Of a DNA stretch of 33,614 bases, positions 1-33,614 are shown piece after piece. Origin of the DNA: Candidatus Saccharimonadota bacterium (GTDB lineage: Bacteria; Patescibacteriota; Saccharimonadia; Saccharimonadales; UBA4665); NCBI GenBank assembly GCA_025928155.1, contig JAICKC010000015.1, forward strand, positions 1-33,614, read 5' to 3'. Position 1 is the stretch's first letter, and each line of letters opens with the position of its first letter. A program made the translations under genes and the position numbers. The notes beneath the pieces are model-generated. The model had not been told where the DNA came from. It saw only the letters and a list, made by a program, of their open reading frames with translations, and searched no databases.

Positions 1-102
1 ACCAAAGTTCAGCGCACTTACGACAGCGATTATAGCAAGGGCCGCAGCACAAACAGATTGCACGGCCTTGGAGCCAGCGTTTACTCCGTCAAGAGAAATC
101 AT
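1..102 (-). CDS. Partial small hydrophobic protein, N-terminus only
   Basis: Reading the minus strand from an ATG at 102, the frame stays open for 34 codons to the window edge. It begins MISLDGVNAGSK and continues into an Ala/Val/Ile-rich stretch that looks like a signal peptide or membrane helix. It is divergent from the secretion operon, so its promoter would lie in 103-196. No function can be given and the rest of the gene is outside the window. It may be another small secreted component of the element, but an open frame this short could be chance. Confidence 0.4.
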   Translation of the reverse strand, partial: MISLDGVNAGSKAVQSVCAAALAIIAVVSALNFG

Positions 103-172
103 GTCCCAATAATATCACCAAGCACAGCGTAGTAATATAGTCTACATAGATAAAGACATTCGTATCTAATCG

Positions 173-180
173 ACCTCTGT
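173..180. repeat. ACCTCTGT box, copy 1
   Basis: This is the first of four intergenic copies of ACCTCTGT (others at 200, 12601 and 25913). Copies 1 and 2 are 27 bp apart. Unlike the others, this copy has no convincing -10 box 16-17 bp downstream, so it may be a regulator site rather than a promoter element. Confidence 0.45.
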
Positions 181-196
181 TGAATGTTTTTACGCT

Positions 197-225
197 TTCA
201 CCTCTGTCAATGCTTACGCTATAAA
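197..225 (+). promoter_or_regulatory. Likely promoter of the secretion operon
   Basis: TTCACC at 197-202 is followed after 17 bp by TATAAA at 220-225, about 68 nt before the pilin start. The -35-like box is the beginning of the ACCTCTGT repeat (copy 2, 200-207). No other good promoter is visible before the operon. Confidence 0.55.
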
Positions 226-292
226 ATGTATTGGCAGTTTTGCAAATGCCATGCTAATAATCAGCTTACAAACAAAGGGGAGGAGTAACAGA

Positions 293-637
293 GTGAGTAC
301 AAACCAAAAACTCAAAATTGTGTCCCTCTATGTAGCCGCTGGACTACCATTAGTTGTATTTGGCCAAGCATTTGCCGCAGACGCGGCGGGCGTAAGCCAG
401 GTGGAATCGTTCATACGAAGTGTCATACAAGTACTGGCAGGATTTGCCGGTCTTGTAGCGACCGGCTTTTTCGTTGTGGGCGGGTACAGTTACATAACTA
501 GTTCCGGCAATCCTGAGCATTTGGATCGTGCCAAGCGAACAGTTATGTGGTCAGCAATTGGCCTCGCCATCACCATTGGAGCGTTTGTTTTAAGTAACAT
601 CGTTACCACCCTAGCAACCAACGCATTCGGCAGTTAG
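293..637 (+). CDS. Type IV secretion pilin (VirB2/TrbC-like), secreted
   Basis: This 114-residue protein is the likely major pilin of the transfer apparatus. The start is placed at GTG 293 because GGGGAGGAG (277-285) sits 7 nt upstream; the ATG at 251 lies before that site and would put a charged tail in front of the signal peptide. From GTG the protein has a basic N-terminus, a hydrophobic segment and a probable cleavage site at AFA/AD. Two further hydrophobic helices follow, separated by a short loop with SSGNPEHLDRAKR, the helix-loop-helix layout of VirB2-like pilins and of pilins seen in Patescibacteria. It is first in the operon. The same loop motif recurs in the next gene. Confidence 0.8.
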   Translation: MSTNQKLKIVSLYVAAGLPLVVFGQAFAADAAGVSQVESFIRSVIQVLAGFAGLVATGFFVVGGYSYITSSGNPEHLDRAKRTVMWSAIGLAITIGAFVLSNIVTTLATNAFGS

Positions 638-646
638 GGCGGCGTG

Positions 647-2119
647 ATGAACGCGGCAATCTTCACCAGGATAGCCGACATGAGTTCAGCGCATACGGCT
701 ATCTCCAGTTACCTTACGCCCGTCTTAGTGACAATGGCGGGCATTGCTTCGTTGGGTCTCACCTTTTTCTTGGTGCAGGGTGGCGTTCTCTACATGACGA
801 GTACCGGCAAGCCGGAGAACCTTGAACATGCGAAGAAAGTCATTAAAAATGCGCTGATTGGACTATGCCTTGTGGTGGGCGCCGGCACGCTTGCGCTAAT
901 ACTGATGCACGCCTATCATCAGCCAGCGGTCAGCCCTACAACTGCACTGCCCAAGCTTACGCCTGTCCAGCCTAATTCTGGCGGTTTGAGTATAACTGAC
1001 GTCATAATCAAAACTATCGTCGGTGTACTGAACAATATCATTCAGTCGGTGGCGGCACCGTTTCTGAACGCGTTGTCATACTTCACGAGTAGTACACCGC
1101 TGATGGGCGACAACAAAACAGTTGTTGATTTATGGTTGACCATTCTTGGCATTGCCGACGGCGTGTTTGTGTTGGTGATAGCCCTGGTGGGTTTTCAGGT
1201 TATGAGTGCTTCCTCGCTGGGTTTTGACGAGCTTGAATTTAAGCATCTGCTGCCGCAAATCGGCATGACGTTTCTGCTCATGAACACATCCTTCTTTCTG
1301 ATAGACGGCGTTATCGGTTTGAGCAACGCCATGATTCACGCCCTACAGATTGGTTTTAATACGCCATCTGTCTGGTCAGTGCTACAAGACATAGCTAAAC
1401 AGGCGAATGGTATGGGGCTGGCCGCCATGCTTATCATGCTGGTGTTTGTGGTACTGGCAGTGATTTTACTCGTGTACTACGTTGGCCGGCTAGTTACGCT
1501 CTACATTGGTGCGGCGCTATCGCCGCTAATCGCGCTACTATGGCTTGTGCCTGGGTTCAAGGATTTTGCCCTAAGCGCCATCAAGGCATACATCACTACT
1601 ATATTTGTCCTATTCGTTCATGTAGTCATCCTGCTGCTGGCGGCGTCAATTTTTGCGGGGCTTACGACCGCATCGCCAGGTAGCACGCCCGACCCAATGA
1701 TGTCTATGATCGTTGGCCTGGCGACTGTCATCGCTCTACTCAAGACGCAGGGCGTTATGATGCAACTTACTTACGCCAGTGTTGGCCCGCGCACACTACG
1801 TAAACTCGGCGGTGAGTTTATGAATGGCATGGCATTTGTGGGCGGCCGGGCCAGAGCTGTAAACGCCACTGTGAGTAGCGCTCGTGCTAAGCGATCCCTG
1901 TCGCCAGTCGCCGCTGAAGCCGCAGCAAACGCCCGTACCTCAACAGTTAAGGCGCGATCTTCAGGGAGTGGGAGTAAGCCCAGAACAGGCTACAAGCCCG
2001 CTGGTGTCGATCACATGATCTGGGATGATGAGCTTCCCACTCCCAAGCCAGCAGTCAAAACGCCCGCTATCAAGACTAAAGCGTCCGCTAAACCTAAGAT
2101 CGAAAAGGACGAATCATGA
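647..2119 (+). CDS. VirB6/TrbL-like membrane channel protein with pilin-like N-terminus
   Basis: This 490-residue protein has many membrane segments. Residues about 15-90 resemble the preceding pilin: two hydrophobic helices around a loop with STGKPENLEHAKK. The middle and C-terminal half carry a run of long hydrophobic helices typical of VirB6/TrbL inner-membrane channel subunits, and the last 100 residues are a cytosolic tail rich in Ala, Lys, Ser and Pro. GTG 644 and ATG 647 are both possible starts; there is no strong Shine-Dalgarno, so translation probably depends on the pilin message ending 10 nt upstream. The stop overlaps the next start as ATGA. Channel function is inferred from topology and order, since VirB6 families diverge strongly in sequence. 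Confidence 0.75.
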   Translation: MNAAIFTRIADMSSAHTAISSYLTPVLVTMAGIASLGLTFFLVQGGVLYMTSTGKPENLEHAKKVIKNALIGLCLVVGAGTLALILMHAYHQPAVSPTTALPKLTPVQPNSGGLSITDVIIKTIVGVLNNIIQSVAAPFLNALSYFTSSTPLMGDNKTVVDLWLTILGIADGVFVLVIALVGFQVMSASSLGFDELEFKHLLPQIGMTFLLMNTSFFLIDGVIGLSNAMIHALQIGFNTPSVWSVLQDIAKQANGMGLAAMLIMLVFVVLAVILLVYYVGRLVTLYIGAALSPLIALLWLVPGFKDFALSAIKAYITTIFVLFVHVVILLLAASIFAGLTTASPGSTPDPMMSMIVGLATVIALLKTQGVMMQLTYASVGPRTLRKLGGEFMNGMAFVGGRARAVNATVSSARAKRSLSPVAAEAAANARTSTVKARSSGSGSKPRTGYKPAGVDHMIWDDELPTPKPAVKTPAIKTKASAKPKIEKDES

Positions 2120-2634
2120 AAACCGCTATCGTACCGGCGCAGGTGACAACCGTAGAAGATAAGGTTGCCGGCAGCCTTGGCCTCACCCAGCTCGTCCTAC
2201 TGGTTACGCCACTATTTATCGGTACGGGCATATATGCGTTATTCCCGCCGGTTATGAAGCTTAACGGATTCAAGATGGCGCTGGTGGCACTACTGAGTCT
2301 TCTATGCTGCTCGTTAGCCATCCGCATACGGGGCAAGTTGCTCCTGCACTGGGGGGCAATATTTGCCAAGTACAACACACGACCGCGATACTACGTCGCC
2401 AGCAAGAACTCTACGTTTGGACGTAATGGCCTACAGACAATCAAACAAGATCCAGAACCCGAACCCTATGAACAAGCGGAGCCAGCGCGTGAACGTCGCA
2501 GACTATCACTGGGGCTAGACGAGATTACCCGGCTTGAAAATCTTATTGCTAACCCAAGCGCGAGGGTGCAGTTCCTAACTGACAAGAAAGGGGGATTCCG
2601 TGTCCTTGTTACAGAAGTCAAACAAGAGGGTTAG
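2116..2634 (+). CDS. PrgI/VirB3-like membrane protein
   Basis: This 172-residue protein starts with a short segment ending VPAQVTTVEDKVAGSLGLTQL, followed by two closely spaced membrane helices (about residues 27-45 and 53-72) and a charged cytosolic C-terminal part. This is the PrgI layout, the Gram-positive and CPR counterpart of VirB3, which partners VirB4 at the inner membrane. Its place directly before the VirB4 genes fits. The start overlaps the previous stop (ATGA). The C-terminal 100 residues run past the usual PrgI core and their last 35 bp overlap the next gene. Confidence 0.75.
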   Translation: MKTAIVPAQVTTVEDKVAGSLGLTQLVLLVTPLFIGTGIYALFPPVMKLNGFKMALVALLSLLCCSLAIRIRGKLLLHWGAIFAKYNTRPRYYVASKNSTFGRNGLQTIKQDPEPEPYEQAEPARERRRLSLGLDEITRLENLIANPSARVQFLTDKKGGFRVLVTEVKQEG

Positions 2635-3226
2635 CGCTCGTGAGCAGATGCAGCTTAATGGCGTCAGGGATGGTGTGCTGCTGCTACCGAACAACGAATA
2701 TCGCGTAATCCTTGAGGTTTCATCGCTTAACTTTGAGCTGAAAAGCGAAGAGGAGCAGGACGCCATCATTGAAACCTACCAGAGCTTTATCAACTCGCTT
2801 AGCACGCCGTTGCAAATTATCATACGGGTACGCGAAGTTGATATGGACAGCTACCTTGAAAGTATGGAGCAGCGCCGTTTGGAAGAGCCGGAAAAGATTT
2901 ACCGCACACAACTTACCAGCTATGTGAGCTTCGTGCGCAGGCTAATCGAAGCAAACAAAATCTTATCACGACGTTTCTACGTTGTGGTGCCGTACCGCGA
3001 GCCGAAAGGTGATTTTGAGATTGCCCGTGAGCAGCTCAACATAACCAGCGACATTGTAAGCAAGGGTCTGACCCGAATCGGGATGCGTTCGCACGAGCTA
3101 ACCAGTCTTGAGGCACTAGATTTGTTTTACAGTTTCTACGACCCCGCTGCCGCTAAAAAGATGCCGTTAAGCAGCGCTGCACTTGAGCTGCTGCATACTG
3201 GCTACGTCAAAAAGGAGGCCGTATGA
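2600..3226 (+). CDS. TraC-like protein, probably a separate VirB4 N-terminal domain
   Basis: This 208-residue protein has no ATP-binding motifs. Segments such as EYRVILEVSSLNFEL and a later stretch on passing through FYVVVPYRE resemble the N-terminal half of VirB4/TraC-type ATPases, which mediates membrane and partner contacts. The start is GTG 2600, preceded by a G-rich Shine-Dalgarno at about 2588-2592, and overlaps the PrgI-like gene by 35 bp. The stop overlaps the VirB4 ATPase start. The two genes probably act as one split VirB4, an arrangement common in CPR secretion clusters. Confidence 0.7.
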   Translation: MSLLQKSNKRVSAREQMQLNGVRDGVLLLPNNEYRVILEVSSLNFELKSEEEQDAIIETYQSFINSLSTPLQIIIRVREVDMDSYLESMEQRRLEEPEKIYRTQLTSYVSFVRRLIEANKILSRRFYVVVPYREPKGDFEIAREQLNITSDIVSKGLTRIGMRSHELTSLEALDLFYSFYDPAAAKKMPLSSAALELLHTGYVKKEAV

Positions 3227-4956
3227 TTGCGCCACTCGAAAAAGTTAAGCAATGGAAGATTGAGCGTGACCAACGCCCGAAAGAGCTGGCCTTGAGCTTT
3301 GGTGATCAGGATGCCGTAGATGTACTATCATACGCCGGGCTAGAGGAGCAGCCGAGCTACCTTGAGATTGACGGGCAATATATTCGTACACTCTTCATCT
3401 CCGGCTATCCGTTTGTGGCAAGCAGCGGCTGGCTCGATAATCTGATTCACTTTAACCATGACGTAGATATTAGCTATCATATGCACGAAGTTGATGCGCT
3501 GCAGGCACTCCCAAAACTCCACCGTAAGATTACCGAGCTTGAAAGTACCAAGCGCCAGATGATACGGTCAGGCAAAATTGTCGGTTCGGAGGTGCTTGAT
3601 CCGCTTGAATCTGCAATGGACTTACGAGACAAAATCCAGCGGGGACAAGAGAAGTTGTTCCAGCTTTCAATTTACGTTGCGCTGCGTGCAGATAGCTTGG
3701 AGGAGCTCAACAAGGTTACGACCCTACTCGAAACCACATTGTCGGCACGTTTGTTTTACGCTAAAGTCGCCCGATATCAACAAATTGAGGGGCTGCAATC
3801 GGTGTTGCCACGTGGTGAAGACCAACTTAACCAGAAACGTAACCTGGATAGTTCTTCGGCAGCACTGGCGTTCCCGTTCATGTCGTCCGAGCTAGTCCAA
3901 GAGTCGGGTATATTGTACGGCGTGAATAAGTCGAATAACTCGCTTGTTATCCTTGACCGCTTTAGTCTCCATAATGCGAACAGCATCGTGTTTGCGCAGA
4001 GTGGTTCGGGTAAAAGCTACGCTACAAAGGTTGAGATATTACGCCAGCTCATGCAGGGAACAAAAACCATCGTGATTGACCCGGAGCGTGAGTATAAAAT
4101 GCTGAGCGAGTCGGTTGATGGCACGTATATTAAATTGTCAGCCACGTCTACCGAGAAGATTAATCCGTTTGATTTGGCTACAACACTACGCACGCGCGAT
4201 CATTTGGCCGAGCATGTCCAAGACCTGACAGAAGTGATCGGCCTTATGGCGGAGGGCTTACGTCCGCATGAAAAGGCGGCAATAGATAAGGCGTTGTTGC
4301 GTATGTATTCGGACGTCCGCAAGCAGCCACTGCTAAGTGACCTCTACTACGAGTTGCAAGTGCTTGAACAGTTCCAGCTCTGCGAACGGTTAGATAAGTA
4401 TGTGCATGGCTCGCTCGCCAACGTGTTTAATGAACAAACCAACATCAAACTCGATAACCGGCTGGTGATATTCGACATCAAAGACCTGCCCGAAAGCCTG
4501 CGGCAGATTATGATGCTCATAATCTCCAACTTCGTACAGAACCAGGTTAAGGCCAAGCCGGAAAAGCGGTTGCTTATCATAGACGAGGGTTGGTTGTTGC
4601 TTGAGCACGAAGAAAGCGCTCGATTCGTGGCCGGGCTGGTGCGCCGCGCTCGCAAATACTATCTAGGCGTATCCATAATCTCACAGCAGGCAAACGATTT
4701 TCTGCATAACGACTACGGCCGGGCTATCGCATCGCAATCGGCGCTCCGTATTTTGATGCGGCAGGACACCACCACGATTAAAAACGTAGTGAGTGAGTTT
4801 AATCTCAGCGAATATGAGCAGAGTTTCCTATTAACCTGCGAACGCGGCGATGCCCTGATTATTGCCGATCAAAATCATGTTGCGGTTAAAGTGGTGGCCA
4901 ACGACAAGGAACATCCGCTCATTACGACTAATCCAGCGGAGTTGTATCAGTCGTGA
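3223..4956 (+). CDS. virB4: VirB4-family conjugation ATPase
   Basis: This 577-residue protein is the energising ATPase of the transfer channel. Walker A is AQSGSGKS at about residues 258-265, followed by VIDPEREY (a VirB4 family signature). Walker B is RLLIIDEGW at about 449-457. SIISQQANDFL further on matches the sensor region with the conserved QQ. The N-terminal domain (1-240) is helical and charged. It has a good Shine-Dalgarno (AAAAAGGAGG) and ATGA overlap with the preceding TraC-like gene, and its stop overlaps the next gene as GTGA. Confidence 0.92.
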   Translation: MIAPLEKVKQWKIERDQRPKELALSFGDQDAVDVLSYAGLEEQPSYLEIDGQYIRTLFISGYPFVASSGWLDNLIHFNHDVDISYHMHEVDALQALPKLHRKITELESTKRQMIRSGKIVGSEVLDPLESAMDLRDKIQRGQEKLFQLSIYVALRADSLEELNKVTTLLETTLSARLFYAKVARYQQIEGLQSVLPRGEDQLNQKRNLDSSSAALAFPFMSSELVQESGILYGVNKSNNSLVILDRFSLHNANSIVFAQSGSGKSYATKVEILRQLMQGTKTIVIDPEREYKMLSESVDGTYIKLSATSTEKINPFDLATTLRTRDHLAEHVQDLTEVIGLMAEGLRPHEKAAIDKALLRMYSDVRKQPLLSDLYYELQVLEQFQLCERLDKYVHGSLANVFNEQTNIKLDNRLVIFDIKDLPESLRQIMMLIISNFVQNQVKAKPEKRLLIIDEGWLLLEHEESARFVAGLVRRARKYYLGVSIISQQANDFLHNDYGRAIASQSALRILMRQDTTTIKNVVSEFNLSEYEQSFLLTCERGDALIIADQNHVAVKVVANDKEHPLITTNPAELYQS

Positions 4957-5486
4957 ACCCTGGACTCCTTTTGCTCATGAAGTCGGGAGCAAGTGTCAAG
5001 AAGGAGATAGGCATTGCACTGACAACCGTTGTCGTCATTGTCTGCCTGCCGGTGGCGGCAGTCTTTGGGCTAACTAATCCCGTAGTCATTGCAAGCAATC
5101 CATCCGGCTACTACACAGGCACAGGCGACGCTTCCATAACTGGCTACGATTGGGGTAACTGTACCTATTGGGCTGCACTTATGCGTCTGCAATCAGGCAA
5201 GCCTATCCCGCAGAATTGGGGTAATGCGAACACCTGGGCAGTCATGGCAACACTTGCAGGCTATCAGGTTGACCATACGCCTGCGCCTACTGCCATCATG
5301 CAAACAACGGCGGGGGCGCTTGGCCATGTAGCATTCGTAACAGCGGTAGACCCGTCAACTGGCGCATGGACAATATCCGAGATGAACGCCATTGGCTTTA
5401 ATATGGTAGACTCCAAGACCTACGCTGCCAGTGCTGCTACCAAATACAGTTTCATTCATGATCCGTTGTCTAAGGGCGGTCTATGA
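4953..5486 (+). CDS. Membrane-anchored CHAP-domain peptidoglycan hydrolase
   Basis: This 177-residue protein has one N-terminal membrane helix (about 19-40) and an extracytoplasmic CHAP domain. The catalytic cysteine is in GNCTYWAALM and the histidine in GHVAFV, with ISEMN supplying the third polar position, the standard Cys-His-Asn/Glu arrangement. Such enzymes take the role of VirB1 and open the cell wall for the secretion channel. It sits between the VirB4 and VirD4-like ATPases and is coupled to both by 4-bp overlaps. The start is GTG 4953; an ATG at 4977 is an alternative. Confidence 0.85.
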   Translation: MNPGLLLLMKSGASVKKEIGIALTTVVVIVCLPVAAVFGLTNPVVIASNPSGYYTGTGDASITGYDWGNCTYWAALMRLQSGKPIPQNWGNANTWAVMATLAGYQVDHTPAPTAIMQTTAGALGHVAFVTAVDPSTGAWTISEMNAIGFNMVDSKTYAASAATKYSFIHDPLSKGGL

Positions 5487-7960
5487 TCTGGCGGCGCTCT
5501 ACCGAAGCGCTCGCGGTCTACGAGCTTATGCCACCGCTGCGTGGTGCGCCTGGTATGGCGGCAACCGGACAGCTATTCGCGTACATCAGTAGTGTGGCGT
5601 GGGTACGCAACCCATTGCAACGCGCGGTGTATGGTAGCTACGCGGTATCACTAGAAGTTATTGGTAGCAAGCAACAAGGTATACGTTACCTGCTGCACGT
5701 ACCCATTCGCATTGAACGGGGGATGCTTGCTGCTATTGCTTCACACACGCCAAGCGTGAAGACTAAAAAGCTAGCTGAATCGGACAGGACAGGTGGGGAC
5801 GTACGGGAGTACAAACAGACAGGGCACTTTGCGTACCCGTTAAAGCGCTTTGAGCTGTTGGACCAGAATGACCCAATGACCTACATCACAGCGGCTATGA
5901 CCAAGCTGGGGGATGGTGAGGAGGTGTCGCTGCAGATTATGGCTGCGCCCGTCAAGCTAAAAGAAGCCCGGCGGCTCAGTGCTAAGTTGCTCCATAACCA
6001 GGTGCTGGGGACGCAGCTTAGGCGCCAGTCGATGCCGGTGGTACGTAAAAGCCTGCAAGCAGTGAATGCCTTTCTGTTCGGTTTGCTCGACCTGGTTGCC
6101 TCTGTGCAACATGGCGGTACGGTATCAAACAGTGCTAACCAGTATCGCCTAATGGAGCGGGAACGGGTGTTTGAACATAAGAAGCCGGAGCGTTCACTAT
6201 CGCTGTTTGAGCAAGAGCTGTTGATAGGTGTGCATGATAAGCTTGCCGAACCTCACTTTGTGGTAAGTGTCCGTAGCCGGGTGCTGGCGAGCGATGTAGT
6301 AAAAGCACGAGAACGGCAGTCACAGATTGGAGCAGCACTGGCAGCGTACTCTACTGGCAAGTATCAGACTATTTACCCTAAGCGGCGGTTGCCGTTCAGC
6401 CGTGTTGCTGAACGCTATTACAACCATTGGCTTAACCGCCGCCTTGCAACCAGTATGGTGCTGTCCGCTTCTGAATTAGCATCGTTGTATCATTTCCCAC
6501 ACTACAGTACGAACCAAACCGAGAACGTGGTGCGCTCTTTGAGTAAACAGCTGCCCGCGCCCATATCACTCAAAAACGGTACTAAACTGGCGATCACGAT
6601 TGGTGAAAATCATTACCACGAGCAGGTTACGCCGATTGGTCTAACGCAGACAGAACGTGAGCGGCATATGTATATCATTGGCGGTACGGGCAATGGTAAA
6701 ACCACCATGCTCTTTTACGCCGTTCTGCAGGATATTCAGTCAGGTGCCGGCGTGGCCGTAATTGACCCGCACGGCGATTTGGCCGACCGCATCCTACGCT
6801 ATATACCCGAGGAGCGTATTAAAGATGTGATTTACATGAACCCAGATGACCTTACCTATCCCATAGGTGTTAATCTACTGGAATTGCCGGGTGGCGTAAC
6901 CGGCGATGACCTACTTCGCGAAAAGGACATAGTTACCGAGGCTACAATATCGGTGCTGCGTAAAATATTCAGTGATGATGACAGCGGTGGCCACCGTATT
7001 GAGTACGTGTTACGTAACGCAATCCAAACGGCATTGACCCTAGAAAATCCCACACTGTTTACTATCTTTGATCTGCTCAACGACGCCAAGTTTCGCCGCA
7101 AAGCAACCAAGGGTTTGCAGGATAAACACTTGGCTGACTTCTGGAAAAACGAGCTGGGCAAAGCTGGTGAGTTCCAGCGGGTGAAGATGGCGGCGGGCGT
7201 TACGGCCAAGATCGGGCGATTCCTATTTTCGGCATCCGCCAAGCGGGTACTGGAGCAGCCACGTTCCACCATAGACTTCGATGACATTCTGGCCAGCAAC
7301 AAGATTTTGATCTGCAATTTCAGTAAAGGACTACTGGGCGAAGATACCTCTGCATTATTCGGCACGACAATCCTAGCAAAGCTGCAGACGGCGGCCTTGC
7401 GCCGCGCCCGCGTCAGCGATGCCGCCCGCGCGCCCTACTATTTGTACGTGGATGAGTTCCAAAACTTTGCCACGATGAGCTTTGTGCAGATGCTAAGCGA
7501 AGCACGAAAGTATAAGCTACTGCTCACGATGGCGGAACAAAGTACGAGCCAGCAGGATCAACAGCGGCTGGTGGATATCATTCTGGCCAACGTGGGCACG
7601 ATTGTATGCTTTCGCTCCGGCAGTCCAGCAGATGAACGGCTGGTGCTACCGCTATTTAAGCCGTTCCTGCAAGAGGGAGAGATTGCAAACCTGCCAGCGT
7701 ACAACTGCTACGTTCGCATAGCGGCAGTAGAAGCCCAGGAGCCGATGAGTGGCGTAACTGTGGTCGTAAACGATGCCGGTAGTGTCGATGTCGCAGAGCG
7801 AGTGCGGCAGTCATCACGGGAACTGTATACGCGGCGAGCGGAGTCGGTGGAGCCAGCAATCGAACCAGTGGTTGAGGTTAAGCCGCCACGGCTGTCAAAG
7901 AATAATCAGGCGACCCGTCCGGGTGAAGATGAGCTGTCCGCCGCTACATCGGTCGCCTGA
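5483..7960 (+). CDS. VirD4/TraG-like DNA-translocating ATPase (coupling protein)
   Basis: This 825-residue protein probably brings DNA or protein substrates to the channel. Walker A is IIGGTGNGKTT at about residues 398-408, followed by VIDPHGDLADRIL. Walker B is YLYVDEFQN at about 653-661, with the TraM-recognition-like region after it. Unlike classic VirD4, no membrane helix is visible at the N-terminus; residues 1-390 are a soluble region of unknown fold. A Lys/Glu/Pro-rich tail follows about residue 775. It is the last gene of the operon, overlapping the CHAP gene by 4 bp, and is followed by a GC-rich hairpin. Confidence 0.88.
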   Translation: MIWRRSTEALAVYELMPPLRGAPGMAATGQLFAYISSVAWVRNPLQRAVYGSYAVSLEVIGSKQQGIRYLLHVPIRIERGMLAAIASHTPSVKTKKLAESDRTGGDVREYKQTGHFAYPLKRFELLDQNDPMTYITAAMTKLGDGEEVSLQIMAAPVKLKEARRLSAKLLHNQVLGTQLRRQSMPVVRKSLQAVNAFLFGLLDLVASVQHGGTVSNSANQYRLMERERVFEHKKPERSLSLFEQELLIGVHDKLAEPHFVVSVRSRVLASDVVKARERQSQIGAALAAYSTGKYQTIYPKRRLPFSRVAERYYNHWLNRRLATSMVLSASELASLYHFPHYSTNQTENVVRSLSKQLPAPISLKNGTKLAITIGENHYHEQVTPIGLTQTERERHMYIIGGTGNGKTTMLFYAVLQDIQSGAGVAVIDPHGDLADRILRYIPEERIKDVIYMNPDDLTYPIGVNLLELPGGVTGDDLLREKDIVTEATISVLRKIFSDDDSGGHRIEYVLRNAIQTALTLENPTLFTIFDLLNDAKFRRKATKGLQDKHLADFWKNELGKAGEFQRVKMAAGVTAKIGRFLFSASAKRVLEQPRSTIDFDDILASNKILICNFSKGLLGEDTSALFGTTILAKLQTAALRRARVSDAARAPYYLYVDEFQNFATMSFVQMLSEARKYKLLLTMAEQSTSQQDQQRLVDIILANVGTIVCFRSGSPADERLVLPLFKPFLQEGEIANLPAYNCYVRIAAVEAQEPMSGVTVVVNDAGSVDVAERVRQSSRELYTRRAESVEPAIEPVVEVKPPRLSKNNQATRPGEDELSAATSVA

Positions 7961-7961
7961 G

Positions 7962-7985
7962 AGCCCGTACGCAAGCGTGCGGGCT
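7962..7985 (+). terminator. GC-rich hairpin at end of the secretion operon
   Basis: AGCCCGTACG and CGTGCGGGCT form a 10-bp stem (one G-T pair) around the loop CAAG, starting 1 nt after the VirD4-like stop. There is no T-tract, so it is either a weak terminator or a 3'-end protecting hairpin. Confidence 0.5.
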
Positions 7986-8058
7986 GTAAGTATGATATAA
8001 CGTGAATATGGACTTATCCTGGTCGATGGACATCTCTAAATAATCATAAAGGATTTCA

Positions 8059-8811
8059 ATGACAAAGGCCTCGGATTATTTAGAATCCATCAAGAAGTAT
8101 GGTCGAGCTTGGTATGACAGCTACGCTGGCAAATCACGTGGCGGTTTGAAGCAAACAATCGTGATATGTCCCACTACGTATCCAAACGTGTTGCAGCAAG
8201 ATACCTCAATGTACGACCGTAGGCATATGTTTAATACTGTTACGCAAGAAGCGGCCGCCTTTTACAGAACACGTGGTATGGATGTAATCATCACAGGCCC
8301 AGAAGGGCTGGGAGCCGGGGGCATAGATATGGGTCTAGTCATAAACTACTTGCTAAGAACAGGCACTGTTATCTTTGCATGGGTTCAAAGCCACAAAGTA
8401 GCGCTAACGCTGGTAAAGTCTGCGATACCCGCGGCTAAACATATCAAATCCAGACTCACGCAGATAGGAAATGATCGCTTGCTGAAGGCTGTACGTCAAA
8501 CGAAACCCAGAATCAATCTCGACATATCACTATACGTTGACGTAGGCAGAGAATCACCTGACTTAGTGCCTTACGCTCAACAGATGTTCCAGAGCGTAAA
8601 GGAGCTAAATGATGTCATGCAGAGTAAGATTGGTTATATACACGTCAGGCTTGCATGCAGTGTCATTGACACACGAGCGGATAGTTGGATATACGTTACG
8701 CCAGAAGATGACTATTCTAATCGAGCCATGCGCAAGATTATGCATCGTATATCTGCCGTTAGCCCACACACCTCAAGGACGATCATCACAAGTAAAGGGT
8801 GGCGAGCATAA
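8059..8811 (+). CDS. Unknown cargo protein, 250 aa
   Basis: I do not recognise this family. The start is supported by AAAGGA (8050-8055) just upstream. Residues 1-75 look like a soluble alpha/beta region, with KQTIVICPTTYPN near residue 35. Residues about 88-125 are hydrophobic and glycine-rich (GLGAGGIDMGLVINYLL, then TGTVIFAWV) and could be one or two membrane helices or a buried core. The remainder is soluble, with LDISLYVDVGRES and IGYIHVRLACSVID as likely beta strands. It stands alone between two hairpins. It is the first cargo gene after the transfer operon, so an effector, entry-exclusion or defence role is possible but unsupported. Confidence 0.7.
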   Translation: MTKASDYLESIKKYGRAWYDSYAGKSRGGLKQTIVICPTTYPNVLQQDTSMYDRRHMFNTVTQEAAAFYRTRGMDVIITGPEGLGAGGIDMGLVINYLLRTGTVIFAWVQSHKVALTLVKSAIPAAKHIKSRLTQIGNDRLLKAVRQTKPRINLDISLYVDVGRESPDLVPYAQQMFQSVKELNDVMQSKIGYIHVRLACSVIDTRADSWIYVTPEDDYSNRAMRKIMHRISAVSPHTSRTIITSKGWRA

Positions 8812-8815
8812 GAAA

Positions 8816-8858
8816 AAAAGCTCCTGTCCTCTCGCAAATTGCATGGACACGAGCTTTT
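8816..8858. terminator. Bidirectional terminator hairpin
   Basis: AAAAGCTC-c-TGTCC pairs with GGACA-c-GAGCTTTT across a 15-nt loop, a 13-bp stem with one mismatch. The plus strand ends in TTTT; the minus strand runs into seven Ts. It begins 5 nt after the stop of the 8059 gene. Confidence 0.75.
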
Positions 8859-8922
8859 CGTGGCTAGTGTAGCATATGCACGTTGCATAGAGTATGGCGA
8901 GGCTGTGTGGCAGGCTCAGTGC

Positions 8923-8928
8923 TACGAT
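8923..8928 (+). promoter_or_regulatory. Extended -10 box for the zinc-ribbon gene
   Basis: TGcTACGAT (TACGAT at 8923-8928) ends 6 nt before GTG 8935 and there is no Shine-Dalgarno, which fits a leaderless transcript. A short inverted repeat, TATGCA-CGT-TGCATA, lies just upstream at 8875-8889 and could be an operator. Confidence 0.45.
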
Positions 8929-8934
8929 TAGTAT

Positions 8935-10086
8935 GTGAGCTATATTCATCTTAAAGACCATAAATACTACGAAGATATCTTTGATCACGTGACTGTCATG
9001 GGTGGCCGGCGAAATTATGCGAGCTTTGAGGGGTTTCGGAAAAAATTCCTAGAAATTGCTTCTGACCAGCCGCCAGACTCGTACAGAAACGTAATGCATC
9101 TTAACTGGTTCTATATGCTCATGGTCGGAAATGAATTAGTGGAGCGTTATGATAAACGCGAGTCGGAAATTCAGCAAATGATGGCTAGCGATCAGGCAAA
9201 GGACGAGCAGATTGCCGCAGCTAGGCTAACTAGTGAGCCAGTGTGCGAACATTGTGGGAAGACCGGTCTGCGTATCACCTCTAAGGATCTTATGCACCGG
9301 GGCGAAGATTACGCACATGACGACCCGGAGTACGTTCTGTTTATGCTGCGATGCCCTCACTGCGGCAAGCACAGTACATACTGGGAGGATGGCAGCATGT
9401 GGGAGCACCGTATTACAAGGTGCCCAAAATGTAAAACCATTATGTCAGAGAAAAGTACGCGGCGGGACAAAGTTATAACTACTGTCCACAAGTGTCCATC
9501 GTGCAAGCATAGCTACACAGATAAGCTCGACCTGAATCACAAGGAAAAAGATCCAGACCCCGACTATGAGAGAGACCGCTATATTTTTTGCTTGCAAGAT
9601 AAGAAAATGCTTGACGAACACCGCGACGGTAAATGGCGTCTTGAGGGTATTATCCAAATGGGCAAGGAATTTAAGGAACGGGAAGATAACAAACATATTT
9701 ATGACGCCATGGCTAATATTAAAAAGCCAAAAATTGCCGAGTTGTCCGCCATACTCGCACCAATGCTTGAGAAGGCTGGGTATATAGAGTTTAGCCTGGA
9801 TAAACCTGAAATGGGCAAAGATGTTGTGCTAGGCTTTAACTGCCTTGACGGTAAGAGTGAGCGCAGTGACTATGATAGCGAGAAGACCTTAAAGAAGACG
9901 GTTGAAAAGGCGCTCGCAGACACTAACTGGCGGTTAATGAGCGACGGTATCCACTATCGGCTAGGTTACCTAAGCGGACGGCTCCGTGCCTATGAGGGCG
10001 AGGAAGGTCTCAAGTCACTTGTGATGAAGAGCAGGCGAATAAGTAGTCCTGGTTCATCTATGCCTCCTCGACAAAAGAATCGATAG
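8935..10086 (+). CDS. Multi-zinc-ribbon cargo protein, 383 aa
   Basis: The protein carries four CxxC knuckles at Cys104/107, Cys140/143, Cys163/166 and Cys187/190, which pair into two zinc ribbons in the middle of the chain. Residues 1-100 are helical with a charged coiled-coil-like stretch near 70-98. Residues about 200-360 are charged and soluble with no recognised motif. Zinc ribbons of this kind usually bind nucleic acid or proteins; no catalytic motif is visible. The start is GTG 8935 because an in-frame stop (TAG) lies two codons before it. The next gene is convergent, and its stop is 6 bp away inside a shared hairpin. Confidence 0.75.
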   Translation: MSYIHLKDHKYYEDIFDHVTVMGGRRNYASFEGFRKKFLEIASDQPPDSYRNVMHLNWFYMLMVGNELVERYDKRESEIQQMMASDQAKDEQIAAARLTSEPVCEHCGKTGLRITSKDLMHRGEDYAHDDPEYVLFMLRCPHCGKHSTYWEDGSMWEHRITRCPKCKTIMSEKSTRRDKVITTVHKCPSCKHSYTDKLDLNHKEKDPDPDYERDRYIFCLQDKKMLDEHRDGKWRLEGIIQMGKEFKEREDNKHIYDAMANIKKPKIAELSAILAPMLEKAGYIEFSLDKPEMGKDVVLGFNCLDGKSERSDYDSEKTLKKTVEKALADTNWRLMSDGIHYRLGYLSGRLRAYEGEEGLKSLVMKSRRISSPGSSMPPRQKNR

Positions 10087-10119
10087 CCCAGCTAATTATC
10101 CGTCCCAGTCTGGCTATCG
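10081..10119. terminator. Hairpin between convergent genes
   Basis: CGATAGCCCAG (10081-10091) pairs with CTGGCTATCG (10110-10119) with one bulged C. The stop codon of the zinc-ribbon gene lies in one arm and that of the DUF4238 gene in the loop. The minus strand has a weak T-rich tail. It probably serves both genes. Confidence 0.55.
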
Positions 10120-11108
10120 CCCTCGAAAAAGTGTTTCTGAGCGATCTTTTGTATTTGCGCTTCGTCAAAGGTAGGTCTAAAGGTTGTTTTCGCCAAGCCT
10201 CCTTTCTGAACAAGTTTTTCTAGTAGCTCTTTGTTCGAACTGTAAAGCTCTCCACTAACTCTTGCTAACCCTTCGTTTGCATGGGCTAGGAATTCATCAC
10301 CGAACTCAGAGTGTATGATGATTGGTCTTCGAACACTCGTGATCATAAGTGCAGCATTTTTAGCGAACGGGAATATGACGGCCATGCCGGGGGATGCTGG
10401 CCCGAATCCAGTATTTGGAGCTGGCTTCCCATCTGGCGCCAAATGCACTGCAACATCTGATGTTATGAACTCACTCCCCGGTTTTGTATGTAGCACTATC
10501 CATTCACGCGCAGAGAATCCAATCCCTAGGCTAGTACCAACGTCGACGAGTGTCTTTAATTGCAAATTCTTATCATTATTGAGAGTTATGGTGCCTTCCA
10601 GGAGGGTCTTGATAAGCCGGGCTTTAGTTATCTTCGACGGTTCGTTGCCGGAGTTTTTGTTGTAATTGTCGATAAATTTTAAGAACGCCTCATCGGACAT
10701 ATTCTTAATCTCGGTTCGCATATTCTCAATAGAGTATTTACTGGCTCTGCCGGCCAGCTCCGTAATGATCCCTAGTTTTGGTGGCGTCCTAAAGTACTGC
10801 ATACCCACGAACTCAGAGATCGCGTGGTGTTCTTTGCTATCAATCTCTTGGCCCTTGTGTAGCTTTAAAAATGCAGGAGCGGCTTTGTCTTCAAGCGTGG
10901 AAAAGGCCTTTTCAAGAGAATATCTTTGCTCAGGCTCAAGGTTTATATATGAGTATAAGTGCCTTGCATGAGCAAGGCCCTTTGGTGTGCGTTGCTCATA
11001 TTTATCCTTTTTTCGATCGTAGTACCAAAGCTTACTTTCACCCTCAGCGAGAAAGTTTCGCTGAATTGTCTGAGGAAGGTAGTGGTGTCTCTTGGGGTTG
11101 CTAGCCAT
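10092..11108 (-). CDS. DUF4238-family protein
   Basis: This 338-residue protein begins NPKRHHYLPQTIQRNF and continues with KLWYYDRKKDKYE, the hallmark opening of DUF4238 (HHYxPQ...L..F...kLwvYd). The family has no established biochemical role and is often found in accessory islands. Later regions include FVGMQYFRTP, another typical DUF4238 segment. ATG 11108 is preferred to ATG 11114; neither has a clear Shine-Dalgarno. It is the only cargo gene on the minus strand between 8059 and 11752, so it has its own promoter and may have been acquired separately. Confidence 0.85.
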   Translation of the reverse strand: MASNPKRHHYLPQTIQRNFLAEGESKLWYYDRKKDKYEQRTPKGLAHARHLYSYINLEPEQRYSLEKAFSTLEDKAAPAFLKLHKGQEIDSKEHHAISEFVGMQYFRTPPKLGIITELAGRASKYSIENMRTEIKNMSDEAFLKFIDNYNKNSGNEPSKITKARLIKTLLEGTITLNNDKNLQLKTLVDVGTSLGIGFSAREWIVLHTKPGSEFITSDVAVHLAPDGKPAPNTGFGPASPGMAVIFPFAKNAALMITSVRRPIIIHSEFGDEFLAHANEGLARVSGELYSSNKELLEKLVQKGGLAKTTFRPTFDEAQIQKIAQKHFFEGDSQTGTDN

Positions 11109-11193
11109 GACCATAGTCTAACCCGTTTAACGAAATGACTGAACCTACGTGATTCCTTCCCTCTGTCTCCGCATTGTACGGGTAAAACACATC

Positions 11194-11226
11194 GGCCCAA
11201 GGTAGTACAAGTCTCCACCTTGGCCC
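11194..11226. other. Inverted repeat in the 11109-11294 intergenic region
   Basis: GGCCCAAGGT and ACCTTGGCCC form a 10-bp stem with one mismatch around a 13-nt loop. It lies between the divergent DUF4238 gene and the small gene at 11295. There is no T-tract, so an operator or a leader hairpin is more likely than a terminator. Nothing else is recognisable in this gap. Confidence 0.45.
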
Positions 11227-11294
11227 GCTGCGTTTGTACCCTGTGCCTGCCCGACAGAGCGGGAGGGTATCCGTTCATAACGAAAGGGGGCAAT

Positions 11295-11579
11295 ATGCCG
11301 ACTATCATAAAAACACCTCAAGTGGCGCAGGACTACTGCGGGTGGAGTAATTACGAAACATGGTGTGCGAACCTGTGGCTTAACAATGATGAGCACAACT
11401 ACCGTGTGCTACTAGATGCCAAAGAATGCGGCGATAGCACGTACGACCAGGCGAAATGGCTAAGGGAGCAGTTGCAGTGCCAGCTAGAGGATGAGATAGA
11501 TGTGCCGTGTATGTGGCGAGATCTACTGCAAAATGCTTTTGAGCGGGTCAACTGGGCAGAGATCGTGGAGGCGGTATGA
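11295..11579 (+). CDS. Small protein with a WSNYETW motif, 94 aa
   Basis: The start at ATG 11295 has AAGGGGG (11284-11290) directly upstream; an earlier ATG at 11220 lies in the inverted repeat and has no such site. The protein contains GWSNYETWCANLWLNNDE, a motif I associate with small hypothetical proteins of phages and plasmids with no known function. The rest is acidic and helical (WLREQLQCQLEDEI). Its stop overlaps the next gene as ATGA, so the two are translated together. Confidence 0.75.
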   Translation: MPTIIKTPQVAQDYCGWSNYETWCANLWLNNDEHNYRVLLDAKECGDSTYDQAKWLREQLQCQLEDEIDVPCMWRDLLQNAFERVNWAEIVEAV

Positions 11580-11752
11580 CCATCAACCCTATATCTTACC
11601 GAGAGCACCGCCGTTATTGGGTGCATGTGGCTAGACGGCACGGCTGGCGTAGCCCAGTGCACATCATTGGGTGTGTAGATAAATACGGCCGGTTACTGGA
11701 CAGCGCATCCTACGATGGTCTGGAGCGTGACATATTGTTACGCGACTGGTAA
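11576..11752 (+). CDS. Tiny coupled protein, 58 aa
   Basis: An ATG overlapping the previous stop (ATGA) opens a frame of 58 codons ending TAA at 11752. The protein starts MTINPISYREHRRYWVHVARRHG and is basic at the front, with a likely beta-strand region (VHIIGCVDKYGRLL) and an acidic helix at the end. No family is recognised. The 4-bp overlap and good codon use make it more likely a gene than chance. Confidence 0.6.
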   Translation: MTINPISYREHRRYWVHVARRHGWRSPVHIIGCVDKYGRLLDSASYDGLERDILLRDW

Positions 11753-11783
11753 TGATGCGTCCTGGGCATGACGGTAAACTGCC

Positions 11784-12545
11784 CTAAAGCAATGACGTGA
11801 GTTGCTTGGGTTTATAAACACTACTCCACGGGCTACCCTGATTCTCCAAAATGGCATGTATGTCAGCGGCCTTTAGCATTAGATCTTCCTCATCTATGCC
11901 CATGCTTTCTACCATCAGAGCGGTGCGGTACAAAAAGGTATGCTTGGCATTCGCGCTCGACAAAACGAAAGCGATAATGGGGTATTTACCACTCCATTCG
12001 TCTTCCTCGCTATGGTCTACAAGCTCGTTCAGGCGCTTTTTCATGGTGTCTACTGTCATATCTTGTGCAAATACGACTATCGCCTCATGCTTTTCAGGTG
12101 TACGGATATAGAGATCGGGGCGGTTCTTGGGGAACTGCTTATATCTGGCTAACTCGGACTTACTGAACAGTTCGGTACCGCTCGGCAGGCTCTGTTTAAT
12201 GGGTGAATAGCAGGAGAGGGCGGCTAGGCAGAAGTCTATGAAAGTGGGGGAGGCGGTATCATTTTTATATAGAGCATGGACGGCGGGTTCGGTAACGCCT
12301 AGCAGGCTGCGGGCGGCGCGGACACCGGCATGGTTCAGGTAGTAAAAGGCTGGCCGGCGGTCTATACGCCAATTAGGGTCGTACTTTTTGGTAACGTAGC
12401 CGAGTTTAACCAAGTGTTCCAAGACGACATAGGTTGAATCAGGACGAATGCCGAGAACTTGGGCGAGCAGTTTAGCAGTAACAAACCGAAACTTGAATAG
12501 CAGTTTTATGACGCGTTCTTGTTGAGGCGTTAGCTTATCGTTCAT
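11784..12545 (-). CDS. Replication-relaxation-like winged-helix protein
   Basis: This 253-residue protein opens with a winged helix-turn-helix: LTPQQERVIKLLFKFRFVT, AKLLAQVLG as the first helix pair, then a recognition helix and a wing ending FYYLNHAGV. That opening and the following alpha/beta region (PDLYIRTPEKHEAIVVF) match the replication-relaxation family found in conjugative plasmids and elements, thought to help start replication or transfer at the origin. The start is ATG 12545, preceded by AGGAGCGTAGGAAATG with Shine-Dalgarno-like sequence. It diverges from the RHH block across a 227-bp region that looks like an origin. A transcriptional regulator of the same fold is the alternative. 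Confidence 0.65.
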   Translation of the reverse strand: MNDKLTPQQERVIKLLFKFRFVTAKLLAQVLGIRPDSTYVVLEHLVKLGYVTKKYDPNWRIDRRPAFYYLNHAGVRAARSLLGVTEPAVHALYKNDTASPTFIDFCLAALSCYSPIKQSLPSGTELFSKSELARYKQFPKNRPDLYIRTPEKHEAIVVFAQDMTVDTMKKRLNELVDHSEEDEWSGKYPIIAFVLSSANAKHTFLYRTALMVESMGIDEEDLMLKAADIHAILENQGSPWSSVYKPKQLTSLL

Positions 12546-12597
12546 TTCCTACGCTCCTATACGTAAGTATATAAGAAGAGAGCGGTATTAGTATATG

Positions 12598-12625
12598 TTC
12601 ACCTCTGTTAGTTTACACCTATATA
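12598..12625 (+). promoter_or_regulatory. ACCTCTGT-type promoter, copy 3
   Basis: TTCACC (12598-12603), a 16-bp spacer and TATATA (12620-12625) repeat the layout seen before the secretion operon. ACCTCTGT is at 12601-12608. It could drive the small genes to the right, or act on the minus strand for the gene ending at 12545. Confidence 0.4.
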
Positions 12626-12646
12626 CCCCTAATGCACTCGGGGTAG

Positions 12647-12655
12647 TTATACACA
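12647..12655 (+). promoter_or_regulatory. DnaA-box-like site
   Basis: TTATACACA differs from the canonical TTATCCACA at one position and fits the relaxed consensus TTWTNCACA. One such match can occur by chance; its place beside the repeats is what makes it notable. Confidence 0.4.
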
Positions 12656-12681
12656 GGAATATCTGTAAAGAGTGGTTAATT

Positions 12682-12717
12682 AGCATTGCTATTTAAGGTA
12701 AACAGCATTACTATTTA
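12682..12717 (+). repeat. Two iteron-like direct repeats
   Basis: AGCATTGCTATTTA (12682-12695) and AGCATTACTATTTA (12704-12717) differ at one base and start 22 bp apart, two helical turns, so a protein would bind the same face of the DNA. The first copy contains a palindrome, TAGCA-T-TGCTA. Confidence 0.7.
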
Positions 12718-12772
12718 TATAGGTTGCACGTTAATAATTCGGCTAGCAAGTGGTAGAATAGGGGTAAGCAGT

Positions 12773-12931
12773 ATGGAACTAGCACAGAGGGAATTACTAG
12801 AATCACAAGCCTTGTCGGAAGTCTGCGCCTGCCAGTATTACGACCTGGCGGACACCATAGACGAAACGCCAGACAAAGATTTGATCGCAATTATTCGACA
12901 CAAAATAAAGTGCAGTATTTGCGGTAAATAG
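12773..12931 (+). CDS. Small CxxC protein, 52 aa
   Basis: ATG 12773 is preferred to the upstream ATG 12686 because a promoter-like pair (TAGAAT at 12754-12759) and a weak G-rich site lie just before it, and the upstream extension would be translated from the repeat region. The protein is acidic and helical (AQRELLESQALSEV) and ends in CSICGK, with another CAC upstream, so a small metal-binding protein is possible. Its stop lies within the inverted repeat copy at 12925-12938. It was not recognised as a known family. Confidence 0.5.
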   Translation: MELAQRELLESQALSEVCACQYYDLADTIDETPDKDLIAIIRHKIKCSICGK

Positions 12932-12938
12932 CAATGCT
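12925..12938 (-). repeat. Inverted copy of the iteron-like repeat, in the RHH promoter
   Basis: TAAATAGCAATGCT is the exact reverse complement of the repeat at 12682-12695. It overlaps the stop of the 12773 gene and the -35 region of the RHH gene promoter, as an autoregulatory operator would. Confidence 0.65.
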
Positions 12939-12957
12939 GTTAAAAATATGCTACAGT
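12929..12957 (+). promoter_or_regulatory. Promoter of the RHH gene
   Basis: TAGCAA (12929-12934), a 17-bp spacer and an extended -10 TGcTACAGT (TACAGT 12952-12957) end 7 nt before ATG 12965. The message would be leaderless. The -35 region lies inside the repeat copy. Confidence 0.5.
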
Positions 12958-12964
12958 AGGCTCG

Positions 12965-13168
12965 ATGAGCCTCAAGATTGTTAGTATGCAGGTCAAAATT
13001 AGCGAAACCGTGCGTGATCGCTTTAAAGAGGTTGCTCACGAGCATGGCATGCAGTTAAACGATTTTATACTGCACCTGGGTAAGAATTCCGGTGATCCGG
13101 AGCTTAAACGTCTTATTGAGATAGAGGAAAAAGAGAAACCACGCCGCGGACGACCGTGGGACAAGTAA
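12965..13168 (+). CDS. Ribbon-helix-helix DNA-binding regulator
   Basis: This 67-residue protein has the RHH plan: a short strand (SMQVKIS), helix A (TVRDRFKEVAHEHG), a turn, and helix B (QLNDFILHLGKNS), then a basic tail (KPRRGRPW). Such Arc/CopG-type dimers bind short operators in pairs and commonly control plasmid copy number or partition. The 14-bp repeats next to it, one inverted copy of which overlaps its own promoter, are the obvious candidate sites. A start at ATG 12986 would begin directly at the strand. A strong terminator follows. Confidence 0.7.
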   Translation: MSLKIVSMQVKISETVRDRFKEVAHEHGMQLNDFILHLGKNSGDPELKRLIEIEEKEKPRRGRPWDK

Positions 13169-13194
13169 ACTAAATTGCCTAGCCGAGTTATTAG

Positions 13195-13218
13195 CGTACC
13201 GACCACGGTACGTTTTTT
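13195..13218 (+). terminator. Rho-independent terminator
   Basis: CGTACCG-ACCA-CGGTACG is a perfect 7-bp stem with a 4-nt loop followed by TTTTTT. It closes the 12773-13168 transcription unit. Confidence 0.9.
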
Positions 13219-13232
13219 ATAGCGGAGGGTAT

Positions 13233-13469
13233 ATGAGCGGCATAGAGAGGTTCCATAACATTGCATCCATACTTACACGGTCGTTTCGTATTGACCATGA
13301 AGCGATTGAGGAGTTGCGCGAGATTATGGAGGCGCACGAGGGGCGGCCGGTATCGCACGATGAAGCCGAAACTATCGGGCGCGGCTTAGTGAATATTGCC
13401 GAAACTCTGGCGAACGGGCGTACTATAACCGCATCACGGGGCGGCACGGATGGACAACAGCAAGGCTAG
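13233..13469 (+). CDS. Small acidic helical protein upstream of the recombinase, 78 aa
   Basis: It has GGAGGG (13224-13229) just before ATG 13233. The protein is largely helical, with no cysteine cluster and no recognised domain. Its last 20 bp overlap the recombinase start, so the two are cotranslated. Small genes next to large serine recombinases can encode the directionality factor that permits excision; that role is only a positional guess here. Confidence 0.6.
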   Translation: MSGIERFHNIASILTRSFRIDHEAIEELREIMEAHEGRPVSHDEAETIGRGLVNIAETLANGRTITASRGGTDGQQQG

Positions 13470-14943
13470 TACCGTTATACTCGCCCGTGTGTCGTCCAAG
13501 TCTCAAGAGGATGAGGGCTACTCGTTGGACTCGCAGTTGAAGCTACTGCAAGGTTACTGCCAAACCAACAGCCTCAAGGTGGTCAAGGTATATAACATTG
13601 CCGAGACTGCCTCTAAAGAGCAAAGCCGCAAGGTATTCAGCGACCTGCTGGCCTACATTGAGAAGAATAATGTTTACAATCTGGCGGTAGAAAAGACTGA
13701 CCGCCTAACGCGCAATCTCCGTGATGCCGTAGCCATAGACGACTGGCTGCAAGGAGATAAAGACCGGATGTTGCACGCAGTTAAGGAAAACATCAAACTT
13801 CATAGAGAGTCGCGATCGGACGTGAAGTTTATGTGGAATATTCACCTAGCTGTCGCCAAGAAATATACCGACAACCTCCGCGAGGAGGCGATGAAAGGCT
13901 GGACGGAAAAGCTGGCACAGGGCTGGATGCCGTCACGCCCGCCAATGGGCTACATGACGGCCATACAGAACGGTAAGCGTATCCATGTGCCCGATCCAAG
14001 GTTTAAGAAATATATAGCCGAGGCCTTTGAGTTGTATCTGCGCCCGGGTGAGAGCGTTGAGTCGTTGGTAGCATACTTTGCGCAAGCGGGTGTTCTAACG
14101 GAGCGAGGCAGCCCACCACAAGGCACATCAGTCCATCGGATGTTGCGTAACCCCTACTATATGGGCATCATTCAGTTTGACGGTGAAACTTACCCAGGTG
14201 CGCATGAGCCGCTGACTACCAAGCAGGTATTCAAGCGGGTGCAACAAAAGCTGAGTGCCGGACTGCCGGTTAAACGGCTCAAGCATGACATATTGCTCAA
14301 GGGCATCATTACCTGTGGCTATTGCGCTAGATTGGTTACCTGGGAGAAGCAGAAAGGTATCTATTATGGCGCATGTCAGCGCTCTACGGACGATTGCAAG
14401 CTTAATAAATATCTACGCGAAGACTTGGCGATTGACATGCTTGCCACCAAGCTGGGCGAACTGGTGCATCCAAAACAAGCTTACATAGATTGGCTTATCC
14501 GCCACCTGGAAACGCGCTTTGCCGATGCGGCAAGTATGGCCGAGGAACACAAGCAGTCCATCAAAACGCGCATTACACGCCTGCAGAAGATGGACGAGAT
14601 GCTGTACGACGACAAACTAGCTGGTGAGATCACAAAAGAGCGTTACGAAACCAAGCATGCGGATATTGCCAAGCAGCTTGAAGACCTAAAAGACGAACTA
14701 CTGGTGGCTGACACCGAAATAGAAGACCAGAACCAGAAATCCATAGATATTCTACGCCTGATGCAAAGTGCTAAAGGTGAGTTTTTGAGCCAGAACCTGA
14801 CCAACGATCAAAAACGTGCAATTTTAACCGAATTATTCTCTGATATCATCCTCAAAGACAACACCCTATCTGTTAATCTCACATTCTTGGCGCAAAACAT
14901 GGCTGAAAAGGCGTTCAATTTTAACGAAAATAAGGAGGACTAA
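13450..14943 (+). CDS. Large serine recombinase (integrase)
   Basis: This 497-residue protein probably integrates and excises the element. The catalytic serine is Ser15 in ILARVSSKSQ, preceded by Arg13. The catalytic domain continues to TDRLTRNLRD near residue 80. A recombinase domain follows (GWMPSRPPMGY onward), then a zinc ribbon (ITCGYCARLV ... YYGACQRSTDDC) and a long coiled coil (about 385-455), the set that defines large serine recombinases. Size is within the usual 450-600 range. It overlaps the small gene upstream and lies beside the tRNA-Gln gene, as expected if the attachment site is adjacent. Confidence 0.93.
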   Translation: MDNSKASTVILARVSSKSQEDEGYSLDSQLKLLQGYCQTNSLKVVKVYNIAETASKEQSRKVFSDLLAYIEKNNVYNLAVEKTDRLTRNLRDAVAIDDWLQGDKDRMLHAVKENIKLHRESRSDVKFMWNIHLAVAKKYTDNLREEAMKGWTEKLAQGWMPSRPPMGYMTAIQNGKRIHVPDPRFKKYIAEAFELYLRPGESVESLVAYFAQAGVLTERGSPPQGTSVHRMLRNPYYMGIIQFDGETYPGAHEPLTTKQVFKRVQQKLSAGLPVKRLKHDILLKGIITCGYCARLVTWEKQKGIYYGACQRSTDDCKLNKYLREDLAIDMLATKLGELVHPKQAYIDWLIRHLETRFADAASMAEEHKQSIKTRITRLQKMDEMLYDDKLAGEITKERYETKHADIAKQLEDLKDELLVADTEIEDQNQKSIDILRLMQSAKGEFLSQNLTNDQKRAILTELFSDIILKDNTLSVNLTFLAQNMAEKAFNFNENKED

Positions 14944-14946
14944 AAA

Positions 14947-15108
14947 ATGCGTAACCGAACCAACAAAAAAGACCCCATCACTAGGGGCCAAAGTGTGGAA
15001 AACTCTGAAGTTTTCCGAAAGCATTCCTCTTGGCTGGGGATGAGGGATTCGAACCCCCGATCACGGGACCAGAACCCGTTGCCTTACCACTTGGCCAATC
15101 CCCAATAA
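14947..15108 (+). CDS. Short ORF after the recombinase running through the antisense tRNA
   Basis: AAGGAGG (14932-14938) stands 8 nt before ATG 14947, an excellent ribosome binding site directly after the recombinase stop. The 53-codon frame begins MRNRTNKKDPITRGQSV and then reads antisense through the whole tRNA-Gln gene. The second half is therefore not a natural protein sequence. Either the frame is meaningless, or it is a real element gene whose 3' end was replaced by host DNA on integration. Confidence 0.35.
   Translation: MRNRTNKKDPITRGQSVENSEVFRKHSSWLGMRDSNPRSRDQNPLPYHLANPQ
14964..14989 (-). terminator. Terminator of the tRNA-Gln gene
   Basis: On the minus strand GGCCCC and GGGGTC form a 6-bp stem (one G-T) around a 7-nt loop, followed by TTTTTT. 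It lies about 42 nt past the tRNA 3' end. Confidence 0.7.
14997..15016. other. Perfect inverted repeat near the element junction
   Basis: GGAAAACT-CTGA-AGTTTTCC is a perfect 8-bp stem with a 4-nt spacer between the recombinase and the tRNA 3' end. It could be part of the recombinase attachment site, since such sites are imperfect palindromes, or a processing hairpin of the tRNA precursor. Confidence 0.5.
15031..15104 (-). tRNA. tRNA-Gln (anticodon CUG)
   Basis: On the minus strand the 74-nt sequence folds as a tRNA: acceptor TGGGGAT pairs with ATCCCCA, the anticodon stem ACGGG/CCCGT encloses the loop TTCTGGT with anticodon CTG (reads CAG, Gln), and the T-loop contains GGTTCGAATC. The discriminator is G and the CCA end is encoded. 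The gene appears intact although an element recombinase lies next to its 3' end. Confidence 0.95.
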
Positions 15109-15166
15109 TTGACCTTGAGATTATACCGTAACAGATGCGATTTGCCTAGGGGCGCAGGTAAGGCTG

Positions 15167-15172
15167 TATACT
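15167..15172 (+). promoter_or_regulatory. -10 box, near-leaderless start
   Basis: TATACT ends 9 nt before ATG 15182 and no Shine-Dalgarno is present. Confidence 0.5.
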
Positions 15173-15181
15173 AAGAAGCAT

Positions 15182-15838
15182 ATGCGCTTGCAGAAACGCC
15201 AACGCCAGATCTTCATCGTGGCGGCAGCACTTACTGCTCTTTCGGCTATTTTGTACTGTAGCTGGCCGCTCGGCTTTGTGTTTAACCCGAAAGCAATGCG
15301 GGAAGGACTGGCCAGCGAGCTGGGCGCCTTTGGGCAGCCGTATAACTGGGTGTTCATATGGGGTGATATTGTGAGCGGTGTGTTGCTAGTCGCCGCGGTG
15401 GTCTTACTAATACGAGTGTATAGAGTGACCGGTTGGGCGCGCCTGGCATTACTGTTTTTGGCGATATACGGTACATGCGGAGCGCTTGACGCGGCACTAC
15501 CGATGCATTGTCTACCATCGGAACAGGTCTGCGGCCCGGTTTTGCATGACCCGATGCTTATCCTGCACGGCGGGATTGACTTTATCGGCTCGACGGCGCT
15601 CATTGGTACGCTCATAGCTGCTGCAGTCTTCGTGCACAGACATAATCGCGGGTGGCGGTCATGGATTTATATCATCGGCGTTGGTGGTACACTTTTTGCC
15701 ATTGCCTCAGGCTATTTTTACATATGGGGCGGCCCGGGCTACTGGGCGCAGCGCTATTACATTACGCTGAGCTGCATTTGGGTTGCGAGTATTCCGTTTG
15801 TGCTTCGCCCCCGACGTGCTATACTGGTGAAGTCTTAA
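15182..15838 (+). CDS. DUF998-like integral membrane protein
   Basis: This 218-residue protein has about six membrane helices. Features of DUF998 are visible: a paired-helix layout, a conserved loop GTCGALDAALPMHC and a following LHGGIDFIGS helix carrying His and Asp. The family is of unknown function, with suggested transport or enzyme roles. The first gene on the chromosomal side of the tRNA, it has its own promoter. Two cysteines after ALPMHC could form a disulfide outside the cell. Confidence 0.7.
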   Translation: MRLQKRQRQIFIVAAALTALSAILYCSWPLGFVFNPKAMREGLASELGAFGQPYNWVFIWGDIVSGVLLVAAVVLLIRVYRVTGWARLALLFLAIYGTCGALDAALPMHCLPSEQVCGPVLHDPMLILHGGIDFIGSTALIGTLIAAAVFVHRHNRGWRSWIYIIGVGGTLFAIASGYFYIWGGPGYWAQRYYITLSCIWVASIPFVLRPRRAILVKS

Positions 15839-15847
15839 CAATTTAAA

Positions 15848-15950
15848 AATATACAGAGCGCAGCGAGAGATCTAGCTTGATGACCTGCCGGCAACCTGCC
15901 CTAACGGGTGTTGGTGCTCCATCTAGCCGCCAGTTCGGCGGAAAGATATT
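15848..15950 (+). ncRNA. SAM-I (S-box) riboswitch aptamer
   Basis: The order of elements matches SAM-I: a P1 arm AATAT (15848-15852), AGAG (15855-15858), P2 (GCAG with CTGC), the conserved TGA and CGGCAACC in P2/P3, then GGTGC with the following CC, a P4 hairpin GCCGCC-AGTTC-GGCGG, AAAGA, and the P1 partner ATATT (15946-15950). It precedes homocysteine S-methyltransferase and SAM synthetase, classic SAM-controlled genes. SAM-IV variants share parts of this core, so the subclass is less sure than the ligand. Confidence 0.88.
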
Positions 15951-15967
15951 GATACTCTTTCGCAGTG

Positions 15968-16001
15968 TCCTTTCCAGCCAACCGGCAGAAAGGATATTTT
16001 T
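15968..16001 (+). terminator. Riboswitch expression-platform terminator
   Basis: TCCTTTC (15968-15974) pairs with GAAAGGA (15988-15994) and is followed by TATTTTTATT. SAM binding should favour this hairpin and stop transcription. The 3' arm also contains AAAGGA, the only Shine-Dalgarno-like site for the next gene, so the hairpin would hide it as well. Confidence 0.8.
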
Positions 16002-17036
16002 ATTACTACTATCCAAAAGTCAGGCCTGCTGAAACGGCTGGCCGCCGGCCCAGTACTCTGTGCTGAGGGGTATGTATTTGAGCTTGAGCGTCGCGGCTAC
16101 CTGAGCGCCGGCGCATATGTTCCCGAGGTCGTGCTCGATTACCCGGATGTCGTGTCGCAGCTACATGAGGAGTTTTTGCGGGCGGGCAGTGATGTCGCGG
16201 TGGCGCTCACTTACTACGCGCACCGCGAGAAGCTACGCGTCGTGGGCAGGGAAAATGACCTAGAGAAAATTAACCGCCAAGCGGTGTGCCTCGCCAGGCG
16301 TGCGGCCGAGAAGTATGAGGCGCTGGTAGCAGGCAATATTTGCAACACCTGGGCGTACAAACCAGACGATCCGAAAGCTGCCAAAGAGGTGCGCCGGCAA
16401 TACGCTGAGCAGGTTGGTTGGGCAGCTGATGAGGGCGTGGATTTTATACTGGCCGAAACCATTGAGTACGTAGGGGAGGCGCTGATTGCACTAGAGGTCA
16501 TCAAAAGCTTTGACTTGCCGGCGGTGATAAACTTCGGCCCCATCTACGAAAAATCCAAAGATGGCTATAACTGGGTAGAGGCTTGCAAAATCTTGGCCGA
16601 CAATGGCGCGGACGTAGTGGGCTACAACTGCGCGCGTGGACCGGAAACGTTGCTACCGCTGGGCCGGAAGTTGCGCCGTGCCGTAGGCAGTACCATTGCT
16701 CTCGTACCTGTGCCATATCACACCGACCACGATGCACCATCCTTCCAGTTCCTGAAGCGTCGAGGTGCCGATAGCGCCTACACGCTGGGGCTGGATCAAC
16801 ATTATATCGACCGCATCGAAGCGGCGGAGTTTGCTGTAGAGGCGCAGAGGCTGGGCGTGGGATTCATCGGTCTGTGTTGCGGCGCCGGCCCGCACCACAT
16901 TCGCGCCATGGCCGAAGCGTTGGGACGTAAGCCAGTGGCCAGCCAATATTCGCCCGATATGTCACGGCACGGCTTGCTGGGCAGCGAGAAAGTTGTCAAA
17001 GCCCACGAGAAACAGTTTTTAGGACAATGGAAATAA
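16002..17036 (+). CDS. Homocysteine S-methyltransferase, apparent AUU start
   Basis: The enzyme transfers a methyl group to homocysteine to make methionine, feeding the SAM synthetase downstream. The zinc-binding cysteines are in YNCARG and in GLCCGAG near the C-terminus, as in the BHMT/MmuM family. Homology-like sequence (AGPVLCAEGYVFELERRGY) runs well upstream of the first GTG (16131), so a start there would remove a conserved strand. Upstream in frame there is no ATG, GTG or TTG; the best-placed codon is ATT 16002, 7 nt after AAAGGA (15989-15994). This start gives 344 residues. CTG 16026/16029 and ATC 16011 are alternatives, and a sequence error is possible. The gene is under the SAM riboswitch. 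Confidence 0.85.
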   Translation: MTTIQKSGLLKRLAAGPVLCAEGYVFELERRGYLSAGAYVPEVVLDYPDVVSQLHEEFLRAGSDVAVALTYYAHREKLRVVGRENDLEKINRQAVCLARRAAEKYEALVAGNICNTWAYKPDDPKAAKEVRRQYAEQVGWAADEGVDFILAETIEYVGEALIALEVIKSFDLPAVINFGPIYEKSKDGYNWVEACKILADNGADVVGYNCARGPETLLPLGRKLRRAVGSTIALVPVPYHTDHDAPSFQFLKRRGADSAYTLGLDQHYIDRIEAAEFAVEAQRLGVGFIGLCCGAGPHHIRAMAEALGRKPVASQYSPDMSRHGLLGSEKVVKAHEKQFLGQWK

Positions 17037-17048
17037 CTAAGGAGACAC

Positions 17049-18182
17049 ATGTCAAACGCACTCGACACCACCACCCTTTTTACCAGTGAATCAGTTTGCG
17101 CCGGACACCCGGACAAGATCTGCGACGCAATTAGCGATGCCATTTTGGACGCTGCCTTGGCGGCAGATCCGCATAGCCGCACCGGCATCGAATCGGTGGG
17201 CGGAGCCAATCAGCTTTGTCTGTTCGGTGAAATAAAAACCCGAGCCAAGCTCGACTACGAAAAAATTGCCAGGGATACAATAAAAGCACTTGGCTACGTC
17301 GTGCCGGCCTGGGGTTTCAGTTTTCAAGAATCGACATTCAGTAACGACATTCACGAACAGTCCCCCGAAATCGCCATGGGCGTGAGCGACGATAGCGGCG
17401 CTGGTGATCAGGGCATGATGTTCGGTTATGCCTGCAGCGACACGCCCGAACTTATGCCGCTGCCAATTGCGTTAGCACACGCGCTCGTTCGCCGTATTGA
17501 CGAAGCTCGTGAGAAGGGCGAACTAAAATGGCTGCGCCCTGACGGCAAAGCGCAGGCGACGGTGCGTTACGAGCAGGGCAGGCCAGTGGCGGTCGAAAAG
17601 CTGGTGGCAGCCGTGGCCCACGACGAAAAGGCGTCGGCCGAGCAGGTGCGTGCCGACGTCATTAAGCACGTCTTCACACCCGTACTTAAGAAATACAAGT
17701 TCGATTTACCAAAAGACAAGGACATCGTGGTAAACGGCACTGGACTCTGGCATATCCCTGGCCCAGAAAGCGACGCAGGCCTCACTGGTCGCAAGATCGT
17801 CGTCGATACCTATGGCGGCTATGCCCGCGTTGGTGGCGGTGCGTTTAGCGGCAAAGACCCGAGTAAGGTTGACCGCAGCGGCGCCTATGCAGCGCGCTAC
17901 ATTGCTAAAAACATCGTGGCGGCGGGTCTGGCCGAAAAGTGTGAGGTAGGCCTAGCGTATGTCATTGGCCACGCCAAACCGCTCATGCAGACAATTGAAA
18001 CGTTTGGGACGGCTACCGTTACCGAAAAGGCGCTGTATGATTTCAAAGACAAGCTCATCGACACGGACGTGCGGGGTATTGTGGAGACGCTTGACCTGCG
18101 TCGTCCCATTTACAGCCAGACCAGTGCCTACGGTCACTTCGGTAAATCTCACTTGCCGTGGGAGCAAGTCGTCAAGGCCTAG
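17049..18182 (+). CDS. metK: S-adenosylmethionine synthetase
   Basis: This 377-residue enzyme makes SAM from methionine and ATP. It starts FTSESVCAGHPDKICDAISDA, with the catalytic His and Asp of the N-terminal motif, then has the signature GAGDQGMMFGYA and the second signature GGGAFSGKDPSKVDRS. Its length is normal. TAAGGAGA sits just before ATG 17049, 12 nt after the methyltransferase stop, so the two are one operon controlled by the riboswitch. The N-terminal strand after the first motif (IESVGGANQLCLFGEI) departs from the commoner bacterial version. Confidence 0.97.
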   Translation: MSNALDTTTLFTSESVCAGHPDKICDAISDAILDAALAADPHSRTGIESVGGANQLCLFGEIKTRAKLDYEKIARDTIKALGYVVPAWGFSFQESTFSNDIHEQSPEIAMGVSDDSGAGDQGMMFGYACSDTPELMPLPIALAHALVRRIDEAREKGELKWLRPDGKAQATVRYEQGRPVAVEKLVAAVAHDEKASAEQVRADVIKHVFTPVLKKYKFDLPKDKDIVVNGTGLWHIPGPESDAGLTGRKIVVDTYGGYARVGGGAFSGKDPSKVDRSGAYAARYIAKNIVAAGLAEKCEVGLAYVIGHAKPLMQTIETFGTATVTEKALYDFKDKLIDTDVRGIVETLDLRRPIYSQTSAYGHFGKSHLPWEQVVKA

Positions 18183-18184
18183 GA

Positions 18185-18190
18185 TATAAT
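18185..18190 (+). promoter_or_regulatory. -10 box, leaderless start
   Basis: TATAAT ends 7 nt before GTG 18198. There is no Shine-Dalgarno, so transcription should start at or next to the start codon. Confidence 0.6.
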
Positions 18191-18197
18191 AGAAGTC

Positions 18198-18545
18198 GTG
18201 ATTGCGACTAAACGCGTTTACGACCCCGTCAGTCCAGCCGACGGCTACCGAATTTTGGTAGATCGTCTCTGGCCGCGCGGTGTTTCTAAATCGGAAGCAG
18301 CACTCGACGAATGGCTGAAGGATGTAGCGCCGAGCGATGAACTACGGAAGTGGTTCGGCCACAGGCCGGAACGTTTCGCCGAGTTTCGTGAGAAATACCG
18401 GGCGGAGCTCCAGCAAAACGTCGCGTTCGACCAGCTGAAGGCTATCTCCAAAGCGCACCCGACCATTACACTGCTATATGCCGCACGTGACCTGAAATAT
18501 AACCAGGCGGCCGTGTTGCACGAGCTGCTCACTAAAAGCGACTAG
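18198..18545 (+). CDS. DUF488-family protein
   Basis: This 115-residue protein has the DUF488 hallmarks: KRVYDPVSPADGYRILVDRLWPRG at the start and WFGHRPERFAEFREKY in the middle, ending with LLYAARDLKYNQA. The family is widespread and of unknown function. The gene lies 15 bp after metK but has its own -10 box. It is convergent with the ABC permease gene; the stop codons are one base apart with no terminator hairpin. Confidence 0.88.
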   Translation: MIATKRVYDPVSPADGYRILVDRLWPRGVSKSEAALDEWLKDVAPSDELRKWFGHRPERFAEFREKYRAELQQNVAFDQLKAISKAHPTITLLYAARDLKYNQAAVLHELLTKSD

Positions 18546-18546
18546 C

Positions 18547-20160
18547 CTACTCCGGCACAATATCACGCTGAGCAAAGGCCCAAATACCTGTTACTGAGAA
18601 TACGACAGCTAGGACTATAAACCACATGAAGGTCTCCCAGTCTGGCCATTGTGTCAGGTTAAAGTTGGTGTACAGAAATAACGTGCTGTGTTTGAGTATG
18701 GTATTAAGATTGACGGCCGAGGCCAGCACCGTAACTGCGAACGACCAGATGATAACCGCATACATGCCAATGACCGCTAAGCGGGGTAGAAACCCGTAGA
18801 GCAGCGTGCCCACGCCCAGCAGGAAGGCCACGCTGCCGACCAGACACATGCTGGTTGCAAGTACTTTGAGGAAGTCAAGCGTGGTGTGCTCAAGCGTGGC
18901 AACAGTTTGTATTACCAGGCCGCCCAGCAAGGAAATTAGGAGCACTACTCCCGCGCCGAGCAGCAGCCGCTGCATAAGCCAGGCCGTGCGTTTTTGCGGG
19001 GCGACCAGAATGTTGTCCAAATACTGCTTGGCCTCATCGCGCCGAATCGCGCCCACAATGCTCGTGCTCATAATTAGCAGGATCATCACCATAAACAGTA
19101 CGCCGGCACTCATAAATGCGACCTTCAGGTCATTCGCGCCGCCGCCAAGTTTACTGACGGCTTTCGAGAGGCTGCCCGCTGCCTTTAGGGCGTCCTCGGC
19201 GGTACTGGCAAGGCCCGCAATCAGGCCGATTACTAGCAGCACGCCAAGCCCCCAGCCGAGCAGTACCCAGAAGTTTTGGCGCAAACCTACCTGCCAGGCA
19301 TTTTTGAGCAGGAAAAATCGTGAACGTACCGTGGATGAAGCCTGTATGATACTCTCGCCATAGTCGCGTTCGGCAAACCAAACTCCTAGAGATCCCAGCA
19401 CAATGGCCAGAGCAGCCAGCAGTAGGATCCATATACGATCGGAGTTATACACGGGGCTAACTAGCTGTGCCCAACCAAAGGGTGTCCAGTTGAGTAGCCA
19501 GTGCAGGCTATGGCTGGTATTCGCCGTACCGCGCGCCAAAAATAGCACCACGAGTGGGACAATGCCATAGAGCATGGCCCGCCCACGCGTCAGCCCAAGC
19601 TGGCTAGTAAATAGGCCAAGGCCGCCAAACACCAGGCCGGGCAGAAATATGGCCAGATTGAGTAACCACATAGCGGTACCCGTAGTGGCTATACCGCCCG
19701 ACTTAACGGCCACCAGTGTCAGTAGGTAGCTGATAATCAATCCAACCCACCACGCTCCGGCAAACCCAGCTGCCAGCAAGCTGACTGTCCGCCGCGGAGT
19801 AATGGTCCCGGCGCGGATAACTTCGTAGCGGCCATCTTCTTCGGCACCGCGCAACAGTTTGGTCGTGGACATGAGCGCCCACACGGCCGTCACAACCCCC
19901 ATGAACGCCAGCACTCGGTAGACCATGTAGCCTTGCGTGCTGTATTGCAAAGCATGCGCGTCACCATAGATGAAACCGAGCCCGGGCGCGTTGGCTAAGC
20001 TTGTCGCCAGCTCTGCCTGCTTTGGAGCAGTGCCGTAGGTCTTTTGATACGCCACGCCTTGCACTAACAACTGTGTGCCGGATATAAGCCCGACGATAAT
20101 GGCCCCTTTCAGCGTTTGCCGGAAGCCGAACCGGAACAGCGCCCACTTAGAAGTGTTCAT
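18547..20160 (-). CDS. ABC-2-type exporter permease
   Basis: This 537-residue membrane protein has about twelve helices arranged as two similar halves of six, the layout of the tandem ABC-2 exporters. A cytosolic loop GAEEDGRYEVIRAG between early helices is typical of this group. It overlaps the ATPase gene by 14 bp and is translated with it. The substrate is not evident; related pairs export antibiotics or other amphiphiles. Confidence 0.85.
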   Translation of the reverse strand: MNTSKWALFRFGFRQTLKGAIIVGLISGTQLLVQGVAYQKTYGTAPKQAELATSLANAPGLGFIYGDAHALQYSTQGYMVYRVLAFMGVVTAVWALMSTTKLLRGAEEDGRYEVIRAGTITPRRTVSLLAAGFAGAWWVGLIISYLLTLVAVKSGGIATTGTAMWLLNLAIFLPGLVFGGLGLFTSQLGLTRGRAMLYGIVPLVVLFLARGTANTSHSLHWLLNWTPFGWAQLVSPVYNSDRIWILLLAALAIVLGSLGVWFAERDYGESIIQASSTVRSRFFLLKNAWQVGLRQNFWVLLGWGLGVLLVIGLIAGLASTAEDALKAAGSLSKAVSKLGGGANDLKVAFMSAGVLFMVMILLIMSTSIVGAIRRDEAKQYLDNILVAPQKRTAWLMQRLLLGAGVVLLISLLGGLVIQTVATLEHTTLDFLKVLATSMCLVGSVAFLLGVGTLLYGFLPRLAVIGMYAVIIWSFAVTVLASAVNLNTILKHSTLFLYTNFNLTQWPDWETFMWFIVLAVVFSVTGIWAFAQRDIVPE

Positions 20161-21064
20161 CGGGTGTGGCCTTTGCTTTGAACTTCGGTTTTTCGTATAA
20201 CGCTAGGAACAGCTCTTCGAGCGTTGGCTTGCGGCTTAAGAACGTGACGGGCTTGGCTTTAGCAACAATCGCCAGCAATTCGTCCAGGCCACTGGTGACA
20301 TGGCAGCGCAGGAAATGTCCCTGCGCCTCCACGTTTTCGACACCTTTGATGTGTTTGACGTTCGGCGGATCGCCGTGAAAGGTGGCTTCGACCGTCATGG
20401 CGCTGAGGTGTTGAAGCTGCTCCAATGTGCCTTGCTCCACCAACTTGCCGGCGTTCAAAATAGCTACGCGGTCGCAGAGCTCCTCGACCTCTTCAAGCAT
20501 ATGTGAACTTAAAAACACGGTCTGGCCGTTGGCTTTGGCGACGCGAACTTCATCGCGGAAGACTTTGGCCATCACCGGGTCAAGGCCGCTGGTTGGCTCA
20601 TCGAAAATCAGCAGGTCGGCGCGGGTAGCCAGCGCGGCGATGAGGGCTATTTTTTGTCGGTTCCCTTTGCTATAGGTACGAACTTTTTTATTGGGGTCAA
20701 AGGCAAATTTGGCGATAAGCTCGCGCTGGTAGGTCGTGTCGGTGCCGCCGTGTAGATTGGCCAAAAACTTCAATGTCTCAGCTCCGCTTAGCCCCGGCCA
20801 GTAGCTCGTTTCGCCCGGCACATAGGCGATATGTTTGTGCAGCTCAGCAGTGTTCCGCGTCACGTCACGGCCAAAAATAGTCGCGCTCCCGCTCGTCGGT
20901 TTAATAAGGCCGAGCAGCAGCCGGATGGTGGTAGTTTTGCCCGCGCCGTTCGGCCCTAAGTAACCTAGGATCTCGCCCTTTGTTAGCTCCAGGTCCAGGC
21001 TGTCGAGTACTGCAACACCCCCATATTTTTTTGTCAATCCTTGCGTATGCAGCATAGTGTCCAT
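20147..21064 (-). CDS. ABC transporter ATP-binding protein
   Basis: This 305-residue ATPase powers the adjacent permease. Walker A is GPNGAGKTT (residues 37-45), the signature is YSKGNRQKI instead of LSGGQ (normal for this exporter group), and Walker B is LLIFDEPTSGLDP. The C-terminal 80 residues are the extra domain of drug-export ATPases. The start ATG 21064 has AGAGGG nearby; ATG 21055 is an alternative. Confidence 0.93.
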   Translation of the reverse strand: MDTMLHTQGLTKKYGGVAVLDSLDLELTKGEILGYLGPNGAGKTTTIRLLLGLIKPTSGSATIFGRDVTRNTAELHKHIAYVPGETSYWPGLSGAETLKFLANLHGGTDTTYQRELIAKFAFDPNKKVRTYSKGNRQKIALIAALATRADLLIFDEPTSGLDPVMAKVFRDEVRVAKANGQTVFLSSHMLEEVEELCDRVAILNAGKLVEQGTLEQLQHLSAMTVEATFHGDPPNVKHIKGVENVEAQGHFLRCHVTSGLDELLAIVAKAKPVTFLSRKPTLEELFLALYEKPKFKAKATPDEHF

Positions 21065-21126
21065 GCCTAAAAACCCTCTTACGCTTCCATAATCTCAAAC
21101 CCAGCTTGAATGCACAAGCGGCTTGA

Positions 21127-22026
21127 CTATCTGGCCTGGGTTGCTAGTTCCGAAAAACGCTTACGGGCGTAATATGCTTCGCATTCTTCGAAGGCGAAAA
21201 CCGGCAAGTCGGTGTGGCCGTATTTTCGGAGCAGCGTTTTAACTTCGGTGATATGCGCTCGGGGAACTTCTAGGTGCGTGAAGGCGGCGATAGGTATAGG
21301 GCTGCCGACGCGAATCTCGTAGCGTGCGACATAGGCAGCAGTTTTCAGTACAGCGTAATTACCTTGTCTCAGGCCAATGAGGATGGGAAAATTACCCGGG
21401 ATATCTGACCCCTGGTCAAAGAACTTCCCAGTTGAGCTGGCACCTTTGGCGACTTTTACCGTCCAAAGCTTTTTACCTTGTTCCCGCCAGACATCTTCCT
21501 GTCGGCGGCGGGCTTTCGGATTCCAAAGCCCTAGTTCTTTGATGGCGTGAATATTGATAGCGATTATAAAATAATACGCCCAGAAGCGGGGAGTGCCGTA
21601 GCGCTCCGCAGGCTTGGCGCCCCGATAAGTGTGCATGTCAGCGTAGATGCGCGCATACATCCGTTGCCGGGCCAGAGATGTGCTGACCATCTCACCTTGT
21701 TTGGCGTCGAAGGTGTCTTTGAAAGGTCGCATGCCATTTTGCGCGAGCAGTAGTTCAAGCACATCTACGGTACCGCCGCGTGTATCGTGTTGCAGTCTGC
21801 CGGTACCATGCCAGTAGATGGTGTGGCTTGTGAGGGTTGTGTATCGCTTGAATTCTTTGGGCGAGAAATCTGGTAGGTCTGGCTGCGGAACGAAGTGTGC
21901 CAGCACAGCATCAATGATCGCAATGTCAAATGGTCGGTACTTCCGCTGTCTCCGCAATCGTTTGTCCAGGTATAGGCTTAAGAGGCCGCTGCCCCATTTT
22001 ATGATTTTCCATTTTCGCTCGGTCAT
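21127..22026 (-). CDS. Unknown protein with ADP-ribosyltransferase-like motifs
   Basis: This 299-residue protein is not a family I can name. Three spaced motifs recall the H-Y/S-E pattern of the ADP-ribosyltransferase fold: YWHGTG (His73), GEMVSTSLARQRMYARIYA (Ser115-Ser117) and a late FAFEECEAYYA. In that fold the HGT strand and the STS strand frame the NAD pocket and a late Glu is catalytic. The spacing is plausible but the match is by eye. It follows rarA by 21 bp on the same strand, so it is probably in the same transcript. Confidence 0.6.
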   Translation of the reverse strand: MTERKWKIIKWGSGLLSLYLDKRLRRQRKYRPFDIAIIDAVLAHFVPQPDLPDFSPKEFKRYTTLTSHTIYWHGTGRLQHDTRGGTVDVLELLLAQNGMRPFKDTFDAKQGEMVSTSLARQRMYARIYADMHTYRGAKPAERYGTPRFWAYYFIIAINIHAIKELGLWNPKARRRQEDVWREQGKKLWTVKVAKGASSTGKFFDQGSDIPGNFPILIGLRQGNYAVLKTAAYVARYEIRVGSPIPIAAFTHLEVPRAHITEVKTLLRKYGHTDLPVFAFEECEAYYARKRFSELATQAR

Positions 22027-22047
22027 GACGGTAATAACTATCAGGCG

Positions 22048-23232
22048 CTAATCCAGCAAATGCAACTCAGAGAGTTCAGGTGGCAGAAAACCGCCTTCGG
22101 CCTGAAAGTTGGCCTGCCAGTGGTAGTCACGGTTGTAGCCGAGATCTTTCATGAGTTTTGTCGGAGCATTACGGAGGGTGAGCGGGACGGGCAGGTCGGG
22201 GTACTGGCGAGCGGCGCTCAGCGCGCCCGACATGGCATCGGCCACGCTGCGGTCTTTTTTGGACTTTGCCAGTACTGCCGCACAGTGGAACAGGCTGTAC
22301 TGACACTCCGGCATGCCGATGCGCTCGACGGCCAGAAACGTGCTGACGGCCAAGTTGAGCGCAGCCGGTGCGGCGAGACCGATATCCTCGCTCGCAAAAA
22401 TTACCATCCGACGGGCCACAAACTTAGGATCTTCACCGGCTTGCAGCATGCGCGCCAGATAATACAATGCAGCGTTCGGGTCGCTGCCGCGCATGGACTT
22501 TATAAAGGCGCTGATGACGTTGTAGTGATTCTCGCCCTTTTTGTCGTAGCCGGGCAGTTTGGTCTGGGCGGCAGTTTCAACAACCTGCGGGGTGACGGGC
22601 CTGTCGCCGGCTAGTTGCACAGCCAGCTCCAGATTACCGAGCGCCACGCGGGCGTCGCCTGCGGAGAGTTGAGCGAGCAAATCTACGCTGGTTTTTGGCA
22701 ACTTCTTGGCTGTCAATTTAAGCTCTTTGGCGGCGCTCTTGATGATGGCGGTAATAGCGCTCGTATCAAGCGGCTCTAATACGAGCACCCGCGAGCGGCT
22801 GAGCAGCGGGTTGATAACCTCGAAGCTCGGATTTTCGGTGGTAGCTCCGATGAGCACGATCGTACCATCCTCAACATGCGGCAGAAACGCGTCCTGCTGC
22901 GCCTTGTTGAAACGGTGGATCTCGTCTACGAACAGCACGGTGCGCTGGCCAAGTCGCTGGTTCACCTGGGCGTCCTCAATCACCCGCGTCACATCGGCCT
23001 TGCCGGCAGTGACCGCACTCAGTTCAATAAATGCCGCGCCGGTCTCACGCGCGATAATCCGTGCCAGCGTCGTCTTACCGCTACCCGGCGGCCCCCACAA
23101 AATCAGGCTGGTCGGCTGCTTTTTCTCGACGATCTGATGGATGATCTTGCCGGCCGCGGTCAGCTGCTCCTGTCCGACTACCTGAGCTAACGTCTCGGGT
23201 CGCATCCGTTCGGCGAGGGGTCTCACATCCAT
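22048..23232 (-). CDS. rarA: Replication-associated recombination protein A (RarA/MgsA)
   Basis: This 394-residue AAA+ ATPase works at stalled forks. It begins PLAERMRPETLAQVVGQEQL, has Walker A GPPGSGKTT (47-55), Walker B and sensor region VLFVDEIHRFNKAQQDAF, and ATTENPSFEVINPLLSRSRV. The MgsA C-terminal half includes DPNAALYYLARML and ASEDIGLAAP. All are textbook RarA. The -10 box TATACT lies 7 nt before ATG 23232. Confidence 0.96.
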   Translation of the reverse strand: MDVRPLAERMRPETLAQVVGQEQLTAAGKIIHQIVEKKQPTSLILWGPPGSGKTTLARIIARETGAAFIELSAVTAGKADVTRVIEDAQVNQRLGQRTVLFVDEIHRFNKAQQDAFLPHVEDGTIVLIGATTENPSFEVINPLLSRSRVLVLEPLDTSAITAIIKSAAKELKLTAKKLPKTSVDLLAQLSAGDARVALGNLELAVQLAGDRPVTPQVVETAAQTKLPGYDKKGENHYNVISAFIKSMRGSDPNAALYYLARMLQAGEDPKFVARRMVIFASEDIGLAAPAALNLAVSTFLAVERIGMPECQYSLFHCAAVLAKSKKDRSVADAMSGALSAARQYPDLPVPLTLRNAPTKLMKDLGYNRDYHWQANFQAEGGFLPPELSELHLLD

Positions 23233-23239
23233 AGCTATA

Positions 23240-23245
23240 AGTATA
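23240..23245 (-). promoter_or_regulatory. -10 box of rarA, leaderless start
   Basis: On the minus strand TATACT ends 7 nt before ATG 23232, with no Shine-Dalgarno. Confidence 0.55.
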
Positions 23246-23332
23246 TACTACCTCAAGAAAGCGGCTTGTAAAATTAGGGAAATATAGCCTTATAATCCGT
23301 GCATGCTGCCAATATGTTACGTGATCAAGTTT

Positions 23333-23361
23333 TTGTTAGCTAGGGAATGTCATGTTAGAAT
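23333..23361 (+). promoter_or_regulatory. Promoter of the ROK kinase gene
   Basis: TTGTTA (23333-23338), a 17-bp spacer and TAGAAT (23356-23361) lie 70 nt before the start. A second candidate, TTGTAA-N19-TATAAT (23266-23296), lies farther upstream. Confidence 0.55.
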
Positions 23362-23431
23362 AACGCAATCTTGAAGCCACTTCGTTAGGGTTCCAAGTAC
23401 ATTTCGGTTCAGTCTAGTGGAAGGAGCGGAC

Positions 23432-24328
23432 GTGTCCGCACCACAGCGTATCATCTGCATCGATGTCGGTGGTAGCTACATCAAGGTTCGGGGCTACGCA
23501 CTGTCGCCCAGTGGCCAGCCTATACCCATCACGGGAGAATGGCGCGCGCCGGTTACGGCAAAGGCCACGCAGGACTTCAAGGCCGACTTTGGAGAGGTGA
23601 TCCGGCTCGTCGACAAAGTAGACGCGGAAATCGGCGGCTGCGACGGCCTCTCACTCGCGGTTGCCGGGCTACCTACCCTCGACGGCAAGACCCTCGTCCG
23701 TGCCGGCAACATCGTCGACTGGGTGGCCAAACCCTTCGTCCAGATGCTCGAGGATCGGTACGGCGTACCGGTACTCTTGAGTAACGACGCTCAGGCGTCG
23801 CTGGCAGCTGACCTCCTGGCGTTCGGCTCGCAGGGCGCACTCGGCCTCTACGTCGGGACCGGTCTCGGCGTAGCCACATCGCTTCTCATCGACGGCAAGC
23901 TGTTCATCATTCCAGGCGAAGGGAGCCACGGGACGGTCGACATGCACGGCAAGAACCTCGGCGACTGCGGATGCGGTCAGCGGGGTGGTCCTTGCGTCGA
24001 ATCACACGGCAGCGGTCGCGCACTTGCGCTCGATCACCAGGGCAAGGAGCCTGAGGGTCTGACCGACGAGCAAGTTTTCCTGGCACTCGTGCCATCCCTG
24101 GTGGCGCTCACGCGAACTGTGGTGAACCTGTTCATACCACGTGTCGGGCTGGTCGTGATCGGTGGCGGTATCACAGCCAAGCGACCGGACCTGGTCATCG
24201 CTGTCCGCAATGAGCTGCTGCTCCAACTGAACGGTGCGGCTGATGTTACCGTCGAAGCCTCACCTTACGGGGAGGAGACCGGCCCCTACGGCGCCGCGGC
24301 GTACTGGCAGATGTCCACGGCCGCGTAA
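23432..24328 (+). CDS. ROK-family sugar kinase
   Basis: This 298-residue protein has the ROK phosphate loop DVGGSYIKVRG, the GLYVGTGLGVA segment, the catalytic Asp in LSNDAQAS, and a cysteine cluster CGCGQRGGPCVESH that replaces the usual CxCGxxGC zinc motif. It should phosphorylate glucose or a related sugar. GTG 23432 is chosen because GGAAGGAG lies 6 nt upstream; the GTG at 23417 is before this site. Codon use is clearly more C/G-ending (ATC, CTC, GTC) than in its neighbours, which suggests transfer from a GC-rich source. Unlike most genes here it has a classic leader and Shine-Dalgarno. Confidence 0.9.
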   Translation: MSAPQRIICIDVGGSYIKVRGYALSPSGQPIPITGEWRAPVTAKATQDFKADFGEVIRLVDKVDAEIGGCDGLSLAVAGLPTLDGKTLVRAGNIVDWVAKPFVQMLEDRYGVPVLLSNDAQASLAADLLAFGSQGALGLYVGTGLGVATSLLIDGKLFIIPGEGSHGTVDMHGKNLGDCGCGQRGGPCVESHGSGRALALDHQGKEPEGLTDEQVFLALVPSLVALTRTVVNLFIPRVGLVVIGGGITAKRPDLVIAVRNELLLQLNGAADVTVEASPYGEETGPYGAAAYWQMSTAA

Positions 24329-24348
24329 GCGCAGCTGAACCTATCCAC

Positions 24349-24476
24349 GCCCGTTAATGGGCCCGGCAGGGGCTGTACGATTTCGTGTCGCTTATGGCGA
24401 TATAACGAAATCACTATGTACACCCCCTGTCGCAACACCGGAGTCCACAATATGTGCGGGTTGCGGTGTTGCGACA
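24349..24476. other. Cluster of three strong hairpins after the ROK gene
   Basis: The gap 24329-24568 between convergent genes holds a 4-bp GCCC/GGGC hairpin (24349-24362), a long multi-part stem (24367-24429; CAGGGG, TGTAC, GATTTCGT and TCGC all find their partners in order) and a perfect 13-bp inverted repeat TGTCGCAACACCG...CGGTGTTGCGACA (24428-24440 with 24464-24476). The last two share two bases at their junction. No T-tract follows on either strand. Confidence 0.7.
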
Positions 24477-24568
24477 AAAGGATGAGGCGGCCTGCGAAGT
24501 GGCAGCCCGATTGAAGGCTGGAATCACAAGCTGGGTTTCGGTAGCCCACTTGTAACGACGGGCGGAAG

Positions 24569-24847
24569 TTAGGACGGAGCGCAATCCCCTAGTTGGATCT
24601 CGATCTCGTAATGTGCCGGTGTAGCTATCAGCACGGCAGCGTTGTCGCAAGCAAGGCAACCGAGGGTATGGCGCGAGAGGGACTCTCTACCTTTCCTGAA
24701 TTCGAGGAATCTGCCCATGAGGTCGTCGAGCTTTTTCCGGGCGGGCTCGTCCGTAGGATCTATCGTACCCGGCTGATATTCCAAGAGCTCTTTTATAAAA
24801 CCAGCTAAGCACCCTGACCGTCTCCGAGAGGGTTCCGTCTCGCTCAT
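24569..24847 (-). CDS. Small CxxC protein, 92 aa
   Basis: The start at ATG 24847 is fixed by AGAAGGAGGC a few bases upstream. The protein has a basic N-terminus, a helical region (LAGFIKELLEYQPG, then KKLDDLMGRFLEFRKG) and a C-terminal part with LGCLACDNAAVL, which may bind a metal or be redox active. No family is recognised. It follows the CNNM-like gene on the same strand with 47 bp between them, so the two may be cotranscribed. Confidence 0.65.
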   Translation of the reverse strand: MSETEPSRRRSGCLAGFIKELLEYQPGTIDPTDEPARKKLDDLMGRFLEFRKGRESLSRHTLGCLACDNAAVLIATPAHYEIEIQLGDCAPS

Positions 24848-24881
24848 GCAGCCTCCTTCTAACCTGAATGGAGCCAAGTAT

Positions 24882-24901
24882 GCGCTAGCCCGTCCTAGCG
24901 C
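24882..24901. other. Perfect hairpin overlapping the CNNM gene stop
   Basis: GCGCTAG-CCCGTC-CTAGCGC forms a 7-bp stem. There is no T-tract. It may be a weak terminator or processing site between the two minus-strand genes. Confidence 0.4.
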
Positions 24902-25872
24902 GCTGTAAGATTATCGGTTTCGTCTTCGATTTCGTGGCCGACAATTTCTTCTATAAGGTCTTCGATAGTTACGACGCCCACGATAGTATCATCCTTTTCG
25001 ACGGGCATGAGGTGAGTATGGGCACCGATAAATTTGCGGAACATGGTATCGAGCGCAGTCATGCCGCCTACCAGCTGTACGGGATGCAGGGATAGTTCGT
25101 CAACGCGTGGTGGGTGTTCATCGAAATCTACATCTACTAGCTGCTTTACCAACACTACGCCAAAACAGATGGTTTTTTCTTTGTTAAATACGGGGATACG
25201 GCTGAAGCCGGTGGCTTTTATCTCATCTATGCGTTTATCGTCAATAAGGGCGTGCGGCAGCAGGGAGTAGACTTTGTGGATTGGCGTCATAATATCGCGG
25301 ACGCGTTTCTCGCTGAGCTGCAGTGCGCCGCGCATAATCTCTACCTCGTCGTCGTCGAGTTCGCTTTCGATAGCCCCCATGTGTTCACTTATCATCAAGC
25401 CCAGCTCGTGGCGGGTTTGCAAGTGCTGGCTCTCGTCGTGGAACAGCTGGTCGAGCAGTAACTGTAAGGGCTTGGAAATGGGATAGCTCAAAATAATGAT
25501 AACGCGGAGGAATGGCGCTAGCAGGGCGGACACACGCAGGGCATTGCGGAGAAACAAGGCCTGGGGGAAGATTTCGCCGAAAATTACTGTCGTGAGGGTA
25601 CCGATAATGCCTGCCACTACGCCGATGAAAACGTTTTCGAGGACCAGGCTTGTGGCACTCACGGCAGCGATATTGGTAAGCAGAATAGCACTGAGTGATA
25701 AGTGGGTCGACTTACGGAGTGGCAGCACGCTAATGGCAGCATGATCACCCAGTTTAGCCTTGCGGCGTAAGTCGCCAAGATCGAGCGACATCAGCGCCAC
25801 GTTAAGACCAGAACAGAGGGCAGAAGTGCCGACTAACAGTACAGCAATTAAAAAGGTGAGCGGATCGCTCAA
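24895..25872 (-). CDS. CNNM/CorC-type membrane protein with CBS domains
   Basis: This 325-residue protein has an N-terminal DUF21/CNNM membrane domain of about four helices (LIAVLLVGTSALCSG, ILLTNIAAVSAT, VFGEIFPQALFLRNA) and a C-terminal pair of CBS domains (VRDIMTPIHKVYSLLP; VVLVKQLVD; VGVVTIEDLIEEIVGHEIEDE). These proteins are linked to Mg2+ efflux or resistance. The start is a TTG; no ATG or GTG in frame gives a full first helix. A CorA Mg2+ channel is also present in the window. Confidence 0.92.
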   Translation of the reverse strand: MSDPLTFLIAVLLVGTSALCSGLNVALMSLDLGDLRRKAKLGDHAAISVLPLRKSTHLSLSAILLTNIAAVSATSLVLENVFIGVVAGIIGTLTTVIFGEIFPQALFLRNALRVSALLAPFLRVIIILSYPISKPLQLLLDQLFHDESQHLQTRHELGLMISEHMGAIESELDDDEVEIMRGALQLSEKRVRDIMTPIHKVYSLLPHALIDDKRIDEIKATGFSRIPVFNKEKTICFGVVLVKQLVDVDFDEHPPRVDELSLHPVQLVGGMTALDTMFRKFIGAHTHLMPVEKDDTIVGVVTIEDLIEEIVGHEIEDETDNLTAR

Positions 25873-25909
25873 GAGTTATGTCTCATTAACACAGGCAGTA
25901 TACTGTAAG

Positions 25910-25937
25910 TTCACCTCTGTTGCAACGGGATTATGTA
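25910..25937 (+). promoter_or_regulatory. ACCTCTGT-type promoter element, copy 4
   Basis: TTCACC (25910-25915), a 16-bp spacer and TATGTA (25932-25937) repeat the layout of the element promoters, here on the chromosome between the CNNM gene and typA. On the minus strand a TATACT box (25898-25903) follows the same repeat. Confidence 0.4.
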
Positions 25938-25942
25938 CACTG

Positions 25943-25971
25943 TTTACCGCTTGAGTTTTTTATGCTATAAT
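25943..25971 (+). promoter_or_regulatory. typA promoter
   Basis: TTTACC (25943-25948), a 17-bp spacer and an extended -10 TGcTATAAT (TATAAT 25966-25971) lie 47 nt before the typA start. Confidence 0.7.
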
Positions 25972-25984
25972 TTTCATTAAGGTT

Positions 25985-26008
25985 AGCGCCGGTTAGCGGG
26001 CGCTTTTT
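25985..26008 (+). promoter_or_regulatory. Terminator-like hairpin in the typA leader
   Basis: AGCGCC (25985-25990) pairs with GGCGCT (25999-26004) and runs into TTTTT. It lies between the typA promoter and start, so it looks like an attenuator. No reading frame for a leader peptide is evident. Confidence 0.6.
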
Positions 26009-26018
26009 AATTAGAGTA

Positions 26019-27848
26019 ATGGCAACGAACCAGCAAGATCCAACTAAAATCCGCAACATCGCGATTATCGCGCACGTCGATCACGGTAAAACGACGCTAG
26101 TTGACGGACTGCTCAAGCAGTCCCAGACCTTCCGCGACAACCAGGCCGAGATGAGCCAGACGCTCATCATGGACAGCGGTGACCAGGAACGCGAGCGGGG
26201 CATTACCATTACCGCTAAGGTAACGGCGGTACAGCACGGCGACTACCGCATTAACATCATTGACACGCCTGGCCACGCTGACTTCAGCGGGGAAGTAGAG
26301 CGCACGCTGAATATGGCCGACGGCTGTCTGCTCATCGTCGATGCTCAGGAAGGCCCGATGCCGCAGACTAAGTTTGTATTGGAAAAGGCGCTTGAGGCTA
26401 ACCTGCAGCCCATTGTTATTATTAATAAAATTGACAAACCCGGTTCACGGATTGCCGATGTCGAGGACGAGCTAGCTGACCTGTTTTTGGAACTGGCCGT
26501 ACATGAGGATCAACTGCATTACTCCGTGTATTACGCCATTGGGCGCGATGGCAAGGCGTGGGCCGAGGTGCCGGCTGACCCGTCAGAAGCTGGCAACCTG
26601 GATGTGGTTTTCGACGCTATTATCGAAAAGATCCCAGCCCCGAAGATCGAACTTGATAAACCATTCCAGATGCTTGTAACGGCGCTCAGCTGGGATAACT
26701 TCAAGGGCAAGTACGCCGTCGGCCGCATCACACGCGGTGCTGTCAAGCCGGGTGATCAGGTTGTATTATGCAAAAAGGACGGCTCCCAGACTCGCGCCAG
26801 AGTCGAACTGGTGTTTATGAGCCACGGAGTTTCAAAGTTTGAGGTGCCCGGGGGTGTTGCAGGTGACATCGTGCAACTGACCGGTATCGGCGATGCGCAG
26901 ATTGGCGAAACCATTGCCGACGCCAATGAGCCGGAAGCGCTGCCGGTTATAGAGGTGGAAGCACCGACATTGCGTATATATCTCGGCCCAAACACCAGCC
27001 CATTCAAAGGCCAAGAGGGCGAATTCAGCACCAGCCGCCAGATCAGTGACCGCCTACAAAAGGAGCTGGAAATAAACGTTGGTTTACAGGTGGAAGACAA
27101 TGGTATCGGCTTTACGGTTGCCGGCCGCGGTGAACTGCACCTCGGCGTGCTGATCGAAACGATGCGTCGCGAAGGCTTTGAGTTTGAAGTCGGCCGGCCC
27201 CAGGTCGTGACTCACGAAGAAGGTGGTACAACCGTGGAACCGGTGGAAGAAGTTATCATCGAGGTTCCGGCCGAGCATGTTGGTACCGTACAGATGGAGC
27301 TCGGCCAGCGCCGTGCAACGCTCAAAGAGCAGTTTGCCAGCCCTAAGGGTGTAACCAAGCTGGTCTACGAAATGCCCACCCGCGCGCTGCTAGGTATGCG
27401 TAACATCCTACTGACTAATACTAAGGGCACGATAGTTATGAACAGCCTCGTGACTGGCTTTCAGCCGCTTGGCGCCGCACTGCAACAGCTGCGGAATGGC
27501 GTGCTGGTTAGTTTCGAGCAAGGTGTCACTACGCCATATGCATTGCAAAATGCCGAAGCTCGCGGCACCACTTTCGTTGGTCCGGCGGAGAAAGTCTATG
27601 CCGGTCAGATTATCGGTCTCAATACGCGCCAGGAAGATATGGAAATAAACGTCTGCAAGGCTAAGCATCTGACGAACATGCGTTCATCTTCGTCTGATGG
27701 TGTCGTCCAGCTTACCCCGCCGACTACCTTTAGCTTGGAGCAATGCCTGGACTTTATCGAGAATGACGAGCTACTGGAAGTCACACCGCAGAACCTGCGT
27801 CTGCGCAAGCGCGAACTGGACCCCACCAAGCGCAAGCGCCAAAAATAG
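26019..27848 (+). CDS. typA: Ribosome-associated GTPase TypA/BipA
   Basis: This 609-residue translational GTPase acts on the ribosome and in stress adaptation. It has G1 AHVDHGKTTL, G2/switch ERERGITI, G3 DTPGHADF, G4 NKIDKP, and the family C-terminal domain with LLGMRNILLTNTKGT and a region through RGTTFVGPAEKVYAGQI. Length matches the family. Starting from ATG 26019 the N-terminus is full. No strong Shine-Dalgarno lies before it. Confidence 0.97.
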   Translation: MATNQQDPTKIRNIAIIAHVDHGKTTLVDGLLKQSQTFRDNQAEMSQTLIMDSGDQERERGITITAKVTAVQHGDYRINIIDTPGHADFSGEVERTLNMADGCLLIVDAQEGPMPQTKFVLEKALEANLQPIVIINKIDKPGSRIADVEDELADLFLELAVHEDQLHYSVYYAIGRDGKAWAEVPADPSEAGNLDVVFDAIIEKIPAPKIELDKPFQMLVTALSWDNFKGKYAVGRITRGAVKPGDQVVLCKKDGSQTRARVELVFMSHGVSKFEVPGGVAGDIVQLTGIGDAQIGETIADANEPEALPVIEVEAPTLRIYLGPNTSPFKGQEGEFSTSRQISDRLQKELEINVGLQVEDNGIGFTVAGRGELHLGVLIETMRREGFEFEVGRPQVVTHEEGGTTVEPVEEVIIEVPAEHVGTVQMELGQRRATLKEQFASPKGVTKLVYEMPTRALLGMRNILLTNTKGTIVMNSLVTGFQPLGAALQQLRNGVLVSFEQGVTTPYALQNAEARGTTFVGPAEKVYAGQIIGLNTRQEDMEINVCKAKHLTNMRSSSSDGVVQLTPPTTFSLEQCLDFIENDELLEVTPQNLRLRKRELDPTKRKRQK

Positions 27849-27871
27849 TTGCGTTTTCTCCAGTGGGAGGC

Positions 27872-28150
27872 TCACTCGTGGTGGCTCAAGGGCCAGTCTT
27901 TCTCCCAAACATCCCTGATGCACTCAGGGCATATACCGTCGCTGCCACCCATCTTCACCTCTTGGCCTTGGAACATGCGCTGCAAAGCCTCAAGTGTATA
28001 GAACACTGGCAGTATGTCGACGCCTTCTGCGGCGAGCGCCCATTTAGCTACATGACCGCGTGCTCTTCCGAGGGCGTAGTTTCCGGCACATGGCGTTAGC
28101 CATATTTCTTGACCTGGAGTTGGTACCGATGTGAAGCCTTCTCCTGCCAT
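27872..28150 (-). CDS. Small CxxC protein, 92 aa
   Basis: ATG 28150 is preferred to ATG 28174 because TATACT (28161-28166, minus strand) ends 10 nt upstream and would be inside the longer version. The protein begins MAGEGFTSVPTPGQEIW, has GHVAKWALAAEGVDI, and ends GICPECIRDVWEKDW. No family is recognised. It is convergent with typA (23-bp gap) and diverges from the helicase promoter. Confidence 0.55.
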   Translation of the reverse strand: MAGEGFTSVPTPGQEIWLTPCAGNYALGRARGHVAKWALAAEGVDILPVFYTLEALQRMFQGQEVKMGGSDGICPECIRDVWEKDWPLSHHE

Positions 28151-28160
28151 GGTACAAAAC

Positions 28161-28166
28161 AGTATA
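28161..28166 (-). promoter_or_regulatory. -10 box, near-leaderless start
   Basis: On the minus strand TATACT ends 10 nt before ATG 28150, with no Shine-Dalgarno. Confidence 0.4.
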
Positions 28167-28180
28167 TAGTACAAAAGGAG

Positions 28181-28209
28181 TTGACTTCAATATCATATCA
28201 TGCTAATGT
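28181..28209 (+). promoter_or_regulatory. Promoter of the DEAD-box helicase gene
   Basis: TTGACT (28181-28186), exactly 17 bp, then TAATGT (28204-28209). It is the closest match to the standard sigma-70 promoter in the window and predicts a leader of about 140 nt. Confidence 0.65.
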
Positions 28210-28222
28210 ATAAGCATTGTTC

Positions 28223-28333
28223 GTGGGCGTAACCCCACATGAATCCGGAGTTTTGCACGTAGTTTTTAGCTCGAAATACTCATGGATTCCTTGGACAATC
28301 CAGAGTATTAAGCTAAAAGCACCCCATCTGGGG
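28223..28333 (+). promoter_or_regulatory. Structured 5' leader of the helicase gene
   Basis: Three hairpins follow each other: GTGGG/CCCAC (28223-28238); a long stem made of TTTTAGCT/AGCTAAAA, AATACTC/GAGTATT and TGGATT/AATCCA (28264-28318, about 21 bp); and CCCC-ATCT-GGGG (28322-28333). No T-tract follows. The Shine-Dalgarno-like AAAGGA (28340-28345) comes after the last hairpin. A seven-codon frame (MNPEFCT) starts at 28239. Confidence 0.65.
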
Positions 28334-28358
28334 CAGCAACAAAGGATAATCACTAAAA

Positions 28359-29564
28359 ATGCCTAGCAATCAACGCCGCGGCTACGCCTACAAAAGCAGT
28401 CGCACCCCCTATTCACGCCCACCCCGCGCGCCACGCGCCAGCAAGCCTAAACACGGCCAATACATCGATCCCGTTCGCTTCATTAAAATAGCGAACCCAG
28501 TGAAGGCCGAGGACTACACCCCTAAGCATAAGTTCGCTGATTTTAACGTCGACACGCGCTTAATGAACAGTATCAAGTTCAAGGGCTATGAAACACCGAC
28601 GCCTATCCAGGATCAGACCATCGAGCTCGGGCTTGAAGGCAAAGACGTTATCGGTATCGCCAACACTGGTACCGGTAAAACAGCCGCCTTTTTGGTGCCG
28701 ATTCTGCACCGGCTAATGACTGACCGCAGCGCCAAAGCTCTTATCGTAGCGCCCACACGCGAGCTGGCGCAGCAGATCGAAATGGAACGCCGAACGCTGA
28801 GCAAGGGCGCTGGTGCGTACGGCGCGCTGCTGATCGGCGGCTCGTCGTATGGCCCGCAGCTGGCCGACCTGCGTCGCAACCCGAACATTGTGGTTGGTAC
28901 ACCTGGGCGCATCAAAGACCACATTGAACAGCGCTCGTTGGACCTCGGTCGTTTCAATATCGTGGTGCTCGATGAGGTCGACCGTATGCTTGACATGGGT
29001 TTCGTGAATGACGTAAAGACGCTGCTAAGCAAACTGGCTCCGCAGCGCCAAAGTTTTTACTTTAGCGCTACTATGGATAATCGTGTGAGCGGCTTAATTG
29101 CCGGCTTTAGTCCAGACGCGGTCACAGTGAGCGTGCGCCAGGGCGACACGAGCGACAATGTCCACCAGGATGTCGTCCCATACACCGACAAAGCCAATAA
29201 GCTGGAGGCGCTACACACGTTGCTTATCGACCCGGTGGTGACCAAGACTATCGTTTTCGAATCGACCCAGCGCGGCGTAGAACGGCTGGAGCGTGACCTC
29301 AGAGGCCGCGGTTTTGACGTCGCCGCTATGCATGGCGGTAAAACGCAGGGTGCACGCAAACGCGCTCTCGACGCATTCAAAAAGGGTGACGTGACCATCA
29401 TGATTGCCACTGACGTCGCAGCACGCGGTATCGACGTGGCTGACATATCTCACGTCGTGAATTACGGCATGCCGCAGACTTACGAAGACTACACCCATCG
29501 CATTGGCCGCGCCGGCCGCGCCGGCAAGATCGGCTACGCTCTCACTTTCGTGGAACAAGGCTAA
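28359..29564 (+). CDS. DEAD-box ATP-dependent RNA helicase
   Basis: This 401-residue helicase unwinds RNA, often in cold adaptation and RNA decay. A basic Arg/Pro/Ser-rich N-terminal tail (about 1-45) precedes the core. Motifs seen: PTPIQ (Q motif), ANTGTGKT (I), PTRELAQQ (Ia), VGTPGR, DEVD in place of DEAD (II), SATMD (III), ATDVAARGIDV (V) and HRIGRAGRAG (VI). There is almost no C-terminal extension. The usual acidic/basic tail of CsdA or RhlE is instead at the N-terminus. Confidence 0.95.
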   Translation: MPSNQRRGYAYKSSRTPYSRPPRAPRASKPKHGQYIDPVRFIKIANPVKAEDYTPKHKFADFNVDTRLMNSIKFKGYETPTPIQDQTIELGLEGKDVIGIANTGTGKTAAFLVPILHRLMTDRSAKALIVAPTRELAQQIEMERRTLSKGAGAYGALLIGGSSYGPQLADLRRNPNIVVGTPGRIKDHIEQRSLDLGRFNIVVLDEVDRMLDMGFVNDVKTLLSKLAPQRQSFYFSATMDNRVSGLIAGFSPDAVTVSVRQGDTSDNVHQDVVPYTDKANKLEALHTLLIDPVVTKTIVFESTQRGVERLERDLRGRGFDVAAMHGGKTQGARKRALDAFKKGDVTIMIATDVAARGIDVADISHVVNYGMPQTYEDYTHRIGRAGRAGKIGYALTFVEQG

Positions 29565-29603
29565 GCTTCCAGTAGTCAAATAAGCCAAAACCGTTCTCTC
29601 ATG

Positions 29604-29609
29604 TACAAT
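29604..29609 (+). promoter_or_regulatory. -10 box, leaderless start
   Basis: TACAAT ends 6 nt before ATG 29616. The first in-frame ATG (29601) overlaps this box and is unlikely to be used. Confidence 0.45.
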
Positions 29610-29615
29610 GAGGGC

Positions 29616-30542
29616 ATGACGACCATGTACTATAGCCGGGCGCGGGAGCGGGCGTTGCAGGCGATTCACGAGCCTCGGGCCGGTATGTGGGTGGTGTCAG
29701 TAACCCCGGGGACGCAGGAACTAGACAAACTGGCGGCTGACTATGCCTTGGACCGCGACCGGCTCGAAGATGCCATAGATATTTACGAGGCACCACGCGT
29801 GGAAGTAGATGAGGGTGTGGTATATATCTACACTCGCTACTGTCACCCCGAGGGCCGTGAAATCGCTACCGAGCCCCTGTTGCTTGTATACACACCCGAT
29901 TACCTATTTACCGTAATGCGTATCCAAAGCGATATCCTGGACCGCCTTACCCGCGACCAGCTGGAATATGTCACGACCCAAAAAACCAAGCTGCTAATTC
30001 ATATCTTAAATGAGATAAATATGAGCTACGAGCGGCAACTTACCAAAGCTTCTCGCCGCATTTTGCAGATGCGAGCGCATATGCGCTCGGTTACCGTCAA
30101 TACGCGTGAATTCATCGGCATTATTGAGCTCGAGGAAGACCTGAACGAATTCCTAAGCGCCTTGCAGCCGCAAGCACTTTTGTTCAGTTCGCTTTTAAGC
30201 GGTCGCTACCTGCGGCTGTACGAAGACGACAGAGATATCATAGAAGATATTGAACGCGGCACCAGCGAGCTGATCACCCAAGTTCAGGGCCGTCTGCGCA
30301 CCCTGGTAAATATGCGCCAAGCCTATGATGCCATTGCGACCACTAACCTGAACAACACGTTCAAGCGGCTCACTAGCATCGCCATCTTCCTCACTATTCC
30401 GACCATTATCGGCGGACTGTGGGGCATGAACATGGCGCTGCCGTTTATGCACTGGCACTACGCGTTTGCCGGCATTATTGCGCTCATTGGAGTGCTAGAG
30501 CTTGCCACCATTTGGTTCTTCCATCGCAAGGATTGGTTGTAA
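29616..30542 (+). CDS. corA: CorA-type Mg2+ channel
   Basis: This 308-residue protein has the CorA plan: a soluble N-terminal domain, a long coiled coil (about 115-245, with RQLTKASRRIL and IGIIELEEDLNEF), then two membrane helices at the C-terminus joined by the loop with the GMN signature (GGLWGMNMALPF). ATG 29616 is chosen over 29601 because of the -10 box position. The final helix ends in FFHRKDWL, cytosolic and basic. Confidence 0.93.
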   Translation: MTTMYYSRARERALQAIHEPRAGMWVVSVTPGTQELDKLAADYALDRDRLEDAIDIYEAPRVEVDEGVVYIYTRYCHPEGREIATEPLLLVYTPDYLFTVMRIQSDILDRLTRDQLEYVTTQKTKLLIHILNEINMSYERQLTKASRRILQMRAHMRSVTVNTREFIGIIELEEDLNEFLSALQPQALLFSSLLSGRYLRLYEDDRDIIEDIERGTSELITQVQGRLRTLVNMRQAYDAIATTNLNNTFKRLTSIAIFLTIPTIIGGLWGMNMALPFMHWHYAFAGIIALIGVLELATIWFFHRKDWL

Positions 30543-30556
30543 AGCTACACTTATTC

Positions 30557-30562
30557 TATAAT
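30557..30562 (+). promoter_or_regulatory. -10 box, leaderless start
   Basis: TATAAT ends 8 nt before ATG 30571, with no Shine-Dalgarno. Confidence 0.6.
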
Positions 30563-30570
30563 AAAACATA

Positions 30571-31770
30571 ATGTCCGGCGAATGCTTGTTACCGAAGGAA
30601 CCGTCTTCCCTTGCAGCTGCGGAAGAGAGGCGTCTATTGCACGCCCAGTACGACATTCCAGAAGACTCGACGATTGTGCCCGAGTACGACCATACACAAC
30701 CAGCAGAGCTGGCAGACCAGTTGGTAAGGGTAGAGAACGACTTTGCGGTCGGCTCTCTGCTCGTTAGCAGTACGCATCAACTCGATCGCATTGACAAAGG
30801 GATTGAACATGTCTACATGATTACGCATGGTGTCATGCGTAACGCCCGGCAGTACCGGGACTGGCTCGTAGAGGCTTTAGGGTGCGGATATGACCCTCGG
30901 ACTATGGCCGTGGTGGCACCCCAGTTTGCAGCTCCGTGCGACCTTAACGAAAACAGCAATCACATATTACGGTGGGGGTTCCACGACTGGCGAGCCGGTG
31001 AAGAGGCGTTGGCGCCGTCGCCACCTATCAGCGCGTATGATGCGAAAGACGAGCTTGCACGGCACCTAGCTGATATATTCCCGAACCTGCGTGGCCTGCA
31101 TATCCGCAACAACTCTGAAGGCGCGCAGCAGGATGACCGTTGGCTGGCGTTCAGTAGGGCGCTTAAACTATTTGAGGCTGATGGTATGCGGGTCGAGGGT
31201 ATAACGAGTAACCCGGGCAGTGTGCTGTATTTCCATCCACTTCGGCCAACCCTTATTAATCCTGATGACAGGCCTGATTCCTGGGAATTCGACTGGCATG
31301 CTACCCCTGCTGATTCACTTGCGAACCGTTGGCCGTTCGGCATATACCAATCATCGAACGCGCTAAATAACCTGGCATATGGCCCACCGCCCTACATCAG
31401 GGACTATCTTAAGAACTACTCGATGGATATTGCCATAGAGGACTACGTACGACGGACGACGGCAGTCGTCGGTGCGAAGGACAACGATTCGAGCGGGATG
31501 CACCTGCCGATGGAAGTAGGGCCACGCGAGCAAGGAAGCACCAGACTTCGACGCGTGCTTGGTAAGTCCGCCTGTCTCGCCTCGTATAGCCTTGGGTACA
31601 GAGAGCGTGATGGAAATTCCATACTGCACGTCGTCGTATACGATGGTCTTGACCACGACGGAGCTAGTATCTTAAGGAGTATAGAGGTCTCTGGGATGTG
31701 TGATGCTATGAGGGTCGGCGATCCTATGGACTCCTGGGTAGACCCTCAAGCACTACTCCGAGCTGCTTAA
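30571..31770 (+). CDS. Divergent alpha/beta-hydrolase-like protein, 399 aa
   Basis: The layout suggests an alpha/beta-hydrolase: VYMITHGVMRNARQYRDWL fits the oxyanion-hole strand (HG), then MAVVAPQF, then NLRGLHIRNNSEGAQQ where the nucleophile elbow would be, then EGITSNPGSVLYF. In related enzymes the elbow is GHSAGGQ; here it reads NNSEGAQ, keeping Ser but not the first Gly. No signal peptide is visible. The last third has no recognised motif. The stop overlaps the stop of the convergent protease gene. Family assignment is by eye and tentative. Confidence 0.55.
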   Translation: MSGECLLPKEPSSLAAAEERRLLHAQYDIPEDSTIVPEYDHTQPAELADQLVRVENDFAVGSLLVSSTHQLDRIDKGIEHVYMITHGVMRNARQYRDWLVEALGCGYDPRTMAVVAPQFAAPCDLNENSNHILRWGFHDWRAGEEALAPSPPISAYDAKDELARHLADIFPNLRGLHIRNNSEGAQQDDRWLAFSRALKLFEADGMRVEGITSNPGSVLYFHPLRPTLINPDDRPDSWEFDWHATPADSLANRWPFGIYQSSNALNNLAYGPPPYIRDYLKNYSMDIAIEDYVRRTTAVVGAKDNDSSGMHLPMEVGPREQGSTRLRRVLGKSACLASYSLGYRERDGNSILHVVVYDGLDHDGASILRSIEVSGMCDAMRVGDPMDSWVDPQALLRAA

Positions 31771-32567
31771 TGGACGGGCAGGACAGCCCCCTGGGTGGCA
31801 CCGTGGTCGGTGTTTACGTCGTAAGCGTCATTGGCTAAGTCGAGCGCATGTGTATCAGCGTCTATCGTGTTGCTAATCAGGGACGTTAGCTCACTGCAAG
31901 ATTGTTCGCTGACGGCTTGCAGGTCGGTAAGCATTTTGTTGGCATATTGTTGGTCGAGCGCTACGTGGCCCTGTTCGTGCGCGATCAGGTTCGTGATAAA
32001 TGTCTGCCAACGGCCGGCAAGACCCGAAGTGGCGCTCGTACTAGGTTGCCACAGCGGCATAGCAACCGCAGTATGCAGGCCGACCTTGACGTCAGCCAGG
32101 TGACAGCTGATGTCGCCCTGCACTATCTGGTATTGCCAGTTCAGGCGGTATGTCGTCTGCGCGGTAAATTCGGCCCTCGTGCTGCCATCTGCGCCCGGGG
32201 CGCAGTGCTGGATTTGGGTGGCTAGATCGCTGGCAACATTGCCATAAATCTGGTAATGGGTTGCCGTATCGTTTTGGGTGGTTAGTCCAGTGCTCACAGC
32301 TTCTAAGCTCAACGGGGCTGGCGTAACAGAGGCCATGGGAACACAGTTTGGTATAGAGACAGGCTTGACGGTGACAGCTGTGCTGACTGCACTATTCGGT
32401 GCGGGCGAAGCGGCGACTTTATTTTGCACAATGGCAGTAATAGTCCACTGCGCACCAGGGTTATGGAGCTGCGCAATGCTAAAACTAATAGTTGCAGTCA
32501 GTGCGATAGCAAGTGCCGTTAGCTTGCCGGCACGGACAACGGTAGGGGTACGAAAAGCGGTCAGCAT
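31767..32567 (-). CDS. Secreted DUF922-like zinc protease
   Basis: This 266-residue protein starts with a basic stretch and a hydrophobic helix (LTALAIALTATISFSIAQL), a signal peptide or anchor, followed by a Ser/Ala/Pro/Thr-rich linker. The C-terminal domain carries AHEQGHVALDQQYA, an HExxH zinc motif, in the context typical of DUF922 (a W-rich strand region, then HE.GH). Four cysteines fit an extracytoplasmic location. It probably acts on the cell surface; the target is unknown. It is convergent with the preceding gene, overlapping it by 4 bp. Confidence 0.8.
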   Translation of the reverse strand: MLTAFRTPTVVRAGKLTALAIALTATISFSIAQLHNPGAQWTITAIVQNKVAASPAPNSAVSTAVTVKPVSIPNCVPMASVTPAPLSLEAVSTGLTTQNDTATHYQIYGNVASDLATQIQHCAPGADGSTRAEFTAQTTYRLNWQYQIVQGDISCHLADVKVGLHTAVAMPLWQPSTSATSGLAGRWQTFITNLIAHEQGHVALDQQYANKMLTDLQAVSEQSCSELTSLISNTIDADTHALDLANDAYDVNTDHGATQGAVLPVH

Positions 32568-32663
32568 GAACTACGTTAGCCGCTCCAGACTCCCGGAGGC
32601 GGTCCTCTCCAATTCGACAGTATTGTAACATAAATATATTTAAAAGTCAATCCCCCATGTGTT

Positions 32664-32669
32664 TATAAT
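32664..32669 (+). promoter_or_regulatory. -10 box of the glycosylase gene
   Basis: TATAAT ends 12 nt before ATG 32682 (15 nt before ATG 32685). There is no Shine-Dalgarno; the leader would be 5-8 nt. Confidence 0.5.
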
Positions 32670-32681
32670 GAATGATAAATT

Positions 32682-33245
32682 ATGATGAATGAACTCTCCG
32701 GTCCAGCTGAGGTAGTGGCACCGCGTTTGCTGGGCGCATTGTTCGTGCGTGAGCTCGATGGTCAGCGGGTAGTGGCACGCATTGTCGAGACTGAAGCATA
32801 TAATCAGACGGACGCCGCCAGTCACAGCTACCGCGGCCGTACACCGCGCACCGATGTCATGTTCGGGCCGTCGGGTCACTTATATGTGTATTTCACGTAC
32901 GGCATGCACTACTGCATGAACGTCGTATGTGGGCCAGAAGGCTACGGTGCGGCTGTCCTAATCAGGGCGCTCGAGCCGGTGGAGGGGGTGGAGCTCATGA
33001 GCGCCCGGCGCGGTGAGCGTACGGATGTTGGGGTCACTAATGGTCCGGCCAAGGCTTGCCAGGCTTTAGGCATTGACCGTGCTATGAACGGCCACGACTT
33101 GACCCAGCTGCCGCTGCAGTTGCTGCTGAACCCGCCTTTGCCGCCCGACCAAATCGTGCAAACCACCCGCATTGGCATTACGCGGGCGGCTGACCAGCCT
33201 TGGCGATTCTATATTACCGACAACCCCTACGTGTCCCGAGTATAG
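32682..33245 (+). CDS. 3-methyladenine DNA glycosylase (AAG/MPG family)
   Basis: This 187-residue base-excision enzyme removes alkylated purines. Family motifs: APRLLGALFVRELDG, VETEAYNQTDAASHSYRGRTPR with the catalytic Glu, MFGPSGHLYVYFTYGMHYCMNVV, VLIRALEPVEG, TNGPAKACQALGID and the closing W..Y...NPYVSR. Length is normal. ATG 32685 is an alternative start. Confidence 0.95.
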   Translation: MMNELSGPAEVVAPRLLGALFVRELDGQRVVARIVETEAYNQTDAASHSYRGRTPRTDVMFGPSGHLYVYFTYGMHYCMNVVCGPEGYGAAVLIRALEPVEGVELMSARRGERTDVGVTNGPAKACQALGIDRAMNGHDLTQLPLQLLLNPPLPPDQIVQTTRIGITRAADQPWRFYITDNPYVSRV

Positions 33246-33462
33246 AGTTAGCGTTAAACAGAAGAGCCTATATAAAAACCAGCTTCCCGAAGAGCAAGTC
33301 GAGCAATAGCTGAGCGACGCCTTTCGCATACGAGCTGTTTATCCGCGTCGCTGTGCACCGCGGTGCGCAACCGATAGGATTACTGCAAGACTCCAGTCCA
33401 ACCTGCGCGAAAGTTATCGGGTTATGGTAACGCTCATCTGATATTCCGCACAAGCGCAGTGG

Positions 33463-33468
33463 TATCAT
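33463..33468 (+). promoter_or_regulatory. Extended -10 box, leaderless start
   Basis: TGgTATCAT (TATCAT 33463-33468) ends 6 nt before ATG 33475. The gap 33246-33474 otherwise shows only a palindrome GCACCGCGGTGC at 33355-33366 and no convincing gene. Confidence 0.5.
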
Positions 33469-33474
33469 ACAGGC

Positions 33475-33614
33475 ATGAGTAATTACGCACCTTACACCCC
33501 CCAAACTGCGCTAATGGTTGGCGCGCACGCTGACGATATTGATTTCGGGGCCTCGGGCACTGTTGCCAAATGGGCACAGGAAGGAGCCAAAGTTCACTAT
33601 CTCGTCGTGACCGA
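33475..33614 (+). CDS. PIG-L/LmbE-family deacetylase, N-terminus
   Basis: The visible 46 residues contain MVGAHADDIDFGASGTVAKWAQEG, the zinc-binding AHxDD motif that opens PIG-L/LmbE N-deacetylases, followed by VHYLVVT, the second strand. These enzymes deacetylate N-acetylglucosamine-type groups. The gene runs off the window end. Confidence 0.88.
   Translation, partial: MSNYAPYTPQTALMVGAHADDIDFGASGTVAKWAQEGAKVHYLVVT

Follow-up and report, generated by a model that had tools for sequence, protein, structure and literature searches.

The short repeats beside the gene for a ribbon-helix-helix (RHH) protein in the window (the whole stretch of DNA that was analysed, a complete 33.6-kb contig) appear to be operators of an RHH repressor placed on two promoters, P1 and P3. 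RNA from P1 would carry an arm which disarms a terminator standing before an integrase gene. We give this reading a probability of about 0.7. The RHH repressor would autoregulate through two operators, S1 and S2, lying over the -35 and -10 of P1, and through a third, S3, lying over P3. With plentiful repressor, P1 would be silent while P3 would be on at a low, self-limited level, giving a short, leaderless message for the RHH protein which stops at the terminator (13194–13219), with the integrase off. When the repressor falls, P1 would fire and its RNA would start with a 28-nt arm. This 5′ arm would pair with the segment at 13175–13204, made about 450 nt later, removing the left arm of the terminator. 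With the terminator disarmed, the polymerase would continue into a 78-aa ORF and the serine integrase; in relatives which have a start-site hairpin, this hairpin would be disarmed likewise. Binding by the RHH protein, the activity of P1 and P3 and the raising of integrase expression by the pairing are steps that we infer from the sequence.

Operators, promoters and the RHH protein

The sequence-only reading had reported two 14-bp direct repeats 22 bp apart, together with an exact inverted copy on the -35 region of the RHH gene, and all three sites are present. Copy 1, read directly, is AGCATTGCTATTTA (12682–12695) and copy 2 is AGCATTACTATTTA (12704–12717), identical at 13 of 14 positions with a start-to-start distance of 22 bp; the segment 12925–12938 is the exact reverse complement of AGCATTGCTATTTA. 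The repeats are far above chance, the consensus YAGCATTRCTATTTA having exactly three matches across the 1.3-Mb assembly, all of them at the 12546–12964 locus. Each 14-bp copy forms the core of a 19-bp near-palindrome with dyad symmetry at 14–16 of the 19 positions, and searches with the repeat consensus score in both orientations. The direct and inverted orientations that had been described carry little meaning, because all copies are near-palindromic. Such 19-bp near-palindromic operators have so far been seen in Saccharibacteria only.

Operator S1 (TAATTAGCATTGCTATTTA, 12677–12695) holds in its right half the -35 hexamer TTGCTA (12686–12691) of P1 and is kept in all 17 relatives with an RHH protein of the KIVSMQ type. 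Operator S2 (TAAACAGCATTACTATTTA, 12699–12717), whose centre is 22 bp from that of S1, holds in its right half the -10 hexamer TACTAT (12709–12714). The predicted promoter P1 (12686–12714, forward strand) has a 17-bp spacer and a transcription start near 12720. Across the KIVSMQ-type relatives S1 supplies a -35 of TTGCTT or TTGCTA, S2 supplies a -10 of TACTAT, and the spacer is 17 bp. Operator S3 (TAAATAGCAATGCTGTTAA, 12925–12943) covers the -35 and spacer of the putative promoter P3, in keeping with the earlier suggestion that the inverted copy is an operator on the RHH gene's own promoter, with the RHH protein as its likely binder. The -10 hexamer of P3, TACAGT (12952–12957, forward strand), is located 7 nt before the RHH ATG. 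Every locus of the KIVSMQ type has a spacing of 7 or 8 nt here, which implies a leaderless RHH mRNA that lacks the 5′ arm. S3 is weak or absent in about one third of the loci. P1 and P3 are promoters predicted from their hexamers and spacing. A promoter-like sequence, TTAATA-17-TAGAAT with a TG extension, is also present within the 5′ arm (12731–12759) and could, in this window, start an RNA without that arm; a few relatives (G253, G357, G105 and G168) have comparable -10-like sequences.

The RHH gene (12965–13168, forward strand) encodes a 67-aa protein of the KIVSMQ type. Its profile matches are weak, and no sequence family reaches the cut-off in family searches. The AlphaFold model (pLDDT 84) has a predicted ribbon-helix-helix fold, the best Foldseek match being the Arc repressor (probability 0.99, rmsd 1.0); Arc, AmrZ and the RHH domains of PutA are the top matches, with no E-value below 0.001. 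A search based on the RHH protein found a homologue in 27 of 393 genomes of the order. Both the S1 and S2 palindromes are present in 17/17 loci of the KIVSMQ type, always with a spacing of 22 bp. A scan with the S1–S2 DNA pattern alone over 84,980 species genomes returned 12 stretches, every one of which encodes a KIVSMQ-type RHH protein directly downstream; the pattern was not found in viral contigs. RHH homologues with another beta-strand (RIQLQID and similar) have none of the KIVSMQ-type sites. Most of their loci carry the palindrome TTGTASTACAA at P1 (0–1 mismatch in 7 of 9), and several carry it at P3 too (4–5 of 9). The -35/17/-10 geometry of P1 is common to both RHH types although their operators differ. 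Since the operator type changes together with the RHH type, the RHH protein is the probable binder, and it likely binds S1, S2 and S3; this co-change of operator and protein is the strongest support short of binding.

Pairing of the two arms and the OFF hairpin

Aligned intergenic regions contain a conserved leader, TTAAYAATTCGGCTAG, and an inverted partner just past the RHH gene. In the window, the 5′ arm of the leader RNA (GGTTGCACGTTAATAATTCGGCTAGCAA, 12722–12749, forward strand, 28 nt) is the predicted antiterminator, as suggested by duplex prediction, covariation and folding, and it is complementary to the 3′ arm (13175–13204, forward strand) about 450 nt away. RNA duplex prediction gives arm duplexes of 24–35 bp with energies near −40 kcal/mol, whereas shuffled partners yield about −17 kcal/mol, and cognate pairs of arms reach −39.9 kcal/mol compared with −28.2 kcal/mol for non-cognate pairs. 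In an alignment of 22 distinct loci over a 24-pair helix, changes have occurred on both sides in 18 of the 24 pairs, all five measures exceed all shuffles (0/500), and the signal is lost when the register is slid by 1 to 3 nt. Transition differences between the arms are G·U-compatible in the sense RNA in 32 cases and in the opposite sense in 4 (binomial p = 2e-6, an optimistic value as the loci are related and non-independent), with the G·U states spread across seven columns of the alignment. This direction indicates pairing in the sense RNA, as shared DNA sites or gene conversion predict no direction. By these comparative data the arm pairing is a conserved, covarying RNA helix of the sense strand.

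The strongest pairing (−54.8 kcal/mol) was obtained in G414, a genome that belongs to a different order of the class and had not been used in finding the pattern. Short arm pairing at most is present in G387, G437 and G284, and no convincing pairing was found in the diverged homologues G396, G172 and G410. In G012 (locus L004, about 705–1710) about 970 bp lie between the arms and include several additional small ORFs; the switch can thus accommodate loops of widely differing content. Among known RNA families, only the tRNA reaches the Rfam gathering score in 11700–15200.

An intrinsic terminator (13194–13219, forward strand), located between the RHH gene and the integrase operon, consists of a stem at 13194–13213 followed by T6, and its left arm falls within the 3′ arm. 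Roughly half of the relatives share this layout, with the left arm of a terminator inside the 3′ arm. The others, such as G180, G218, G224 and L090, have no terminator; there the 3′ arm pairs instead with the start codon and Shine-Dalgarno sequence belonging to the ORF that follows. In both designs the left arm of the OFF hairpin lies within the 3′ arm, and the same arm occurs with both platforms, terminator and start-site hairpin. As the 5′ arm and the OFF hairpin share the 3′ arm, they cannot form together, and the predicted structure is that of an expression platform, with two mutually exclusive helices sharing one strand. Partition-function folding gives the terminator of the window a probability of 0.99 in the P3 RNA, 0.02 in the P1 RNA and 0.96 with a shuffled leader, and the OFF hairpin median probabilities over 22 loci of 0.94 in the P3 RNA and 0.07 in the P1 RNA, these being equilibrium values that ignore ribosomes translating the RHH gene between the arms. 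The hairpin stays likely even in the P1 RNA in G357 and G224, and has an intermediate probability there in G012, G288, G287, G135 and G336.

Two other explanations of the arms were considered. Their adjacency to a serine recombinase gene, and the variable content of the enclosed segment among relatives, would suit inverted DNA sites at which the recombinase flips an RHH cassette, or protein sites homogenised by gene conversion. However, identity at the DNA level does not predict the G·U-directional differences (32:4), and the orientation is constant: wherever both partners were detected, the RHH and Replic_Relax-like genes are divergent (13/13 loci) and the RHH gene runs in the same direction as the integrase (10/10 loci). 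The constant orientation speaks against an invertible RHH cassette, and we consider DNA-level readings of the arms very improbable. It is also conceivable that a genuine RNA helix acts not in antitermination but in mRNA stability or in processing by RNase III, keeping the messages for RHH protein and integrase apart; arms of 24–35 bp would be good double-strand substrates for this. From a bare processing stem one would not expect the left arm of a terminator or start-site hairpin to lie within the 3′ arm in every case, and this role appears rather unlikely to us.

The probable integrating element and rival readings of the sites

The module appears to be part of a mobile element that is integrated in the chromosome. 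To the left of the repeats are genes of type IV secretion (VirB4, VirD4-like, PrgI and TrbL/VirB6-like) and for a CHAP protein; to the right, the RHH gene and the 78-aa ORF are followed by a large serine recombinase, tRNA-Gln and then chromosomal genes such as that for SAM synthetase. A divergent gene on the reverse strand (11784–12545) encodes a winged-helix protein whose similarity to Replic_Relax is weak and falls below the Pfam cut-off. A gene for a DUF4238 protein is present within the element on the opposite strand (10092–11114). Between the 5′ arm and the RHH gene lies a small ORF of 52 aa with a CxC...CxxC pattern (12773–12931, forward strand), encoding a putative zinc protein which has no database match and is absent from some relatives. 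The protein, with the motif VCACxYYDLxDT, is conserved in Saccharibacteria and also in some genomes in which no matching RHH protein was found. No family and no convincing structural match were obtained for this protein, which is predicted to be helical; an antirepressor or an excision factor are candidate roles.

The 78-aa ORF (13233–13469, forward strand) overlaps the start of the integrase gene, which makes translational coupling likely, and in the relatives read the ORF after the 3′ arm likewise overlaps the integrase gene. The integrase (13450–14943, forward strand), the predicted target of the switch, is a large serine recombinase (PF00239, PF07508; phrog_95 integrase). The tRNA-Gln gene beside it (15031–15104, reverse strand) is antiparallel to it and is the likely integration site. 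In 14 of 16 relatives (L099–L114) a tRNA gene that runs antiparallel to the module lies just past the integrase, with its 3′ end facing the integrase side. The isoacceptors are many and varied (Gln, Trp, Glu, Leu, Lys and Phe). Targeting of tRNA genes is usual for tyrosine integrases and less so for large serine recombinases. A search of the element's own genome for a duplicate attachment site of the tRNA-Gln end gave only other tRNA-like matches and short chance matches, and the left end of the element is consequently not located.

The sequence-only reading had seen in the locus the logic of iteron plasmids and suggested that the element replicates as an episome, or at least controls its transfer in this way. 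At an iteron-type origin an initiator would bind the direct repeats by a DnaA box while the inverted copy would autoregulate the initiator gene. Apart from the repeat layout, what speaks for this is the AT-rich DNA beside the repeats, which is indeed present (GC 37% in 12546–12772 vs 52.6% for the whole window), and a single DnaA-box match. The DnaA-box-like site exists (TTATACACA, 12647–12655), but chance alone would give 0.91 occurrences of TTATNCACA per window, and TTWTNCACA occurs in the interval in only 3 of 24 related loci, at differing positions and strands; we reject a functional DnaA box on account of this chance-level frequency and the lack of conservation. The sites are palindromic, and the only two copies in direct orientation both overlap the P1 hexamers: rather than an origin, they supply the -35 and -10 of P1 in all 17 KIVSMQ-type relatives. 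A scan of the 16 ORFs on the element side revealed no Rep-type initiator; the contig lacks the left part of the element. The relatives also speak against an episomal state, as their modules lie within chromosome-size contigs of about 0.4–1.1 Mb, adjoining an integrase and usually a tRNA gene. An iteron origin is, in our view, hardly credible.

The RHH protein might alternatively act mainly as an auxiliary relaxosome protein, with S1 and S2 as part of an oriT and autoregulation being secondary. Genes of type IV secretion and for the Replic_Relax-like protein are nearby, and RHH accessory factors which bind oriT are known, e.g. the RHH proteins of pLS20 and PcfF of pCF10 (PMC5675868, PMC6514445). 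However, the sites coincide with the -35 and -10 hexamers, the same operator recurs at P3, and neither a nick site nor a relaxase was identified in the element DNA analysed, all of which makes this role improbable. Operators controlling P1 and P3 remain our preferred reading of the sites. A hairpin-like segment, ACCCC...GGGGT, is located at 12625–12660 between the Replic_Relax-like gene and P1; in relatives roughly the corresponding position is taken by a different hairpin with AT-rich DNA after it. It is possible that this segment is an oriT or the terminator of the divergent gene.

Significance and comparison with known systems

Saccharibacteria live on other bacteria. To our knowledge, almost nothing is known about gene regulation in these members of the CPR/Patescibacteria or about the mobility decisions of their elements. 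We lean, somewhat less firmly than for the circuit in the window, towards a ligand-free class of cis-acting RNA switches conserved in Saccharibacterial integrative elements, in which the RHH protein would set the choice of promoter and the arm would disarm a terminator or a start-site hairpin. If this is true, the integration genes would answer only to transcripts from the repressed promoter P1. The circuit is compact and testable: it consists of the operators, a pair of promoters and a leader arm with its target, and the bases to be mutated are defined. It would extend RNA attenuation to hundreds of nucleotides across coding genes, with the origin of the transcript as the signal, and inverted arms of this kind may have been taken for plain inverted repeats in other mobile elements. 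Our literature search found no mobile element in which direct pairing brings about antitermination over a long range, which is weak evidence of novelty as most subscription journals lay outside the search.

The proposed repressor resembles Arc-type RHH repressors in its predicted fold, in having operators over its own promoter and in the paired sites about two helical turns apart; unlike them, it belongs to no sequence family at the cut-off, and its operators are 19-bp near-palindromes. The RNA part is similar to the expression platforms of riboswitches and attenuators in its exclusive helices and in an OFF state formed by a terminator or a hairpin hiding the Shine-Dalgarno sequence. However, about 450 nt and one or more genes separate the competing strand here from its downstream target, and the outcome would be decided by the choice of promoter instead of by a ligand or a stalled ribosome.

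Processive antiterminators (conAn, canT, put and EAR) read through several unrelated terminators. In the conAn system of pLS20, terminators at which RNA from an internal promoter stops are passed only by transcripts that begin at the main promoter; the system is processive, alters the polymerase and requires the protein ConAn1 (PMC8955417). The likeness to the switch proposed here is that RNA from one promoter reads through a terminator which stops that of another, internal promoter. Unlike conAn, a single terminator or start site would be disarmed here by predicted base pairing, and no protein partner is predicted. The canT element of ICE Tn916 is a cis-acting RNA antiterminator which is processive and acts on unrelated terminators (PMC11658703). 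The arm described here would likewise be a cis-acting RNA antiterminator in an integrative element, but, unlike canT, it matches its own target only.
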